Below the pieces are notes generated by a model. It was not told where the DNA came from, did no database searches, and saw nothing but the letters and a program-made list of their open reading frames with translations. Shown piece after piece: positions 1 through 64,000 of a stretch of DNA of 64,000 bases (position 1 is its first letter; each line of letters starts with the position of its first letter). Both the position numbers and the translations under genes were made by a program. The stretch is from Thiosulfatimonas sediminis. GTDB taxonomy: Bacteria > Pseudomonadota > Gammaproteobacteria > Thiomicrospirales > Thiomicrospiraceae. The stretch is taken from contig NZ_AP021889.1 of assembly GCF_011398355.1 (NCBI RefSeq), positions 682,001 to 746,000 of the forward strand, given 5' to 3'.

Positions 1-4
1 CAGT

Positions 5-91
5 GCCAGTGTGATGAAATTGGTAGACATGACGGATTCAAAATCCGTTGGTGGTGACACCGTGGCGGTTCGAGTCCGCCCACTGGTACCA
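5..91 (+). tRNA. tRNA-Leu (anticodon CAA)
   Basis: Full cloverleaf with a long variable arm typical of leucine tRNAs. The acceptor arms at 5-11 and 81-87 pair (one G-U), the TTCGAGTCC T-loop is at 69-77, and CCA is encoded. The anticodon loop TTCAAAA gives CAA, which reads UUG. It is followed after 35 bp by tRNA-Val, probably in one transcript. Confidence 0.96.
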
Positions 92-126
92 ATCCTACGC
101 AAACTTTGCGTATCAAAATATACAGT

Positions 127-203
127 ACGACCGTAGCTCAGTTGGTTAGAGCACCACCTTGACATGGTGGGGGTCGGTGGTTCGAATCCACTCGGTCGTA
201 CCA
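127..203 (+). tRNA. tRNA-Val (anticodon GAC)
   Basis: Full cloverleaf. Acceptor strand 127-133 pairs with 193-199, followed by ACCA. The anticodon stem CCACC/GGTGG encloses loop TTGACAT, giving GAC (reads GUC/GUU). The accessory region begins directly downstream, so this tRNA is a possible island boundary, but I saw no second copy of its 3' end in the window. Confidence 0.96.
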
Positions 204-208
204 ATTTT

Positions 209-245
209 CCTGGTAAAATCAATGACTTACCAAGGTTAATTTTTC
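209..245 (+). terminator. weak terminator after the tRNA pair
   Basis: An imperfect hairpin (TGGTAA at 211-216 with TTACCA at 227-232, extended by CC/GG across a one-base bulge) is followed by TTAATTTTT. It would end the tRNA transcript and also lies just past the stop of the converging gene at 255. Confidence 0.35.
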
Positions 246-254
246 CCGTTGCTT

Positions 255-980
255 TTAATTTATTCGGAGAGTCAACATAGGTTTGTCTATATTTCCAGAT
301 CCAATTTTGTATTTCTGATTTATTAATTCTTTAAGCACTCTTCGATCACTCTCAATCCTACAATTTTTTACTAACCATTCTTTTACTTTTTGCTGCTGAA
401 TTTTTTGCCCGTATTCCTTAAACTCTTCTGACTCTGAAAAATCTTCAAGAATCTTCTCATGGCGTTGAGATAACTTCAAAAAAGTTCCATCTTTACGATG
501 TTTTACATCATCTTTTTGTGATGAGTTAGCGAAAAACAAATTTTGTTCAAAGGCTTCAATATCTTCTTTAAGGATTACCGCACCACCTGCTTCTTGATAA
601 GATTTCAGAACATCAGAAGATAAAGACAAGCACTGATACTCTTGATCTTTGTAGGAGTTTGTATTTTTGTTCACGACGTAATAAAACTTACCACGCCACA
701 GCACCACAGAGGCTTGTGACATCTTATTTATTAACTCTCCTCCAAGATTTGACAGGTTAATTTTGCTTAATACTTCAATCTCTTCCGGTGGCGTGAATGA
801 AATCCCAAATGGATTATCAGATTGAGCAAATGGCGTGACCGCAATTGGGCATTCAACACGAATGATCGGTTCATGATCATCGGATTCAACAGTTTCAATA
901 TCTGTCCGGCAGTTACTTTCAACATAGTGATCATTGATACTGTGCTCTGACGATAACAAATGCTTTTCATTTAAAAAAAT
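255..980 (-). pseudogene. C-terminal part of an unknown gene interrupted by IS66
   Basis: The frame is open from about 980 down to the stop at 255 and gives about 240 residues of ordinary composition. There is no convincing start: the first candidate is TTG at 959, with no Shine-Dalgarno. The C-terminal 80 residues are charged and helical, ending in a basic segment. Removing the IS and one target repeat joins it to the 3345-3747 fragment. The joined frame runs into a stop after Ser-Glu-Phe-Phe at the seven-A run 973-979, and a one-base slip there would restore a single protein of about 377 aa. I do not recognise the family. It was read as the 3' half of a dead gene because it lacks a start and sits exactly beside the IS end. 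An independent short gene starting at TTG 959 cannot be excluded. Confidence 0.6.
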
Positions 981-984
981 TCAG

Positions 985-992
985 ATAAATCC
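985..992. repeat. IS66 target-site duplication, left copy
   Basis: ATAAATCC directly precedes the left terminal inverted repeat and is repeated exactly at 3345-3352. Eight bp is the standard duplication for IS66 elements. Confidence 0.95.
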
Positions 993-1072
993 GTAAGCGC
1001 CAATTTACCCACATCTAAAATTCTTGGATAAAGTTCGTTATTCTTCTATGTGTTTTCAATCACAGGTGAATT

Positions 1073-1375
1073 TTGATGAGCAAACACGAACTTTGGGTGC
1101 AGCGGATTGCCGATTGGCAAGCCAGTGGCCTTTCACAACGGGCATTTTGCCAGCAGCAAGGCTTGGCGATTTCAACCTTTTATACTTGGCGACGTAGGCT
1201 TCGAAACTTAAGCCAAGCACCCATCAAAGAATCTTCTGCCTTTTTGCCGATGGTGATTCACGATCAGCCTGAACCGTGCTCAACCAGCATTGCAGTCAAG
1301 GCAAAAGGATTGGCATTTGAGTGTTCCGTGGTGCAATTAGCGCAATTGATTACCGAGTTGAATCGTCATGCTTAG
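1073..1375 (+). CDS. tnpA: IS66 accessory protein TnpA
   Basis: 100-aa protein with the N-terminal helix-turn-helix typical of IS66 Orf1 (residues about 8-40, containing SGLSQRAFCQQQGL and the STFYTWRRRL recognition segment). In IS66 elements TnpA is needed for efficient transposition together with TnpB and the transposase, and is thought to bind DNA. It is the first gene of the element and its 3' end overlaps tnpB by 8 bp, implying translational coupling. It is of normal length and intact. Confidence 0.93.
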   Translation: MMSKHELWVQRIADWQASGLSQRAFCQQQGLAISTFYTWRRRLRNLSQAPIKESSAFLPMVIHDQPEPCSTSIAVKAKGLAFECSVVQLAQLITELNRHA

Positions 1376-1724
1376 ACCAAGCTTTGATGCACACGTCTTT
1401 GTCTATCGTGATTCCGTGGATATGCGTAAATCCATTAATGGACTGGCGGCCATTGTGGAAGCTGAGCTGGGACATTCTCCCATGAGTGGCGCACTGTTTG
1501 TGTTTTGCAACCGTTCTCGCGATAAGGTCAAACTCCTCTACTGGGAACGCAATGGTTTTGTGCTCTGGTACAAGCGATTAGAGAAACACAAGTTCAAATG
1601 GTTAGCACCAGTCGTCGATCAAGAAGCGGTGTCGGTCACAGGCAAACAGCTTAATCAGTTACTCGATGGCTTGGATATTTTTCAACAGCCGCATCAATCA
1701 CTTTTCTATGACAACGTGGGCTAA
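1368..1724 (+). CDS. tnpB: IS66 accessory protein TnpB
   Basis: 118-aa protein of the IS66 Orf2 family, recognised by the conserved stretch VDMRKSINGL near residue 18 and the YWERNGFVLWYKRLE segment in the middle. TnpB is required for transposition of IS66 elements; its biochemical role is not settled. The start ATG overlaps the end of tnpA. The length is normal and no disruption is seen. Confidence 0.95.
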   Translation: MLRPSFDAHVFVYRDSVDMRKSINGLAAIVEAELGHSPMSGALFVFCNRSRDKVKLLYWERNGFVLWYKRLEKHKFKWLAPVVDQEAVSVTGKQLNQLLDGLDIFQQPHQSLFYDNVG

Positions 1725-1744
1725 TTCGGGTATCTTACCCGCCC

Positions 1745-3313
1745 ATGAAAACACCTCTGACTGCTCACGATTTACCCGATGATATCGAGGCCTTAAAGGC
1801 GTTGGTCGTGCAGTCTCAATCAGATATCCTTCATCAAGCAAGTCAACTTGCTCAAAAAGACCAGCACATAGATACGCTTGCCAAAGAAGTCAGTCGTCTG
1901 TCTGAATTGGTCATGTTCTTTAAGGTTCGTCAATTCTATAAAAGCAGTGAAAAACACCCCGATCAAGCGGAACTGTTTAATGAACCCGAAGTCGAGGACA
2001 ATTCGTCTTTGAGAGCGTCGAGTAGTGATGAATCCTCGAGTGCCTCACCCAAAGCAAAATCCAACGCGGGTCGTAAACCCTTACCAAAGAATCTTCCCCG
2101 TCAACGTGTTGAACATTGCTTACCGGCCGGTGAGAAATGTGACTGTGGCTCAGAGTTCAAAGAAATCGGTGAAGAAGTCTCTGAGCAATTAGAAATTATT
2201 CCTGCCAAAATCATTGTTCGTCAGTTAGTGCGTAAAAAATACGCCTGCCCATGTTGTGAGGGTTCGCTTAAGTTAGCGTCCATGCCCAAACAGCCGATTC
2301 CCAAAAGCATCGCCGGTCCGGGATTAATGGCCTACATTGCCACCGCGAAATACCAAGATGGCGTACCGCTGTATCGTCAAGAAAAAGCCTTTGAACGTTT
2401 AGAGGTCGAACTGTCACGCCAAACGATGGCCAACTGGATGATTAAGGGGGCCCAACTCTGCCAGCCACTGTACAACCTACTGCAAGATTCTCTGCTCGAC
2501 AGTGGCTATGTGCATATGGATGAAACGCGTGTGCAAGTGTTGAATGAGGTGGGGAAAACCGCAGAGAGCCACAGTTACATGTGGGTACGCAAGACGGGCG
2601 ATCAAAAACACCCAGTGGTGTTATTCGACTATGCACCGGATCGCACCACACAAACCGCGATGAATTTATTACCTGAGTTTAAAGGCTTCCTACAAACCGA
2701 TGACTATGCGGGTTATCACAAAATCGGTGTAACCGAACAGATTACCCATCTAGGTTGTTGGGCCCATGCCAGACGTAAGTTTATGGATGCCAAAAAAGTA
2801 CTGCCTAAGAATAAAACCGGCAAGGCGGACATGGCACTCAATCTCATTCAAAAGCTCTATCAAATTGAACAACACATCAAAGACCAACCACCAAATAAAC
2901 GACTTGAGATCCGGCAAACCGAAAGCCTGCGGGTTTTAGAACAGCTCAAAACGTGGTTGGATAAAAGCCTCAACAGCACCGTGCCCAAAAGCAAACTCGG
3001 TGAGGCCTTGAGCTATCTGGCAAAAAACTGGGAAAAGCTTCAAATCTTCACCACGAATGGGCGATTGAATATCGACAATAATCCAGTCGAGAATGCCATT
3101 CGTCCCTTCGCGATCGGGCGCAAGAACTGGCTCTTTAGCCAATCGGTTAAAGGCGCCAAAGCCAGTGCGATGCTGTACAGCTTGATTGAAACCGCCAAAG
3201 CCAACGGACTCGAACCCCAAGCTTATCTCACCGATCTCTTCCGAGACCTGCCCAACTGCGACACCCTCGAGCAGTTCGAAGCACTTCTGCCGTGGAATCA
3301 CACCGCATCCTAG
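1745..3313 (+). CDS. tnpC: IS66 transposase TnpC
   Basis: 522-aa transposase. The order is an N-terminal coiled-coil/leucine-rich region (residues 10-65), a low-complexity Ser/Glu linker, a zinc-finger-like segment with paired cysteines (CDCGSEF, then CPCC) around residues 130-175, and the DDE catalytic domain. Within the last, the HMDETRVQV segment carries the first Asp, QTDDYAGY the second, and the NNPVENAIRPFAIGRKNWLF block the Glu. This is the protein that cuts and joins the element's ends. The stop lies 31 bp before the right end of the element. Full length, with no frameshift seen. Confidence 0.96.
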   Translation: MKTPLTAHDLPDDIEALKALVVQSQSDILHQASQLAQKDQHIDTLAKEVSRLSELVMFFKVRQFYKSSEKHPDQAELFNEPEVEDNSSLRASSSDESSSASPKAKSNAGRKPLPKNLPRQRVEHCLPAGEKCDCGSEFKEIGEEVSEQLEIIPAKIIVRQLVRKKYACPCCEGSLKLASMPKQPIPKSIAGPGLMAYIATAKYQDGVPLYRQEKAFERLEVELSRQTMANWMIKGAQLCQPLYNLLQDSLLDSGYVHMDETRVQVLNEVGKTAESHSYMWVRKTGDQKHPVVLFDYAPDRTTQTAMNLLPEFKGFLQTDDYAGYHKIGVTEQITHLGCWAHARRKFMDAKKVLPKNKTGKADMALNLIQKLYQIEQHIKDQPPNKRLEIRQTESLRVLEQLKTWLDKSLNSTVPKSKLGEALSYLAKNWEKLQIFTTNGRLNIDNNPVENAIRPFAIGRKNWLFSQSVKGAKASAMLYSLIETAKANGLEPQAYLTDLFRDLPNCDTLEQFEALLPWNHTAS

Positions 3314-3344
3314 AAAACTAGGGCGTGGGTAAATTGTCGCTTAC

Positions 3345-3352
3345 ATAAATCC
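3345..3352. repeat. IS66 target-site duplication, right copy
   Basis: ATAAATCC immediately follows the right terminal inverted repeat and is identical to 985-992. Confidence 0.95.
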
Positions 3353-3747
3353 TGATTGCCGAAAGTTTTTGTATATTTGCCAGGACTGGTTTTATTGAAC
3401 TTTGTGTTTTCAAGTTGAGCATCCGCAAAGACCCATGCAGAAGCATAAAAGGTTTTTTGAGATGCCAGGCGGCGAGCAATCAGTTCTTCATTGCTTTCAT
3501 GGATACCGTCCACATAAACCTTGCCTCGCAAGGTCGGGGTGATATGCAGTTCTAAGTACTTATACAACTTATTCACCCCAGAAACCGGAAAAAGCAAGCA
3601 GTTTTGAAGGCTTATGAAAGCAGGTATTTCTTCACGGGCAATTTTCTCCTGCAAAAAATCTTTGCCATAATCTTGATGGATTTTTTGCCAGCGGCGGGTC
3701 ACTTCTTCAACATTGTAAAAGTTTTTAATTAATGGCTCTAAAGACAT
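3345..3747 (-). pseudogene. N-terminal part of the unknown gene interrupted by IS66
   Basis: The ATG at 3747, preceded by an AGGGAGT-like ribosome site at about 3754-3760 on this strand, opens 134 codons before the IS end. The present frame then runs a few codons into the IS (stop near 3310). The protein is soluble-looking, mixed alpha/beta, with an N-terminal helix (NVEEVTRRWQKI) and no signal peptide or recognised motif. The downstream half is at 255-980. The upstream 190 bp (3748-3938) separates it from the divergent lipoprotein gene and must contain both promoters. Function unknown. Confidence 0.7.
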
Positions 3748-3938
3748 TTTAAACTCCCTAGTTTTTTCAAAATGGGCAGGCCTTACGGCGTATTAACACA
3801 CAGAATTAAAAACTTACAAGAGAGTTGCTTCTGGGTGTATTTCGCTGTTTAGCAAGGCCTTTTAAGTATTGCGTTACATGATATTTTGAACCTCGTATTT
3901 TATTTTTGAGTCAACCAAAAAAATGAGGTTAATGGGTC

Positions 3939-4556
3939 ATGAGCCAAGATCTAATTCGAATAGGGATAATTGCCATATCTGCCAGTCTGTCCGGCTGCGT
4001 TACGACAAATCAAGATAGCCATACTTATATAAATGGGAAGTGCATTACCTGCTTTAACAATCCTCTTACTGGCAAGCCTGTTAATTATGAAGAGGGCCTG
4101 CTAACGACGACCAATCAACCATCTGAAACCGCAGATGCTGGTTGCGGAATTCCAAAGTCAAAGTATGACAATGTTTACCATCGAGCAGATAAAAGATGGT
4201 GTTCAAATCTAACGCTTCAGGGAGCTAAGTGGTCAGACGAAATTAAGCACTCAGAACTCGTGAAGCAAAATGTTGATATGGCTTATATCAACTCGAAAAA
4301 ACACCTCAAGTTTTTGGATACCGATGATGACATTTCGCACTCTGCTTACAACATCTCAAGAGCAAAGATTGATGCCATTCCCAGTACCTATTACTCGATA
4401 GCTTCTCGCTATGGAGGGCCTTTAATGCAACTAGATTGGCTTGCTGATTACCAGCTTGAGCTTAAACGTGTTTCTAAAACAACGACCAGGGTAACGATTA
4501 CATACAAAATCTACTCAAAAGATATGAACCCCACAATTCCAACAAGAAATGATTAA
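3939..4556 (+). CDS. putative lipoprotein of unknown function
   Basis: 205-aa protein with an N-terminal hydrophobic signal (residues 6-20) ending in a lipobox, LSGC, which would put the lipidated cysteine at residue 20. The mature part has four more cysteines in its first half (CITC, DAGCGIP, RWCSN), suggesting disulfides in the periplasm, and a C-terminal beta-rich stretch (DYQLELKRVSKTTTRVTITY). A GAGG ribosome site lies about 10 bp before ATG 3939. The family is not recognised. It stands alone, divergent from the IS-broken gene, and is followed by a hairpin terminator. Confidence 0.75.
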   Translation: MSQDLIRIGIIAISASLSGCVTTNQDSHTYINGKCITCFNNPLTGKPVNYEEGLLTTTNQPSETADAGCGIPKSKYDNVYHRADKRWCSNLTLQGAKWSDEIKHSELVKQNVDMAYINSKKHLKFLDTDDDISHSAYNISRAKIDAIPSTYYSIASRYGGPLMQLDWLADYQLELKRVSKTTTRVTITYKIYSKDMNPTIPTRND

Positions 4557-4612
4557 AGCGATTAACGGGTCTTAAACTTATTGAGCAAATAGCCCTCGAC
4601 ATTTTGTTTTTC

Positions 4613-4637
4613 AAAGGGCTACTGAGTAGCCCCTTTT
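4613..4637 (+). terminator. terminator after the lipoprotein gene
   Basis: Stem GGGCTA (4616-4621), loop CTGAG, stem TAGCCC (4627-4632), then C and TTTT. The flanking AAA and CTTT can extend the stem. It lies 57 bp past the stop at 4556. Confidence 0.7.
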
Positions 4638-4703
4638 CAATTTCACTTCAAACCAAATCATCATTCATAATCTACTGTGATTTAAAAACATCCGGAATTG
4701 AAA

Positions 4704-4913
4704 ATGTCAGAAGTTCTAGAGGTTGGTGATTGGGTTGAATACGAGAGTAATCGTGGCAAATTGAAAGGCAGACTTGAAAAAGTCAGCAAGTCAACGGTTC
4801 TGGTTAATACGATTCAATTTGGACGGCTTGCTGCGATTTACCGAGTACCCAAAACCAAAGTCAGAAAAATTAATATTGAAGTATTGAATTTGCCTATCAG
4901 TGATGGCTTGTAA
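4704..4913 (+). CDS. small hypothetical protein
   Basis: A 69-aa basic protein when started at ATG 4704; a TTG two codons upstream (4698) is an alternative, and TCCGGA precedes either start as a weak ribosome site. The predicted fold is a small beta-barrel: EVGDWVEYES, then GKLKGRLEKV, STVLVNT and IYRVPKTKVRKI strands, reminiscent of KOW/Tudor or SH3-like nucleic-acid or chromatin-binding modules. That resemblance is an impression only. It is a monocistronic unit ended by the strong terminator at 4987-5022. Confidence 0.65.
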   Translation: MSEVLEVGDWVEYESNRGKLKGRLEKVSKSTVLVNTIQFGRLAAIYRVPKTKVRKINIEVLNLPISDGL

Positions 4914-4928
4914 GTTCAGCTTTATGTG

Positions 4929-4948
4929 TGAAGATAATAATATCTTCA
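4929..4948 (+). other. perfect 8-bp hairpin in the 3' UTR of the 71-codon gene
   Basis: TGAAGATA and TATCTTCA pair perfectly around the loop ATAA. No U-tract follows, so it is not itself a terminator. It may be an RNA-stability or protein-binding element in the 3' UTR before the terminator at 4987. Confidence 0.5.
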
Positions 4949-4986
4949 ATGGATTTCCTCCGAAGGTAGTAGTAAGTAAGCTTAGG

Positions 4987-5022
4987 CCGCAAATGTCATT
5001 TTGATGTTTGCGGTTTTTTTTT
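4987..5022 (+). terminator. strong intrinsic terminator
   Basis: CCGCAAA (4987-4993) pairs with TTTGCGG (5007-5013), followed by nine T residues. It ends the transcript of the small gene at 4704-4913. Confidence 0.85.
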
Positions 5023-5085
5023 GCAGCACAGTTATGGGGTTCATGAATTTCATGTCGCCTATAAACTTAATTGTCACGGTACCGC

Positions 5086-5113
5086 TTGCAAGTATGACAA
5101 GGTCGAATAGAAT
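5086..5113 (+). promoter_or_regulatory. sigma70-like promoter of a candidate small RNA
   Basis: TTGCAA at 5086-5091 and TAGAAT at 5108-5113, spaced 16 bp. They match the sigma70 consensus at four and five of six positions. No coding sequence follows before the terminator at 5163-5186. Confidence 0.5.
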
Positions 5114-5117
5114 GAAT

Positions 5118-5186
5118 TTGGTAATAAATGCAGTAGAGGGCAATTTATTACTCCATACTAGGCGGCATCGAAAGATGCCGTTTTTT
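5118..5186 (+). ncRNA. candidate small RNA with two hairpins
   Basis: From the predicted start near 5118-5121 the transcript would have a perfect 9-bp hairpin, GTAATAAAT (5121-5129) with ATTTATTAC (5143-5151), enclosing a purine-rich 13-nt loop containing GTAGAGGG. After an unpaired linker of about 11 nt comes an intrinsic terminator, CGGCATC-GAAA-GATGCCG (5163-5180), with a GNRA tetraloop and six Ts. This is the layout of a short trans-acting sRNA. There is no plausible open frame. I do not recognise an RNA family. Confidence 0.5.
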
Positions 5187-5228
5187 ATTTGGATTCTAAA
5201 TTTAAGACAAGAGTTATTGTCAAACAAG

Positions 5229-5247
5229 GGGGCTATTTAATAGCCCC
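5229..5247 (+). other. 7-bp hairpin GGGGCTA/TAGCCCC
   Basis: A perfect stem 5229-5235 with 5241-5247 around TTTAA, followed by TTTGCGG. The T-run is too short for a good terminator. Its arm sequence resembles the terminator at 4616-4632 (GGGCTA/TAGCCC), so the two may be related by descent. Confidence 0.4.
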
Positions 5248-5293
5248 TTTGCGGATAAAACTTCAGTCAAGAACGGTTACTAGCACTCAAAAG

Positions 5294-5324
5294 AGTTGTT
5301 ACATACCACATAATAGTTGTTACA
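5294..5324 (+). repeat. direct repeat AGTTGTTACA, 21-bp period
   Basis: AGTTGTTACA occurs at 5294-5303 and 5315-5324, exactly 21 bp apart (two helical turns). A third partial copy, GTTGCAGAGG, lies at 5341-5350, matching GTTGTTACAGAGG of the second copy except for three missing bases. It lies upstream of the hypothetical gene at 5462 and could be a regulator-binding array. Confidence 0.4.
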
Positions 5325-5461
5325 GAGGACTGTTTTTCTTGTTGCAGAGGCCAGCTTTTCAAGTGTTGCTATTTTTTTCAAATTTTCTGTAAAACCGCCT
5401 ATGCAACAGGTCTTAATGTGTCCTGTGCAGCAGAAAAATTTATTTAAAATCAAAGCTTTAA

Positions 5462-5992
5462 GTGTTTAATAAAAAAGAATGGAAATTGTTGCAGACGCCA
5501 AAGAGAATCAAAAATGAGATTTTGGAGTCGGAAGATGGCTCCCTATATAATATATATTCAATATCCTTTAATAATATTAAGGAGCCAGCGTCAATCATAG
5601 AATTTGGCAGGCAGCTCAGCAGACTTGAGAAACTTGAGAGTCGAATTCGTGATCTAACGGAAGATTTTAAAAACCTTGGTAGATCACAACTCAGTCTGTT
5701 TCGTCGATCGTTTACCAGTCACTCCGAAATCAAAGTCATCTTGAAGCAAGGTAACGAAAGATCAGAACTGACTTTTGAACATGAGGCATTAAAACACTAT
5801 CTGGATAGTCTGGATGCAATCGACCAAAAACTCATTCGCACTTTCGAGACCGAGATTACATTGCTTAACGCCAATCTTAAAATCGAATGGACGCGCTTTT
5901 TTGAGTTTGCTAGGGCCGCCTCAATTGATGAGAAATCTGTTATACAGGTGAAAAACTTTCCGACATACTTAGATCGCCTGCAACAATCCTGA
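5462..5992 (+). CDS. hypothetical protein
   Basis: 176-aa soluble, largely helical protein. A central segment, RQLSRLEKLESRIRDLTEDFKNL (about residues 49-71), is a likely coiled coil. A middle beta part (SEIKVILKQGNERSELTFEHEALKHYLDSL) is followed by more helices. The start is GTG 5462, the only in-frame start near the 5' end, without a clear Shine-Dalgarno, so the true N-terminus is uncertain. I do not recognise the family. It precedes the fic gene by about 200 bp that holds a promoter and an inverted repeat, so it is probably a separate transcript. Confidence 0.6.
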   Translation: MFNKKEWKLLQTPKRIKNEILESEDGSLYNIYSISFNNIKEPASIIEFGRQLSRLEKLESRIRDLTEDFKNLGRSQLSLFRRSFTSHSEIKVILKQGNERSELTFEHEALKHYLDSLDAIDQKLIRTFETEITLLNANLKIEWTRFFEFARAASIDEKSVIQVKNFPTYLDRLQQS

Positions 5993-6109
5993 GCCAAATG
6001 CATCACATTGTTTTTACCGATCGGTAAGGTTTTAGGCTGCTCTTTTGGGTTAATGCAATCCGCGTTTTGGATTGTCATCAATAACCTGAAATTTTAGGAA
6101 TCAAAGTCG

Positions 6110-6165
6110 TTTGCGGTGTTTAATGCTTTATTCACCGCAAATTTTGCAGGGAATAAGGTTATAAT
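6110..6165 (+). promoter_or_regulatory. fic promoter with an inverted-repeat operator candidate
   Basis: A consensus -10 box TATAAT is at 6160-6165, about 30 bp before ATG 6196. Just upstream a 9-bp inverted repeat, TTTGCGGTG (6110-6118) with CACCGCAAA (6133-6141), covers the place where a -35 contact would be. A further CACCGCA follows the -10 box at 6166-6172. This spacing suggests operator sites for a repressor, possibly the C-terminal winged helix of Fic itself; that last point is speculation. Confidence 0.5.
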
Positions 6166-6195
6166 CACCGCATAATACTCAAAAGGTCGTGCATT

Positions 6196-7314
6196 ATGTG
6201 GTTATGGCAAGCACCCGATTTTCCAAACTTTACTTGGAATGAAGCGGATATTCTCAAAATTATTGCTGACATTCGTTATCAGCAAGGGCTTTTACTTGGA
6301 CGAATTCAAGATGTTGGATTTGAAGAAAAAGGCTCAGCTATTATTGAGGCTCAGACCCAAAACGTCATAAATTCCGCCTTAATTGAAAACGAACACCTCT
6401 CTTTATCCGATGTCAGATCTTCAATCGCCAGACATCTTGGATTCCAAAAAGATTATCAAAAAGCCGACCGCAAAACCGAAGGCATGGTTGAAATGCTATT
6501 GGATGCCACTGATCAGTCCGATAAGCCTCTGACCAAACAGCGTTTGTTCGGGTGGCACAATGCCTTATTCCCAGATGGATTTAGCGGCATACACGCCATC
6601 ACTGTTGCTCAATGGCGAGAAGAATATGGTGATCCTATGCAGGTTGTCAGTGGCATGGGTGATCGCTTGCGAGTGCATTTTGAAGCCCCTGCTAGTCAAG
6701 TTGATGAGATGATGCAGCAATTTTTTGACTGGGCAGAGCATGAATCATTAGACCCGATCATTAAATCCGGGATAGCACACCTTTGGTTTTTAACGATTCA
6801 TCCGTTTGAAGATGGTAATGGCAGAATTGCGCGTGCGATTTCTGATGCCTTCTTAAGTGAATCCGACGGGGTTAAGCAGCGTTTCTATAACCTGTCTTCG
6901 CAAATCCAAAAAGACAAAAAGAATTATTACAAAAGACTGCAAATGCAGCAGCGTGCCGATTTAGACATCACCCCTTGGCTGACTTGGTATTTGAACGCCG
7001 TTCAATTGGCACTTAAATCCGCAAATCATGACCTGAATCAAATATTGTTCAAGAGCCAGCTTTGGCAAAAAATCAACAGCCATCAAAGCGTAAATGAACG
7101 ACAAAAAACCATCATTAATCTGATGTTGTCTGCGGATTTTAAAGGCAATATCAATACCTCCAAATATGCCAAGCTCTGTAAATGCTCACCGGACACCGCG
7201 TTAAGGGATATCAACCAGCTTAAAAAACGAGGGGTTTTAATTAAAAACCCTGAAAACAAAGGGCGAAACACCAGTTATTTTCTTACAAGCTCTATTGATA
7301 CCATCGATCGGTAA
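6196..7314 (+). CDS. Fic family protein (class II, DUF4172-type)
   Basis: 372 aa. Fic enzymes transfer AMP or related groups from nucleotides to target proteins. The catalytic motif HPFEDGNGRIAR is complete at residues 202-213. The class II inhibitory motif (S/T)xxxE(G/N) is present as SALIEN at residues 60-65, so the enzyme should be self-inhibited by a glutamate finger. The N-terminal part (WLWQAPDFPNFTWN) is the DUF4172 type of larger Fic proteins, and the C-terminal 70 residues look like a winged helix (residues about 300-365). No separate antitoxin gene is seen, consistent with intramolecular control. It stands alone between an unknown gene and a recombinase. Confidence 0.93.
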   Translation: MWLWQAPDFPNFTWNEADILKIIADIRYQQGLLLGRIQDVGFEEKGSAIIEAQTQNVINSALIENEHLSLSDVRSSIARHLGFQKDYQKADRKTEGMVEMLLDATDQSDKPLTKQRLFGWHNALFPDGFSGIHAITVAQWREEYGDPMQVVSGMGDRLRVHFEAPASQVDEMMQQFFDWAEHESLDPIIKSGIAHLWFLTIHPFEDGNGRIARAISDAFLSESDGVKQRFYNLSSQIQKDKKNYYKRLQMQQRADLDITPWLTWYLNAVQLALKSANHDLNQILFKSQLWQKINSHQSVNERQKTIINLMLSADFKGNINTSKYAKLCKCSPDTALRDINQLKKRGVLIKNPENKGRNTSYFLTSSIDTIDR

Positions 7315-7439
7315 AGCCGATTACAAAACGGTCGTTTTCTTATCGCAGTCAAGAAGCCGTTGATTTCTTGTAAGAAATCGCAAATAGACGATAATAAATT
7401 ACAGTAACTTTTCTATGTAAACAAAAGGTACGTTTAATA

Positions 7440-8036
7440 ATGATTATCGGCTACGCTCGTGTGAGTACTCAAGATCAAAACCTAGAATTGCAATTGGATG
7501 CTTTAATCGCAGCAGCCGGTTGCGAACAAACTTTTCAAGAAAAAATCACTGGCAAGAAAAAAGAGCGGCCAGAATTAAACATTTGCCTTAAAACTCTAAG
7601 AGCAGGTGATGTCTTGGTGGTTTGGAAGTTAGACCGGCTTGCACGCTCACTGAAAGATCTGGTGGAGATCATTTCCGAGTTGGAGTCTAAAGGCGTGGGC
7701 TTTAAATCCATTACGGAATCCATCGACACGACCTCTCCTTCTGGCAAGCTTATTTTTCATATTTTCGGAGCACTTGCGGAGTTTGAGCACAGTTTGATAC
7801 GGGAACGCACCCTGGAAGGACTAAAAGCCGCCAGAGCCCGTGGACGCAAAGGCGGACGAAAACCCGCTATGACGGGACAAGACGTTAAAAAAGCGGCTGC
7901 GATGCTCAAAGATCCTATGATTACTAAAACCGAAGTCGCAGAGCATTTTGGAGTTAGTCGTTTAACACTCAATAAATCCCTAGAACGTGAAGGATTTAGT
8001 GGCTTACCAGAGAAAAGCAAGACAAAAAAGATTTGA
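7440..8036 (+). CDS. serine recombinase (resolvase/invertase family)
   Basis: 198 aa, the normal size for Tn3-type resolvases and DNA invertases. The N-terminal catalytic domain has the nucleophile Ser9 in YARVST, the DRLARS motif near residue 70 and the EFEHSLIRERT block before the long E-helix. The C-terminal domain has a helix-turn-helix (KTEVAEHFGVSRLTLNKSL, about residues 160-178). It would cut and rejoin DNA at a short site, either resolving a transposon or inverting a segment. No transposase is next to it and I could not delimit its crossover site, though the 125 bp upstream (7315-7439) is the usual place. Confidence 0.94.
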   Translation: MIIGYARVSTQDQNLELQLDALIAAAGCEQTFQEKITGKKKERPELNICLKTLRAGDVLVVWKLDRLARSLKDLVEIISELESKGVGFKSITESIDTTSPSGKLIFHIFGALAEFEHSLIRERTLEGLKAARARGRKGGRKPAMTGQDVKKAAAMLKDPMITKTEVAEHFGVSRLTLNKSLEREGFSGLPEKSKTKKI

Positions 8037-8057
8037 GCAAAATAAATAACTTTCCGT

Positions 8058-8080
8058 TAGTCCAACAACTTGTTGGACTA
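8058..8080 (+). terminator. terminator-like palindrome after the recombinase
   Basis: A near-perfect palindrome of 11 bp arms around one base: TAGTCCAACAA, C, TTGTTGGACTA. A short T run follows. Thirty bases on, GCAACAG and CTGTTGC form another inverted repeat (about 8109-8123). Because it sits between the convergent recombinase and higA genes it may act in both directions. A recombination site is an alternative. Confidence 0.5.
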
Positions 8081-8148
8081 TTTCAAAGAAGGATGTCTTT
8101 GATGGACTGTGCAACAGGCTGTTGCGCAAAATAGGCCAAGTAAATTAG

Positions 8149-9345
8149 CTAAAAGCCAAGAGCGCACTTCACACTTGTTTTGAATTGCTGGCCAAACAAC
8201 TGATAGTTATTTCTCTCATAGCGAATGCGTCCCGCAATAATGTCTGGCGCAATTCTCAATTCTTTAGCGAGATTATTTACATCTTGAGCACTAAAAATGC
8301 CTTGTGTTGAAAGTTTTGGCAAGAGTGCCGATTGCGCAAGCTCGTCGGCTTCATTTTCAATTTCAGGGCGACATTTTGCTTCCATGTCGTCAATGAACCA
8401 CCCGTCACAATTCTCTAAGTGCAGCGCAATGTGTGCCAGCTCGTGCATTAAAGTAAACCAAAAATTATCAAGACGATCATGACGCAATGTAAGAGCAACC
8501 ACAGGGTTGCCTGTTTCACTAATGCAGACAGCACCATCCAAATAGGTTTTTGGTAAGTGCTCTTCAAACACCAAATGAACTCCATATTTATTCAAAAACT
8601 CTTTGGCAAGTAGAGGACCTTTATTTGACCAAGACAATTGAGCAACTTGCTTCATCCATTCAATATTCACTGTACCTGGCTGATAGTTGGTAGGTAAGGT
8701 TTCTTCTTTGGCTAAGTGTAAAACTCGAACCTGCCAAGCCCAGAGCGCATAAGCATCAACTTCTTTATCATTTGAAGCATCATGAGCCGTTGTTCTCATG
8801 AGCGCAGGCTTTAGGTTAAAACCTCCTGCCACGTTAGATAAAAACTCAGAAACTTTCTCCGCAGCATATTCTTTCAATTCATGTATGGTGCCTGAAAAGT
8901 CGCCAAAGTAACCGCGCTTACGCATTTCGGTAAGCGGGAAACAGAGCCATTCGATATCAGATTGCTCAATTTTTTTAAGACTTGGATCTTGAATCAATGT
9001 TTCGAGTGAAATCCCTAGGCCTTCATGCAATTTGCGAATCATTGGAAGACTAAGAGATCTTTTGCCATTTAATACCTCAGAAACTTTAGACGCAGATCCG
9101 ATGTAGGGGGTTAAATCTTTATTTCTAAGCCCCATTTGATCCATACGAAATTTAATGGCTTCAATTGGCGTTGGCGGTTCCATAGGAAACTGCGCTTCTT
9201 CGTACTTTTCAATGACCAAGGCCAATAGCTCTAACTCATCCGCGGCTGAGGTACCTTCAGCAGGATCTTGATCCATTAAAGCCATTAAACGCTCCAACGC
9301 TTGAGCGTGTTCCTGCTCATTTTTAATTACTTTAACGTTATTCAT
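8149..9345 (-). CDS. HigA-type antitoxin fused to an ImmA/IrrE metallopeptidase domain
   Basis: 398 aa. The N-terminal part (to about residue 115) is a HigA-like Xre helix-turn-helix domain: an acidic leader, then NKDLTPYIGSASKVSEVLNG as the DNA-binding helices. The C-terminal part is an ImmA/IrrE peptidase with the zinc motif HELAH at residues 301-305 and a downstream EIENEADELAQ helix providing the third ligand. Such fusions repress their own operon, and the peptidase part is thought to sense or cleave a partner. It follows the HigB-like toxin gene with a 9-bp gap, the usual toxin-first order of higBA systems. Full length. Confidence 0.88.
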   Translation of the reverse strand: MNNVKVIKNEQEHAQALERLMALMDQDPAEGTSAADELELLALVIEKYEEAQFPMEPPTPIEAIKFRMDQMGLRNKDLTPYIGSASKVSEVLNGKRSLSLPMIRKLHEGLGISLETLIQDPSLKKIEQSDIEWLCFPLTEMRKRGYFGDFSGTIHELKEYAAEKVSEFLSNVAGGFNLKPALMRTTAHDASNDKEVDAYALWAWQVRVLHLAKEETLPTNYQPGTVNIEWMKQVAQLSWSNKGPLLAKEFLNKYGVHLVFEEHLPKTYLDGAVCISETGNPVVALTLRHDRLDNFWFTLMHELAHIALHLENCDGWFIDDMEAKCRPEIENEADELAQSALLPKLSTQGIFSAQDVNNLAKELRIAPDIIAGRIRYERNNYQLFGQQFKTSVKCALGF

Positions 9346-9354
9346 GTTGATTCC

Positions 9355-9645
9355 TCAGAAAGTTTTTTTGTCGTATTCCGCATGGGTTCCTACCCATTCA
9401 ATAACGACGATGCCATTTTGGTAACGAACTTTGACAACAAGGCGGTAGTGATTGCCTTTGATATTAAAAATCACACGATTATCCGCTAAAAAATCTGCAC
9501 TCGGATAACGCGCTTTAATGTCATGAGAGTCTTTCCAGCGGCAGTTTTTATTGGATACTTCATCATGCCATGCATTAATGGCACTTCTGACATCAGCATG
9601 TTTTTTGCTGAATTTATCCAATTTATCTTTACCTAATACTTGCAT
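9355..9645 (-). CDS. HigB-type toxin (mRNA interferase family)
   Basis: 96 aa, matching the HigB_toxin family by its pattern: an N-terminal helix with WHDEV, the basic VSNKNCRWKDSHDIKARYPSAD segment, and the C-terminal strands NHYRLVVKVRYQNGIVVIEWVGTHAEYDK. The GTHAEYDK ending is characteristic of these toxins, which cut mRNA on the ribosome. It is the first gene of the operon and is followed at 9345 by the HigA-like antitoxin. Confidence 0.9.
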   Translation of the reverse strand: MQVLGKDKLDKFSKKHADVRSAINAWHDEVSNKNCRWKDSHDIKARYPSADFLADNRVIFNIKGNHYRLVVKVRYQNGIVVIEWVGTHAEYDKKTF

Positions 9646-9678
9646 GAACCGTCTTTTCTGGATCCGGTGTATTTTGAC

Positions 9679-9707
9679 AAAAAAGTTCCCTAAAAGGGAA
9701 GTTTTTT
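9679..9707 (-). terminator. terminator of the SH3-domain gene
   Basis: AAAAAAGTTCCC (9679-9690) and GGGAAGTTTTTT (9696-9707) form a stem with one G-G mismatch and loop TAAAA. On the minus strand it is followed by a T-run, ending the gene whose stop is at 9716. It also lies just upstream of higB, insulating it. Confidence 0.7.
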
Positions 9708-9715
9708 ATTTTAAA

Positions 9716-11071
9716 CTATCTTTCCAATTTATGCAGGTAACGTGAGAACACCCAACCTTGAATCATTTTCTCTGAATCGGAATCGTAATACTCAATGAAA
9801 GACCACGCCTTTTCCTTTGCGAGCAATTTGACGATTTTCCCTCTTTTTAGCGTGTCAATGACTTCAAATTTTTGACCTGCATCAGCTCGAACATATAGAA
9901 CGGTTTTAACATCAACAAAACGATGGTTTACTAAAATTACAGGGATCAGGTTCTCACTTGCAGTAGCAATAATTTGTTTTTTGGGAGTTTCTGGTTCGAT
10001 GCCTTGCCACTTTTCCTGCCAATAAGGGGTTGTCACATTGACTAGAACGCCCATTGCATACTCCAACATCCGTAGCATAATGAAATAAGAGATTATTTTG
10101 ACTGGGTCGGGTAAACCGTTAAACCACTCTTTAAAATGTTTCTGCTCATTTTCTACAAGCTCTAGCGGCGGTGAGGCCTCCCACTCTTGCCAAGTTTTTC
10201 CAGTTAAGGCATCCAAATCTAATTTCGCCCAATTTGAGAGATCAACTTGGGCGAGCGTTTCGCTCATAACCGCATATTTTTCTACTAGGTTTTCTACTGG
10301 TGAAAACATCTCTGTAAGAGAGTTTGCTCTGGAAATTGTTTCTGCATACGTAGAATTTGAGAATTCTAATGAGGCAAGTATGGATGCGTTTTGATTGCCG
10401 AGGAGTTGCTCAAGATAGTTTTCGGTATTTAATCCAAAAGCTGCAAGGTTGAACTGATCTGATAATTTTTCAATCGTGCTTTCCTGGCCATTAATGAACG
10501 AGAGGTGATCTTGGACTGAATCAAAGCCTAAAGCTTTGAGAGGGGCACTCATTGATTGATCAATGTTTTCCCATACTTTGGCTGCCGAAGTATTTATGCT
10601 TTCAAGCATGGAAGTGACGGACGCTGTCTTTGAAAACCATTCTTCATGATGGGATTGGATAGCCTGAGTGGCTGATATTGCTGACGAATTAATGTATTCA
10701 CTGTATTGGACTTGTGCTGCTTCAATTTCCGATATAGCTGGCGCATACAAATTTTGCCAAGTGTTGGTAGAAGAAAAATTTATGTCATCAAACATGGAGG
10801 TTAAGGATGCAGCTTTTGCAAGCAACTCTTCATGTTGTGATTGGAAATCTTGGATACTCTCAAGTGCCGGTGCATTCAAGTGCGCATGGCATTGCTCTTG
10901 CACAGCGTCAAGTGCAGATGTCGTAGGTGAATGTAGGCTATCCACCTGTTTAATCAATTCTTCATGGGGATTAAAAGTACTAATTGATTCAAGTTGAGCC
11001 GCAAGCTGTTCGGATAAGGTTGGCTCTGTTAAATATGCCGAAGCTAATACAGATTCACTTATATTCGACAA
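9716..11071 (-). CDS. helical-repeat protein with C-terminal SH3 domain, N-terminus apparently frameshifted
   Basis: At least 451 aa. The first 200 residues contain two or three imperfect copies of a unit with the pattern S-x-H-E-E-x-x-x-K-x-A-S-x-T-S-M (HEELLAKAASLTSMF, then HEEWFSKTASVTSML), predicted helical. A hydrophobic segment, ISYFIMLRMLEYAMGVLV, lies near residue 325. The last 65 residues (TVLYVRADAGQKFEVIDTLKRG... to WVFSRYLHKL) are a bacterial SH3 domain. The first start in this frame is TTG 11071, but the frame continues upstream to about 11210 with coding-like sequence and no start. An ATG at 11246 in the neighbouring frame begins a short hydrophobic leader, and a one-base deletion in the T run near 11202-11208 (plus-strand AAAA) would fuse them. 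So it is either a frameshifted gene or carries a sequencing error. Confidence 0.65.
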   Translation of the reverse strand: MSNISESVLASAYLTEPTLSEQLAAQLESISTFNPHEELIKQVDSLHSPTTSALDAVQEQCHAHLNAPALESIQDFQSQHEELLAKAASLTSMFDDINFSSTNTWQNLYAPAISEIEAAQVQYSEYINSSAISATQAIQSHHEEWFSKTASVTSMLESINTSAAKVWENIDQSMSAPLKALGFDSVQDHLSFINGQESTIEKLSDQFNLAAFGLNTENYLEQLLGNQNASILASLEFSNSTYAETISRANSLTEMFSPVENLVEKYAVMSETLAQVDLSNWAKLDLDALTGKTWQEWEASPPLELVENEQKHFKEWFNGLPDPVKIISYFIMLRMLEYAMGVLVNVTTPYWQEKWQGIEPETPKKQIIATASENLIPVILVNHRFVDVKTVLYVRADAGQKFEVIDTLKRGKIVKLLAKEKAWSFIEYYDSDSEKMIQGWVFSRYLHKLER

Positions 11072-11429
11072 ACCATAAAGTGCTGAAACCTCAGCTAAAC
11101 TAGAAATATCTGATAAATCTTTAAATTCAGAATTTATTGCTTCGAGTTGTTCTTTGAGAGCACGGTCATTTTGATTTTTCTGATAAGTGCGTATAAGACC
11201 ATAAAATAATTAGAAAAATCCTAGAAAATGGTGGACTAAAAGACATTGTCTTATTAATATAGCGCTTAGAATTTTTACTATAAAATTAATTAATGAAATT
11301 ACAAATTAAAGTTTTGATGTTTTAGTTTGGTTATGAATGTCAGCGTCTTGATGTTCTAACTGATCTCTACTTCATCAAATGGTTTAGTTCAATTTATTTA
11401 ATAAACATCGGATTGCGAGGTTTCCCGCC

Positions 11430-11990
11430 ATGAAAAAATTTTTACCAACAATGATGTTGTCTATCGTTTTGGCATCATCTGCTGCATTCGCAGACCAAGA
11501 AACGCTGGATGCACTTGTTAATTCAGGTGTTGAGTTGACTGAAGAGCAAAAGCTAAAAGTTCTTAATGCTTCAGATACTGAATTGTCTGCCATCATTTCT
11601 CAGATTGTGAGTGAGGTTAAATCAAATATCTTAGCTCAAGCAGAAGGTAATGCGGATACAAAGCAAGCGGCAATTGAATTAGCTGTTCAGAAAATTGTTC
11701 AAGTTATCGCAGAAGTTAAACCGTTAGTGGTCGACAATGTTGCTTCAGCGATATCATCGTCAAATCCTGAGTTGAGTGCTGTTGTTGCGGTTGCTTCTGT
11801 AGAAGGCCAGGCAACGGCGGCTGGTCCGAATGAAAATGCAAATGAAGTTGCAGAAGTCGCTCAAGACCTAAATCCAGGGCAGAATAATGAGAATTTGCCA
11901 GTCGACGGAACGAATACACCAGGATCGACTGTTGTTGCGACAGCACCAAGTACTGGCGGTGCTGGTGGCGGTACAGTTAGTCCGAATTGA
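11430..11990 (+). CDS. secreted protein of unknown function at the head of the polysaccharide locus
   Basis: 186 aa with a clear Sec signal peptide (MKKFLPTMMLSIVLASSAAFA, cleavage expected after residue 21). The mature part is helical in the first two thirds (Ala/Val/Glu-rich, like LAVQKIVQVIAEV) and then becomes low-complexity, rich in Asn, Gly, Pro and Ser (NPGQNNENLPVDG, then a glycine-rich end at STGGAGGGTVSPN). A GAGG ribosome site is about 14 bp before ATG. The family is not recognised. It lies 39 bp before the outer-membrane barrel gene, so the two probably form an operon; a role in polysaccharide secretion is inferred from position only. Confidence 0.65.
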   Translation: MKKFLPTMMLSIVLASSAAFADQETLDALVNSGVELTEEQKLKVLNASDTELSAIISQIVSEVKSNILAQAEGNADTKQAAIELAVQKIVQVIAEVKPLVVDNVASAISSSNPELSAVVAVASVEGQATAAGPNENANEVAEVAQDLNPGQNNENLPVDGTNTPGSTVVATAPSTGGAGGGTVSPN

Positions 11991-12029
11991 TCATTCAAAA
12001 TAAAATCTAATTAAATAAGTTTAAGTGAC

Positions 12030-13166
12030 ATGGCTATAAAAAAACCTTTACTAATTCCAGTTATCCTTGTTTCACAAAGTGCATTTGCATTGGACCCTCA
12101 ATCATTTGGAGAAGCAGGTGTTTATCTGACTCCTACTTTGAGTGTCGGCGTAACGCAGGATGACAATATTCGTGCAACCAGTGCGGCGACCAGTTCAAGC
12201 GTTGTTTCAGTCACGCCAAATTTTGCGTTGTCCGCTGAAAAGGGTGCGAATAAATTTAACGCAAATTATTCTTTAAATCACCGAATCTATTCTGTCGGCA
12301 GTGTTGATGATTTGACCGATCATAATTTGAATTTATCTTCAAATTTAGTCTTTGATGTTCGAAATAATTTAAGTTTAAGTGCCAATTACGCTAAAACTGA
12401 AAACATTGCCGATGCCCGTGTTGCTGGTCAAGTTGATAAGTTCAGTGATTTAGGCTTTAACGGCTTGTATGTCTACGGTGCGCCATCAGCGACAGGAAAT
12501 ATTGAAGTTGGTGTAGGTCATCTTCGCAAACGTGCTGACGATGTGGTGAATGCTGATCTTGAAAGAGACGTTAATTCCGCCAGTATTTTATTCTCGTTGC
12601 AGGCGACGGCGAAAACACGTTTTATTGCTGAGCTAAATACTTCATTGTTTGAGTATGTATCAGCACAAGAAAAGAACGGTCAAAATTATGCCGCCTTAGC
12701 GGGGGTTAGATGGGATGCAACGGCCAAGACTTCGGGTCAAATTAAAGCGGGTTATCAGAAGAAAGTTTTTGATGATTTAGCGGCTGAAGACTCTTCCATT
12801 TTTAACTGGGACGTCAGTGTGATTTGGGCGCCGAAAACCTATTCCACCTTTACGCTGACAAGTTCACAGAAAATTGATGAAGGTAATTATGGTGCGGCCA
12901 GTGCGGACACCCAAACAAATATGATTACTTGGGCGCATGATTGGGGTAATCGTATTAACTCTAATGTTTCTTTCAGCTATTTAAATCAAGATTATTCTAA
13001 TGGTCGTAAAGATGAGTCTGATAGCTTTAGCGTTGGTTTAGATTATGCATTCAGAAGATGGTTAGATTTTACTGCGCGCTATACTTACGGCTCTAAAAAT
13101 TCTACTGAACAGATTAGTAATTATGACCGTAATCAGTATTACATCGGTGCAACAATTGCCCTTTAA
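12030..13166 (+). CDS. outer-membrane beta-barrel protein of the exopolysaccharide locus
   Basis: 378 aa with a signal peptide (to AFA, about residue 20) and alternating amphipathic strands through the whole length (for example GNIEVGVGHLRKR, SGQIKAGYQKKVF, TNMITWAHDWGNR). This is typical of the outer-membrane beta-barrel BBP2_2 group found beside exopolysaccharide export genes. These are thought to form or assist the outer-membrane secretion pore. It is followed by a strong terminator and then the Wza-like gene. Confidence 0.8.
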   Translation: MAIKKPLLIPVILVSQSAFALDPQSFGEAGVYLTPTLSVGVTQDDNIRATSAATSSSVVSVTPNFALSAEKGANKFNANYSLNHRIYSVGSVDDLTDHNLNLSSNLVFDVRNNLSLSANYAKTENIADARVAGQVDKFSDLGFNGLYVYGAPSATGNIEVGVGHLRKRADDVVNADLERDVNSASILFSLQATAKTRFIAELNTSLFEYVSAQEKNGQNYAALAGVRWDATAKTSGQIKAGYQKKVFDDLAAEDSSIFNWDVSVIWAPKTYSTFTLTSSQKIDEGNYGAASADTQTNMITWAHDWGNRINSNVSFSYLNQDYSNGRKDESDSFSVGLDYAFRRWLDFTARYTYGSKNSTEQISNYDRNQYYIGATIAL

Positions 13167-13191
13167 CGTGTGATTAAAACGGTCTTATTAG

Positions 13192-13229
13192 AAAGTTACC
13201 AGATTATAATGTCCGGTAACTTTTTTTTT
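13192..13229 (+). terminator. intrinsic terminator
   Basis: AAAGTTACC (13192-13200) pairs with GGTAACTTT (13215-13223), followed by an unbroken T-run to 13229. It separates the barrel gene from the export gene that starts at 13255. Confidence 0.85.
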
Positions 13230-13254
13230 ATCTGATTAATCAAGGTGGTTAAGC

Positions 13255-14205
13255 GTGTTTAAAAGTATGATTTTCTTATTAGGGCTTACGGTCTTATCTT
13301 CTTCTCATGCGGTTGATTTTTTTGATGATGTTGTGGCAGTTGGGGTTGCTCCGGCTGCGCAAAATGAAAGTACTCTTGTTTCTACGGAAAATGTTATTTC
13401 ACAACCATCGGGCATTGCCAGTCAGCCAATTCTGTCAGAGGCTCCAGTGCAAGAAGTTGCACAAAATAGTATCCAAAGAGTGGTTCAGTCAGAAAACGTA
13501 ACACCATCCGCCAGTTTAAAGTCGGACTATCGTTTGGCGTCTGGGGATGTCGTCACCATTAGTGTTTATGGTGAACCAGAGTTAAGTTTTCAAGAGAAGC
13601 GTTTGGACGAGAATGGTCAAATCTCTTACCCGTTTTTAGGTGTCGTGAATGCCAACAATCTGACGGCGATTGAACTAGAAAGCCTGTTAACCAAAAGGCT
13701 AAAAGGTGACTTTTTAATTGATCCAAAAGTGTCAGTGAACGTAAAAACTTATCGTCTTGTCTATATAAGTGGTGCTGTTGGTGCGGCAGGCGCTTTTACA
13801 TATACACCAGGGATGACGGTTCGTCGGCTCGCGACTTTGGCTGGCGGTGTCACGGAATCAGCATCACTGGATGAAATATCGATTATTAGTGCGACAGCAC
13901 AGGGTGAAGTGGTCAAGTTAGGGACACTGGATTCAGTTGTTGCGCCAGGCGATACCATCAGTATCCCTGAATACAAAAAAGTATTTCTCAGTGGCGCGGT
14001 AAACAGTCCAGGCAGCATTTCGTATCGTTTAGGGATGACTGTCAGACAGGCGATTTCCTTGGCAGGTGGTCTCACAGAAAGAGCATCTGAAAGCAAGATT
14101 TCGATTATTAAAGACGGCGAAGATGCCTCGCGCAATCAACGAGCGACAATGGATGCTATGGTCAGTCCTGGGGATTCTATTTCCGTCGGCGAAGGTTTCT
14201 TTTAA
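13255..14205 (+). CDS. polysaccharide export protein (Wza family, SLBB domains)
   Basis: 316 aa. A signal peptide (MFKSMIFLLGLTVLSSSHA) precedes a variable linker. The Poly_export domain begins near residue 90 (YRLASGDVVTISVYGEPELS), and two SLBB repeats follow (GAVGAAGAFTYTPGMTVRRL and GAVNSPGSISYRLGMTVRQA). Wza-type proteins form the outer-membrane/periplasmic channel for capsule or exopolysaccharide. Unlike E. coli Wza there is no lipobox cysteine and no obvious C-terminal membrane helix, so pore formation may rely on the neighbouring barrel protein at 12030. The start is GTG 13255 with AAGGTGG upstream. Confidence 0.9.
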   Translation: MFKSMIFLLGLTVLSSSHAVDFFDDVVAVGVAPAAQNESTLVSTENVISQPSGIASQPILSEAPVQEVAQNSIQRVVQSENVTPSASLKSDYRLASGDVVTISVYGEPELSFQEKRLDENGQISYPFLGVVNANNLTAIELESLLTKRLKGDFLIDPKVSVNVKTYRLVYISGAVGAAGAFTYTPGMTVRRLATLAGGVTESASLDEISIISATAQGEVVKLGTLDSVVAPGDTISIPEYKKVFLSGAVNSPGSISYRLGMTVRQAISLAGGLTERASESKISIIKDGEDASRNQRATMDAMVSPGDSISVGEGFF

Positions 14206-14311
14206 GAAACACATAGCAAATTCTCCATTGGCTTCAGTGGGGAACCGCCAAGAGCAAATTCTAAGCTTGCTCTGTGTTTCAAATGTATTTCAAGCTTCTC
14301 GACGCGCTTAG

Positions 14312-14336
14312 CGGTATTTTCTGTTTGAAAATACCG
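14312..14336 (+). other. 10-bp hairpin between the export and kinase genes
   Basis: CGGTATTTTC (14312-14321) and GAAAATACCG (14327-14336) pair perfectly around TGTTT. No T-run follows. A weaker hairpin, AGAGCAA with TTGCTCT, lies at about 14251-14279. The 182-bp gap 14206-14387 therefore holds structured RNA rather than a gene; it may tune expression between wza-like and wzc-like genes. Confidence 0.5.
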
Positions 14337-14387
14337 TGATTTACCTTATTGCTCTGTAATTAAAATGAATTTAGTGAAAATTTAACT

Positions 14388-16718
14388 ATGCAAAATCCAG
14401 TATCTGCAAATAACCCTAATCCTTTAGCGCATATTGTGCAATCTGATTCCACTATCGATGTTATGTCTATTCTTAAGCCATTATGGGGTTACCGTTGGCG
14501 GATTATATTATTTACTCTTTTAGTTACCGCATTAACCGCGTTGTTTGTGTCAACGTTGGACCCTGTTTATAAGGCAACAGTTAAGCTACAGATTGATTCT
14601 AAAAAGTCGCAGGTGGTTTCTATTGAGCAACTGTATAGCGTGGAACAAACGGATGACTTTTTAAACACGCAATATGAACTGCTAAAATCACGCGACATTG
14701 CTGAAAGAGTGATTACCGATCTAAACCTACTCAATCATAGAGAATTTAGTCAGTCGCAAATGCAAGCGCCATTATTTAACTGGAAAGTATGGCTCGCAAA
14801 TGGACTCTTATCGCAAGAAGCCAAAGACAAGTTTGAGCAGCAGGTGGTCTCTGATACGCCTAATCTGAATGATGAAACGCCGTCGTTAGATGACAGCCAA
14901 AATGCGTTTTTCAGCGCCAAAGACGAATTTTTATTAAGTTTAATCACTCCACCTAAAGAGTTAACCGAAACTGAAAAGTTAGAAAAGGCGGTAAATCGCT
15001 TACTGGCAATGATCACCGTTGAGCCGATTAAGCGCAGTCAATTGGTGAATATTCATGTAGAGATGGTCGATCCTTATACAGCAGCTTTGGTGGCCAATAA
15101 AATTGCCGAAGTTTACATTAATCGCCAGTTGGAAATGAGTGTTGAAGCCACAGCACAAGCAACCGAATGGATGAATGGGCGTTTGGTTGAATTAAAGCAA
15201 AAATTAAATGAATCTGAACAGATGTTGCAAGATTTCAAGAAAGACAAAGGTCTGATTGATTTAGACGGCATTGTCACGGTCTCAGCAAACGAACTGTCAG
15301 GCATGAATGCCAACCTAATTAATGCGCGCGCTGAACTGGCTAAGATAGAAACCCAGTATGTGCAAGTGCGAGACATGAAAAAAGAGGGTTGGGAGAAGCT
15401 AACTTCGGCACCGGCTATCTTAAGTCACCCGCTGATCCAAGGCGCGATTTCAGAAGAAGCCAAAGCGCGTTCAAATTTGAATGAGTTATCTCAGCGCTAT
15501 GGGGCAAAACACCCAGAAATGCGTGCCGCTGCGGCAGAACTGGATGCAGCCAGAACAGACTTAGAAATGAAGGTCAATCAAATTGTCGCTACCATTGAAA
15601 AACAGTATCAAGCGGCAAAAGCAAACGAGCGTGCTTTAGCAAGCGCAGTTTGGTCGAATAAATCGCAGATTAAAAAAATTGCCACCAATGAATATAAACT
15701 CAATGAACTAAAGCGCGAAGTGGAAACCAATCAGGCTTTATACAATACATTTTTAACGCGTTTAAAAGAAACTTCGGCAACCACCGCAGAAATGGAAGTG
15801 GATTTCCGCGTGAATGTCATTGATAAAGCCTTAAAGCCGTTGTCGCCGATAAAACCGAAGAAATCTTTAATTGTCGCGGCAGCCGGTTTTCTTGGTTTTG
15901 CGTTTATTGTCGGCTTAATTATTTTGTTCCGTTTCTTAAATAATGGTTTTAAAACGTCGCAAGAAGTTGAGCGGACATTAAACCTTCCGGTCAATGGCAT
16001 TGTTCCTCTAGTCAAAGGGCACAGTAAAAAACACCGTATCGCGAATCTCTATTCATCAGGTGACAACAAAGCGTTTAGTGAGGCCGTCAATACCATTCGT
16101 ACTAGTGTGGTTTTAAGTTCACTGGGGAATGATTACAAAAAAATCATGCTGACCTCGTCGATTCCTGGGGAAGGTAAGACCACCACAGCATTAAACTTGG
16201 CTTTTGCTGTCTCGGCAATGGAAAAAACCTTGTTGATTGAAGCGGATATGCGCAGACCCAATATTGCTAAGCGCCTTGGATTGCCTGTAGGCAGTGCAGG
16301 TTTAGCCAATGTGTTGTCTGGCAGTGCGGATCTGGAAACCGCAATTTACGAAAATGACGGTTTGTTTGTGATGCCTGCAGGGAATGTTCCGCCAAACCCA
16401 TTGGAATTGTTGATGAATGATAGTTTTGCCCAAATGCTCGCTGTTTTAAGTGAGCAATACGAACGGATTATTATTGATACACCGCCTGTTCAAGCCGTGA
16501 GTGATTCGCTGATTATCGGCAGTCATGTGAATAAGGTCATGTATGTCGTTAAATCGGACGCAACGGCGAAAGAGGTTGTCAAAAAAGGTGTGGGAATGTT
16601 GTTGCAGTCCGGCGCCCCAGTAAAAGGCATTGTCTTAAACCAAGTTGATATTAAGCGCTCACAGCGCGAAGGGTATTACTACGATGGTTACTATGACTAC
16701 TACGGCTACAGTAAATAA
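14388..16718 (+). CDS. polysaccharide co-polymerase / BY-type tyrosine autokinase (Wzc family)
   Basis: 776 aa, an inner-membrane protein controlling chain length and export. The first transmembrane helix is at about residues 36-55, followed by the Wzz domain, a large periplasmic coiled-coil region (to about 480), and a second helix near residues 490-512 preceded by the proline-rich PLSPIKPKK. The cytoplasmic kinase domain has Walker A PGEGKTT at residues 593-599, Walker A' LLIEADMRRP, and Walker B IIIDTPP. The tail is a cluster of tyrosines (GYYYDGYYDYYGYSK), the autophosphorylation sites. The partner phosphatase is the next gene, 17 bp downstream. Confidence 0.95.
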   Translation: MQNPVSANNPNPLAHIVQSDSTIDVMSILKPLWGYRWRIILFTLLVTALTALFVSTLDPVYKATVKLQIDSKKSQVVSIEQLYSVEQTDDFLNTQYELLKSRDIAERVITDLNLLNHREFSQSQMQAPLFNWKVWLANGLLSQEAKDKFEQQVVSDTPNLNDETPSLDDSQNAFFSAKDEFLLSLITPPKELTETEKLEKAVNRLLAMITVEPIKRSQLVNIHVEMVDPYTAALVANKIAEVYINRQLEMSVEATAQATEWMNGRLVELKQKLNESEQMLQDFKKDKGLIDLDGIVTVSANELSGMNANLINARAELAKIETQYVQVRDMKKEGWEKLTSAPAILSHPLIQGAISEEAKARSNLNELSQRYGAKHPEMRAAAAELDAARTDLEMKVNQIVATIEKQYQAAKANERALASAVWSNKSQIKKIATNEYKLNELKREVETNQALYNTFLTRLKETSATTAEMEVDFRVNVIDKALKPLSPIKPKKSLIVAAAGFLGFAFIVGLIILFRFLNNGFKTSQEVERTLNLPVNGIVPLVKGHSKKHRIANLYSSGDNKAFSEAVNTIRTSVVLSSLGNDYKKIMLTSSIPGEGKTTTALNLAFAVSAMEKTLLIEADMRRPNIAKRLGLPVGSAGLANVLSGSADLETAIYENDGLFVMPAGNVPPNPLELLMNDSFAQMLAVLSEQYERIIIDTPPVQAVSDSLIIGSHVNKVMYVVKSDATAKEVVKKGVGMLLQSGAPVKGIVLNQVDIKRSQREGYYYDGYYDYYGYSK

Positions 16719-16735
16719 AATGGTGCTAATCCCCT

Positions 16736-17473
16736 ATGTATGATTTACACAGCCATTTACTGCCAGGGATTGATGATGGTGCGGTTGACTTAACTGCCGC
16801 ATTACAAATGGCGCGGCAGGCGGTTAAATGTGGTGTGACACATATGGTCTGCACGCCGCACATTCATATTGGACGGTTTGATAATGACCTATCGAGTATC
16901 GATAATGCGCTGCAGCTCTTTAAAGCGGGTTTAGCAGAGCAGGGCATTCCTTTAACCGTTGCGGCTGCTGCAGAGGTGCGGATTTGTGCGGCGATAATTC
17001 CCTTGGTGAAAAAGCGCCTTCTGCCCAGTCTGGGTTGCTATAACGGTAAAGAGGTCTTATTGGTTGAGTTTCCTTCGGATGAGATTCCTCACGGTTCAAT
17101 GAATTTGATTGACTGGTTATTGTCGCAAGGTTACCTGCCAATGATTGCCCATCCAGAGCGTAATCGGGCGTTTATTAGAGAGCCAAAGTTACTCGACCAA
17201 TTTTTGAAAAAAGGGTGCTTAGCGCAATTAACCGCTTCTGCACTCACCGGTAACTTTGGCGTAAAGGTCAAAGAAACCGCAATCCGCTTTCTAATGGAAG
17301 GTAAGGTTTCGATTATGGCAAGTGATGCGCATAACCTAAAATATCGTCCTCCTGTGTTTGGTGAAGCAATTGAATATGCCAGAACATTAATTGGTAATGA
17401 AGGCGTGCATCAGCTCTTGTATACCATGCCAAAAGCCATCAGTGATTGTAAATTTCAGACAGAGAGCGCATAG
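16736..17473 (+). CDS. PHP-type protein-tyrosine phosphatase (CpsB/Wzb2 type)
   Basis: 245 aa. A metal-dependent phosphatase of the PHP superfamily, recognised by the N-terminal metal motif DLHSHLLPGIDDG (residues 3-15), the CTPHIH block, the IAHPERN motif in the middle and MASDAHN near the C-terminus. In capsule loci it removes phosphate from the tyrosine tail of the co-polymerase kinase, allowing cycles of assembly. Its position directly after the kinase gene supports that role. This PHP type is best known from Gram-positive bacteria but also occurs in Gram-negative exopolysaccharide loci, replacing the low-molecular-weight Wzb. Confidence 0.92.
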   Translation: MYDLHSHLLPGIDDGAVDLTAALQMARQAVKCGVTHMVCTPHIHIGRFDNDLSSIDNALQLFKAGLAEQGIPLTVAAAAEVRICAAIIPLVKKRLLPSLGCYNGKEVLLVEFPSDEIPHGSMNLIDWLLSQGYLPMIAHPERNRAFIREPKLLDQFLKKGCLAQLTASALTGNFGVKVKETAIRFLMEGKVSIMASDAHNLKYRPPVFGEAIEYARTLIGNEGVHQLLYTMPKAISDCKFQTESA

Positions 17474-17474
17474 C

Positions 17475-18206
17475 TTGGTGGCGGTTTTAAAGGGGGCGAA
17501 AAACCGATTTTTAGCCCTGTTGCTCGGGTTTCTATCGCTGCTCTTTTTTATATTCGCACTGCGCTATTTTCTCGCTGTGGGTTTGCACGAATATGTTGAT
17601 AATCGCATCCAGCAATGGTCTTTATCGGCTGTGCCGTCGCAAAAACAAATCAATCTTCAGAATCAATATTTACAGTTGGCTGAAACCTTCGCTTGGCAAG
17701 ACTCTTATCAACGTTTAATCACTGGGGCAAAGCTCTATCAGTGGCAGGCGTTGCTTCAGCAGAATAGTCCGCAAATTTCGCCGGATAGCGTTGCGGCCAG
17801 TTTGCAACAAGCCAAAGTGCGCTATCAACAGGCGGCGACTCTGATGCCTGAAACCTTTGCCGCCTGGTATGAGCTGTCTATTGTGAAGGCTAACTTACAA
17901 GAGTTTGATGCTCAGTTTGCCTTGGCATTACAGGCTGTAGATGCGTTAAAAGGGGTGAATAGCGCGCTATATTGGCAGAAGGTCTCTGGTGTATTGCCTT
18001 ACTGGCAAGCGCTATCTTTTTCGCAGAAAACCCAGTTATTAAAAGATATTGCTTGGTTGCTGCAAACCCAGTTTGTGCAGCAGTCACAATTACTGGCGTT
18101 AATCAAAAACTCCGCTGCTCAGCCAGTGTTTTGCCAATATGTAAAGTCAACCGAACTGAGTCAAAATCAGAGAATAATGCAAACATTGCAGTGTCCCATT
18201 AAATAA
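17475..18206 (+). CDS. membrane-anchored protein of the exopolysaccharide locus
   Basis: About 243 aa when started at TTG 17475 or GTG 17478, immediately after the phosphatase stop. An ATG far upstream (17391) would add residues that are only a shadow of the phosphatase gene. One transmembrane helix (FLALLLGFLSLLFFIFALRYF) is followed by a periplasmic helical domain with TPR-like periodicity (SLQQAKVRYQQAATLMPETFAAWYELSIVKANLQ). It resembles VpsP-like accessory proteins of exopolysaccharide systems in layout; I am not certain of the family. It is probably cotranscribed with the kinase and phosphatase. Confidence 0.65.
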   Translation: MVAVLKGAKNRFLALLLGFLSLLFFIFALRYFLAVGLHEYVDNRIQQWSLSAVPSQKQINLQNQYLQLAETFAWQDSYQRLITGAKLYQWQALLQQNSPQISPDSVAASLQQAKVRYQQAATLMPETFAAWYELSIVKANLQEFDAQFALALQAVDALKGVNSALYWQKVSGVLPYWQALSFSQKTQLLKDIAWLLQTQFVQQSQLLALIKNSAAQPVFCQYVKSTELSQNQRIMQTLQCPIK

Positions 18207-18328
18207 GAATGTAAATTTAAATTAACTTTCATTAAATAAGCCTGATTTTATGGTTGTTAGATTGTTTTTGTTGGTTTTATTGCGTATTAAAGTGCGCGAT
18301 TTTAGGTGGTTTTAGATAAATAAAATCT

Positions 18329-18350
18329 TAAAACGCTAAAAAGCGTTTTA
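18329..18350 (+). terminator. terminator-like hairpin before glmS
   Basis: TAAAACGCT (18329-18337), loop AAAA, AGCGTTTTA (18342-18350). The T-run is short. It lies about 120 bp after the preceding gene. A second AT hairpin, GATTATTTA/TAAATAATC, lies near 18387-18406 in the glmS leader. Confidence 0.6.
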
Positions 18351-18446
18351 GTCATTCTGTTACAATTGCGCGCAATAAAATAGGACGATTATTTAAATAA
18401 ATAATCATCTATCTTAAATCGAGTTTATATAAGAGTTTAAAAGAAT

Positions 18447-20375
18447 ATGTGTGGCATTGTTGGCGGAGTAGCAGAACGAAATATTTCGACAATTTTATTG
18501 GAAGGTTTAAAGCGCTTAGAATATCGCGGTTATGACTCTTCCGGAATGGCACTGTTAAAAGTTAACGGTCGAAAAGACGAAACGCCGAATGTTGAGATTA
18601 TTCGCTATCGTGCGCTGGGTAAAATTGCCTCCTTACAACAAAAAATGCAATCCGGCTCACAAACCGAGCGAGGGCGTGTCGGCATTGCACATACCCGCTG
18701 GGCAACACACGGTGTTCCTTCAGAAAACAACGCACATCCCCATATTTGTAATAATCAAGTTGCGGTCGTTCACAACGGCATTATCGAAAATTACCAAGCC
18801 CTTAAAACGCTGCAAATTGCCGCAGGGTATCGTTTTACCTCGCAAACGGACACCGAAGTCATTGCGCACTGTATTTACCATCACCTTCAGGCAATCGTGC
18901 CAAGTCTTGGTCAAATAAAGGGTGTCCAAGCCACTCCGGTTGAATTACTCCAAGCAGTACAGAAAACCCTGAGTTTGTTAGAAGGCGCTTATGCCATTGG
19001 TGTCATTTCTCCTTGCACGCCGGATACCTTAATCGCTGCCCGAAAAGGCAGTCCTTTGGTGATTGGTGTCGGTTTTGGTGAATACTTTATCGCCTCGGAT
19101 GTTTCTGCATTATTACCCGTTACCCAGCGGTTTATTTTTTTAGAAGAGGGCGATGTCGCACTGATTCAAAAAGACGCGCTGCAAATTTTTGATGTTAATG
19201 GCTGTCTTGCAGAGCGCAAAGAGGTGCTTTCTCAGCAATCAGTCAGTGCCTCCGGTTTAAATGGTCATCGCCATTACATGCACAAAGAAATTTTTGAACA
19301 GCCGCAAGCAGTGGTCGATACCTTAGAAGGCCGTATTGCCAATCAAGAAGTGTTGGTGGACAGTTTTGGCGCGAGTGCCGCACAGGTTTTTGAACGTATA
19401 TCGCAAGTGCAAATCATTGCCTGCGGTACAAGTTATCATGCCGGTCTGGTGGCCAAGTATTGGTTTGAAGACATTCTACGCTTGCCTTGTCAGGTAGAGG
19501 TTGCCAGTGAATACCGCTACCGTAATCCCGTTATCGCCAATAACACCTTAGTGGTCACCATCAGTCAGTCGGGTGAAACCGCAGATACCTTAGCGGCGCT
19601 TAAGCAGATTCAAGCGCTGAAAGACAGCAGAACAGAATTGTTCATTCCAACCTTAACGATTTGTAATGTCCCTGAATCGAGTCTGATTCGTGCATCCGAT
19701 TTGACGTTTTTAACGCATGCCGGGCCAGAAATCGGCGTCGCTTCAACCAAAGCATTCACCACGCAATTAGTCGCACTTGCTCTGTTATTGGTTGCCATTG
19801 GAAAAACCCAAAAGTGTCTTACTGCGCATCGCGAAGGTTTGATTGTTAAAGGATTAATCAAATTGCCGGGGTTAATTAGTGACTGCTTAGCACATGAAGC
19901 GGACATTAAGCTTTTAGCGCAAAGCTTTGCCGATAAGCATCATGCAATCTTTCTGGGCCGAGGCACCATGTACCCAATTGCCATGGAAGGGGCTTTAAAG
20001 CTCAAAGAGATCAGCTATATCCATGCAGAGGCTTATCCGGCCGGTGAATTAAAGCATGGTCCTTTGGCGTTGATTGATGAAACCATGCCTGTCATTGCGA
20101 TTGCGCCGCACGATGAATTAATTGAAAAGCTTAAATCGAATTTACAAGAAGTCAGTGCGCGTGGTGGGCAAATGATTGTATTTGAAGATGAACGCTCTGG
20201 TGTCAGTTCAGAATCAAACTTTAATGTGATTAAGGCAACCACAAATGTTGGTAGAATCACTGCGCCGATCACCTTTAATATTGCATTGCAGCTTTTAAGC
20301 TATCACGTTGCCTTAATTAAAGGGACGGATGTTGACCAGCCGAGAAATCTAGCAAAGTCGGTTACGGTTGAATAA
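18447..20375 (+). CDS. glmS: glutamine--fructose-6-phosphate aminotransferase
   Basis: 642 aa, somewhat longer than the usual 609. It makes glucosamine-6-phosphate from fructose-6-phosphate and glutamine, the entry to UDP-GlcNAc for peptidoglycan, lipid A and the amino sugars of this locus. The N-terminal glutaminase domain starts MCGIVGG with the nucleophile Cys2 and contains RWATHG and NGIIENY. The two SIS isomerase domains carry CGTSYHAGL, SQSGETADT, the GPEIGVASTKAFT loop and the C-terminal DQPRNLAKSVTVE. Its presence inside the polysaccharide locus suggests local precursor supply; a second housekeeping copy may exist elsewhere. Confidence 0.97.
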   Translation: MCGIVGGVAERNISTILLEGLKRLEYRGYDSSGMALLKVNGRKDETPNVEIIRYRALGKIASLQQKMQSGSQTERGRVGIAHTRWATHGVPSENNAHPHICNNQVAVVHNGIIENYQALKTLQIAAGYRFTSQTDTEVIAHCIYHHLQAIVPSLGQIKGVQATPVELLQAVQKTLSLLEGAYAIGVISPCTPDTLIAARKGSPLVIGVGFGEYFIASDVSALLPVTQRFIFLEEGDVALIQKDALQIFDVNGCLAERKEVLSQQSVSASGLNGHRHYMHKEIFEQPQAVVDTLEGRIANQEVLVDSFGASAAQVFERISQVQIIACGTSYHAGLVAKYWFEDILRLPCQVEVASEYRYRNPVIANNTLVVTISQSGETADTLAALKQIQALKDSRTELFIPTLTICNVPESSLIRASDLTFLTHAGPEIGVASTKAFTTQLVALALLLVAIGKTQKCLTAHREGLIVKGLIKLPGLISDCLAHEADIKLLAQSFADKHHAIFLGRGTMYPIAMEGALKLKEISYIHAEAYPAGELKHGPLALIDETMPVIAIAPHDELIEKLKSNLQEVSARGGQMIVFEDERSGVSSESNFNVIKATTNVGRITAPITFNIALQLLSYHVALIKGTDVDQPRNLAKSVTVE

Positions 20376-20404
20376 GCAGACTTAAATTAATTGGAAAATA
20401 GAGT

Positions 20405-21616
20405 ATGAAAATCGCTGTCGCAGGAACTGGATACGTTGGCTTGTCTTTAGCCGTTTTATTGGCACAGCACCATGAAGTGGTGGCACTGGATATTGTGCCG
20501 GAAAAGATTGATCTTCTAAATAAGAAAATCTCGCCAATTGTCGATGTGGAAATTACCGATTTTCTGAACAATAAGACGCTGAACTTCACAGCGACCTTGG
20601 ACAAGCAACAAGCTTATCAAGATGCAGAATTTGTTGTAATCGCAACGCCAACCGATTACGACACGATTACCAATATTTTTAATACCAAAAGCATTGAAGC
20701 GGTGGTTAAAGATGTGATTGAAATCAATCCAAACGCCACCATTGTCATTAAAAGCACCATTCCGGTCGGTTATACGGATGCGTTGAAGCAACAATTAAAA
20801 ATTCAACATCCAACAGTAAACATTGAAATCTTTTTCTCGCCCGAGTTTTTACGTGAAGGCAAAGCCCTTTACGACAATCTCTATCCATCACGCATTATTG
20901 TCGGTGAGCAAACCGAGCGTGCCGAAGTTTTTGCCAATTTATTGGTCGAAGGTGCAGCAAAACCGGCCGCTGAAATTCCGGTCTTGTTTACCGACGCCAC
21001 CGAAGCCGAAGCGGTCAAACTGTTCTCAAACACTTATTTAGCCATGCGTGTGTCTTATTTCAATGAATTGGACACTTACTGTGAAACCCACGGTTTAAGC
21101 ACCAAACAGGTCATCGAAGGGGTTGGTTTAGACCCACGTATTGGCGCGCACTATAACAATCCAAGCTTTGGTTACGGCGGCTACTGTCTACCAAAAGACA
21201 CAAAACAGTTGTTAGCGAATTTCCAAGACGTACCACAAAACATGATTCGCGCGATTGTCGATGCCAACACCACGCGCAAAGACTTTATTGCCGATCAAAT
21301 CATTGCCAAAGCCAATGCGTCACAAAATCCAGTGGTGGGCGTACACCGCCTCATTATGAAACAAGGCTCTGACAACTTCCGTGCCTCGGCGATTCAAGGG
21401 ATTATGAAACGCATCAAAGCCAAAGGCATTCAGGTCGTGGTTTATGAGCCAGTCTTAACAGAACAAGGTCAAACAGACTTTTTCCACTCCAAAGTCATTG
21501 CAGACCTCAATGAATTTAAGGCCGTGAGTAACGTGATTGTCGCTAACCGCTTGGTCGACGAAATCATGGACGTGCAAAACAAAGTCTACACTCGCGACTT
21601 GTTTGGTAAAGACTAA
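20405..21616 (+). CDS. ugd: UDP-glucose 6-dehydrogenase
   Basis: 403 aa. It oxidises UDP-glucose twice to UDP-glucuronate with NAD. The Rossmann motif [14 protein letters not shown] is at the N-terminus; STIPVGYT and [12 protein letters not shown] mark the middle; the catalytic cysteine sits in [14 protein letters not shown]. The shape is that of the short E. coli/Klebsiella Ugd group. It starts 29 bp after glmS and precedes the UDP-glucuronate 4-epimerase, so together they would make UDP-GlcA and UDP-GalA for the polymer. Confidence 0.95.
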
Positions 21617-21620
21617 CGCT

Positions 21621-21650
21621 AATTTTGAATGGTGAATGTTTAATGATGAG
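21621..21650 (+). repeat. heptamer-periodic repeat, copy 1
   Basis: Reads as consecutive degenerate 7-mers: TTGAATG, GTGAATG, TTTAATG, ATGAGTG. It is in the opposite orientation to the other copies (their complement is CATTCAA/CATTAAA). It contains the start codons of the four-helix-bundle gene. Confidence 0.65.
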
Positions 21651-22020
21651 TGATAAAAACAATATTCAAGCTAAATCATTCGCTTTTTCGGTAAGAATTG
21701 TCAAGTTGTATCAGTTTTTGTCAAAAGAGCATAAAGAATATGTTTTATCTAAGCAGTTGTTAAGATCCGGCACTTCAGTGGGTGCAAATGTAAATGAGGC
21801 ACAAGCAGCGCAAACAAAAGCAGATTTTGTTTCAAAAATGAGTATTGCGAGCAAAGAAGCTCGTGAAGCCAAATATTGGTTAGATTTACTTTCTGAGACG
21901 CAATATTTAAATAAAAACGAACCCCATGTTCAAAGTTTATTAGAGCAAAGTGAAGAGCTCATAAAAATTTTAACGAGTATCGTTAAAACTGCACAGCAAA
22001 ATTTAAAGAATGAAAAATGA
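21643..22020 (+). CDS. four helix bundle protein (23S rRNA intervening-sequence protein family)
   Basis: About 125 aa. Recognised by the pattern FAFSVRIVKLYQFL, the central QLLRSGTSVGANVNEAQAA motif and the C-terminal EAREAKYWLDLL helix, all hallmarks of the S23/IVP four-helix-bundle family. Proteins of this family are often carried as extra genes inside rRNA intervening sequences or accessory loci; their function is not known. Start ATG 21643 or 21646. It lies between ugd and the epimerase, flanked on both sides by heptamer repeats, and its stop overlaps the next gene's ATG. Confidence 0.92.
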   Translation: MMSDKNNIQAKSFAFSVRIVKLYQFLSKEHKEYVLSKQLLRSGTSVGANVNEAQAAQTKADFVSKMSIASKEAREAKYWLDLLSETQYLNKNEPHVQSLLEQSEELIKILTSIVKTAQQNLKNEK

Positions 22021-23114
22021 ACCAAAAACTAAACATTAAAAACTCAACACTAAACATTCTAATAACCGGTGCCGCTGGCTTTATCGGTTTCTATTTGATT
22101 CAGGCATTAAAACAATACGGCCATAATATGGTCGGCATTGATAATCTGAATGACTACTACGACCCGCAACTTAAACTAGACCGTCTAAAGGCGCTAGGTT
22201 TTAACGGCGAAGACGTCGAGAAAATGGCCGAAGGCAAGCATTTAAAATTAAACATTCAAAATTTAGAATTTATCAACTTGGATTTGGCAGACCGTGCGGG
22301 CATAGAAAACTTGTTTAAAACGCATCAATTTGATGTGGTGGTCAATCTTGGGGCGCAAGCAGGCGTGCGTTATTCGATTGATAATCCGCACGCCTATGTC
22401 GATTCTAACCTTGTTGGGTTTGTGAATATTTTAGAAGGTTGTCGTCATAGCCAAGTCAAACACCTAGTCTATGCCAGCTCCAGCTCAGTGTATGGCATGA
22501 ATGTCAAACAGCCGTTTAGCACCGATGACCGAGTCGATTACCCAATTAGCTTGTATGCGGCGACCAAAAAATCCAATGAGCTGATGGCACACACCTATAG
22601 TCATCTTTACGGCATTCCAACCACAGGTTTACGTTTCTTTACCGTTTATGGTCCGATGGGGCGCCCAGACATGGCGTACTTCAAATTCACCAAAGCGATT
22701 CTTGAAGGTAAAACCATTGATGTCTACAACAATGGCGAAATGCAACGCGACTTCACCTACATTGATGACATTGTCGAAGGCGTGATGCGAGTAATGGAAC
22801 GACCACCAAGCTTGGACGATGAAAAATTAATCATTCAAAATTCAAAATTAAACATTACGGCGGCCAAAGCGTCTTACAAAGTTTACAACATTGGCAACAA
22901 TCAACCAGTGACCTTGAGCCGTTTTATCACCGCGATTGAAGATGCTTGCGGCAAAAAAGCCAAAGAAAACCTCATGCCCATGCAAGCGGGTGATGTACCG
23001 ATAACCTATGCCGATGTGGATGATCTGATCGCCGATACCGGTTTTAAGCCAAGTACCTCGATTGAAGAAGGCATTGGTAAGTTTGTGGAATGGTACAAAG
23101 AGTATTACAAGTAA
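22017..23114 (+). CDS. NAD-dependent epimerase, probable UDP-glucuronate 4-epimerase
   Basis: 365 aa, longer than the usual 335. A short-chain dehydrogenase with Rossmann motif GAAGFIG (residues 18-24 region) and catalytic SSSSVYG and Y-x-x-x-K in SLYAATKKSNE. TTGLRFFTVYGPMGRPDMAYFKF is diagnostic of the UDP-glucuronate epimerase group. Three segments are encoded by heptamer repeats and read in one frame as related peptides: the first 13 residues (QKLNIKNSTLN), LKLNIQNLEF near 76-86, and EKLIIQNSKLNIT near 270-282. They explain the extra length. A divergent second copy of its C-terminus lies at 24245-24424, after an inserted nuclease gene. Confidence 0.9.
   Translation: MNQKLNIKNSTLNILITGAAGFIGFYLIQALKQYGHNMVGIDNLNDYYDPQLKLDRLKALGFNGEDVEKMAEGKHLKLNIQNLEFINLDLADRAGIENLFKTHQFDVVVNLGAQAGVRYSIDNPHAYVDSNLVGFVNILEGCRHSQVKHLVYASSSSVYGMNVKQPFSTDDRVDYPISLYAATKKSNELMAHTYSHLYGIPTTGLRFFTVYGPMGRPDMAYFKFTKAILEGKTIDVYNNGEMQRDFTYIDDIVEGVMRVMERPPSLDDEKLIIQNSKLNITAAKASYKVYNIGNNQPVTLSRFITAIEDACGKKAKENLMPMQAGDVPITYADVDDLIADTGFKPSTSIEEGIGKFVEWYKEYYK
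22024..22062 (+). repeat. heptamer-periodic repeat, copy 2
   Basis: 7-mers AAAAACT, AAACATT, AAAAACT, CAACACT, AAACATT, CTAATAA in succession. It forms the first codons of the epimerase gene. Confidence 0.65.
22242..22275 (+). repeat. heptamer-periodic repeat, copy 3 (inside the epimerase gene)
   Basis: AAAATTA, AACATTC, AAAATTT, AGAATTT in phase with the reading frame, encoding LKLNIQNLEF. It interrupts an otherwise conserved region between GKH and the INLDLAD strand. Confidence 0.65.
22823..22857 (+). repeat. heptamer-periodic repeat, copy 4 (inside the epimerase gene)
   Basis: AAAATTA, ATCATTC, AAAATTC, AAAATTA, AACATTA, encoding the extra segment KLIIQNSKLNIT before the YKVYNIGN strand. 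Confidence 0.65.
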
Positions 23115-23136
23115 ACCTATTAAATTGAAACCTCGC

Positions 23137-23181
23137 CATTCAAAATTAATCATTCAAATTAAAAATTAAAAATTAAAAATG
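23137..23181 (+). repeat. heptamer-periodic repeat, copy 5
   Basis: Between the epimerase stop and the YhcG start: CATTC then AAAATTA, ATCATTC, AAATTA, AAAATTA, AAAATTA, AAAATGA. The last unit supplies the ATG of the nuclease gene. Confidence 0.65.
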
Positions 23182-24183
23182 ACAACGCTGACGACACAAT
23201 TAGACTTTTACCGCGACATCAAAGCGATGCTTTACAGTGCGCGTAACAAAGCCTACCAAGCCATTAATCAAACCATGACTCAAGCCTATTGGGAGATTGG
23301 TTGTCGTATTGTCGAGCAAGAACAACAAGGTCAAGCCCGCGCTGAATATGGCGTCATGCTCATTAAAAATTTGTCTGACGAACTAAGCAAAGAGTTTGGC
23401 AAAGGCTTTTCGGTTGATAACTTAAAAAATATGCGTCGTTTTTACCAGTGCTTTCCAAAAAGTGAGACGGCGTCTCACCAATTCACCCTAAGCTGGTCAC
23501 ACTATATTTTTCTAACCCGCATCAACAACACCAGCGAACGCAGCTTTTATGAAGTCGAAGCCAACAACAATCATTGGAGTCTAAAAGAACTCAAACGCCA
23601 ATTCAATTCAGGCTTATTTGAAAGACTTCAACTCAGTACCCAAAAAGACAAGGTGCAACAGCTTGCCGCACAGGGTCAAGTGATCGAAACACCCGGTGAT
23701 TTGGTAAAAGACCCCTACATACTAGAATTTGTCGGTCTGCCAATTCAAGCCAGTTACAGCGAAAGTGAATTAGAACAACGTCTCATCGACAAACTTGAAA
23801 GCTTTCTGCTCGAATTAGGAAAAGGCTTTACTTTTGTAGCACGACAAAAAAAGATCACCATTGACGAAAAACACTTCTATATCGACCTGGTTTTTTACAA
23901 CCGCCTGCTAAAGTGCTTTGTTGTGATTGACTTAAAAATTGGCGAACTCAAACATCAGGATTTAGGTCAACTGATGATGTACGTCAACTACTTTGATCGC
24001 ACAGAAAAACAACAAGACGAAAACCCAACCATTGGCATTGTCCTCTGCAAGGACAAAAGCAAAGCTTTAGTTGAAATGACCTTGCCAGAAAACAACAGTC
24101 AACTATTTGCTAGCCAATACCAAACCCTACTGCCCAACAAAGAAGAGCTCAAAGCACTTCTAAAGGAAGCAATCGATGATTAA
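23179..24183 (+). CDS. PDDEXK nuclease domain protein (YhcG/DUF1016 family)
   Basis: 334 aa. The N-terminal DUF1016 domain carries AYWEIGCRIVEQEQQGQARAEYG-type sequence and NLKNMRRFYQCFP. The C-terminal PD-(D/E)XK nuclease domain has FYIDLVFYNR and VIDLKIG, giving the D...D-x-K core, followed by GQLMMYVNYFD. The family is widespread in accessory DNA and linked to defence or mobile elements, with DNA cleavage or repair suspected. It is an insertion between the epimerase and the flippase, with a broken epimerase 3' end directly downstream and heptamer repeats upstream. Confidence 0.93.
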   Translation: MTTLTTQLDFYRDIKAMLYSARNKAYQAINQTMTQAYWEIGCRIVEQEQQGQARAEYGVMLIKNLSDELSKEFGKGFSVDNLKNMRRFYQCFPKSETASHQFTLSWSHYIFLTRINNTSERSFYEVEANNNHWSLKELKRQFNSGLFERLQLSTQKDKVQQLAAQGQVIETPGDLVKDPYILEFVGLPIQASYSESELEQRLIDKLESFLLELGKGFTFVARQKKITIDEKHFYIDLVFYNRLLKCFVVIDLKIGELKHQDLGQLMMYVNYFDRTEKQQDENPTIGIVLCKDKSKALVEMTLPENNSQLFASQYQTLLPNKEELKALLKEAIDD

Positions 24184-24244
24184 TTGTGTTGCGCACCACA
24201 TTGTTAGTTACGTGCTTTGCCTAAACGCCCTCATTAAAGGCGTG

Positions 24245-24424
24245 TGTGGCAAAAAAGCCAAAGAAAATCTGATGCCCATGCAAGCCGGTGACGTGCCGAT
24301 TACCTATGCCGATGTGGATGATCTTATTGCCGATACGGGTTTTAAACCAAGCACCAGTATTGAAGACGGGATTGGAAACTTCGTTGAGTGGTATAAGAAA
24401 TACTATAAATTGGCGAAAAAATGA
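24245..24424 (+). pseudogene. 3' remnant of a second epimerase gene
   Basis: Starting with CGKKAKEN the frame repeats the last 56 or so residues of the epimerase at 22017-23114 with only a handful of amino-acid changes. By eye about 28 of 168 bases differ, nearly all at third positions. The sequence before 24245 has no match to the epimerase. Its TGA overlaps the flippase ATG (ATGA at 24421), showing that the original epimerase was translationally coupled to the flippase. Read as the end of the older, displaced allele. Confidence 0.85.
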
Positions 24425-25860
24425 ATTTGAAATCAAAAACAATATCAGGAGTTTCTTGGAATGCATTAGGTAATGTCATTCGTCAGATAGTGACTGTTTT
24501 AACTCTAATTTTTATGGCTAGAATACTGAGTCCTGACGACTATGGTGTATATGCTATTTTGATGATATTCGTTTCATTTATGGCAATTTTTGCTTCTATG
24601 GGCTTGGGTCAAGCAATTATCTATAAAGATTCACCATCACAAAGTTTTTTATCCAGCATTTTTTATTTTAATCTAGGCTTAAATTCTATACTTTCAATAT
24701 TACTCTTTCTGTTAGCAAGTTTGATAGCGTCTTTCTTTGATAAAGACGGGCTGGAGGAGCTAGTCGAATTAATCAGCATTATCTTTATTATTTCATCGCT
24801 TAGCTTAATCAACAAAACTATGTTGGAAAAGCAAATGAAATTCAAATTGGTTGTTATTGTTGAAATAATTGCTTTATTGGCAAGCGCGCTTATAGGTTTG
24901 GTTTCCGCATATCAGCAATTTGGTGTTTATAGTTTGGTTATTATGGCAATTACAAATGCATTTGTTTTATCAACTGGCTTTTTGATTGTTTACAAGTGGT
25001 TACCAAGCTTAAGTTTTTCTTTTAGTCATATTCAAACGATACTTTCGTATTCTGCAAACTTAACTGGTTTTACATTTATTAATTATTTTTCACGTCAGTC
25101 GGATCAGTTTTTAATTGGGAAATTCCTTGGTTCGACGTCATTAGGAATTTATAGTATGGCTTACAAAATCATGCTTTATCCTTTACAAAATATTTCTCAT
25201 GTAATTATTAGGGTCCTATTCCCAGCTTTTTCTGAAATAAAAAACGATCATGAAAAATTTAGAGAGGGTTACCTTAAAGCGATTAGTTTTATTGCTTTAA
25301 TTACTTTTCCTTTAATGGCAGGTTTGTTGGTTACAGCAGAGAGTTTTGTCAGTTTGGTTTTAGGGCCACAATGGCAAGAGATGGCTATCCTTTTGATGGT
25401 TCTTGCACCCGTTGGTATGGTTCAGTCAATAACAACGACCACCGGTTCTATATATATGGCGAAGGGGACAACAGGTGCAATGTTCCGAATCGGTCTCGCA
25501 AATGCAGTTGTTACCGTATCAGCTTTCGCAATTGGTGTGTTCTTTGGTCTTGTTGGGATTGTTTTGGCTTATGCAATCGCTAATTTAATTATGCTAATAC
25601 CAAATTTTTATTATCCCTGGAAGCAAATTAAACTGAGTGTCATAGAAGGATTATTAAGGTTATTTCCATTTTTTATCACTTCGATGTTAATGGCTGCGTT
25701 TGTGTACTTAGTCGGAATTTATGTAAATCATCTGGAGTTCTCTATTTTTATTGGATTTATATTACAAGTGATTTTAGGGGCGGTGTTTTATCTTGTTTCC
25801 CTATATCTTTTCTATAGAAAGATTTTGTTACATCTTCTGTATCAATTTAAAAGAGTATAG
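24421..25860 (+). CDS. lipopolysaccharide/exopolysaccharide flippase (Wzx-type, PST family)
   Basis: 479 aa with about twelve to fourteen transmembrane helices. The N-terminus KSKTISGVSWNALGNVIRQIV and the ARILSPDDYGVYAIL motif are typical of PST/MOP-family polysaccharide exporters. It would move the undecaprenyl-linked repeat unit across the inner membrane. It starts without its own ribosome site, by ATGA overlap with the epimerase remnant. AT-rich codon use begins here and continues through the glycosyltransferases, as is common in O-antigen clusters. Confidence 0.93.
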   Translation: MNLKSKTISGVSWNALGNVIRQIVTVLTLIFMARILSPDDYGVYAILMIFVSFMAIFASMGLGQAIIYKDSPSQSFLSSIFYFNLGLNSILSILLFLLASLIASFFDKDGLEELVELISIIFIISSLSLINKTMLEKQMKFKLVVIVEIIALLASALIGLVSAYQQFGVYSLVIMAITNAFVLSTGFLIVYKWLPSLSFSFSHIQTILSYSANLTGFTFINYFSRQSDQFLIGKFLGSTSLGIYSMAYKIMLYPLQNISHVIIRVLFPAFSEIKNDHEKFREGYLKAISFIALITFPLMAGLLVTAESFVSLVLGPQWQEMAILLMVLAPVGMVQSITTTTGSIYMAKGTTGAMFRIGLANAVVTVSAFAIGVFFGLVGIVLAYAIANLIMLIPNFYYPWKQIKLSVIEGLLRLFPFFITSMLMAAFVYLVGIYVNHLEFSIFIGFILQVILGAVFYLVSLYLFYRKILLHLLYQFKRV

Positions 25861-25868
25861 TAATTTTT

Positions 25869-26852
25869 ATGGTTAGGCAGGTCAAAGTTTCAATTGTAAT
25901 TCCGGTATTTAACGTAGAAAAGTATTTAGATAAATGTTTAAATTCCGCCTTAAATCAAGATTACCCCAATATTGAAGTGGTTGCGATAAATGATGGTTCA
26001 GAGGATAAGAGTCTAGAGATTCTTAATAGTTATTCAGAAACTTGGACTAACTTGAAGGTTTTTAGCCAGAATAATCAAGGTCTAAGTGTTGCGAGAAATA
26101 CTGGGATCGAAAAAAGCACGGGTGACTATGTAATGTTTTTGGATAGTGATGATTATATAGCCCTTAATACAGTTAGCACGCTAATTAATTATATTAGTCA
26201 GTATGGAGTAAATACGGTCTTTTTTTCTGGTTGTGCGTTTAATGATGGCCATTCAGACGAGCTTGCTAGATATTTTGATTATGAACGACCTGTAGAATTG
26301 CATCAGAAAAAAATGCCTTCTGAACAGTTATTTATCGAATTAAATAAACAAAATAAGTATTCAGTTTCAGCATGCCTTTATCTTACTTTAAAAAATAATT
26401 TGTCAGATTTAAGGTTTTATCCAGCTATTTACCATGAAGATAATTTATTCACTACACAGCTATTATTAAAAGATAAATCCGCTGAGGCCATGTGCGTGTC
26501 GGACGTTTTGTTTTATCGGAGAGTAAGGCCAGGGTCAATCATGACTGAAGCAAAGTCGATGAAGCACGTTGAAGGCTACATAATTGTTTCCGAGCAACTG
26601 TTAAAAGTAAGCAAAAAAATTCCCCGTAATTCGGAGGCTTTTGTCGCTTTGATGAAGTTTGTTCAAAAATGTATTTATGCCTCATCTTCAGATTTGATAC
26701 GCCAGAGAGTTTCATGGTTGTCACTAAAATACCGACTAAAATTGATCTTATTGCTCTTTAAAACAAGAAGAATTGACATAACCTCTAAAAGTTATCTTTT
26801 AGTAGTATTTCCTTTTTTATCTCATTTGAAAAAGTTGATAAAAACCAAGTGA
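25869..26852 (+). CDS. glycosyltransferase family 2
   Basis: 327 aa. GT-A fold recognised by VSIVIPVFNVEKYLDKCLNS at the N-terminus, EVVAINDGSEDKS (nucleotide-binding Asp), the QGLSVARNTGIE segment, and the DSDD metal motif in VMFLDSDDYI (about residue 98). Cytoplasmic, adding one sugar to the lipid-linked repeat unit; donor and acceptor cannot be told from sequence. It starts 8 bp after the flippase. Confidence 0.93.
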   Translation: MVRQVKVSIVIPVFNVEKYLDKCLNSALNQDYPNIEVVAINDGSEDKSLEILNSYSETWTNLKVFSQNNQGLSVARNTGIEKSTGDYVMFLDSDDYIALNTVSTLINYISQYGVNTVFFSGCAFNDGHSDELARYFDYERPVELHQKKMPSEQLFIELNKQNKYSVSACLYLTLKNNLSDLRFYPAIYHEDNLFTTQLLLKDKSAEAMCVSDVLFYRRVRPGSIMTEAKSMKHVEGYIIVSEQLLKVSKKIPRNSEAFVALMKFVQKCIYASSSDLIRQRVSWLSLKYRLKLILLLFKTRRIDITSKSYLLVVFPFLSHLKKLIKTK

Positions 26853-26890
26853 AGACCTTTTCGAATTAAAACGAAACCATCAAAGAAATA

Positions 26891-27811
26891 ATGCTAACTA
26901 GTATGAAGCCTGATAAAAAACTTGTCACTGTTATAGTCCCAACCTATGGACGAAGTAATGAATTATCGAATGCTATACAGAGTGTTCTGAAACAAACGTA
27001 TAGAAATATAGAGTTAATCATTGTCGATGATAATAGCTGCATCAAAAATCGAAATGCAGTAAAAAGTGTCGTTAGTTCTTTTGCAAACGACAGAGATATT
27101 ATTTACTTAGGTGATGGTATCAATCGTGGTGGTGCTGGCGCCAGAAACTTAGGGTTAGATATAGCTAAGGGTGAATATGTAACGTTTTTAGATGATGATG
27201 ATTTTTTTTCTGAAAATAAAATTGAAAAGCAAGTGCAGCACATTGAAAAAAATAATTTAGATGTATCAGTTTGTGATATGAATTTTTCTCAAAATGGAAA
27301 GTTTCTGGATGTAAGTAATTGTTATGCAAGAGTAAATTCATTAAAAGATTTCATAATTAACGGCAATTGTTATACGCCAATGATTTTAGCAAGAAAAGAT
27401 GTATTAAAAACCGTAAACGGTTTTACAAAAACGCCCAGATTTCAAGATCATCTTTTAATGCTTAAAATTTTGGCAAAAGAATATAAGGTTGGTCATATAA
27501 AAGAAAAGCTTTTTACACATAGTAACCATAACGGGATGAGAATAACTTATAGCTCAGGCTCTGCTATCGGTTTTAAAAAAAAGTTTGACGAGGAATCTAA
27601 GTATTTAAAGTTGCTTAATTCTGGAGAGTTACAACAATATCAATTTTCAAAGAATTTAGTTGAGATGAAAATTTTAAGATCAACAAGAAGTTTTTTAGAC
27701 TTGGCGAAATTAACATCTAAGTCTTTTTGTAATATAAGAAGTTTTAATCAATTTTATGCTTATGTTAAATGTTTAATTAGAAATGTTTTTTTTCCTAATA
27801 GGCATTTTTAG
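26891..27811 (+). CDS. glycosyltransferase family 2
   Basis: 306 aa. GT2 motifs: VTVIVPTYGRSNELSNAIQSVL, ELIIVDDNS, GGAGARNLGLDIAKGEYVTFLDDDDFF (DDD metal site). The C-terminal 100 residues are basic and AT-rich-coded, with no membrane segment. Two starts are possible, ATG 26891 and ATG 26903. It sits 38 bp after the previous transferase in the same operon. Sugar specificity unknown. Confidence 0.92.
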   Translation: MLTSMKPDKKLVTVIVPTYGRSNELSNAIQSVLKQTYRNIELIIVDDNSCIKNRNAVKSVVSSFANDRDIIYLGDGINRGGAGARNLGLDIAKGEYVTFLDDDDFFSENKIEKQVQHIEKNNLDVSVCDMNFSQNGKFLDVSNCYARVNSLKDFIINGNCYTPMILARKDVLKTVNGFTKTPRFQDHLLMLKILAKEYKVGHIKEKLFTHSNHNGMRITYSSGSAIGFKKKFDEESKYLKLLNSGELQQYQFSKNLVEMKILRSTRSFLDLAKLTSKSFCNIRSFNQFYAYVKCLIRNVFFPNRHF

Positions 27812-27851
27812 AGTTTCTAGAGATTGGTTAAGAATCATTTAGGTTGGTTAA

Positions 27852-28880
27852 GTGAGTGCATATTTTTTTGTTTTTTTCTTAAATGTTTTTGCTGGGTTAC
27901 TCTGGAATAAAAGTCGTTTAGGTAATGTCGTTTTGTTATCAATAATGATTGTCTTCATGACGTTGTTTATTGGTTTGAAATATGAAGTGGGAACCGATCA
28001 CGGAAATTATTTAGGTCTCTTTTATCGTTTTATGATGGACGCAGAATTTGATTTGTTGTTCCCAGAGTATGGCTATTATTTAATTAATAGATTCTCAGGG
28101 GCGGTAGGCCTTGATTTGCAATTTGTTTATTTTATTTGTGGTGCTCTGATGTCTTACTTTACTTATCGTGCAGCACAGGTAATCGATATAAATCCTTTTT
28201 ATTTCTTCGCAATTATTTTCCCATTTCACATTGTTATGTTAGGTATAAGCGGTGTACGTCAAGGTGTTGCTGAAAGCATTTTTATTTTTGCATTCTCTTT
28301 GTTAATTTTGACGAAATACAGGAAATATATCTTATTTTTATTAATTGCAATGGGTTTTCATTTGTCTGCGCTGTTTTTTGTATTTCTTCGTTACATAACG
28401 GTAAAAAAACGTTGGTTAATCTTATTTGCCTTTGTATCAATACCACTAATGATTTACTTATATGAGTTCCGTTATGCACACTATGCAGATACAACGCTCT
28501 ACAATCAAGGCGCCTATCTTCGTGTTGGGTTTTTAGTGGGCGTATCGTTTGTATTTCTATTACTCTCTAAAGTATTAGTCGTAGCTCCAAATAATCTTGA
28601 ACATAGTCGTTTTTTTAATTTTTTTATTTATTCGCCAGTTGTATTGTTTTTACTGATTCCTCTTTCATCAACATTGATTGATCGGATTTCGTACTATTTT
28701 ATTTTGGCTGAAGTTATCTATTTCATGTATTTTTTTAGGTTATACAGCAATCGAATGAGTTACAAGGTCGGGTTGACTTCCATTTTGTTGGCTTCATTCA
28801 TCAGTCTTGTTGCTTTTGCTTTTTTTGGAAATAATGCTGAAAACTACCAATACAACAATATTATTTTCGAGATGTTTTAG
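27852..28880 (+). CDS. EpsG-family polysaccharide polymerase (Wzy-type)
   Basis: 342 aa, about ten transmembrane helices. The EpsG motif GLKYEVGTDHGNY (about residues 39-51) and the GVRQGVAESIFIFAFSLL segment are typical. It would join repeat units in the periplasm. The start is GTG 27852, shortly after a GGTTGG ribosome-like site. The gap to the next gene is 2 bp. Confidence 0.85.
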   Translation: MSAYFFVFFLNVFAGLLWNKSRLGNVVLLSIMIVFMTLFIGLKYEVGTDHGNYLGLFYRFMMDAEFDLLFPEYGYYLINRFSGAVGLDLQFVYFICGALMSYFTYRAAQVIDINPFYFFAIIFPFHIVMLGISGVRQGVAESIFIFAFSLLILTKYRKYILFLLIAMGFHLSALFFVFLRYITVKKRWLILFAFVSIPLMIYLYEFRYAHYADTTLYNQGAYLRVGFLVGVSFVFLLLSKVLVVAPNNLEHSRFFNFFIYSPVVLFLLIPLSSTLIDRISYYFILAEVIYFMYFFRLYSNRMSYKVGLTSILLASFISLVAFAFFGNNAENYQYNNIIFEMF

Positions 28881-28882
28881 TT

Positions 28883-29965
28883 ATGAAGCATATTGCTTTT
28901 TTTATTTCTGATATTTCAAGCACTGGTGGCACTGAAAGGATTTCTTTTTTAGTTGCAAATTATTTGCAGAACTTGGGCTATAAAGTTAGTTTTCTCACTC
29001 TGAATAAAAAGAATAACGAACTTTTTTTTCCGTTAAATGAAAATATAAATATTCATTTAATCAGAGAGCAAAAAAAATCACATTTTGGTGATTTATTGAA
29101 AATTAGGCGAGTATTCAAAAAAAATAATTTTGATGTCGTTATTGATGTGGATTCAGTTCTTACTCCATATACTTTTCTATCAAAATTTGGTTTAAAAAAA
29201 ACCAAGCATATTGTCTGGGAACATTTTAATGCAGCAATTAATTTAGGCATAAAGCGGCGTGACCTTGGACGTTACCTTGGGGCAAGATATGCAGATAGAT
29301 GTGTTGTCTTAACACAAGAAGATAAGCAACAGTGGCAGTCGAAATTTAGCGCTGAAAATGTCACAGTTATTTACAATCCGGTTACAACTCAATATTCTGA
29401 ATTTCCTATTTTATTTAAGCCTGGAAAAAAGAAAATTATCTTAGGTGTTGGGCGTCTTGCAGAACAAAAAGGCTTTGATTTATTATTAAAATCTTGGTGT
29501 GAATTGTCGCCAAGTATTAGAGCGCAAGCTGTTCTACATATTGCTGGTGATGGAGTTGATAAGCAAAAATTAGTAGATTATGTTGCACATCATAATCTAG
29601 AGAGTAACGTTAAATTCTTGGGCCATTGTTCAAATATCACTGAAATTTATAAAAATTCTTATGCTTATGTTTTAAGTTCAAGATTTGAAGGATTTGTATT
29701 AAGTTTACTTGAGGCAATGGCATCAGGCTTGCCTGTTGTTTCCTATGATTGTCCATGCGGCCCTAAAGAATTGTTATCAACCGAATATGGGCTTTTAGTT
29801 GAAAAAAATAATGTTTCAGCTTTGGCGGCTGCATTAGAAAAAATCATTACAGAAACAGACCTTCGTGATCAGTTTGCTTTGAAAGCTTTTGAACGAAGCT
29901 TTGATTTTACCCCTGATGCTATTTTGCCTCAATGGAGTAAGTTGCTGGGTGAATTATATGAATAA
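28883..29965 (+). CDS. glycosyltransferase family 4
   Basis: 360 aa, GT-B fold. N-terminal DISSTGGTERISFLVANYL glycine loop; C-terminal VGRLAEQKGFDLLLKSW, HIAGDG, and SSRFEGFVLSLLEAMASGLPVVSYDCPCGPKE, the conserved donor-binding E-x7-E region. It closely follows the GalNAc/Gal-adding group in layout, but specificity is not assignable. Its end overlaps the acyltransferase start by 8 bp. Confidence 0.93.
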   Translation: MKHIAFFISDISSTGGTERISFLVANYLQNLGYKVSFLTLNKKNNELFFPLNENINIHLIREQKKSHFGDLLKIRRVFKKNNFDVVIDVDSVLTPYTFLSKFGLKKTKHIVWEHFNAAINLGIKRRDLGRYLGARYADRCVVLTQEDKQQWQSKFSAENVTVIYNPVTTQYSEFPILFKPGKKKIILGVGRLAEQKGFDLLLKSWCELSPSIRAQAVLHIAGDGVDKQKLVDYVAHHNLESNVKFLGHCSNITEIYKNSYAYVLSSRFEGFVLSLLEAMASGLPVVSYDCPCGPKELLSTEYGLLVEKNNVSALAAALEKIITETDLRDQFALKAFERSFDFTPDAILPQWSKLLGELYE

Positions 29966-30950
29966 AGTTCACTCTATTCAGCTTCTAAGGGGGGTGGCAT
30001 CACTCTTAGTTCTAATTGTACACGCGTTCTATAAAGAGGAAGTTTATGGTGAAGGCCAGTTAGGTCGCTTTCTTTATGGAAATATTGGCGTTGATATATT
30101 TTTTATCATTTCTGGTTTTGTCATGCTTTATACCCTCAATTCTAACAAAAGTGCGAGCCAGTTTTTAATCAAACGTGCAATTCGGATTCTCCCTGTCTAT
30201 TGGGCGACCCTTTCTATTGTGATAGTGGTTTATTTATTGTTTCCAAGCATGGTCAATGGTGGCCGTGAAAGTAGTGTTGTGGGGTCAATTTTTCTTATCC
30301 CAATGGATGCATTATTTTTAAACCAAAATGCGTGGACGTTAACATTTGAATTCATTTTTTATTTTGTCTTCGCTACTGTTTTTATCTTTAATGGCCAGTT
30401 TCGAGTATGGGGGGTGGTCGTTATTCTTATCGCTTTGGTTATAATTGGCCAAATTTATACATTTGACTTAGCTTTATTGCGTGCTTTGACTTCATCGTTA
30501 TTAATTGAATTTCTATATGGTTTTGTTTTGTATGCTTTTTTTATGAAGTTCAATGATGCACAAAAAATAGCTCTTATACTGATACTGTTTTTAGCGGTTT
30601 TTTTGTTGCAATTTGTTGAAGTTCCTAGCGAATATAGAATGATTTCTTTAGGTATTCCTGCCTTATTTATCTGTACTATCGTGGTTTATCTTGAAAAGTA
30701 TATTGCTAGATTTTTCTGGCGTATTTCTGATTTTTTTGGTGATATTTCTTATTCGCTATATCTAGTGCATCCAATGACATTATTCGCTTCAGCCGTGGTG
30801 TTAAGTTATTTAGGGATAAGTGACCCATTTATTTTTTTGCTAGCCCTTTTAATAACGTCAATTTTTGCAGGATGGTTCACATTTACATATATCGAACAGC
30901 CGCTAACTAAAAAATTACAAATAACTTACTCAGAGTATCGTAAACGATGA
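29958..30950 (+). CDS. acyltransferase family 3 membrane protein
   Basis: 331 aa from ATG 29958; earlier in-frame starts lie inside the previous gene and give nonsense sequence. About ten transmembrane helices. The N-terminal IQLLRGVASLLVLIVHAFY carries the conserved R and catalytic H, and GVDIFFIISGFVM is the second family motif. These enzymes O-acetylate sugars of polysaccharides. It overlaps its neighbours on both sides (8 bp upstream, ATGA downstream), showing tight coupling. Confidence 0.92.
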   Translation: MNKVHSIQLLRGVASLLVLIVHAFYKEEVYGEGQLGRFLYGNIGVDIFFIISGFVMLYTLNSNKSASQFLIKRAIRILPVYWATLSIVIVVYLLFPSMVNGGRESSVVGSIFLIPMDALFLNQNAWTLTFEFIFYFVFATVFIFNGQFRVWGVVVILIALVIIGQIYTFDLALLRALTSSLLIEFLYGFVLYAFFMKFNDAQKIALILILFLAVFLLQFVEVPSEYRMISLGIPALFICTIVVYLEKYIARFFWRISDFFGDISYSLYLVHPMTLFASAVVLSYLGISDPFIFLLALLITSIFAGWFTFTYIEQPLTKKLQITYSEYRKR

Positions 30951-32077
30951 AAATATTACATGTCATTTCAGGTTTAGATGATGGTGGCGCAGAAGCTGTT
31001 TTATACAGACTAGTTCAGTTTGATTCTACACCATGTATTCACACAGTGGTTTCCCTAGCTGATGGCGGAAAATATGCTTCATTATTACAGGAATTAGGCG
31101 TTAAAGTAGTTTGTCTTGATATGAAAAACTCGAGATTTAAGTTTTATGCTTTATTTAAGCTTTATCGTTTTATTCGTATTCTCAAGCCTAATGCTATTCA
31201 AACTTGGATGTTTCATGGCGATCTAATTGGTGGGATTGTTGGACGTTTGGCGGGTGTTAGAAATATCACTTGGGGCGTTCACCACACGACTCTGGTTAAA
31301 GGTGAGTCTAAACGGTCAACGATTTTGATTGCAAAAATTAATGCTTTTATATCTAAATTTGTTCCTAGAAACATTATCTACTGTGCTGAAAAGTCCCGAG
31401 AAGTTCAAGAGTCTATTGGATTTAAAAAATCGATTGGGCATGTGGTTAGTAATGGTTATCGAGTGGATGATTATTCGCCGAATACTGGAATCGGTTCGCA
31501 ATTCAGGAATGAAATAAATGTTGATCCGCAGACTTTTTTGATTGGTCATGTCGGACGTTATGACCCCCAAAAAGATCAAAAGAATTTGTTAGATGCTTTA
31601 GGGATGCTTAAAGCAAAAGGTTTGGACTTTAATGCAGTTATCGTTGGAACGAATTTAGACAATAATAACCAAACTTTATTAGACCTCGTTGATCTAAATG
31701 ATTTGATCAATAATGTGCAATTATTGGGAAGACGTAATGATATTCCCGCTGTGATGAATGGCATTGATTTATTTGTATTATCTTCTGCTTTCGGTGAAGC
31801 CTTTCCAAATGTTCTCAATGAAGCGATGGCCTGTGGAACACCTTGTGTTACAACCAATGTAGGCGATTCTAGTGTGATTGTAGGTAATACTGGCTGGATT
31901 GTTGGACCAAGGAACGCAAAACAATTAGCGGATGCGATAGAGAACGCATATTTTGAGAGATTGAATGATTCTGAAAAGTGGCAAGACCGTAAGCAAAAAG
32001 CACGAGAGCGAATTGTTGAAAATTTCAGTATTGATAAGATGGTAGCCAATTACCATAGCGTGTGGCGTGGTTTATGA
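30947..32077 (+). CDS. glycosyltransferase family 4
   Basis: 376 aa, GT-B fold. VISGLDDGGAEAVLYRL at the N-terminus, VGRYDPQKDQKNLLDAL at the start of the second domain, and SSAFGEAFPNVLNEAMACGTPCVTTNVGDS with the E-x7-E motif near residue 290. The first domain's WMFHGDLIGGIVGRLAG segment is common among O-antigen transferases. ATGA overlap upstream and downstream. Donor sugar unknown. Confidence 0.93.
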   Translation: MKILHVISGLDDGGAEAVLYRLVQFDSTPCIHTVVSLADGGKYASLLQELGVKVVCLDMKNSRFKFYALFKLYRFIRILKPNAIQTWMFHGDLIGGIVGRLAGVRNITWGVHHTTLVKGESKRSTILIAKINAFISKFVPRNIIYCAEKSREVQESIGFKKSIGHVVSNGYRVDDYSPNTGIGSQFRNEINVDPQTFLIGHVGRYDPQKDQKNLLDALGMLKAKGLDFNAVIVGTNLDNNNQTLLDLVDLNDLINNVQLLGRRNDIPAVMNGIDLFVLSSAFGEAFPNVLNEAMACGTPCVTTNVGDSSVIVGNTGWIVGPRNAKQLADAIENAYFERLNDSEKWQDRKQKARERIVENFSIDKMVANYHSVWRGL

Positions 32078-33213
32078 AAGTTTGCTTAATATCTCAAAAT
32101 GTTTCACCTGGTATTTTAATTTTTCGTAAAGATTTTATCCGCTATTTGGTTTTGCAGGGCCACCAAGTTTTTGCCTTTGCAATAGATTACACTATGGATA
32201 CAGAACAAATGGTAAGAGATTTAGGAGCTATTCCAGTTTCTTATCAGCTTAATAAAACTGGAATGAACCCCTTTTTAGACATACGTGATACCTATCTGCT
32301 GAAGCAAGAAATAATGAAAATTTCACCAGATGTTGTTTTTAGCTTTTTTGTAAAACCGTCAATTTATGGTTCGATTGCCGCTTGGTTCGCTGGTGTTCCA
32401 CGAATAATTGCTATGCTTGAAGGCTTAGGATATATCCATACTCCAACAAGCAGGGGAGTATCTTTTAAAAAACAATTTTTAAAACGAGTCCATGGAGCTT
32501 TATGTACTTTGGGATACGCCTTTGCAGATAAGGTCTTATTTTTAAATTCAGATGATCCCAAAGACTTATCTAGTGTAGCGCTGCTAAGTAAAAAAAAACT
32601 TGATGTCTTAGGGCCGATTGGTTTGGATTTGGATTATTTTCAATACTCTAAACCGGATTTAAATAAACCAGTTAGATTTATTTTTATTGCTCGTCTTTTA
32701 GCCGAAAAAGGTATCTTTCAGTATCTGTCTGCAGCCAGAATTGTCAAACGCGATTATCCAAATTCAGAATTTGTTGTTTTAGGTGGGCTTGATCCAGATA
32801 ACCCTGCGGCCTTATCTAAATCAGAGCTCGATAAAGTAATTCAAGAGGGAATCATTATTTATCCGGGTCATGTAAATAACGTCAAGGAATGGATAGATCA
32901 ATCACACGTATTTGTGTTGCCATCTTTTTATCGTGAAGGCGTTCCACGTTCAACCCAAGAGGCTATGGCGATTGGTCGTGCAATTATTACTACCGATGTG
33001 CCAGGCTGTCGTGAAACTGTTGTAGAGGGTGTTAATGGTTTTATGGTACCTCCGTGGGATGCGGAATGTTTGGCAGATAAAATGGTTTATCTGATTAAAA
33101 ATCCAGATGAAATTATTCGGATGGGTGAGAGTAGCTACCAAATGGCCCATGAAAATTTTGATGTAAAAAAAATCAACCCTGAATTGGCTAAAAAAGTTTT
33201 AGGTAGTTTATAA
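32074..33213 (+). CDS. glycosyltransferase family 4
   Basis: 379 aa from ATG 32074, which overlaps the upstream stop as ATGA; a start four codons earlier is less likely. N-terminal SFFVKPSIYGSIAAW is typical of the group near WcaA/PglA-like enzymes that act on UDP-GlcNAc-derived sugars. IFIARLLAEKGIFQYLSAA and PSFYREGVPRSTQEAMAIGRAIITTDVPGCRETV are the second-domain motifs. Its C-terminal tail, MAHENFDVKKIN, matches the remnant at 36874-36990, so a second transferase of this type once existed there. Confidence 0.92.
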   Translation: MKVCLISQNVSPGILIFRKDFIRYLVLQGHQVFAFAIDYTMDTEQMVRDLGAIPVSYQLNKTGMNPFLDIRDTYLLKQEIMKISPDVVFSFFVKPSIYGSIAAWFAGVPRIIAMLEGLGYIHTPTSRGVSFKKQFLKRVHGALCTLGYAFADKVLFLNSDDPKDLSSVALLSKKKLDVLGPIGLDLDYFQYSKPDLNKPVRFIFIARLLAEKGIFQYLSAARIVKRDYPNSEFVVLGGLDPDNPAALSKSELDKVIQEGIIIYPGHVNNVKEWIDQSHVFVLPSFYREGVPRSTQEAMAIGRAIITTDVPGCRETVVEGVNGFMVPPWDAECLADKMVYLIKNPDEIIRMGESSYQMAHENFDVKKINPELAKKVLGSL

Positions 33214-33258
33214 AGTTGTTAATTCACTTATTGATTAATATAGGTACTGTGTTTTTAT

Positions 33259-35220
33259 ATGAGTTTACACCTTCCTTCTCCCGTTAAGTTTCGTGAAGAC
33301 ATAAATGGTCTGCGTGCATGGGCTGTCATCGCCGTTCTATTGTTTCACTTTCAACTGATTGGCTTGCCGGGCGGTTTTGTTGGGGTTGATATTTTTTTTG
33401 TAATTTCAGGGTATTTGATGACTGCTATTATTGTTGGTGGTTATGAAAAAGGTAATTTTTCCATACTGAAATTTTACATGGCTCGTGTTAGAAGGATTCT
33501 CCCTGCGTTATTAGTGTTAATTTTTGTACTTCTCGTAATAGGTTGGTTTTGGTTATATACATCTGATTATCAAGAGCTCGGAGCACAATCACTCTATGGA
33601 ATGAGTTTCTTGTCTAACCTGTATTATTGGCGTACTGCAGGCTATTTTGGAGCAGATGCTGAGGAAAAGTGGTTATTACATATTTGGTCACTGGCTGTGG
33701 AAGCTCAGTTTTATGTTCTTTATCCGCTTTTTATCGCAATTATTTGGAAGTTTTGGAGAAGTGTCAAAGTAGTATTGGTTTGGGTAATGTTGCTTTTTAC
33801 AATTTCCCTGTTCACCAATATCATTTTGGTTGAAAAAATGCCTTCTGCTGTTTTCTATTTATTACCAACAAGAGGTTGGGAGTTAGCTGCCGGTGCTATC
33901 GTTTTTTTAATTACAAAGATGCATAGATTTAATCATAGTAATTTAAAAACTTTTTATTGGTTTGGTTGGTTACTTATCGGTGTAAGTTTTTTCTTGATCA
34001 ATGAGAGTATGCCATGGCCTGGGTATTGGGCAGTTATTCCAGTACTCGGTACAAGTTTAATTATTTTTGCCAATAATCAAGGTGGTGCGTTGACTGCAAA
34101 TCCTGTTGCACAGTGGCTTGGAGATCGTTCCTATTCATTGTATTTATGGCATTGGCCTCTTGTAGTCGCCTTATACTTCGCAAGCCTGCAAAATAGTTGG
34201 TTTTGGGTAATTAGCTTTTTCACTTTAAGCTTTTTGTTGGCCCATATATCCTATCAACTTATTGAAAAGCCTACTCGTGGTTATTTAAGTAAGTCAACTT
34301 TCAGGAAAGAGTTTTTGGTTATCGTTTTAATCACGGCTTTGTTATCGTTATTTGCTTGGACAATAAAAGAAAAATCCTTTTCTGGTCGGTTTGAAAGTGT
34401 AATAGAAACTGAAATTGAAAATATTACGAATAATAAGCAATTAATGATGCCATCCGTTGAGAATGGTTACTGTTTTTATAATTATCAAGACAATACCAAA
34501 TTAGAGTTTGGTGGTAATAATTTGAATTGTTCTGTTGGCAGCCAAAATGAAAAAAGTAAAAAGACATTGTTATTTGGTGATTCATATGCGGGCCATTATG
34601 ATCCTTTTTGGGATGTTATTGGAAAAGAACTCGATTTGAATATTCATTCTGTTTCTTCAAACTGGTGTTTTCCAAGTACGGAAGAGTCCTTTACTGGAAG
34701 AATACCTAGTCGCGCTTTCTCGCAATGTTTATTTATAAGGCAGTGGTTGTCGGAACAGATAAATAATACCGACATACTCATTCTGAGTGCTGACTATGTT
34801 GATGTAGCAAACAAAGGTTACTTAAATGAAATATTTCGGTTAGCAGAACTTTTTGCAAAAAATGGCACTAAGGTAGTGATAATGCCATCTCCAAAAATTT
34901 ATGATCAAAATATTCTTAAGCAATTTATTAGAGGTAAGGTTTTTTACGAAAAACCGTCTGAACAAGTTGTTTTTTCTAAAAAGGATCAAAGTGCTATTGA
35001 AATAAATAAAAAACTTTCTCATTTAGCTAAAGGGAATAACAATATTTTCTTTATTGAAAGGTCAATGCTATTTAATGGTAAAGATTTTGCGAATGAAGAG
35101 TTGCCATTCAGTTACGATGGCGGTCACATCAGTATTTACGGAGCTATAAAAGCATCTGAAATTTTTAAAGCCAATGATGGGATTAAAAAACTTGAATTGT
35201 TCTTAGGTTTTACAGAATGA
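33259..35220 (+). CDS. acyltransferase 3 with C-terminal SGNH domain (OafA/YrhL type)
   Basis: 653 aa. The membrane acyltransferase part (residues 1-375, ten or more helices) starts FREDINGLRAWAVIAVLLFH and has GFVGVDIFFVISGYLMT and RRILPALL. A linker leads to a periplasmic SGNH hydrolase-like domain (from about residue 430) beginning TLLFGDSYAGHYD with the catalytic-type Ser in GDS and ending with the YDGGHISIYGA His block. Such fusions O-acetylate surface polysaccharides, the SGNH part finishing the transfer outside the membrane. ATGA overlap with the next gene. Confidence 0.93.
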   Translation: MSLHLPSPVKFREDINGLRAWAVIAVLLFHFQLIGLPGGFVGVDIFFVISGYLMTAIIVGGYEKGNFSILKFYMARVRRILPALLVLIFVLLVIGWFWLYTSDYQELGAQSLYGMSFLSNLYYWRTAGYFGADAEEKWLLHIWSLAVEAQFYVLYPLFIAIIWKFWRSVKVVLVWVMLLFTISLFTNIILVEKMPSAVFYLLPTRGWELAAGAIVFLITKMHRFNHSNLKTFYWFGWLLIGVSFFLINESMPWPGYWAVIPVLGTSLIIFANNQGGALTANPVAQWLGDRSYSLYLWHWPLVVALYFASLQNSWFWVISFFTLSFLLAHISYQLIEKPTRGYLSKSTFRKEFLVIVLITALLSLFAWTIKEKSFSGRFESVIETEIENITNNKQLMMPSVENGYCFYNYQDNTKLEFGGNNLNCSVGSQNEKSKKTLLFGDSYAGHYDPFWDVIGKELDLNIHSVSSNWCFPSTEESFTGRIPSRAFSQCLFIRQWLSEQINNTDILILSADYVDVANKGYLNEIFRLAELFAKNGTKVVIMPSPKIYDQNILKQFIRGKVFYEKPSEQVVFSKKDQSAIEINKKLSHLAKGNNNIFFIERSMLFNGKDFANEELPFSYDGGHISIYGAIKASEIFKANDGIKKLELFLGFTE

Positions 35221-36209
35221 AAAAAATGAAAGTTATCTTGACAGGTTCTACGGGCTTTGTAGGTGCTTCAGTGTTAAAAAAATTAGAGGAAAGTGAACAT
35301 CATGTTGATTGTTTGGTTAGAAGTCAGCAAGCATCACTTTCTGTTAGTTGCTCTACCGTAGTGGCAGATTTGACGCATCTTTCTGATGCTAATTCCTTAG
35401 AGCCTCTTCTTTCTTCTTTGGCTGATTGTGATGTTGTCGTGCATTGTGCTGCCCGGGCTCATATTATGAAAGATGAGGCGGTTGACCCTCTGGATGAGTA
35501 TCGGCGTGTAAACCGCGATGCGACTCTGATGTTAGCGCAGATGGCGGCAGAACAAGGTGTAAAAAGATTTGTGTTTGTTAGTTCAATTAAGGTAAATGGG
35601 GAATTTTCTCAACCGAATCAACGTTTTATACCTGATGTGATTGCTGCTCCTACAGATCCTTATGGCTTATCAAAGTACGAAGCAGAGCAAGGTTTGAAAA
35701 AAATTTCTGATGAGACTGGAATGGAAGTTGTGATCATTCGGCCGCCATTGGTTTATGGTCCTGGTGTAAAAGGAAATTTTGCTTCAATGATTCGTTGGGT
35801 CAAAAAAGGTGTCCCTTTACCGCTTGGGCTGGTTAAAAATTTTCGCTCTTTAGTGGCAGTAGAGAATCTTGCTGACTTTATTTCTCTATGTGCTAATCGT
35901 CATAAATCACCTAAAGCCGCTAATGAAGTATTTTTAATTTCCGACGGTGAAGATATTTCTACTTCTGATCTGTTGCGCAAAGTGGCTAAAGCCTATGGTG
36001 TTAAAGCGCGTTTATTACCCATTCCAGTAGGTTTAATGAAATTTTTCGCTCAGTTGTTCGGTAAGGGGTCTGTGGCTGATCGTTTGTTTGGGAATCTGCA
36101 GGTTGATAGTACTAAAGCCAGAGACTTATTAGGTTGGGTGCCTGTAATCTCGATGGATGATCAGTTGCAAAAAATAGTCAATTTTGAAAAAGAAAAGGGT
36201 GAGAAGTGA
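35217..36209 (+). CDS. NAD-dependent sugar epimerase/4-reductase (WbpV/WbfT-like)
   Basis: 330 aa short-chain dehydrogenase. N-terminal GSTGFVGASVL Rossmann loop, FVFVSSIKVNG, and the catalytic Tyr-Lys in DPYGLSKYEAEQ. VIIRPPLVYGPGVKGNFASMIRWVKKGVPLPLG is characteristic of the group that acts on UDP-4-keto-6-deoxy-HexNAc. With the WbpM-like dehydratase at 43505 and the phosphoglycosyltransferase that follows it directly (ATGA), it would provide UDP-QuiNAc or UDP-FucNAc for the initiating sugar. That assignment is an inference from the Pseudomonas WbpL/V/M set. Confidence 0.85.
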   Translation: MKKMKVILTGSTGFVGASVLKKLEESEHHVDCLVRSQQASLSVSCSTVVADLTHLSDANSLEPLLSSLADCDVVVHCAARAHIMKDEAVDPLDEYRRVNRDATLMLAQMAAEQGVKRFVFVSSIKVNGEFSQPNQRFIPDVIAAPTDPYGLSKYEAEQGLKKISDETGMEVVIIRPPLVYGPGVKGNFASMIRWVKKGVPLPLGLVKNFRSLVAVENLADFISLCANRHKSPKAANEVFLISDGEDISTSDLLRKVAKAYGVKARLLPIPVGLMKFFAQLFGKGSVADRLFGNLQVDSTKARDLLGWVPVISMDDQLQKIVNFEKEKGEK

Positions 36210-36757
36210 TTCGGTTATTAGATTTTATTTTTGCCTTTACTGGTTTGGTTTTGGGCTTTCCAATTTTGATGCTCTTATTTGTCATTGGTTTGTTTGATAC
36301 TGGCTCCCCGCTGTTTTTCCAAAAGCGTGTCGGTCGCAATCAAAAGCCGTTTACACTCGTTAAATTTAGAACGATGAGTAAGGATACCGCTTCAGTGGCA
36401 ACACATTTGGCTAGCTCTGCTTCAATCACAAAATTTGGTAGTTTTTTACGAAAAACCAAGTTGGATGAATTGCCACAACTTTGGAACGTTTTAAAAGGTG
36501 AAATGAGTTTAGTGGGGCCAAGACCAGGATTGTTTAATCAACAGGAATTGCTCGAACAGCGTGAAAGATATGGTGTTTATAAGGTGCGTCCTGGAATTAC
36601 CGGTTTAGCTCAAGTTAGTGAAATCGATATGTCTACACCAGAGCTACTCGCTCAAACGGATGCGAAGATGATTGCCTCTTTAACTTTGCGTGATTATTTT
36701 AAATATATTCTGCAAACCGTCACTGGGAAAGGCTCTGGTGACAGAGTAAAAAATTGA
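36206..36757 (+). CDS. small phosphoglycosyltransferase (PglC/WcaJ-like initiating sugar transferase)
   Basis: 183 aa, the small monotopic form. One N-terminal re-entrant membrane helix ([26 protein letters not shown]), then KFRTMSKD, the catalytic Asp-Glu in [19 protein letters not shown], and VGPRPG followed by [11 protein letters not shown]. It transfers a sugar-1-phosphate from a UDP-sugar to undecaprenyl phosphate, starting the repeat unit. It is coupled to the upstream 4-reductase. A second enzyme of this family is at 42087 and a broken third copy at 40337. Confidence 0.92.
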
Positions 36758-36779
36758 ATTTGTATTCGAAGGATTGTTT

Positions 36780-36872
36780 ATGGTTTGTGTTTTAGTCACT
36801 GGTGGCGCGGGTTATATCGGTTCGCACACCTGTATTGAGTTATTGAGTTATCGAGTGAATCCCGTCATTTAG
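36780..36872 (+). pseudogene. 5' remnant of a galE gene
   Basis: ATG 36780 with GAAGGA upstream opens [20 protein letters not shown], the Rossmann start of UDP-glucose 4-epimerase, then loses homology after about 22 residues and stops at 36870. The intact galE at 38464 begins in the same way but differs at roughly a quarter of the bases, so this is the start of a divergent allele. The HipBA module lies between the two. Confidence 0.85.
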
Positions 36873-36873
36873 T

Positions 36874-36990
36874 GTTATTGAACATCCTGAGAAGATTGAA
36901 CCGATGGGGCTGGCTTCGCGCAAAATGGCAGAAGATAAATTTGATGTGCATAAGGTGAATGCACGAATGTTAGAAATTATGGGACCTTAG
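36874..36990 (+). pseudogene. 3' remnant of a glycosyltransferase (GT4) gene
   Basis: In frame from 36874 to the stop at 36988 the sequence reads VIEHPEKIEPMGLASRKMAE and then DKFDVHKVNARMLEIMGP, the standard C-terminal helix of GT4 transferases. It parallels the end of the transferase at 32074 (NPDEIIRMGESSYQMAHENFDVKKIN). There is no start or N-terminal domain. It marks a deletion joining galE' to this fragment. Confidence 0.8.
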
Positions 36991-37056
36991 TTTTTTTGTT
37001 TAAAATGCTGTACAATTTGTTTTTAAGATATTTTTTTGTAGGGTATTTTAATCAAT

Positions 37057-37308
37057 ATGATGTTTCAAGAGTTAGGCGTCTTTATTCAACAAGCACGCAA
37101 AGAACAAGGTATTCGTCAGCAGCAGATGGCGGATGATTTAGGCATTGCGCGTGCGACCTTAAGCGGTTTTGAAACCGGGCGCGTGGCCGATATTGGTCTG
37201 CGTAAGGTAATGCTTATGTTGGCTTATCTAAACTACGAACTTGAGCCTAAGCGTCAGAGTGATTTGCCAACGTTTGAATCCTTAAGAAGTGAGCAATCTC
37301 ATGAATGA
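37057..37308 (+). CDS. hipB: HipB-type antitoxin (Xre helix-turn-helix)
   Basis: 83 aa (ATG 37057 or 37060). Helix-turn-helix RQQQMADDLGIARATLSGFETGR at residues about 20-42, followed by a short C-terminal extension. It binds and restrains the HipA kinase and represses the operon. A TACAAT -10-like box is at about 37010-37015 in an AT-rich leader. It overlaps hipA by 8 bp (ATGAATGA), the usual arrangement. Confidence 0.88.
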   Translation: MMFQELGVFIQQARKEQGIRQQQMADDLGIARATLSGFETGRVADIGLRKVMLMLAYLNYELEPKRQSDLPTFESLRSEQSHE

Positions 37309-38467
37309 GCTTTGCGTCTGGGTCAGTAAGAAGCCTTCAGGCACTCTATCGAGAGAGCAGGGCGAATATCTTTTTAATTATTCAAGTCTGTCAGCAAGCG
37401 ATGCGGTTTCTCTGACGATGCCAGTGCGTAATAAGAGTTATGTCTCGGAGTCGCTTTTTCCGATTTTTGAGATGCATTTGCCTGAAGGCTATTTGCTGGC
37501 GGTGATTAAAAAACATTTTTCTAAGCTAACCGCCACTGATGATTTTGGATTGCTGAGTTTGTTGTCAGATAAGGTGGTTGGACGCCTGTCTTATGCAGAA
37601 GAAGTCACGCAGGAAAACGCTTTATCGCTGGATGAAATTCTGCATTCCGCAGAGGAAAATTTGTTTAGTAGTCTTGTGGAGCGGTTTGCTTTGTCTTCGC
37701 CTGTGAGCGGGGTTCAGCCTAAAGTGTTGGCTTTGCTTCAGGATAAAGCCACTTTGCAGTTTTCACATTATATCGTGAAGTCTTGGGGCACCGATTATCC
37801 GGATTTGGCGTTAAATGAATGGCTGTGTATGAAAACTTTGGAGCAGGCTGGGCTTGATGTTCCTGAGTTTTATCTGTCCGATGATGAGGCCTGTTTTGTG
37901 ATGAAGCGTTTTGATATCACCGAACAGGGTGATTACTTGGGCTTTGAGGATTTCTGTGTCTTGCAGGCGAAGCCGCGCGATGAGAAATATACCGGCAGCT
38001 ATGAGCAATTAGCCAAGGGTATCGCCATTTTTGTCAGCCCAAAATATCGAAAAAAAGCGCTTTATGATTATTTTAAAGCCATGGTTTTAAATCAGTGGTT
38101 ACAAAATGGGGATGCGCATTTAAAGAACTTTGGTGTGGTGTATTCGTCCGCTACGGATATTCGTTTGGCCCCGATTTATGATGTGGTTTCGACCACTGCT
38201 TATATTAAAGAAGATATTCAGGCCTTGACTCTGTTGGGAAGTAAACGCTGGCGTGGACAAAAACATTTGGAGCGATTTGCGATAGAGCATTGTCAGCTGA
38301 CATTAAAGCAAGCAAAAGAAGCGATGCAACAGTGCTTTGAAGCAATGAACTGGCTAAATGATGAGGTGGACGCCTTGCAGGATAAGGTGGCAAAAAATAC
38401 GTCTAAAGAGGCTCTGCTACGGCATTTTAAAGCGTTAATTACTCGTGTATTAAAGGATGTGGAATGA
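37301..38467 (+). CDS. hipA: HipA-type serine/threonine kinase toxin
   Basis: 388 aa from ATG 37301. The N-terminal HipA domain includes [26 protein letters not shown]. The kinase part has the ATP-loop [16 protein letters not shown], and the catalytic block NGDAHLKNF (D271, N276) followed by the metal-binding [10 protein letters not shown]. HipA toxins phosphorylate aminoacyl-tRNA synthetases and induce dormancy. It is intact with all motifs. It is inserted between a galE remnant and the intact galE, whose ATG overlaps the hipA stop (ATGA at 38464). Confidence 0.92.
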
Positions 38468-39525
38468 TTTTAGTAACAGGTGGTGCGGGTTATATTGGTA
38501 CCCATACTTGTGTTGAGCTTTTGGAAAGTGGCCAAGATGTTTTGGTGTTGGATAACCTCAGCAACAGTTCTATCACTTCACTTGAGCGTGTTGCTGGAAT
38601 TGTGAATGTTGATTTATCCATTTTGAATGAAAGTGAATTACTTTGCTTGGCTCGCAATGACGAGAGATTGGTTTTTGTTGAGGGTGATATTCGTAATCAA
38701 TCCTTATTGCGAACGCTTTTTGAGCAGTTTGAGATTGATTCGGTGATTCATTTTGCTGGCTTAAAAGCAGTGGGTGAGAGTGTTGAAAAGCCGTTGATGT
38801 ATTACGACAACAATGTTTCTGGAACGGTTGCTTTGTTGGAAGTGATGGCTGAGAAAAATTGTAAAAACATAGTGTTTAGTTCATCTGCAACCGTCTATGG
38901 AGATCCGGCCTCTGTACCGATTTCAGAAGACTTTCCGTTATCGACAACTAATCCGTATGGTGCGTCTAAATTGATGGTGGAAAATATTCTGCGTGATTTG
39001 TCTATCAGTGATGATGCTTGGTCGATTGCATTATTGCGTTATTTCAATCCTGTGGGCGCGCACGAATCTGGTTTGATTGGTGAAGACCCCAATGGCATTC
39101 CCAATAACCTGATGCCTTTTGTGGCGCAAGTGGCGGTGGGTAAGCGTGAACAGTTGAGTGTATTTGGTGATGATTACGATACCCATGATGGCACGGGTGT
39201 GCGGGATTATATTCATGTGGTGGATTTAGCCAAAGGGCATTTAAAAGCGCTGGATGCTTTGGAAAAGCAATCGGGCGTTTTAACCGTTAATTTGGGGACG
39301 GGGCAGGGCTATTCGGTCTTGGATATGGTTAAAGCCTTTGAAAAAGCCTCTGGTCGTGCTGTGTCTTATCAAATTGTGCCTCGCCGTCCGGGTGACGTAG
39401 CGAAGTGTTATGCCAATCCCGATTATGCCTTTAACACGTTGGGCTGGCGTGCTGAATTTGGAATTGAAAGAATGTGTGCCGATGCGTGGCGCTGGCAATC
39501 GCAAAATCCGAATGGTTATGCTTAA
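38464..39525 (+). CDS. galE: UDP-glucose 4-epimerase
   Basis: 353 aa. It interconverts UDP-glucose and UDP-galactose. Rossmann motif [17 protein letters not shown] at the N-terminus, [10 protein letters not shown] and the catalytic Tyr-x3-Lys in [11 protein letters not shown], and [19 protein letters not shown] typical of GalE. It starts by overlap with the hipA stop, so its translation may now depend on the toxin operon. A broken second copy of the gene's start is 1.7 kb upstream. Confidence 0.96.
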
Positions 39526-39575
39526 TTTTGATTTGGGTTCTGGTATTGTTTTTAATTTATGAATGATGAAGTGAA

Positions 39576-39983
39576 ATGATGAGTGAAGATATTCGTTGGC
39601 AACAGCGCTTTGAGAATTATTTGAAGGCCTTAGGTCAGTTGCAATCGGCTTTATCTTTGTATGATGAAACGGCTGAGGCATTGATTAAAGAAGGCATTTT
39701 GCAGCGTTTTGAGTTTACCCATGAGCTTGCTTGGAAAGTCATGAAAGACTTCTTGGAGTATGAGGGGCATCAAGGAATTACAGGTTCTCGATCTGCTTGC
39801 CGATTGGCATTTAATGTTGGGTTAGTGTCAGATGGTCAGATTTGGATGGATATGATTGAGAGTCGCAACCGAACGGTTCATACCTACGATGAGCGAGTTT
39901 TGGAGCAAGAATTCGCTAAAGTTCAAAATCGCTATGCGATTGCATTTTCTCAATTTGCGCATACTATGCAGGGTATTCAATAA
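39576..39983 (+). CDS. HEPN-domain protein (HI0074/HepT-like, MNT partner)
   Basis: 135 aa. The nucleotidyltransferase-substrate-binding family, with an N-terminal helix pair (RWQQRFENYLKALGQLQSAL) and the HEPN RNase motif R-x4-H in ESRNRTVHTYDE (about residue 100). In HEPN/MNT pairs this protein is the RNase toxin and is silenced by adenylylation from its partner. The stop overlaps the partner gene start (TAATG). The 50 bp upstream contains a repeat of short ATGA/GTGA motifs that may be a degenerate heptamer run. Confidence 0.9.
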   Translation: MMSEDIRWQQRFENYLKALGQLQSALSLYDETAEALIKEGILQRFEFTHELAWKVMKDFLEYEGHQGITGSRSACRLAFNVGLVSDGQIWMDMIESRNRTVHTYDERVLEQEFAKVQNRYAIAFSQFAHTMQGIQ

Positions 39984-40291
39984 TGTTTGGTTTGCCAGAC
40001 GTTACCTTTGCGAGGATGCGGGAAGTTTTTGCACGTTATCCAAGTATTGAAAAAGTTGTTATTTATGGTTCACGAGCAAAAGGTAATTTTCGTCCTGGAT
40101 CAGATATTGATTTGACGTTGATCGGTAAAGAATTGGATGATTCTGTATTAAGTCATATTTCGACGGATTTAGATGATTTGAATATGCCCTATATGTTGGA
40201 CGTGTCTTTATTTGAACAAATAGTTTCAGAGGCGTTGCTGCAACACATTGATCGGGTCGGCAAGGTTTTTTATCAACGAGATTTCGATTGA
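39983..40291 (+). CDS. MNT-domain nucleotidyltransferase antitoxin
   Basis: 102 aa. Minimal nucleotidyltransferase with the motif GSRAKGNFRPGSDIDLTL, in which Gly-Ser and the D-x-D metal site are complete. It would transfer AMP to a tyrosine of the HEPN toxin to neutralise it. It starts by overlap with the toxin gene's stop. The pair sits between galE and a broken phosphoglycosyltransferase copy. Confidence 0.92.
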   Translation: MFGLPDVTFARMREVFARYPSIEKVVIYGSRAKGNFRPGSDIDLTLIGKELDDSVLSHISTDLDDLNMPYMLDVSLFEQIVSEALLQHIDRVGKVFYQRDFD

Positions 40292-40336
40292 AGCGCTTAC
40301 GATCATTTTTAAGTTCAATTTTGGATAAGACTGTTT

Positions 40337-40513
40337 ATGAAACGACTCTTTGATTTGACTTTGATATTTTTAAGCTTGCCATTGTTATTGCCGGTATTTG
40401 TAGTGGTGGCGGTTTTGGTTCGTCAAAAATTGGGTTCACCGATTTTCTTTACCCAGACCTGGCCAGGAAAGAATGCAAAGTTGTTGAGTCCAATGAGGGT
40501 TGAGATATGTTAG
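40337..40513 (+). pseudogene. 5' remnant of a phosphoglycosyltransferase gene
   Basis: The first 40 codons repeat the start of the intact gene at 42087 (MKRLFDLTLIFLSLPLLLPV onward) with about ten base differences in 120, mostly silent, and one stretch of about 40 identical bases. Homology is lost after codon 40 and the frame stops at 40511. Its stop overlaps the ATPase gene's ATG at 40507, so ribosomes starting here could feed the ATPase gene. The upstream leader (GTTTATGAAACG) also matches that of the intact copy. Confidence 0.9.
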
Positions 40514-41559
40514 AAAAATTTGCAATCCAAAATTTAACCGTTTTTGCTGATGCACATTTAAAGTTCTCACCGGGTTTGAATGTCATTATTGGAGAAAATG
40601 GTTGCGGTAAGTCTCATATTCTTAAGTCGGCTTATGCGGTGATTGCAGCGAGTGCGGAAGAGGGGCGCAAGCCGATGACTGTGTCACCGACCAAAACCGC
40701 TTTACAAAAAGCGTATGCTGACAAACTTATTAATGTGATGCGCCCTGAAAGTCTTGGACGTTTGGCACGCCGCAAGCAAGGACGTGAGCGTTGCGAACTG
40801 AGTTTAACTTTTGCTGATTCCAGTTTGGATTGCTCAATGGGGTTTGCCACATCAAGCAAGTCAGAAGTGCAGATAGATCATTTGAATCAAACTTGGCAAA
40901 CGAAAGCACCTGTTTTTTTGCCCACCCGTGAATTGTTGACGTTGTATCCAGGTTTTGTATCCATTTACGATAATCATTATTTGGAGTTTGATGAAACTTA
41001 TCGTGATGCATGTTTGTTATTGGGTGCACCGGCTTTAAAAGGGCCAAGAGAAAAGCAGGCTTCGAAACTGTTAAAGCCGCTTGAAGAGGCTATGGGTGGT
41101 CGCGTGGTTTTGGATGCTAATGGGCGTTTTTATCTGTCGCTACCCGGCACGGGAAAAATGGAAATGCCGTTGGTTGCTGAAGGATTACGAAAATTGGCAA
41201 TGTTAGCACGTTTAATTGCTACGGGATCTTTGTTGGATAAGGGATATTTGTTTTGGGATGAACCGGAAACCAATTTAAATCCGAAGTTGGTTAAGTTGGT
41301 GGCGCGAGTAATTTTGCATCTGTGTGATAACGGGATACAGGTGTTTATTGCCTCGCATTCACTATTTTTATTGCGTGAGCTCGAGATTTTATCTCAGCAG
41401 AAAGAATTTAAAAAAATTCCTCAACGCTATTTTGCTTTGACGGCCAGTGATGATGGTGTTGTTGTAGAGCAGGGGGATTCGGTAGAAGATTTGCAAACCT
41501 TGGTGATATTGGATGAGGAGCTGGCGCAATCGGATCGTTTTATGGATTTGGAGGCTTGA
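40507..41559 (+). CDS. ABC-type/AAA_21 ATPase, putative defence protein
   Basis: 350 aa. An SMC/ABC-like ATPase without a long coiled coil. Walker A GENGCGKS is at residues 29-36, the signature-like [11 protein letters not shown] near 220, Walker [13 protein letters not shown] with D251 and E252, and the H-loop [13 protein letters not shown] near 280. This compact form occurs as the motor or sensor of several two-gene antiphage systems. The next gene encodes a small PD-(D/E)XK protein and overlaps or nearly touches it. There is no TOPRIM domain, so it is not a full OLD nuclease. I cannot name the system. Confidence 0.85.
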
Positions 41560-41561
41560 GA

Positions 41562-42080
41562 ATGGCGATTGCGACTAGGCTGACTGAGGGACGCTTAACT
41601 TTTCAATTTAGTGGTGATGCTGATAGCGCGACAAAGTACGATGATTGGTTATTTTATCGCAACCAATTTAATTCTGCCTTTGGTGGCACCAAAGCGGTAG
41701 ATATAGTTTTTGTAGACGCGTCTCAAACTTGGTTGATTGAGGTTAAGGATTATCGCGCTCACCGTCGGACCAAAACGATTGATTTGGGCGAGGAAGTCGC
41801 GTTAAAAGTGCGGGATACTTTGGGAGGTTTAGCGGCGGCTAAATCGAACGCGACAGATGCGGATGAAAAACGCTTTGCACGTAAGGCTTTGGCAAAGCAT
41901 CGCTTTCGAGTCGTTTTGCATATTGAGCAATCACTTAAAAAGTCAAAACTTTTCCCCAAAGCGGTTGATGTATCAAAGGTTCAGCTAAAGTTAAAGCAAT
42001 GGTTAAAAGCTTTGGATGCGCATCCAAGTGTAGTCGATAAAACCAGCTTAAAAGCAACGATGCCTTGGACGGTGGTGTAA
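41562..42080 (+). CDS. small PD-(D/E)XK nuclease-like protein, partner of the ATPase
   Basis: 172 aa from ATG 41562 (GGAGG about 9 bp upstream); a TTG at 41556 overlapping the ATPase stop is an alternative. The core is KAVDIVFVDASQTWLIEVKDYR at about residues 44-65, giving D, then E-x-K after a beta-hairpin, the restriction-endonuclease fold signature. The rest is helical and very basic (RFARKALAKHRFRVV, KSKLFPKAVD), suiting nucleic-acid binding. No other recognised domain. As it is cotranscribed with an ATPase it may be the effector of a two-component defence system. It ends 6 bp before the intact phosphoglycosyltransferase gene. Confidence 0.75.
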   Translation: MAIATRLTEGRLTFQFSGDADSATKYDDWLFYRNQFNSAFGGTKAVDIVFVDASQTWLIEVKDYRAHRRTKTIDLGEEVALKVRDTLGGLAAAKSNATDADEKRFARKALAKHRFRVVLHIEQSLKKSKLFPKAVDVSKVQLKLKQWLKALDAHPSVVDKTSLKATMPWTVV

Positions 42081-42086
42081 AAGTTT

Positions 42087-42680
42087 ATGAAACGACTCTT
42101 TGATTTAACATTAATTTTTTTAAGCTTGCCGTTGTTATTACCGGTGTTTGTGGTGGTGGCAATTTTGGTTCGTCAAAAATTGGGTTCACCGATTTTCTTT
42201 ACCCAAGTCCGTCCTGGTAAAGATGCCAAGCCTTTTAAAATGATGAAGTTTCGTTCGATGACCGATGAGCGCGATGACCAGGGTGATTTGTTGCCGGATG
42301 CGGTGCGTTTGACGAAGTTTGGGCGGTTTTTGCGCTCGACCAGTTTGGATGAACTGCCGGGTTTGTGGAGCGTGTTAAAAGGCGATATGAGTTTAGTCGG
42401 GCCACGTCCGTTGTTGATGGAGTATTTGCCGTTATATTCTGCCCAACAAGCTCGCCGCCACGAAACCAGGCCTGGTATTACCGGCTGGGCGCAGGTCAAT
42501 GGCCGTAATGCGATTGGCTGGGAAGAAAAGTTTAAGCTCGATGTTTGGTATGTGGATAACCGTTCACTTTGGTTAGATATTAAAATCATTTATTTAACTT
42601 TGAAAAAAGTCATTGTGCGTGATGGCATTTCGGCAGAGGGTGAAGCGACTATGACTAAGTTTACGGGGTCTGGAAAATAA
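42087..42680 (+). CDS. phosphoglycosyltransferase (PglC-like initiating sugar transferase)
   Basis: 197 aa. N-terminal re-entrant helix (LIFLSLPLLLPVFVVVAILV), KMMKFRSMTDERD, the catalytic Asp-Glu in STSLDELPGLWSVLKGDMS, VGPRPLLMEYLPLY and ETRPGITGWAQVNGRN. This is the PglC subgroup that uses UDP-diNAcBac-type or related amino sugars. It attaches sugar phosphate to undecaprenyl phosphate. It is the second intact enzyme of its kind in the locus. A 5' remnant of another allele lies 1.6 kb upstream across the ATPase/nuclease pair. Confidence 0.93.
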   Translation: MKRLFDLTLIFLSLPLLLPVFVVVAILVRQKLGSPIFFTQVRPGKDAKPFKMMKFRSMTDERDDQGDLLPDAVRLTKFGRFLRSTSLDELPGLWSVLKGDMSLVGPRPLLMEYLPLYSAQQARRHETRPGITGWAQVNGRNAIGWEEKFKLDVWYVDNRSLWLDIKIIYLTLKKVIVRDGISAEGEATMTKFTGSGK

Positions 42681-42733
42681 AGGATAATTTTGTTCTGTGT
42701 AACGTGTGTCATGTTTGATTGAAGGGGATAGTC

Positions 42734-42955
42734 ATGATTGCAATTAGAGAATATGTCAAGGTTGAGAATCACCAAGTTCACATAACACTGCCTGTTAATT
42801 TTGATTACGATGAGGTTGAGGTGCTGATTTTGCCAAAAGAACAAGGTGTGAGTCTTAAAAAGAGCCCGTTTAATTTTTCTGATATTGCTGGGCGTCTTGA
42901 ATGGCAAGGTGATGCTTTGGAAGAACAGCATAGAATCAGAAATGAATGGAAATAA
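42734..42955 (+). CDS. VapB-like antitoxin
   Basis: 73 aa from ATG 42734 (GAAGGGG upstream). The N-terminal half (EYVKVENHQVHITLPVNFDYDEVEVLILPKE) is the beta-rich form seen in antitoxins that pair with PIN toxins. The C-terminal half is acidic and helical, suited to covering a toxin. Its end overlaps the start of the broken PIN gene (14 bp), the normal VapBC arrangement. The toxin is dead, so this antitoxin is probably a relic or acts against other copies. Confidence 0.65.
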   Translation: MIAIREYVKVENHQVHITLPVNFDYDEVEVLILPKEQGVSLKKSPFNFSDIAGRLEWQGDALEEQHRIRNEWK

Positions 42956-43382
42956 CTTTATTTTAGATACGAACGTAGTCATTCAATTGCTTAAGGGGAA
43001 TCAATAAGTCCTCCAGATAGTTACAGGTGCCGATTTTATAGCGATATCTGTTATTACCGAATTAGAGTTTTTGTCTTTCACAAAATTATCCAAAAATGTT
43101 TTAGGTTTTATTATAAATGAGTTGACTTTATCCCAAAAGATAGGGACTCAGTTCCCCTATGATTGGTCTAATCTTTTGGCTATGAGCGAAGATTTTTTTG
43201 TGCGAAATGTATTTGAAAAAGGGTTGTTTCGAGATATGTTACAAACCGTTCGATATTTTGGTTTTGAGCGCACAGATCCCGTTTTTCAGACACTTGAAGA
43301 TTCACTGCCGAAACCGACTCTTCGGGCTTATGAAAATATCAGGATAGGAATGTTAAATGCTAAAAATCGACGCACTGCCTGA
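42942..43382 (+). pseudogene. VapC-type PIN toxin with a nonsense codon, fused to an unrelated tail
   Basis: ATG 42942 opens MNGNNFILDTNVVIQLLKGN with the first catalytic Asp of PIN domains (residue 9), then TAA at 43005-43007. The same frame continues without break as GADFIAISVITELEFLSF, the next conserved PIN part with its Glu. After about residue 48 the PIN homology ends and the frame runs on into about 90 residues of a different protein (FPYDWSNLLAMSEDFFVRNV... to NAKNRRTA) that resembles small proteins paired with nucleotidyltransferase toxins; this resemblance is weak. So a nonsense mutation plus a deletion-fusion inactivated the toxin. Confidence 0.75.
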
Positions 43383-43504
43383 AAATACGGGGCGCTTATT
43401 TTTAGTTTGATAAAAATCTTATTAATCGTTTAAAACATTCTGAAAATGTCCTGTTTTAGCTATAGAATGTACAAAAAATAAACTTTGAGCTACATAAATT
43501 TAAA

Positions 43505-45394
43505 ATGAACAAACCTCTTTTCTCGCTACTTTCTCTTTCTCGTTTTCATAAGCGTGTCATTTCGGTTCTTATTGATGTATTCGGTTTGGTGATTGCATCT
43601 TACTTGGCTATTTGTATTCGGTTTGGTGAGGCTTCTCATATTGAACCGTATTTATTGTCGATTTCTATATTGGTGTTAATTGCAATTCCGGTATTTATTT
43701 ATCAAGGGTTGTATCGCGCGGTTATTCGTTATATCGGACATAAGTTTGCTAATACGGTCTTTTTTACGGTTAGTACGGTTTTTGTGTTGTGGACGTCGAC
43801 GCTGTTTATGTTGGATTTGCCATTTCCGAGAACGGCGATTCTGATTGATTGGTTGTTAGTGTTGCTTTTTATTGCAGCGACGCGATTGATTGCTAGGCGT
43901 TTATTATTTTCTGTTGCTCAGGCAAAAACGGAAAAGCATCCGCGCCAAAACATTGTGATTTTTGGTGCGGGTTCGTCTGGCCGGCAGCTTTTTAATGCGA
44001 TTTTAAAAATTCCACACATTTATGCGGTGGGTTTTATTGATGATGATAAAAATCTGCAAAATCAAGAAATTAGTTGCGCGCGTGTTTATAAGCGTGATGA
44101 TTTGGCCTATTTGATTGATAAGTATCAGGTGACGGATGTTTTTTTGGCGATTCCGTCTTTAAAGGCATCACAGCGTAAAGATGTGATTGAGTGGTTGGAG
44201 CCGTTTCAGGTAAAAGTGTCTTCGGTACCGGGGATTGATGAGATTGTTTCTGGCAAGATTCGTTTTTCTGATATTAGAGAGGTTGATATCGGGGATTTGT
44301 TAGGCCGAGATGTGGTTGGCCCGCATCCTGATTTGTTGGCGAAATGCATTGCTGGACAAAGTGTGTTAGTCACTGGTGCAGGCGGTTCGATCGGTTCTGA
44401 ATTGTGTCGCCAAATTTTGGCTCAGCGGCCGAAGCGTCTGGTTTTGCTGGAGTTAAGTGAGTTTGCTCTTTATTCAATTGATAAGGAGTTGACTAAATTA
44501 AGCCAGGATTCGGCCTGCGAACTGATTCCGGTTTTAGGCAGTGTTCGTGATGAACTTAAGTTAAAGCGCTTATTGGTTTTGTACGGTGTTGACACTGTTT
44601 ATCATGCGGCTGCTTATAAGCATGTGCCTATTGTGGAGCATAATTTACAAGAGGGTATTTTCAATAACACATTTGGTACTCATACCACTGCCAAGGCCGC
44701 AGGTGAAGTTGGGGTTAAGAATTTTGTATTGATTTCAACCGATAAAGCAGTGCGTCCAACGAATGTGATGGGGGCGAGTAAGCGGATGGCGGAACTTGCG
44801 TTGCAGGCTTTGCAACCGGTGTATCCCAAAACGCATTACAGTATGGTACGTTTTGGCAATGTATTGGGTTCTTCTGGATCGGTTATTCCGTTATTCCGCA
44901 AGCAGATTTCGAATGGCGGGCCGGTTACCGTGACTCATCCTGAAATGACGCGTTATTTTATGACCATTCCTGAAGCGGCTTCGCTGGTTATCCAAGCGGG
45001 TTCGATGGGGGTTGGCGGTGAAGTCTATGTGTTGGATATGGGTGATCCGGTAAAAATTGATTTGCTTGCCCGTAAGATAATTCGACTTTCTGGACTGGAA
45101 GTGATGGATTCGGATGGTCATGGTGATATTGAGATTTGTTATACCGGTTTACGCCCAGGTGAGAAGCTTTATGAGGAGTTGCTTATTGGTGATAATCCGG
45201 ACGGTACGGAGCACCCTCGTATTATGAAAGCAAATGAATATTCGATCTCCTATATAGAATTTACCGATGCATTGCATCATTTAGAAGTGTTGCTTGAAAA
45301 TCAGGATTATGTTGGTTTATTAGAGGCAATTGGCACGGTTGTGAAAGGGTTTCAGCATACCGGTGAAATCGTTGATTATTCAATCAAACCATAG
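43505..45394 (+). CDS. UDP-GlcNAc 4,6-dehydratase, WbpM/CapD family
   Basis: 629 aa, full-length membrane form. Four or five N-terminal transmembrane helices (residues 15-115), a CoA-binding-like domain (VIFGAGSSGRQLFNAIL, about 150), then the dehydratase domain with VTGAGGSIGSELCRQIL and the catalytic region FVLISTDKAVRPTNVMGASKRMAEL, where Asp-Lys and the Met replacing Tyr are typical of this group. It makes UDP-4-keto-6-deoxy-GlcNAc, precursor of QuiNAc, FucNAc or bacillosamine. The gene stands 120 bp after the VapC relic, with a TATAGAAT box about 35 bp upstream as a possible promoter. It is the last plus-strand gene of the locus. Confidence 0.95.
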   Translation: MNKPLFSLLSLSRFHKRVISVLIDVFGLVIASYLAICIRFGEASHIEPYLLSISILVLIAIPVFIYQGLYRAVIRYIGHKFANTVFFTVSTVFVLWTSTLFMLDLPFPRTAILIDWLLVLLFIAATRLIARRLLFSVAQAKTEKHPRQNIVIFGAGSSGRQLFNAILKIPHIYAVGFIDDDKNLQNQEISCARVYKRDDLAYLIDKYQVTDVFLAIPSLKASQRKDVIEWLEPFQVKVSSVPGIDEIVSGKIRFSDIREVDIGDLLGRDVVGPHPDLLAKCIAGQSVLVTGAGGSIGSELCRQILAQRPKRLVLLELSEFALYSIDKELTKLSQDSACELIPVLGSVRDELKLKRLLVLYGVDTVYHAAAYKHVPIVEHNLQEGIFNNTFGTHTTAKAAGEVGVKNFVLISTDKAVRPTNVMGASKRMAELALQALQPVYPKTHYSMVRFGNVLGSSGSVIPLFRKQISNGGPVTVTHPEMTRYFMTIPEAASLVIQAGSMGVGGEVYVLDMGDPVKIDLLARKIIRLSGLEVMDSDGHGDIEICYTGLRPGEKLYEELLIGDNPDGTEHPRIMKANEYSISYIEFTDALHHLEVLLENQDYVGLLEAIGTVVKGFQHTGEIVDYSIKP

Positions 45395-45402
45395 TCTACG
45401 AT

Positions 45403-45437
45403 GTTGAATGGTTTTGAATCGCGTTGAATGGTTTTGA
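45403..45437 (+). repeat. tandem direct repeat, 20-bp period
   Basis: GTTGAATGGTTTTGA occurs at 45403-45417 and again at 45423-45437. It lies just past the dehydratase stop in the 164-bp space between convergent genes, where I see no clear hairpin terminator. Confidence 0.6.
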
Positions 45438-45558
45438 GCTGTTTCAATAGGTCCAAGGATACCAGCGTTAAGCCGGGGAAATACTAAGACTGAAAGGGGC
45501 GCGGATTCGGTTCTATTTGGTCTTATTTTGTGCCTTTTTATCAAAGCTTATCTGCAGC

Positions 45559-46947
45559 TTATTCCGCGCTTCTTCGGTGTTTTGGATTTTTATGCATGGC
45601 CGCTAAAACCGCAATGGCGCATACGCTAATCAAAGTGAGTGCGTTGGCAGGAATGTGTAAGTTAAAGTCGGTTGCGGAGTGTAAGGCGATGGCAATTAAC
45701 GCCATGCTGCTGCCTAAGCCAATGCCACTGCGATAGGTGGATTTTTGGTTTCTGATGGCTTTTATTGCCATGCCAAGGGCGCCTAATAGAAATACGCCGA
45801 GTGGCAATATGCCGATGACTCCGTATTCGATCCAAAATTCAAGATAGTCATTGTGCGCATGATCAATGCGCCCTCCGTAATTTGGTCCGGCCAAGGGCTT
45901 AAATGCATTTTCAAAACTTCCGGCGCCTTTACCGACAAACGGCGCTTGCTCTAATAGTTGCACACTATTCTGGTTAATTGGGCTTCGTAAATCATTGATT
46001 GTGAGCAGTAGTTTACCTTGCTGTTCGCTGACGGTTATCTGTGTTTGCGTTAGCCTGTCTTTGAGTTGTTCTAAGCCGAAAAATTGGCTGATAATCATGA
46101 TGTCAATCAGAATAAAGCTGAGTAAGAGTAGGCTGTTTCTGATGCGGTGAGTTGCTGTTTTTAGGATGAAAAATGCGCCGATGATGCTAAGTGCGATGAC
46201 AAACGCGGCGTTTCCCATTCGTGAGTGTGACATCACCAAGCCGATTACCATGATGATTAAGGCTAAACGAATTAGCATTTTATAGCTGGTTAGTAATTCG
46301 ATGAGGTTTTTCCAAGACCAGTCTCTGTTGTCCCGTTGTGCCAGTAGTAATCCAATTGCAAGGGCGATGGTCATCAGTAAGTAGCCTGCAAAATGATTGC
46401 GGTTGATGTAGGTGCCGTGTGCTGAGGGTTGATTTGCTAAGCTGGTAAAAAGTGGGTCGATTAAATTGAGCACTGTGGCGGCGCCAATAAATGCCTGAAT
46501 TGTGCCGCCGACAATCAGTGTGATGATTAGTTTGTTGAGTGCGTTGCGGTTTGCGAAGTGGGCTAGTAGTAAAACAAAGAATGTGCTGTAGGCGATGCCA
46601 AGCATAATGTATTGTAAGTTTTGATCAATATCTTGCGTGGGTAATAGCCACGCTTGGGCTAACGCCCAGATTTGTACCAATATTAAGAGTGTGAATAACA
46701 CAACACCTTGGTGGGGTATTTGAGGCTGACGGCATGGATTTTTTAGGCGGTCAAAACTCCATATAATCGCGGATAGAGCGATGAGCAGAATGAGTAAGCT
46801 GGCGGACCAATCTCGGTTACTTCCGAGTGGAATGGGAGCCCAAAGCAGTATGCCGAGTAGTAACCATGTGTTTAGCTTATGGAGTTGACTGGTTGCTCGC
46901 TTAGGTTGAGTCGTGGTTGTGCGCAGTGGGTTAATCGCGGTGTTCAA
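45559..46947 (-). CDS. O-antigen ligase / polymerase family protein (Wzy_C)
   Basis: About 462 aa with twelve or so transmembrane helices. The Wzy_C signature is in the middle periplasmic loop: HGTYINRNHFAGYLLMTIALAIGLLLA, and DHAHNDYLEFWIEYGVIGILPL carries the conserved His. It would join polysaccharide to lipid A-core or another acceptor. The start is uncertain: TTG 46947 overlaps the upstream TGA, while ATG 46998 would add 17 residues that look like an out-of-frame reading of the neighbour. It is convergent with the dehydratase and coupled to the Sel1 gene. Confidence 0.85.
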   Translation of the reverse strand: MNTAINPLRTTTTQPKRATSQLHKLNTWLLLGILLWAPIPLGSNRDWSASLLILLIALSAIIWSFDRLKNPCRQPQIPHQGVVLFTLLILVQIWALAQAWLLPTQDIDQNLQYIMLGIAYSTFFVLLLAHFANRNALNKLIITLIVGGTIQAFIGAATVLNLIDPLFTSLANQPSAHGTYINRNHFAGYLLMTIALAIGLLLAQRDNRDWSWKNLIELLTSYKMLIRLALIIMVIGLVMSHSRMGNAAFVIALSIIGAFFILKTATHRIRNSLLLLSFILIDIMIISQFFGLEQLKDRLTQTQITVSEQQGKLLLTINDLRSPINQNSVQLLEQAPFVGKGAGSFENAFKPLAGPNYGGRIDHAHNDYLEFWIEYGVIGILPLGVFLLGALGMAIKAIRNQKSTYRSGIGLGSSMALIAIALHSATDFNLHIPANALTLISVCAIAVLAAMHKNPKHRRSAE

Positions 46948-47795
46948 TTTTGTGGTGTATCCAGGTATTGGTTTACATTTGCAAAGGTGCGTATCCAAGG
47001 GGTAATCCCGTGATCGATTGTTATGCGTTGAGCAAGCTCATTAATATCTTTGCGGCTTTCTTTGGATTCTAGTAGGGCGATATAGTTTATTTTTTGATTG
47101 CGTCTTTGCTTGAATACTTTGGCATTCTCGATATTTTTCTGCTGTAACATTTTGTGCAAACCGGTTACCGATTTGGCGCTGGCTAATTGTAGGGTGAAGT
47201 TCTGTTTTGGCTGTTGCTCGAACCATGCAATATCTTGGAAGGTAATCGCTTGTTCTGAAGACGGTTGTTGTGCTTTCAGGGCGATTTTTTGTGCGAGTTT
47301 GTTTAGGTTCTTTTCGGCGAGTGCATTGTTCTGTTGGGCCGCTTTGCGATACCAGTTTTGTGCTTTGGTGAGGTCTATAGGCACGCCTAAGCCGTGTTCA
47401 TAAATCCAACCGAGATTGTTTTGGGCGTTTGAATGGTTTTGTTGTGCGGCTTGCAAAAACCATTGTTGCGCTTTTAGGTTGTTTTGGGGAACGCCTTTGC
47501 CTTGAAAATACATGACTGCTAGGTTGTATTCTGCATTAATGTCACCTTGTTGAGCGGCGGCTTCATACCAGTAAATCGCTTCGGCGTAATTCTGTTCCAC
47601 TCCTTTTCCTAAATCGTAGAGCAGACCAATGTTACTTTGTGCGGTGGCTAGGCCTTGTTTGGCTAGAGGCATCCACTCATTGAATGCCTTGGTGTAGTTT
47701 TGTTGCTGGAAAGCTGCAATGCCATCGGCAAAATCGGCTTTTGCAGGGTGTGAGAAAAAAAGAACGCACAGAGATATAAAAAACAGTCTCTTCAA
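46944..47795 (-). CDS. Sel1-repeat protein with C-terminal SPOR domain
   Basis: 283 aa. Signal peptide (MKRLFFISLCVLFFSHPAKA), then four Sel1/TPR-like repeats with the pattern A-x-x-N-L-x-x-x-Y-x-x-G-x-G-V (for example AQSNIGLLYDLGKGVEQNYAEAI and AEYNLAVMYFQGKGVPQNN), then a SPOR domain (FTLQLASAKSVTGLHKMLQQ to the C-terminus). SPOR domains bind denuded septal peptidoglycan. The protein is periplasmic and probably scaffolds envelope assembly. It precedes and overlaps the ligase gene, so they are coexpressed. Confidence 0.9.
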   Translation of the reverse strand: MKRLFFISLCVLFFSHPAKADFADGIAAFQQQNYTKAFNEWMPLAKQGLATAQSNIGLLYDLGKGVEQNYAEAIYWYEAAAQQGDINAEYNLAVMYFQGKGVPQNNLKAQQWFLQAAQQNHSNAQNNLGWIYEHGLGVPIDLTKAQNWYRKAAQQNNALAEKNLNKLAQKIALKAQQPSSEQAITFQDIAWFEQQPKQNFTLQLASAKSVTGLHKMLQQKNIENAKVFKQRRNQKINYIALLESKESRKDINELAQRITIDHGITPWIRTFANVNQYLDTPQN

Positions 47796-47902
47796 TGTTG
47801 TTTCCTTATGTCGGCTTGCAAGGCGTTATGTGGGCTTATTCTGAATTTCCTTAACTCTTTGCAACACCGTGTTGAAGTCAATAAGGACTTAATTCTGCGT
47901 TT

Positions 47903-48547
47903 TTAAATCTCACTAATCAAGAAGGTCACACGGCGGTTCATGCGTTTACCTTGCGGCGTATCATTACTGGCGATTGGGCGTTCTTCACCGTAGCCGTAAG
48001 TAACGATACGGTCGCGAGATATGCCGTTGTCCATTAGGTAAAACGCGACGTTTTTAGCACGGTTTTCTGAGAGTTGTTGGTTAAAGGCTTCGCTGCCGTC
48101 GCTATCGGTATGGCCTTCGACGTGAACACGGGTATTTGGGTAGTTGTTGAGTGCATCCAGCACCGGTTTTAGTCGCGTTAATTCGGTGGGTTCAAGTTTG
48201 GCGGAACCGGAACGGAAGTTTACGTCTTTGACTTGTACCTGAATGTACTCTTGGCCGTTAATGCTGACGGGGGTGACATCGGTATTTGGGTCGTTGGCGG
48301 TATCTTTATTGACTTCTTCGTACACTTTTCGAGCGGTGAAACCGGTGATGGCGCCGACCACAATTTTACCGGCGTTATTGTCCATGCCCAAGGCGTTGGC
48401 CATTAATGCGCCGCCGATTGCCGCGACACCGGTGACGACGTTTTTTTCGACTTCGCGGTCTTCTTTGGTCATTTCGCGATTTTGACTGCATCCAGCTAAA
48501 ACTAAAGAGCCAATTAATAATGAACTGACGGCTAAATGATATTTCAT
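47903..48547 (-). CDS. OmpA-family lipoprotein
   Basis: 214 aa. Lipobox LVLAGC with the lipidated Cys at residue 19, then a glycine-zipper segment (GVAAIGGALMANALGMDNNAGKIVVGAITGF). From about residue 105 comes an OmpA_C domain (VNFRSGSAKLEPTELTRLKPVL) with the peptidoglycan-binding Asp and Arg in GHTDSDGSEAFNQQLSENRAKNV. It anchors the outer membrane to the cell wall. It is monocistronic with a good GGAGAT site upstream on this strand. The 100 bp on each side contain no other gene. Confidence 0.94.
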   Translation of the reverse strand: MKYHLAVSSLLIGSLVLAGCSQNREMTKEDREVEKNVVTGVAAIGGALMANALGMDNNAGKIVVGAITGFTARKVYEEVNKDTANDPNTDVTPVSINGQEYIQVQVKDVNFRSGSAKLEPTELTRLKPVLDALNNYPNTRVHVEGHTDSDGSEAFNQQLSENRAKNVAFYLMDNGISRDRIVTYGYGEERPIASNDTPQGKRMNRRVTFLISEI

Positions 48548-48647
48548 GTTTTATCTCCTTAATCGAATGTTATTGGCACTTTAAATCTTTTTGCTTCGCT
48601 TCTCAAGAGATGCGCTTTGCTTGTCATCTTCTTGCCAAGGTTGGGGG

Positions 48648-50000
48648 TTAAATCAGCACAATGGTGGCTAATCCTAGAAAGACAAAAAAGCCCAGTGAAT
48701 CCGTAACGGTGGTGAGCATGAGTCCAGATGCCAATGCGGGGTCAATTTGCATACGTTGCAGTATCAGTGGAATCATGGCACCGGCAAAGGCAGCAGCCAC
48801 CAAGTTGATGAGCATTGCGGTTGCAAAAATGGCACTGAGTTGCCAGTCTTGGAACAAGACTAAGACCGCTAGACCGGTGAAAATTGCCCAGATAAAGCCG
48901 TTATACAGGCCAACGGTGGATTCTTTGATGAGCAGCGAGCGACTATTGGATTTGCCTAATTTTCCGGTTGCGAGGGCGCGAATCACGATGGTCGCCGTTT
49001 GAGTGCCGGCAATCCCGCCCATACTGGCAATAATCGGCATAAGCACGGCTAAGGCGACAACTTTCTCAATTGAAGCATCAAAAAAGCCGATAACAATCGA
49101 GGCAAAAATTGCGGTGAGTAGATTTATGCCCAGCCAGAACGTTCGGCGTTTGGCGGCGCGGCTGGCGGGTGCGAAAATATCTTCGTCTTCATCCAGACCG
49201 GCGCTGGCCATCTGACGATGCTCGGCTTCTTCACGAATGATATCGACCACGTCATCGATGGTGATGCGCCCTAATATGGTGTTTTGGTCGTCTACCACTG
49301 GGGCAAAAATTAAATCTTGTTTTTCAAATAAGTGCGCGACGTCTTTGGTTGAGGTGTAGACATTGACGGCAGGCACCGCTTGGTCAACAAATTCGTGAAC
49401 TTCGCAATCTTCATCGTGGGTTAAGAGGTAACGCAGTTGCAGACAGCCAACGTAGTGGTCGTCACGGTCACGAACCAAAAGCGCTGTTGTTGAGGGTGGT
49501 AAGTCACCCAGTTGACGCAGGTAACGCAATACGACTCCGAGGCTAACATCGGCACGCACTGAGATAAAGTCCGGGCTCATTAAACCGCCCGCGGTATCGT
49601 CGCCGTAGGTCATTGCGAGCTGCACTGCTTCACGATTACTGTCGTCTAGGGAGGCGACAAACTCTTTCTGTTCGTGGCCTTCCAAAGACTGTGCGATGTC
49701 GACGATATCGTCGATGGGTAGCTCTTCGGTAATTTCGATGATTTCGTGGGTTTCGAGTTCGCCAAGCAGATTGGCACGGACTTCATCATTTAAGTGCGCA
49801 AGCACCTCCCCTTGTTTATCGGTGGGGATGCCTTTCCAAAGAATGCTACGTTCTTTGGGTGGTGACGATTCGAGCATTTCTGCCAGTTCTTCGGCGACAA
49901 AATGGGCGCTGAGTTGCTCAATTTGTGTTTGGTTGGTTTCTCTTACCGCGCCGAATAGTTGCTCGGTCATTTGATTTTTGTCGATAGTGGTCGTGCTCAC
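48648..50000 (-). CDS. mgtE: magnesium transporter MgtE
   Basis: 450 aa. Cytoplasmic MgtE N-domain (residues 20-125), two CBS domains (to about 260, including DDTAGGLMSPDFISV and VVDDQNTILGRITIDDVVDII), then the five-helix channel with AVLMPIIASMGGIAGTQTATIVIRAL. It is a Mg2+-gated channel for Mg2+ (and Co2+) uptake. All domains are present at the usual length. The start is ATG 50000; a hairpin terminator at 50221 separates it from hpf. I saw no M-box riboswitch in the 220 bp upstream. Confidence 0.95.
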   Translation of the reverse strand: MSTTTIDKNQMTEQLFGAVRETNQTQIEQLSAHFVAEELAEMLESSPPKERSILWKGIPTDKQGEVLAHLNDEVRANLLGELETHEIIEITEELPIDDIVDIAQSLEGHEQKEFVASLDDSNREAVQLAMTYGDDTAGGLMSPDFISVRADVSLGVVLRYLRQLGDLPPSTTALLVRDRDDHYVGCLQLRYLLTHDEDCEVHEFVDQAVPAVNVYTSTKDVAHLFEKQDLIFAPVVDDQNTILGRITIDDVVDIIREEAEHRQMASAGLDEDEDIFAPASRAAKRRTFWLGINLLTAIFASIVIGFFDASIEKVVALAVLMPIIASMGGIAGTQTATIVIRALATGKLGKSNSRSLLIKESTVGLYNGFIWAIFTGLAVLVLFQDWQLSAIFATAMLINLVAAAFAGAMIPLILQRMQIDPALASGLMLTTVTDSLGFFVFLGLATIVLI

Positions 50001-50220
50001 AGAAAACCTTTACTGTCTTTAAATGCCTTTTGGGCGTAAACAGAGTCATTTCAGAAACGCTTGGGATTAGTTGGCGTTTCAGTGGGTGCAGAGATAAAGA
50101 GACATCGAATAAGTCCAAACTCTTCGGCGTCTTCATAAGTAAAAACAATGACAATATTGTAGCAGTTCACCAGCGCTTGGTTAGTCTGGTTTTGGGCTTG
50201 TCATGCAAAATTTAAGGCAA

Positions 50221-50259
50221 AAAAAACGCCTCAAACCGTTGGGGTTGGAGGCGTTTTTT
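50221..50259 (-). terminator. strong terminator downstream of hpf
   Basis: A 12-bp stem AAAAAACGCCTC (50221-50232) with GAGGCGTTTTTT (50248-50259); the inner AACC/GGTT extends it. On the minus strand it ends in eight T residues, as expected for the hpf transcript. The symmetric A/T runs mean it could also work on the plus strand. Confidence 0.9.
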
Positions 50260-50302
50260 GGCAGTTAATCGCTTAACTGATTGTGGATGCTTTGGCTAGA
50301 AA

Positions 50303-50632
50303 TTAAGCTTCTGCAACCATGTTTTTGACTCCACCAGATTTCTTTTGGTGGTTACCAATTTTTTCTTTGTGCTTGATAATTTGGCGATCTAATTTATCAA
50401 CTAAGCCGTCAATTGATGCATACATATTTTCCGATTCTTGCTGGGCAAACAGATCCGCACCAGAAACATGAACCGTTGCTTCAGCAATTTGTGCCTGCTT
50501 GTTAACGGTTAAAATCACATGAACATTGGTGACATGATCAAAATGGCGTTCTAGTTTTTCAAGTTTTTCCGAAACATAGCTACGAAGGGCATCAGTTACG
50601 TCGATGTGGTGGCCTGTGATGTTGACTTGCAT
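50303..50632 (-). CDS. hpf: ribosome hibernation promoting factor (short form)
   Basis: 109 aa, the short HPF form. MQVNITGHHIDVTDALRSYVSEKLEKLERHFDHVTNVHVILTV is the conserved ribosome-binding fold (beta-alpha-beta-beta-beta-alpha), ending with the basic KLDRQIIKHKEKI helix. It dimerises and stores ribosomes in stationary phase. An AAGGAG-like site precedes the ATG. The usual upstream neighbour rpoN is missing. An extended -10 box (TGCTATACT, -10 hexamer at plus-strand 50738-50743) about 105 bp upstream is a possible promoter. Confidence 0.95.
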   Translation of the reverse strand: MQVNITGHHIDVTDALRSYVSEKLEKLERHFDHVTNVHVILTVNKQAQIAEATVHVSGADLFAQQESENMYASIDGLVDKLDRQIIKHKEKIGNHQKKSGGVKNMVAEA

Positions 50633-51038
50633 ATAATCGCTCCTTTAGTTTTACATTTGCGATTTGACTAGGAGAGTCAATCCAAGAAGGGTTGATTTAC
50701 TCTTTATTTATTAGGCTCTTTTCCTGTCTTCAATTTCAGTATAGCACTGCTTTTTTAAAAAAACAGTCAAGAAAACTTCCATTTACCGATTAGTAAATTT
50801 AATTTTAATGTCGATCAATTTGCCGTTTAGGTGCTTAAAATGGCAAATGTGCATTTTTGATAGAAAATTCAAAGGGATAATTTTCCATATCGAAAGTGGT
50901 GTTATTTGTACGCACTAAAATAGACGTTGCGGAATGACATAAAATTTTTTTAAAGGAGGGCAGATACAGTGCATTTTTAGCCCGCTATCTGGCTAAAAAA
51001 TCTTTGGCTTTCTGTTTTGGGCGCAGAGTTAATCGTTC
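50633..51038. other. 406-bp intergenic region in the normal rpoN position
   Basis: Between lptB and hpf, where many gammaproteobacteria keep rpoN, there is no open frame of that size. Seen are AT-rich sequence, the possible extended -10 box TATACT for hpf (minus strand, plus coordinates 50738-50743) with TTGACT at 50765-50770 spaced too far for a normal -35, and an AGCCCGCTATCTGGCT imperfect hairpin at about 50979-50994. No recognisable rpoN remnant. Confidence 0.5.
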
Positions 51039-51761
51039 TTAAGCGAAGTTTTCACCGAGATAGACGCGCTTGACTTCGGCATGGTTGAGGAGTTCTTGTG
51101 GTTTGCCTTTGGCTAAAATGGTGCCGGCGTGCAATATATAAGCTTGATCGCAGACCCCTAGGGTTTCGCGGACATTGTGGTCGGTAATCAGGACGCCAAT
51201 GTCGCGCTCTTTTAAGTGGCGAATAATGTTTTGTATGTCTTTAACTGAAATCGGGTCAACGCCGGCAAAAGGTTCGTCAAGTAAAATGAATTTGGGTTCC
51301 ATGGCCAAGGCGCGGGCAATCTCTACGCGACGGCGTTCGCCACCGGAGAGGGCTTGTCCCATCTGTTCTAAGATGTGTCCAATTTGCAGGTCGTCTACCA
51401 AGTTTTCAAATAACAGATTTTGTTCTGCGTCGCTAAGCTCTGGACGCATTTGCAAAATGGCTTTGATGTTGTCGCTCACGCTTAGTTGGCGGAATACCGA
51501 GCTTTCTTGCGGTAGATAACCGATTCCGAGTCGAGCGCGTTGGTGAATCGGCATATTGCTGATTTCTTGGTTGTCTAGGTAAATTTCACCGCTGTCATTA
51601 TGGACTAAGCCGGTCATCATGTAGAAGGTGGTGGTTTTGCCGGCACCGTTTGGCCCTAAGAGTCCAACCACTTCACCGCTGTGTACATCCAAGTCGACCT
51701 CGGTCACGACGTGTCGTTTTTTATAGCTTTTTGCGAGTTTGCGAGCGTAAAAATGCGCCAT
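51039..51761 (-). CDS. lptB: LPS export ABC transporter ATP-binding protein
   Basis: 240 aa. Walker A GPNGAGKTT (residues about 35-43), the Q-loop in YLPQESSVFRQL, signature LSGGERRRVEIARAL, Walker B FILLDEPFAGVDP, and H-loop ITDHNVRETL. It powers LPS extraction from the inner membrane with LptFG. It is the last gene of the kdsC-lptC-lptA-lptB run, 45 bp after lptA. Full length, strongly conserved. Confidence 0.97.
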   Translation of the reverse strand: MAHFYARKLAKSYKKRHVVTEVDLDVHSGEVVGLLGPNGAGKTTTFYMMTGLVHNDSGEIYLDNQEISNMPIHQRARLGIGYLPQESSVFRQLSVSDNIKAILQMRPELSDAEQNLLFENLVDDLQIGHILEQMGQALSGGERRRVEIARALAMEPKFILLDEPFAGVDPISVKDIQNIIRHLKERDIGVLITDHNVRETLGVCDQAYILHAGTILAKGKPQELLNHAEVKRVYLGENFA

Positions 51762-51806
51762 TACGAGCCTTTAAGTTTATCGGTCTGTCGGTTTACCGGT
51801 TTGCGG

Positions 51807-52355
51807 TTAAGGTGTTTGGGTATTTGGGATGAGAATCACTTCGACCCGTTCTTTGTTTTGCGCATCGGATTCTGCTTGCAGTGTTTGCTGTTGAAGGTCA
51901 TAGACCAGTTTTGCGCCACTGATTTTGTGTTTGCCGTCTTCGGCAACTTGCGCATCGCCGATAAAGGTAAGCGTATCGGTTTTGCTGACATAGCGGATGG
52001 TTTTTGCTTGGCCTTTGGTTAAGGTTTTCGTTTGTGGGTCGATGCGCTCAAAGGTGGCCGGATTACCGCTGATTTCAATTTTTTGCAGTTGGTTATTTGG
52101 GTGGGTGATTTCAATCTGATCCCCTGCGAGTTGCAGCGCCCCTTGTTGGACTTCGACATTCCCTTGATAACGACTGATACCTTGTTTTTCTTGTACCAGT
52201 AATTGGTCGGCTTTAATGCTGATGGCGTCGTTTTTTTCTAAATTTCGTTCAGCGCTGATGGCTGGCAAAGAGAATACCAGTACGCATAATAGAAGCGTAC
52301 CTAGCGTCAGCTTGTTGATAACAACGGTGCTTAAAAAAGGAAGGGCTAGAGTCAT
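51807..52355 (-). CDS. lptA: LPS transport periplasmic protein LptA
   Basis: 182 aa from ATG 52355; an upstream in-frame ATG (52436) lies inside lptC and gives unlikely sequence. Signal peptide NKLTLGTLLLCVLVFSLPAISA, then the OstA-type beta-jellyroll (DAISIKADQLLVQEKQGISRYQGNVEVQQGALQLAGDQIEI). It forms the periplasmic bridge passing LPS from LptC to LptD. Weak ribosome site (AGCCC/GAGGA not clear); 31 bp after lptC. The C-terminus ends with a short unusual tail. Confidence 0.9.
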   Translation of the reverse strand: MTLALPFLSTVVINKLTLGTLLLCVLVFSLPAISAERNLEKNDAISIKADQLLVQEKQGISRYQGNVEVQQGALQLAGDQIEITHPNNQLQKIEISGNPATFERIDPQTKTLTKGQAKTIRYVSKTDTLTFIGDAQVAEDGKHKISGAKLVYDLQQQTLQAESDAQNKERVEVILIPNTQTP

Positions 52356-52386
52356 AAATACACTTTGGGTAAATTCGTGGTTGCGA

Positions 52387-53001
52387 TTATTCGCGCTGAG
52401 CGGACGGGGTAAACTGCCCGATAACGCCCTTGCCAAAACGCCAAGTTCCGGTGGCTAAGTCGGCTTGTAAATTACCAGCGAGAACTTGGCTATCCGTCTG
52501 CGTGAGCTCGATTGCTTGGTCGCTGCGCAGTGTTTGTTGTTGCTCATTATAGGTAAATTGTGTGCCGGAGAGCTGAATTTCTTGTCGCCAGTTTTGGGTG
52601 TTGTTGCGCCAATGCTGCAGTTGCACCGGTTGTTGGGTTTGGCTGAGTTGAATTATTTGTTGGGTCATTTCCGCGCGGTCACTGCTCATTAAATTGAGTT
52701 GTTGCGGTGAATAGATAACCAAATTAAGTTTTTCGATTTGAATATGTTCTTGGTTGTCGCTGATTACTTTATCGGCGTGCAGATAAAGATTGTTGTCGGC
52801 AAAACTCTCACCGTTGGTTTTTTGTACAACTTGCGGACGCCACATTTGGGTGTCGGTGAATTGCCAAACCGCTGGTTTATTGTTTTGTGCAGTAATTGGA
52901 GGGGTATCTTGTTGATTGGATTCTAGCCACAGATTCGCCCAAAGCGCGGCGGTGGCAAGCGCTAAACTGAGAATAGAAAGGTGGCTTTTTGAAAGTTGCA
53001 T
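52387..53001 (-). CDS. lptC: LPS export protein LptC
   Basis: 204 aa with one N-terminal transmembrane anchor (LSILSLALATAALWANLWL, residues 8-26) and a periplasmic LptC jellyroll (FADNNLYLHADKVISDNQEHIQIEKLNLVIYSPQQLNLMSSDRAEM). It receives LPS from LptBFG and hands it to LptA. Gene order and size support the assignment despite typical low sequence conservation. Confidence 0.9.
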   Translation of the reverse strand: MQLSKSHLSILSLALATAALWANLWLESNQQDTPPITAQNNKPAVWQFTDTQMWRPQVVQKTNGESFADNNLYLHADKVISDNQEHIQIEKLNLVIYSPQQLNLMSSDRAEMTQQIIQLSQTQQPVQLQHWRNNTQNWRQEIQLSGTQFTYNEQQQTLRSDQAIELTQTDSQVLAGNLQADLATGTWRFGKGVIGQFTPSAQRE

Positions 53002-53092
53002 AATACCGTTACTGTGCAGGGTAAACCGTTGGACTGCATTATAAAAGGTTATCTATTCAAGAAGCCACTATCTGGCACGGATTTTTAAGGTA

Positions 53093-53638
53093 TTACTCTG
53101 CTAGGTCGCGAAGGTAGAAGTCCATGTGCTGCTGGAAGGTTCCTTGTGAGCGCATGATGATTTCACAGACTTCGCGTACAACGCCTTGGCCACCGATGTA
53201 GTTTGAAACATAGTCTACGCGGCTTTTCACTTCTGCTTCGCCATCGGCTGGAGTGATGCTAAAACCAATGCGCTTTAGAATCGGTAAATCGAGAATGTCG
53301 TCACCGATATAGGCAATCTGTTCCGGTGCCAGTTTTAGCGTTGCAAGCAGTTCGAGAAAGCTGGGTAGCTTGTCTGGCACGCCCATGTAGAGGTGGTTGA
53401 TTTTTAAATCTTGGCAGCGTTTCGCAACCAGTTTAGAGGTGCGTCCGGTAATAATACCGATGTCGACACCACTTTTTTTAAGCATGACCATGCCATGACC
53501 ATCACGGGTGTAGAAGGCTTTGAGTTCTTCACCACTGTCGCTGTAATACAGGCGATTGTCCGTCAGAACGCCATCGACATCCAAGATTAGGAATTTTATT
53601 TTTTGTGCTTTTGCAGCGATGTTCGGAGCAATGTGCAT
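53093..53638 (-). CDS. kdsC: 3-deoxy-D-manno-octulosonate 8-phosphate phosphatase
   Basis: 181 aa HAD phosphatase without a cap domain. Motif I DVDGVLTD with the two catalytic Asps near residue 18-20, motif II GIITGRTS, and motif III/IV DKLPSFLELL and YIGDDILDLPIL. It releases phosphate from KDO-8-P for LPS core synthesis. It starts 20 bp after the antiporter gene and heads the lpt genes, as in other gammaproteobacteria. Confidence 0.96.
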   Translation of the reverse strand: MHIAPNIAAKAQKIKFLILDVDGVLTDNRLYYSDSGEELKAFYTRDGHGMVMLKKSGVDIGIITGRTSKLVAKRCQDLKINHLYMGVPDKLPSFLELLATLKLAPEQIAYIGDDILDLPILKRIGFSITPADGEAEVKSRVDYVSNYIGGQGVVREVCEIIMRSQGTFQQHMDFYLRDLAE

Positions 53639-53658
53639 AACTACCTCTATGGGCGCGC

Positions 53659-54648
53659 TTATAGGCCGCCAGTTGAACGTAAATAAAGTAGGTATAAGTA
53701 ACCGATAAAGGCGCTTGTTAAGAGGATTCCGCGCGTTCGGTCAATGGTTGCTTGGCCGCGTAACGGTAGAGCAAAAACCAGCATTGCCAGAGTAAAGCCG
53801 AGCATGACGAGCATATCAATATTTAAAATGTCCGGTTCCAGAATGCTCGGCGCAAGAACCGCCGGAACTGCCATGACGGCAAGAATGTTAAATAAGTTTG
53901 AGCCAACAATGTTCCCAATAATTAAGTCGGCTTGGTTTTTACGGGCTGCGGCAATTGCGGCAGCCAGCTCTGGCAAACTGGTGCCAATCGCGATAATCGT
54001 TAAGCCAATGACGACTTCAGGTACTTCAAAATATTGGGCAATATCGACCGCGCCAGAGACCATCATTTTTGCGCTAATCATCAGAATAATCAGGCCACCC
54101 AGCAAATACAGTAATCCTTTGTTTTTGCTCAATTCGGGCAGTTCTTCAAGTTCGTGCACGGTTTCTTGGGCCATTGGGTCATTTGGGTCTAAGGCTTTAT
54201 TGGCTTTAATCATCCAGGCCATGACCAGCACTAATGAGAGAATTAATATTCCACCGTCTAACATTCCCAGTTTGCCATCGAAAACCAATAGGTAGACACC
54301 AGCGGAAATCGCTAAAAGTAGCGGTAGTTCGCGCTTTAAGATGGAAGATTTAACAATAACTGGGGCAATTAAGGCTGTTATCCCTAATACCAAGCCGATG
54401 TTGGCGATGTTTGAACCGATGGCATTGCCGACCGCAAGTGCCGGACTGCCGTCTAGGGAGGCTAATGCTGCAACCACCATTTCCGGCATTGATGTTCCGA
54501 AACCCAGCACGACAACACCAATGACAAGAGGTGAGATTTTTAAATGTACGGCGGTACTGGCGGCACCGTCGATGAAAATGTCTGAACTCCAGACAAGAAG
54601 TGCTAATCCAATAATCAACAATAAGCTAGGCAGTAAAAGTGTTGTCAT
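53659..54648 (-). CDS. calcium/sodium antiporter (YrbG family)
   Basis: 329 aa inner-membrane protein with ten helices in two inverted halves. Both alpha-repeat motifs are present: GNAIGSNIANIGLVLG (about residues 78-93) and GNIVGSNLFNILAVMA (about 245-260). It belongs to the CaCA superfamily, exchanging Ca2+ for Na+ or H+. Its place before kdsC is the standard yrbG position; the physiological need is unclear. Divergent from the gene at 54892 with about 240 bp between. Confidence 0.94.
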   Translation of the reverse strand: MTTLLLPSLLLIIGLALLVWSSDIFIDGAASTAVHLKISPLVIGVVVLGFGTSMPEMVVAALASLDGSPALAVGNAIGSNIANIGLVLGITALIAPVIVKSSILKRELPLLLAISAGVYLLVFDGKLGMLDGGILILSLVLVMAWMIKANKALDPNDPMAQETVHELEELPELSKNKGLLYLLGGLIILMISAKMMVSGAVDIAQYFEVPEVVIGLTIIAIGTSLPELAAAIAAARKNQADLIIGNIVGSNLFNILAVMAVPAVLAPSILEPDILNIDMLVMLGFTLAMLVFALPLRGQATIDRTRGILLTSAFIGYLYLLYLRSTGGL

Positions 54649-54891
54649 AATTAATTTACTTCAGTCGGTATCTTTGAGGTGCATGGCACTCTTAAGGTTA
54701 AAAAGTGCCGAGAATTATAACGGAATTTATGTCGAATGGATAAATCTTATTTATAAGGTTGAGTATCCATTCTATGAAAAGGGTTTATTGCGGTGATTGC
54801 TCTTAATTGCTCGAAGTTCGATGATTGAAGGCGTGGAAAATTACTGTTTTTCTTCATACAATGGGCGCTCAAAAGTGAATAGGGTCAACGG

Positions 54892-55521
54892 ATGAAAACA
54901 CTGGAAAATATGGAAATCAGTACGCTGGGATGGATGTCGAGTGCTTGGCAGTCCGACTTTTATCCGGAGGATTTGCCCAGTGAGTGGTTTTTTGATTATT
55001 ACCTGAATTATTTTCGCTTGGCGTGTGTTCCCGCGTCGGAATGGTTGCAGTGGCGAGTTGATAATGGATTAAGTTCAACGGCTTTTGCTAACTTTGCCGA
55101 TTGTGTTAATCAACAGAACCGTTTGTTGCTGGTGGCTGGCGAGGCTGATTTTGATGAGTTGCAGCGCCTTTTACCTTTGCTCCAATGTACGTCACTTGGT
55201 GAACAATTGATTGGTGTTTTGCTTCAGGCAGAGGGTCATTTACCGCCGCAGAGTGTAGCCGGTTATCCGTTGACCTTGTTGTCACGTCAGTTGCAGTGGC
55301 CGGGATGGTCTTGGCAGGCAGGTGAACTCACTGTTTCTGGGGCGCCGCTGTGTTGGATATCGGAGTTACCGACCAACGGACGCGAGCAGAGTCAGTTGTT
55401 AAAATCGTTTATGCAGTCGTTGGCTGAGCCGCTCGCGGTGCCCGTTTGTATTGCCGATGAAAACGCCCAGATGAGTGATATTCGCAATTTGCAGACAGTC
55501 GCGGAGTTGTTAGGTTATTAG
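54892..55521 (+). CDS. hypothetical protein, possibly DUF72-related
   Basis: 209 aa. The N-terminal segment STLGWMSSAWQSDFYPEDLP, followed by SEWFFDYYLNYF, recalls the first strand and helix of DUF72 proteins (GTSGW...FYP..LP...WLEYY...F). The rest (LLPLLQCTSLGEQLIGVLLQ, QLQWPGWSWQAG) does not show the later DUF72 motifs and the length is about 60 residues short. So it may be a divergent or degenerated member. An AGGGTCAACGG ribosome-like site precedes ATG 54892. It stands alone before mlaF with a 209-bp gap that holds no gene. Confidence 0.6.
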   Translation: MKTLENMEISTLGWMSSAWQSDFYPEDLPSEWFFDYYLNYFRLACVPASEWLQWRVDNGLSSTAFANFADCVNQQNRLLLVAGEADFDELQRLLPLLQCTSLGEQLIGVLLQAEGHLPPQSVAGYPLTLLSRQLQWPGWSWQAGELTVSGAPLCWISELPTNGREQSQLLKSFMQSLAEPLAVPVCIADENAQMSDIRNLQTVAELLGY

Positions 55522-55730
55522 TTGCGTCGTTCGATGGGCTATTCGCTTGTCGTATCTTTGCAACGATTCCATCTCTACAGCGTCTATTCACGATTTTTCC
55601 TTTTCCTTGCGAGGTTGAATCGGTACACTGAGTCGCATTGTTGCACCTGTGTGTTGTAAAAGTGAAACAATACACGGCGAATGAATGCAAATTAGCCCCA
55701 TTAATAGAAGAGTTTTAGGTTGCCTTGAGC

Positions 55731-56552
55731 ATGTCGGATAATTTAATACAAATTGACGGTCTGAGTTTTGCGCGAGATGAGCGCAAAATTTTTGACGATA
55801 TCAGCTTGCAGATTCCGCGTGGCAAGGTCACCGCGATTATGGGGCCAAGCGGTACGGGTAAAACCACCTTATTAAAGTTGATTGCTGGACAGCTAACGCC
55901 GGATTCCGGCACCGTCACGGTCGATGGGCAAAATGTTCATCAACTAAAGCGCAGTTCACTTTATGCGTTGCGCCGCAAAATGGGGATGCTGTTCCAAAGT
56001 GGCGCGCTTTTAGCGGATTTAAACGTCTTTGATAATGTCGCTTTTCCGTTACGCGAGCACACTAAGTTGCCACCAGAAATTATTAATCCGCTGGTGCAGA
56101 TGAAATTGCAAGCGGTTGGTTTGCGCGGTGCGCGGCACTTAAAGCCAGCGCAATTGTCTGGCGGTATGGCACGACGAGTCGCTTTGGCACGAGCGATTGC
56201 TCTGGATCCAGAAATGATTTTTTATGATGAGCCGTTTGTGGGGCAAGATCCGATTACCATGGGCGTTTTGATTGAGCTTATCCGTAAGCTAAATGACTCT
56301 TTGGGCTTAACTTCGGTCGTTGTATCGCACGATGTGAACGAGGTTTTGTCGATTGCCGATTATGTATGCGTTATCTCCGAAGGGAAAATTATCGCGCAGG
56401 GTGATAAAGAGGCGATTTTGGCCGAGTCAAACCCGTTTGTAACCCAATTTGTGCATGGTATGGCGGATGGCCCTGTGCCTTTCCATTTTGACAAGAATGA
56501 TTATCGCCACTCTTTGGCGAATCCGCGAGTCGCCACCGGCGGCGCCGAGTAA
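55731..56552 (+). CDS. mlaF: phospholipid ABC transporter ATP-binding protein MlaF
   Basis: 273 aa from ATG 55731; a TTG two codons upstream is an alternative. Walker A GPSGTGKTTLL near residue 37, signature LSGGMARRVALARAI, Walker B MIFYDEPFVGQDP, H-loop VVSHDVNEVLSIADY. With MlaE it powers movement of phospholipids between outer and inner membranes, keeping outer-leaflet asymmetry. First gene of mlaFEDCB; the gap to mlaE is 14 bp. Confidence 0.97.
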   Translation: MSDNLIQIDGLSFARDERKIFDDISLQIPRGKVTAIMGPSGTGKTTLLKLIAGQLTPDSGTVTVDGQNVHQLKRSSLYALRRKMGMLFQSGALLADLNVFDNVAFPLREHTKLPPEIINPLVQMKLQAVGLRGARHLKPAQLSGGMARRVALARAIALDPEMIFYDEPFVGQDPITMGVLIELIRKLNDSLGLTSVVVSHDVNEVLSIADYVCVISEGKIIAQGDKEAILAESNPFVTQFVHGMADGPVPFHFDKNDYRHSLANPRVATGGAE

Positions 56553-56566
56553 CATAAAGGACGTGC

Positions 56567-57361
56567 ATGGCTGAACAATTTTCTATCCAGCAGTTTCTCG
56601 GTTCGATTGGCGCTAAATTTTTAAAACTTTTGGCGGTACTTGGGCAGGGGACACTGTTTACTTTGTCGCTGTTTCCGGCAATGCCTGCGGCCTTGTTGCG
56701 TTTCGACTTGTGGGTTAAGCAGCTGTATATTGCTGGGGTGCTTTCGCTGCCGATTATTCTCACTGCGGGTCTGTTTGTCGGCATGGTGTTGAGTTTGCAG
56801 GGCTATAACGTCTTGGTGGATTATAATTCCGAAGAGGCGGTCGGTTCGATGACGGCTCTGTCGCTGTTGCGAGAATTAGGGCCAGTGGTTGCTGCGCTAC
56901 TGTTTGCTGGGCGCGCCGGTTCTGCGTTAACGGCCGAGATTGGCCTAATGCGCTCTACAGAACAGATTTCCGCGTTGGAAATGATGGCGATTGATCCGTT
57001 GAAATACATTTATGCACCGCGGTTTTTAGCCGCGGTTTTGGCTTTGCCGATGTTGGCGCTGTTATTTACCGCAATGGGGATTATTGGCGGCTATATGGTC
57101 GGGGTCAGTTGGTTGGGCGTTGATGAGGGCGCTTTTTGGTCGCAGATGAACAGTTCGGTCGATTGGCAGGACGATGTGATGAATGGTGTGATTAAGTCGG
57201 TTGCCTTTGCCATTTTGATTGCCATTATTGCGCTCTATCAAGGGGTGAGTGCAATCCCAACTTCGGAAGGGGTGAGTCGAGCAACCACGCGCACGGTTGT
57301 ACATGCTTCGTTGGGCGTGCTTGGCTTGGACTTTATTCTTACCGCGATTATGTTTGACTAG
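56567..57361 (+). CDS. mlaE: phospholipid ABC transporter permease MlaE
   Basis: 264 aa membrane protein of five to six helices. Characteristic MlaE motif GMVLSLQGYNVLVDYNSEEAVGSM, then LLRELGPVVAALLFAGRAGSALTAEIGLMRSTEQISALEMMAIDP. Forms the transmembrane core of the Mla complex. AAGGACG ribosome site just before ATG. The C-terminal residues LGVLGLDFILTAIMF are typical. All standard. Confidence 0.97.
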   Translation: MAEQFSIQQFLGSIGAKFLKLLAVLGQGTLFTLSLFPAMPAALLRFDLWVKQLYIAGVLSLPIILTAGLFVGMVLSLQGYNVLVDYNSEEAVGSMTALSLLRELGPVVAALLFAGRAGSALTAEIGLMRSTEQISALEMMAIDPLKYIYAPRFLAAVLALPMLALLFTAMGIIGGYMVGVSWLGVDEGAFWSQMNSSVDWQDDVMNGVIKSVAFAILIAIIALYQGVSAIPTSEGVSRATTRTVVHASLGVLGLDFILTAIMFD

Positions 57362-57399
57362 GTTTGGGCGCTGTTGCCTGAATGGACTTTGGAGTCAGG

Positions 57400-57870
57400 A
57401 TGAAACAAAAAACTACGATGGAAATTTGGGTTGGCGCTTTGTTGGTGCTAACTTTTGCCGCACTGCTGATGATCGCTTTGCAGGTCAGTAATTTTACGGC
57501 ACTTAAAGATAAACCCAGTTATCAAGTCACTGCGTTGTTTAGCAATATTGGTGGCTTAAAAGTTCGTGCGCCCGTGAAGTTAAGCGGCGTGGTGATTGGT
57601 CGAATCACTAATATCACCATTGACCCAAAAAGTTTTAAAGCACGGGTTTGGATGGAGATTGACCAAGAATATAATGAGTTGTCTCGCGATTCTTCGGCAG
57701 CGATTTTGACCTCTGGACTCTTGGGTGATCAGTATGTCGGCATCAGCCCTGGGGGCGATATTGATTATTTAACGAATGGCTCGGAGATTGAATACACCCA
57801 GTCCGCGCTGGTTTTAGAAGAGTTAATTGGACAATTTTTAGTGAAATTTAGCGAAGGCGGAGATAAATAA
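57400..57870 (+). CDS. mlaD: MCE-domain lipid-binding protein MlaD
   Basis: 156 aa from ATG 57400, chosen because GGAG lies about 10 bp upstream; ATG 57382 would add six residues. One N-terminal transmembrane helix (WVGALLVLTFAALLMIALQV), then the MCE domain (YQVTALFSNIGGLKVRAPVKLSGVVIGRI) and a hydrophobic C-terminal helix (SALVLEELIGQFLVKF). Hexamers sit above MlaE and pass lipid. TAATG overlap with mlaC. Confidence 0.95.
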   Translation: MKQKTTMEIWVGALLVLTFAALLMIALQVSNFTALKDKPSYQVTALFSNIGGLKVRAPVKLSGVVIGRITNITIDPKSFKARVWMEIDQEYNELSRDSSAAILTSGLLGDQYVGISPGGDIDYLTNGSEIEYTQSALVLEELIGQFLVKFSEGGDK

Positions 57871-58517
57871 TGATGACTTCGAAAATGCGTGTACACCCTC
57901 GTTGGTTACAGATAGTGTTGGTTATCGGCTTGGCTTTTAATGCGTTGACGGCACAAGCGGTCACGCAGAGTGATCCGGGTAAAATGGTGCAAGAATTGTC
58001 CGATATGTTGATTAGCAAAATTGCGGCACAACGTGCAGCGTTGCAAGCCAATCCGGAACAAGTTTTGCCGTTTGCCAAAGAGAATGTCTTACCTTATGTT
58101 GCCCAAGATAAGATGGCGCGTTTTGCGATGGGCGTTCACTGGCGAACGGCGACCGAGGCGCAGCGTGTCGATTTTACCGATGCGTTTATTAACAATTTGA
58201 TTCGCAGCTATTCATCGAACTTTTTAAAATTTGAAGTTCTGTCGGCAACGGTGGATCAGGTCACTGAGCCAAAGCCTGGACGTGCTGAAATTGCCTCGAC
58301 CGTTAAAATGAGCGATGGACAGACGCTACAGTTGGTCTACCGTGCTTTTCAAGATAAAGACAGTGGGAAATGGTTGCTGTACGACTTTACTTTTAACAAT
58401 ATTTCGACCTTGGTGAGTTTTCGCAATGTGTATGGCAGCATGATTGACCGTCAGGGCGTCGATGCGGTGATTCAAGAGTTGCGCAGTCGCGACAATAGCA
58501 CACGCGCAGCCAATTAA
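57870..58517 (+). CDS. mlaC: periplasmic phospholipid-binding protein MlaC
   Basis: 215 aa (ATG 57870 or the next codon). Signal peptide ending near AQA, then the Tol-Tol-type MlaC fold: ENVLPYVAQDKMARFAMGVHWRTATEAQRVDFTDAFINNLIRSYSSNFLKF. It shuttles phospholipid between the outer-membrane MlaA complex and MlaD. TAATG overlap with mlaD; mlaB follows. Full length. Confidence 0.95.
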   Translation: MMTSKMRVHPRWLQIVLVIGLAFNALTAQAVTQSDPGKMVQELSDMLISKIAAQRAALQANPEQVLPFAKENVLPYVAQDKMARFAMGVHWRTATEAQRVDFTDAFINNLIRSYSSNFLKFEVLSATVDQVTEPKPGRAEIASTVKMSDGQTLQLVYRAFQDKDSGKWLLYDFTFNNISTLVSFRNVYGSMIDRQGVDAVIQELRSRDNSTRAAN

Positions 58518-58531
58518 GCGAGGCGGTGATT

Positions 58532-58825
58532 GTGGCATCTGAAGTTCCTTCCTTGAATTGGCAGCCGGAGACCGGCTGCTTAACCTTGCCGGTTAATTTA
58601 ACCATTCTTAATTTGGATGCCTGGATAAAACAGCATAAGGTGTTGCAATTACCGGTTGTCGCGGTTGATTTTTCTGAAAATCAAAAAATGGATTCTTCTA
58701 TCCTTGCGATGATAGTGCATTGGGCGCTCCAATCCACCACGCTTATCCAGCTGCATAACTGCCCGTCGCAAGCCAGTACTTTAATCGACTTATATGACCT
58801 GCAAGAGTTGGTCAGGTTGGATTAA
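58532..58825 (+). CDS. mlaB: STAS-domain protein MlaB
   Basis: About 97 aa. STAS fold with NLDAWIKQHKVLQLPVVAVDFSENQKMDSSILAMIVHWAL, in which the conserved D-S-S-x-L motif is present. It binds MlaF and stabilises the complex. The start is GTG 58532 (GAGG 8 bp upstream) or GTG 58526. Normal position at the end of mlaFEDCB. Confidence 0.88.
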   Translation: MASEVPSLNWQPETGCLTLPVNLTILNLDAWIKQHKVLQLPVVAVDFSENQKMDSSILAMIVHWALQSTTLIQLHNCPSQASTLIDLYDLQELVRLD

Positions 58826-58878
58826 TTCGGCATTTCTTATCTAATCGTTTTGTTTCGCACTATTTTAGGTTCGTTTCT

Positions 58879-59826
58879 ATGTCTGCAGTAGAGTTTTGTA
58901 ATGTTAAAAAACAGTATGCTGATTTGCACGCGCTTAAAGGCGTGAGCTTCAGCGTTGAAGAAGGGGCTTTTTTTGGTCTTTTAGGTCCGAATGGCGCAGG
59001 CAAATCAACGCTGATTAATGCGATGTCCGGTTTGGTGGTGCCCACGTCGGGTTCAATCAATGTGATGGGTAAAGATGTCATTAGCGATTACCGCGTGACG
59101 CGCCGTGCGCTTGGTTTAGTTCCTCAAGAGTTGATTGCGGATCCATTTTTTAATATCCGCGAATTGCTGCGTTTACAGTCTGGCTATTTTGGTTTGAAGG
59201 GTGCGGTGCAAAACGCCTGGGTTGATGAGTTATTGGAGCGCTTGGCCTTAACCGAAAAAGCGAATGCTTTAACCCATCAATTGTCCGGCGGCATGAAGCG
59301 GCGTGCGTTGATTGCGATGGCCTTAGTGCATAAGCCGCAGGTTTTGGTGTTGGACGAACCCACCGCAGGGGTGGATGTGGACTTGCGGCGAACGCTGTGG
59401 GAGTTTACCCGTGAATTGCACGATAAAGGTCATACGATTATTTTGACCACGCATTATTTAGAAGAGGCCGAGGCCTTGTGCGATAAAGTGGCGATTATGC
59501 AAAAAGGGCAGATTAAAGCTTTGGATAAAACCTCGGCGCTTTTGTCGAAACACGCATACCGTTATTTAAAGGTCAGTGTGCCGCGTGCCTATTTGCAAGC
59601 CGATTTACCATTGCCGCCTGCCTTGCGGGGGATGTTGGTTGAAGAAGAGTCGAGCGCCTTGGTGTTTAAAATCGAGAAAGAGGTCTTGTTAAGCGAGATT
59701 CTTGGGCAGCTGCATCAAGCGCAAGTACCGATAGAAGACATTAGTAGTCGTGATGCGACTTTGGAAGAGGTGTTTATTGACTTGACGGCGGATAAAGGCG
59801 AATTGAAAGGAGAGGGCAAATGCTAA
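58879..59826 (+). CDS. ABC transporter ATP-binding protein (YadG/CcmA-like)
   Basis: 315 aa. Walker A GPNGAGKSTLI, signature LSGGMKRRALIAMALVHKP, Walker B VLVLDEPTAGVDVDLR, H-loop LTTHYLEEAEALCD. The C-terminal extension (residues 225-315) is the regulatory domain of DrrA/YadG-type exporters, ending in RDATLEEVFIDLT. With the next gene it forms an ABC-2 exporter, substrate unknown. It follows mlaB by 53 bp, a common gammaproteobacterial order (yrb/mla then ABC-2 genes, bolA, murA). Confidence 0.94.
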   Translation: MSAVEFCNVKKQYADLHALKGVSFSVEEGAFFGLLGPNGAGKSTLINAMSGLVVPTSGSINVMGKDVISDYRVTRRALGLVPQELIADPFFNIRELLRLQSGYFGLKGAVQNAWVDELLERLALTEKANALTHQLSGGMKRRALIAMALVHKPQVLVLDEPTAGVDVDLRRTLWEFTRELHDKGHTIILTTHYLEEAEALCDKVAIMQKGQIKALDKTSALLSKHAYRYLKVSVPRAYLQADLPLPPALRGMLVEEESSALVFKIEKEVLLSEILGQLHQAQVPIEDISSRDATLEEVFIDLTADKGELKGEGKC

Positions 59827-60584
59827 ATTGGGCTGGCACTTGGGCGCTTTTCTTAAAAGAAGTACGTCGTTTTAATTCGGTGGCGGTGCAAACCATTTTT
59901 GCCCCTGTGGTCGCCACTTTGTTGTATTTATTGGTATTTGGCCAAGTGATTGATACGCAAACCGATGTGTTTAGCGGTGTGTCTTACAGCCAATTTTTGA
60001 TTCCTGGTTTGGTGATGATGGCGATTTTGCAAAATGCCTTCTCAAACAGTTCGTCGAGTTTGATTCAATCCAAAATGCACGGCAATTTGACGTTTGTGCT
60101 GCTTAGCCCGATTTCGCCACTGGAATTTTACATTGCTTTTACAGCGGCTTCTATTGTGCGCGGTTTGGCGGTTGGTTTAGGGATTCTGCTGGTAGGCGCG
60201 ATTGCGTTTGATTTGACTTGGCAAGCGCCGCACTGGATTGTTATTTTTGCCATTCTGAGCGCAGCGATGATGGGCGGTTTGGGTATGTTGGCCGGCATTG
60301 TCTCAGACAAGTATGACCATCTGGCGGCTTTCCAAAACTTTATCATTATGCCTTTGACCTTCTTAAGTGGCGTTTTTTACTCGATTCATGCCTTGCCCGA
60401 AATCTGGCAGCAAATATCGCACTTTAATCCGTTTTTTTATATGGTGGACGGTTTTCGCTACGGTTTTTTTGAAAAAGCGGATGTCAGTATTTATTTAAGT
60501 TTAGCGGTGACATTGTTGTTCCTTGTGGTGGTTTCTGCGATAAATCTGATTTTATTAAACAAAGGCGTTAAAATACGCGAATAA
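59820..60584 (+). CDS. ABC-2 type transporter permease (YadH-like)
   Basis: 254 aa with six helices. ABC-2 motifs: RFNSVAVQTIFAPVVATLLYLLVFG, SYSQFLIPGLVMMAILQNAFSNSSSSLIQSKM, and the PLTFLSGVFYSIHALPEIWQ loop. Partner of the ATPase gene, which it overlaps by 7 bp. The substrate cannot be told from sequence. Confidence 0.94.
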   Translation: MLNWAGTWALFLKEVRRFNSVAVQTIFAPVVATLLYLLVFGQVIDTQTDVFSGVSYSQFLIPGLVMMAILQNAFSNSSSSLIQSKMHGNLTFVLLSPISPLEFYIAFTAASIVRGLAVGLGILLVGAIAFDLTWQAPHWIVIFAILSAAMMGGLGMLAGIVSDKYDHLAAFQNFIIMPLTFLSGVFYSIHALPEIWQQISHFNPFFYMVDGFRYGFFEKADVSIYLSLAVTLLFLVVVSAINLILLNKGVKIRE

Positions 60585-60600
60585 TTTTTTTGGAGTAGCT

Positions 60601-60819
60601 ATGTCGCCTGAAACCATTCGTCAGCGGATTCAAGCTGTTTTACCGGATAGTACGGTTGAAACCATCGGTGCTGATTGCAATTTTACCGTGATTGTGACCA
60701 GTGCAGAATTTGAAGGTAAGCCGCAGATTAAACGTCATCGTATCGTCAATGACATTTTTAAAGCGGACATCGAAAGTGGCGCACTGCACGCCTTGTCGAT
60801 TAAAACGCTAACCCCTTAG
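60601..60819 (+). CDS. ibaG: BolA-family protein (IbaG type)
   Basis: 72 aa. Short BolA-like fold with TVETIGADCNFTVIVTSAEFEGKPQIKRHRIV and the C-terminal GALHALSIKTLTP, in which the conserved HALS/T motif is seen. IbaG partners monothiol glutaredoxin in iron-sulfur handling; the gene lies before murA in most gammaproteobacteria. TGGAG ribosome site just upstream. Confidence 0.94.
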   Translation: MSPETIRQRIQAVLPDSTVETIGADCNFTVIVTSAEFEGKPQIKRHRIVNDIFKADIESGALHALSIKTLTP

Positions 60820-60860
60820 TCCGACTACTAGCGAGGCTGCGCCACGACGCGCGAAAATAA

Positions 60861-62126
<1,266 letters not shown>

Positions 62127-62189
62127 ATTAGAGTTTGGCGAAAAAGGCCGATTTGATTCTCAATTTTAACGATTTATTGACCAGTAGTT

Positions 62190-62822
62190 ATGAATGAACA
62201 ATTAACGATAGCGCTATCAAAAGGGCGTATTTACCAAGACACTTTGCCACTATTAGAAGCGGCAAACATTATTCCGCAAGAAGATCCAAGCAAAAGCCGT
62301 AAGCTGATTATTCCAACCAATCATGCGAATGTACGTCTGTTGATTGTCCGTGCGACCGATGCGCCGACCTATGTCGCGCATGGTGCCGCCGATATCGGTG
62401 TGGCCGGTAAAGATGTATTGATGGAGGCTCCGTCGGACAATATCTACGAGCTATTGGATTTGCAAATTGCCAAATGTAAGTTGATGGTTGCGGGATCAGA
62501 AGTTGAAAAGCCGCATGGTCATCGTCTGAAAATTGCCACCAAATACATTAAATCAGCCCAAGCTTATTACGCACAGAAAGGCGAGCAGGTCGATTTAATT
62601 AAACTGTATGGTTCGATGGAAATCGCTCCTTTAATCGATTTGGCCGACCGTATTGTCGATTTGGTCGATACCGGCAATACCTTACGCGCTAACGGCCTTG
62701 TGCCGATGGAGCATATTGCCGAAATCAGTTCGCGTTTGATTGTGAATCAGCATGCTTACAAAACTAAATTCAACCAGATTAATGAAATCGTTCAACAATT
62801 TAAATCAGTCATCGAGAAGTAA
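62190..62822 (+). CDS. hisG: ATP phosphoribosyltransferase catalytic subunit, short form
   Basis: 210 aa, the short HisG form that needs a HisZ regulatory subunit. [19 protein letters not shown] at the N-terminus, GVAGKDVL in the middle, and the PRPP motif [16 protein letters not shown]. It starts histidine synthesis by joining ATP and PRPP. It precedes hisD by 1 bp. Short HisG is common in Thiomicrospira-type and many other proteobacteria. No HisG C-terminal regulatory domain is present. Confidence 0.97.
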
Positions 62823-62823
62823 A

Positions 62824-64000
62824 ATGTTAAATATTCGACGTTTATCTGCCAATGAAGCAGGATTTAGAGAAGAGTTAGATCAATTATTGGCATGGGAAAC
62901 CGTATCTAATCGTTCGGTCAACGATATTGTTAACGAAGTCTGCGCCCGTGTTCGCAGTGAAGGCGATGCCGCTCTGTTGGAATATACCGCTAAATTTGAC
63001 CGTATGCAGTTAGCAAGCGGTGCTGAGTTGGAGATTTCTAAAGAGCGTCTTCAAGCGGCTTTGCAAAATATTCCAGCTGCACAGCGTGAAGCGTTGGAAG
63101 TGTCAGCGCAGCGTGTACGTGACTATCATGAGCGTCAAGTACAAAGCTCTTGGACTTATGAAGAAGCTGACGGCACCATGTTAGGCCAGCAGGTAACGCC
63201 GTTGGATTCGGTTGGACTCTATGTTCCGGGCGGAAAAGCGGCTTATCCATCATCGGTGATTATGAATGCGATTCCTGCGAAAGTGGCGGGTGTCGAAAAA
63301 TTGATTATGGTTGTGCCAACGCCGGACGGCGAAGTGAACGAGATGGTGTTGGCGGCGGCGGCGATTTGTGATGTTGATGCGGTGTTTACTCTTGGCGGAG
63401 CTCAGGCAATCGCGGCATTGGCTTACGGCACCGAAACCGTGCCGGCGGTGGATAAGATTGTTGGCCCTGGAAATATTTTCGTCGCCACAGCGAAGCGTTT
63501 AGTGTTTGGTACGGTGGGTATCGACATGATTGCTGGTCCTTCTGAAATTTTGGTGTATTGCGATGGTAAAACCGATCCAGATTGGATTGCGGTGGATCTG
63601 TTCTCACAAGCTGAGCACGATGAAGATGCCCAGTCGATTTTGGTCACTCAAGATGCCGAGTTTGCTGATAAGGTACACGCCAGCATGACCAAATTGATTG
63701 AGACAATGCCGCGTAAAGCGATCATTGAAACGGCTTTGCGTGACCGTGGAGCAATTATCGTGGTCGATAACGAAGCGCAAGCGATTGAAATGATTAATTT
63801 GATTGCGCCAGAGCATTTAGAACTGTCGGTTGATGATCCAAAGGCGCTATTGCCGAAAATCCGCCATGCGGGTGCGATTTTTATGGGTCGTTATACTGCT
63901 GAAGCGTTGGGTGATTATTGCGCCGGACCAAACCACGTCTTGCCAACATCACGTACAGCGCGTTTTTCATCGCCGTTAGGTGTGTACGATTTCCAAAAAC
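62824..64000 (+). CDS. hisD: histidinol dehydrogenase (partial, runs off the window)
   Basis: The first 392 residues of about 430; the frame is open to the window end. ATG 62824 follows hisG by 1 bp. Conserved parts: [72 protein letters not shown] with the zinc/catalytic Gln-His, and [12 protein letters not shown] with the catalytic Glu-His. It oxidises histidinol to histidine with NAD. No frameshift seen. Confidence 0.97.

Follow-up and report, generated by a model that had tools for sequence, protein, structure and literature searches.

Heptamer-periodic, AT-rich runs lie in and around a nucleotide-sugar epimerase gene within a 64,000-nt stretch of the closed 2.72 Mb genome of Thiosulfatimonas sediminis (NZ_AP021889.1, positions 682,001 to 746,000; hereafter the window, counted from its first letter), and they partly encode the epimerase itself. 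Where do such runs come from, and how can a gene take them up and stay readable? The genes concerned follow in the order ugd, S23, epimerase and yhcG. The S23 (23S_rRNA_IVP) four-helix-bundle gene (21643–22020, forward strand) exceeded the score cut-offs of both PF05635 (92.7 against 33.8 bits) and TIGR02436 (105.4 against 24 bits); it starts at ATG 21643 or 21646, and its longest reading frame opens at TTG 21625. In the sequence, its stop codon overlaps the start of the NAD-dependent epimerase gene (22017–23114, forward strand; ATG 22017; PF01370, 191.9 bits) within the tetranucleotide ATGA at 22017–22020. Further along the forward strand lie yhcG (23179–24183, ATG 23179; DUF1016_N and PDDEXK domains, PF17761 and PF06250) and a remnant duplicate of the epimerase 3′ end (24240–24424), with 82.9% nucleotide identity to the intact copy over 164 nt. 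The PDDEXK protein YhcG matched the PADLOC candidate defence family PDC-S02 with 476 bits; PADLOC gave no match for a defence role of S23.

The preliminary description reported five runs of degenerate heptamers. Tandem Repeats Finder called period 7 for four of them (21626–21654, 22024–22056, 22822–22857 and 23138–23180) and made no such call for run 3. A cyclic seven-state heptamer profile (A-H-M-A-Y-T-M), built from the window's own runs after they had been seen, recovered all five, including run 3 (22239–22275), together with an additional run 0 within ugd (20790–20828). Run 0 scored 33.7 and runs 1 to 5 scored 39.6, 41.6, 27.8, 41.7 and 52.3, respectively; the remaining window sites scored 28.1 (38597–38629), 22.3 and 18.3. 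Five window sites (runs 1, 2, 4, 5 and the ugd run) reached a score of at least 30, as compared with none in 100 order-3 Markov copies of the window. This confirmed the runs as real, with run 3 and the 38597 site borderline, since one Markov-control site reached 27.8. The 38597 site is reversed and lies within another ORF.

All runs consist of degenerate units. Run 1 (21620–21654, reverse strand, five cores) holds the S23 start codon, and run 2 (22020–22059, forward strand, five cores) encodes the beginning of the epimerase after its Met. Runs 3 (six cores) and 4 (22822–22857, five cores), both on the forward strand, are translated in frame as HLKLNIQNLEFIN in epimerase loop 1 and EKLIIQNSKLNIT in loop 2. 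Run 5 (23122–23180, forward strand, six cores) is a solo array between the epimerase and yhcG and ends in the yhcG start codon, while run 0, also forward, is read in the ugd frame in the loop before FSPEF and has two regular cores. The reversed first copy, the related peptides of the three epimerase runs (such as QKLNIKNSTLN and LKLNIQNLEF) and the supply of start codons to three genes, with the epimerase ATG abutting run 2, all stand as first described.

That description did not recognise runs 1 and 2 as a pair of inverted arms belonging to a single element that encloses the four-helix-bundle gene; arms of this kind accompany the gene across phyla. The two arms have opposite orientations and belong to one heptamer class without forming a close palindrome, and PF05635 is the only gene between them. 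We compared the ugd–epimerase spacing at 98 loci, in 18 of which (the window and 17 of the 97 others) the end of ugd could be located. The distance from ugd to the aligned epimerase start was at most 21 nt in 15 of these 17 loci, compared with 400 nt in the window, and by eye the ugd stop codon overlaps the epimerase ATG in ten located loci. The two wider junctions are those of G019, with 430 nt, and of Thiomicrorhabdus marina, a species of the same genus, where 825 nt of other DNA intervene. Because the junction is tight in 15 of 17 homologous loci, S23 with runs 1 and 2 looks inserted into it. Insertion into 23S rRNA does not apply to this element, which lies between ugd and the epimerase, and no rRNA match was found in L247.

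The in-frame runs were compared with epimerase homologues. The N-terminus encoded by run 2 is missing from the other epimerases of the genus, apart from a similar one in G019 (MKLNIQNSKLNIL). Loop 2 comprises 28 residues in the window and 19–20 in G019, G020 and G016, with 19 or 25 being the usual lengths among the 98 homologues; this comparison supports run 4 as the source of the excess of 8–9 residues over close relatives. Loop 1 has 31 residues in the window, 14 in 62 of the 98 homologues and 17 in G020, G016 and T. marina, yet the G019 loop is also 31 residues long without a scored run, and nine of the 98 homologues have 29 residues of similar make-up. As loops of 29–31 residues exist without a scored run, run 3 is not necessarily an insertion. 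In the predicted structure of the epimerase (mean pLDDT 88.3), confidence is low for residues 1–10 (58) and 271–280 (59, run 4), and run 3 forms part of a predicted strand pair. The idea of mobile repeats that invaded a gene in frame, as first proposed, is thus supported for runs 1 and 2 with S23 and for run 4, and left unsupported for run 3; the segments of runs 2 and 4 are not conserved in distant epimerases, and their periodicity is present.

Related features occur at other loci. The ugd loop with run 0 has a related longer form in G016 (L217) and Thiomicrospira microaerophila (L124), whereas the loops of G019, G020 and T. marina are shorter. In other species (L122, L124, L125, L129, L136), epimerase loop 2, sometimes loop 1, and the ugd loop contain long inserts made of different repeat-like peptides, which presumably come from known dispersed repeats. 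A Methylophaga epimerase (L136:6001–7329) has very long loops of 70 and 81 aa filled with repeat-like peptides (VIPAQAGIQ, HCEEHSDAAIQ), and its ugd also contains an insert. In T. marina, a stretch starting GTCATTGCGA occurs both at the ugd–epimerase junction and in loop 2. Elsewhere in the genus, in-frame heptamer arrays were found in a UDP-sugar dehydrogenase gene (L210:5984–6021, G007) and an asparagine synthase gene (L202:16876–16912, G019).

The epimerase runs may alternatively have arrived with a horizontally acquired epimerase, perhaps together with yhcG, rather than by insertion in place, a history that we regard as possible, with the balance somewhat against it. The diverged second epimerase 3′ end after yhcG, which points to replacement or insertion by recombination, would fit such an acquisition, as would the similar N-terminal run in G019; the distances, however, are mixed, the intact copy being nearer to G020, G016 and T. 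marina and the tail slightly nearer to G019 and two Thiomicrospira. In either case, acquisition bears on when the runs arrived and not on their nature.

We assessed whether S23 genes in general are flanked by such repeats, using period tests that are independent of the window-derived profile. Of 369 gammaproteobacterial genomes, 71 had PF05635 above its cut-off, as did 14 of 22 genomes, mostly of other phyla, reached via the epimerase loci. Flanks were read at 87 gammaproteobacterial and 29 other loci (116 oriented in total), of which 82 and 28, respectively, had at least 100 nt on both sides (110 loci). Matches below the cut-off were unused. From the 22 genomes, 29 of the 30 matches that came with a locus entered (L349 fell below the cut-off); among gammaproteobacterial matches above it, we dropped seven from G355, G362 (contig edge), G122, one further piece each from G305 and G231 (their second), and the second G368 match.

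At least one flank was periodic in 92 of the 110 loci, across several phyla, while 18 had no periodic flank at the threshold. Near flanks (0–350 nt) were periodic in 151 of 220 cases (130 at period 7, 12 at 8, four at 9, four at 6 and one at 5), compared with 23 of 207 far flanks (750–1100 nt; 14 at period 7) and 14 of 400 random windows (seven at period 7). Both flanks were periodic in 59 loci, with equal period in 55. Among the 79 of the 87 gammaproteobacterial loci that entered the lag and arm-matching tests, a lag-7 match of at least 24/35 was found upstream in 33 and downstream in 26, compared with zero or one at lags 4–6 and 8–13; the harmonic lag 14 gave 24 and 12, and random windows at lag 7 gave none of 240. 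S23 flanks in Cyanobacteria, Bacteroidota and other groups are periodic too, some at 6, 8 or 9, and at five S23 genes (L331, L344, L348, L354, L330) the units of the inverted tandem arrays are 8, 9 or 6 nt long rather than 7. The heptamer itself varies from one S23 element to another: GATTCCC units lie upstream of the S23 gene in L314, and AATCCC-type units occur in Tolypothrix L346. One of 40 S23 loci scanned, L295, sits in 23S rRNA and has stops in its S23 frame. In 14 of 20 loci scanned for tRNAs (L251, L276, L280, L285–L289, L292, L293, L296, L298, L305 and L322), S23 lies immediately before tRNA-Gln(CTG), at what appears to be an old syntenic site.

The arms of one S23 gene match each other. 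In inverted alignment, own arms had a median score of 19, compared with 10 between loci (direct orientation, 11 and 10), and they exceeded the 99th percentile of other loci in 28 of 79 cases, as compared with eight of 79 in direct orientation. At the syntenic site, represented by 15 loci (the 14 beside tRNA-Gln and L283, included because its DNA resembles that of L285 and L305), own arms scored a median of 16, a value not reached in 20,000 permutations, and crossed arms 8; in three of these loci the arms scored only 5–7. Since own arms outscore crossed arms at one site, the two arms of an S23 gene change together, via selection for pairing or conversion between arms.

Inverted pairs also occur without a gene. 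Among places with four perfect units in L202–L237 and the window, adjacent arrays less than 150 nt apart were arranged as −+ in 15 cases, −− in two, and +− or ++ in none, and the paired arrays fold into stems. Gene-less inverted doublets are present in G155, G380 and G421; in the window genome, the remaining runs are solo. Many relatives of one G155 pair are spread over the genomes of G155 and G421, which are two species of a single genus. The 20 places read in G421 were chosen for matching this pair and represent one family rather than independent evidence of order, length or cores; all are −+, with arms of 32–43 nt (median 34) and spacers of 3–17 nt, and no target-site duplication was seen among them by eye. 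In the one stretch compared between G155 and G421, three array pairs are common to both, with different spacer content at one; an automatic insert scan within this comparison returned no array, since alignment gaps cut the arms. Arms with five cores number 27 of 40 in this G421 family and 16 of 28 in L218–L231, and period-7 S23 flanks have a median of 5.1 units, the commonest length being 4–4.5. The closest solved relative, PDB 2rld, has five chains.

Arms that pair and covary at a syntenic site could instead be RNA or DNA hairpins with a part in expression or in processing, through RNase III cutting, autoregulation of S23 or translational coupling, with S23 acting as a host regulator that does not move. 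This reading has precedents in the Coxiella intervening sequence (IVS), whose stems are described as cut by RNase III (part of PMC4990558), and in the translational regulation proposed for TAACTGA repeats by MacGregor 2015 (part of PMC4679880). Nevertheless, it leaves unexplained the many dispersed gene-less copies in one genome, the insertion at an otherwise tight junction and the solo arrays in frame inside genes, and we consider it unlikely.

A search of the rest of the window genome with a three-unit pattern (at most one mismatch) yielded one array of ~35 AACACTC copies (C1:1687486–1687737) and six single sites, compared with 37 + 1 for the reversed-pattern control, which we take to reflect mostly the pure AACACTC array. 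A small ORF runs through the AACACTC array (L215:7488–7737) and translates it into a repeated peptide; a second S23 gene lies 2 kb away. Long pure arrays like this one, or the 184 nt upstream of S23 in L259, are what replication slippage would produce, and slippage may lie behind them. As the main origin, with microsatellites growing near poorly constrained genes and S23 having no role, it is very improbable: the units are often degenerate, the two arms are opposite in orientation and match, and periodicity falls from near to far flanks. The degenerate units of the window and the matched inverted arms at S23 loci likewise set these repeats apart from simple-sequence repeats. Slippage growth, which the preliminary description had offered alongside mobility, is therefore disfavoured as the main origin.

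Dispersed arrays in a genome frequently have the heptamer of its resident S23. A-rich arrays were detected in 25 of 369 genomes, 13 of which (13/25) have S23, compared with 58 of 344 among the others (p = 1.4e-4); S23 above the cut-off is absent from the other 12. Genomes with dispersed A-rich arrays had an A-rich S23 flank in 12 of 13 cases, compared with 7 of 55 genomes, at score 22; other thresholds gave 12/13 and 8/55 (20), 9/13 and 7/55 (25), and 8/13 and 4/55 (30). Between families, repeat similarity climbs with S23 identity (Mantel r = 0.19, p = 0.0005, 63 loci). A CCTCAC pattern matched 13 of 64 S23 genomes, including all four with that heptamer at S23 flanks (G358, G071, G395, G115), mostly away from S23, although some of the matched places are the S23 arms themselves. 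Four genomes without this heptamer at their sampled S23 flanks (G364, G158, G271 and G367) were rich in CCTCAC arrays as well, and such arrays were absent from G101 and G196, though flanks there hold CCTCAC or related units.

Fusion of an arm to the next protein, as in the window, recurs. Arrays code for N-terminal codons in 16 of 65 downstream arrays, with L244, L268, L283 and L291 doubtful; the in-frame reading of arrays covered 13 loci and the window. In eight further loci, picked from these 16 so that the full count of eight is no rate, stop and start codons overlap, as ATGA in seven and TGATG in L257, and the right arm that follows encodes the N-terminus of the adjoining protein. The fusion partners are MTHFR (twice), NTP_transferase (three times), RmlD, AdoHcyase and an MFS protein, and the Pfam match of the fused proteins begins at residue 12–17 in six and 24 in two. 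The window genome also contains a second case: 52 nt past the stop of its second S23 gene (PF match C1:1685568–1685834) starts an RmlD gene (PF04321, 341.9 bits) with the array-encoded N-terminus MNLTSNIKNQKS and a second array in the internal stretch KLVTQHSTSNIQH.

From the anatomy of the locus, the association with S23, the matching and covariation of arms, the in-frame fusions and the near-empty junction in relatives, we consider it probable that S23 genes form elements with inverted ends of tandem heptamers bound by S23, accompanied by gene-less derivatives; binding, mobility and the order of events are what we infer from these observations. Runs 1 and 2 would be the inverted ends, each an array of about five degenerate heptamers, of a small element with S23 (PF05635) as its sole gene. 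S23 belongs to a family with pentameric members; it probably binds an arm, perhaps with one heptamer per subunit, and probably helps the element and its gene-less array copies to insert elsewhere, with the strand chemistry done by host or other enzymes; to our knowledge, S23 has no catalytic domain. In forward orientation, the right arm is open in the frame used, after the overlapping stop and start, and a gene struck at its start would remain readable as a translationally coupled fusion. Such insertions are probably kept as coupled fusions because the right arm is readable in frame behind the overlapping start. In the window, the ugd–epimerase junction would be the place where the element came in, while solo arrays of its family would have reached an epimerase loop (run 4 and perhaps also run 3), probably ugd, and the site before yhcG.

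Several observations weigh against the S23-element reading. Its movement is deduced and not observed; three array pairs are common to G155 and G421 in the stretch compared, and some S23 genes stay at one syntenic site beside tRNA-Gln. The 18 of 110 loci without a periodic flank, the 12 of 25 array genomes without S23 above the cut-off, the six genomes in which CCTCAC arrays and the S23-flank heptamer do not correspond, and arms of period 6, 8 or 9 also fit it poorly. So do the two window arms that form no close palindrome, the three syntenic-site loci with arm scores of only 5–7, the G421 places at which the eye found no target-site duplication, and an S23 protein with no catalytic domain known to us. 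The five-unit idea has against it the commonest flank length of 4–4.5 units and the mostly four units of Xanthomonas repeats (as given in part of PMC4692102). A bolder version is doubtful in our estimate: S23 elements could be a widespread, minimal class of mobile element lacking a known transposase, in which an S23 pentamer reads five heptamers, one per subunit and each S23 its own, and mobilises its gene and doublets. Their products would include many of the orphan repeats of bacteria such as Xanthomonas, Nostoc, Beggiatoaceae and Thiomicrorhabdus and the 23S rRNA IVS, with the right arm built as an N-terminus.

REP/REPIN systems offer an analogy, with one small RAYT gene between inverted ends and many gene-less paired copies. 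They differ in that RAYT has a Y1 transposase, whereas S23 is a four-helix bundle; no Y1 (TnpA_REP) transposase was found in the window element, between whose arms PF05635 stands alone. Rickettsia palindromic elements are repeats inserted in frame in protein genes; their sequence is different, and we know of no partner gene of the S23 type.

The 23S rRNA IVS of Coxiella and Leptospira resembles the window element in placing an S23-family ORF between terminal inverted repeats, and in Coxiella tandem heptamers lie upstream of the ORF in strain-variable number (as described in part of PMC4990558, which also cites Lin 2006 for the homopentameric Xanthomonas S23). It differs in sitting in 23S rRNA, whereas the window element lies in a protein operon, with a fused right arm and related arrays elsewhere. 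Heptamer arrays of GGGAATC in Xanthomonas and GGGGA(C/T)T in Nostoc are likewise dispersed, and convergent inverted pairs number 70 and 75 in two Xanthomonas; related units stand at the S23 genes of L314 and Tolypothrix L346, as given above; the part of PMC4692102 consulted presents them as quadruplex repeats generally not tied to mobile elements, and the terms "four helix" and "23S" are absent from its main text. TAACTGA repeats of Beggiatoaceae, Cyanobacteria and Bacteroidetes likewise form arrays just before start codons and sometimes inside ORFs, mixed in some genomes with other heptamers; they differ in having one fixed heptamer, and the part of PMC4679880 consulted draws no link to S23. 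The components have thus been published separately, namely the IVS with S23, the heptamer repeats, the inverted pairs and the resemblance of S23 to Avd (PMC4990558, PMC4692102, PMC4679880 and PMC10053308, each in part). A general link between S23 and heptamer arrays was not found in the open-licence literature, outside which most subscription papers lie; the Coxiella IVS paper describes heptamers at one S23 gene.

There is no agreed cause for the heptamer repeats reported in bacteria, and for S23, whose pentamer structure is solved, the literature consulted gives no function. The proposed link would give both a testable role, the heptamers as ends of S23 elements and S23 as the protein that binds them, and offers a possible explanation of why units are seven letters long and arrays hold about five of them. 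S23 elements may thereby explain a kind of bacterial repeat long without an owner, and the locus illustrates a route by which an insertion could extend a protein in frame rather than break it.

The Avd protein of diversity-generating retroelements has a homologous fold, and PF05635 resembles it, although Avd acts with a reverse transcriptase and template/variable repeats (as described in part of PMC10053308); no reverse transcriptase was found among the five ORFs scanned in 20405–24424. We excluded the multi-copy S23 matches of G355 because they turned out to be Avd-like genes that follow a template-like repeat. This 1.5 Mb genome (L367, L368) has ten near-identical Avd-like matches, and the four copies read each follow one common template-like repeat, an arrangement like that of multi-copy diversity-generating retroelements.
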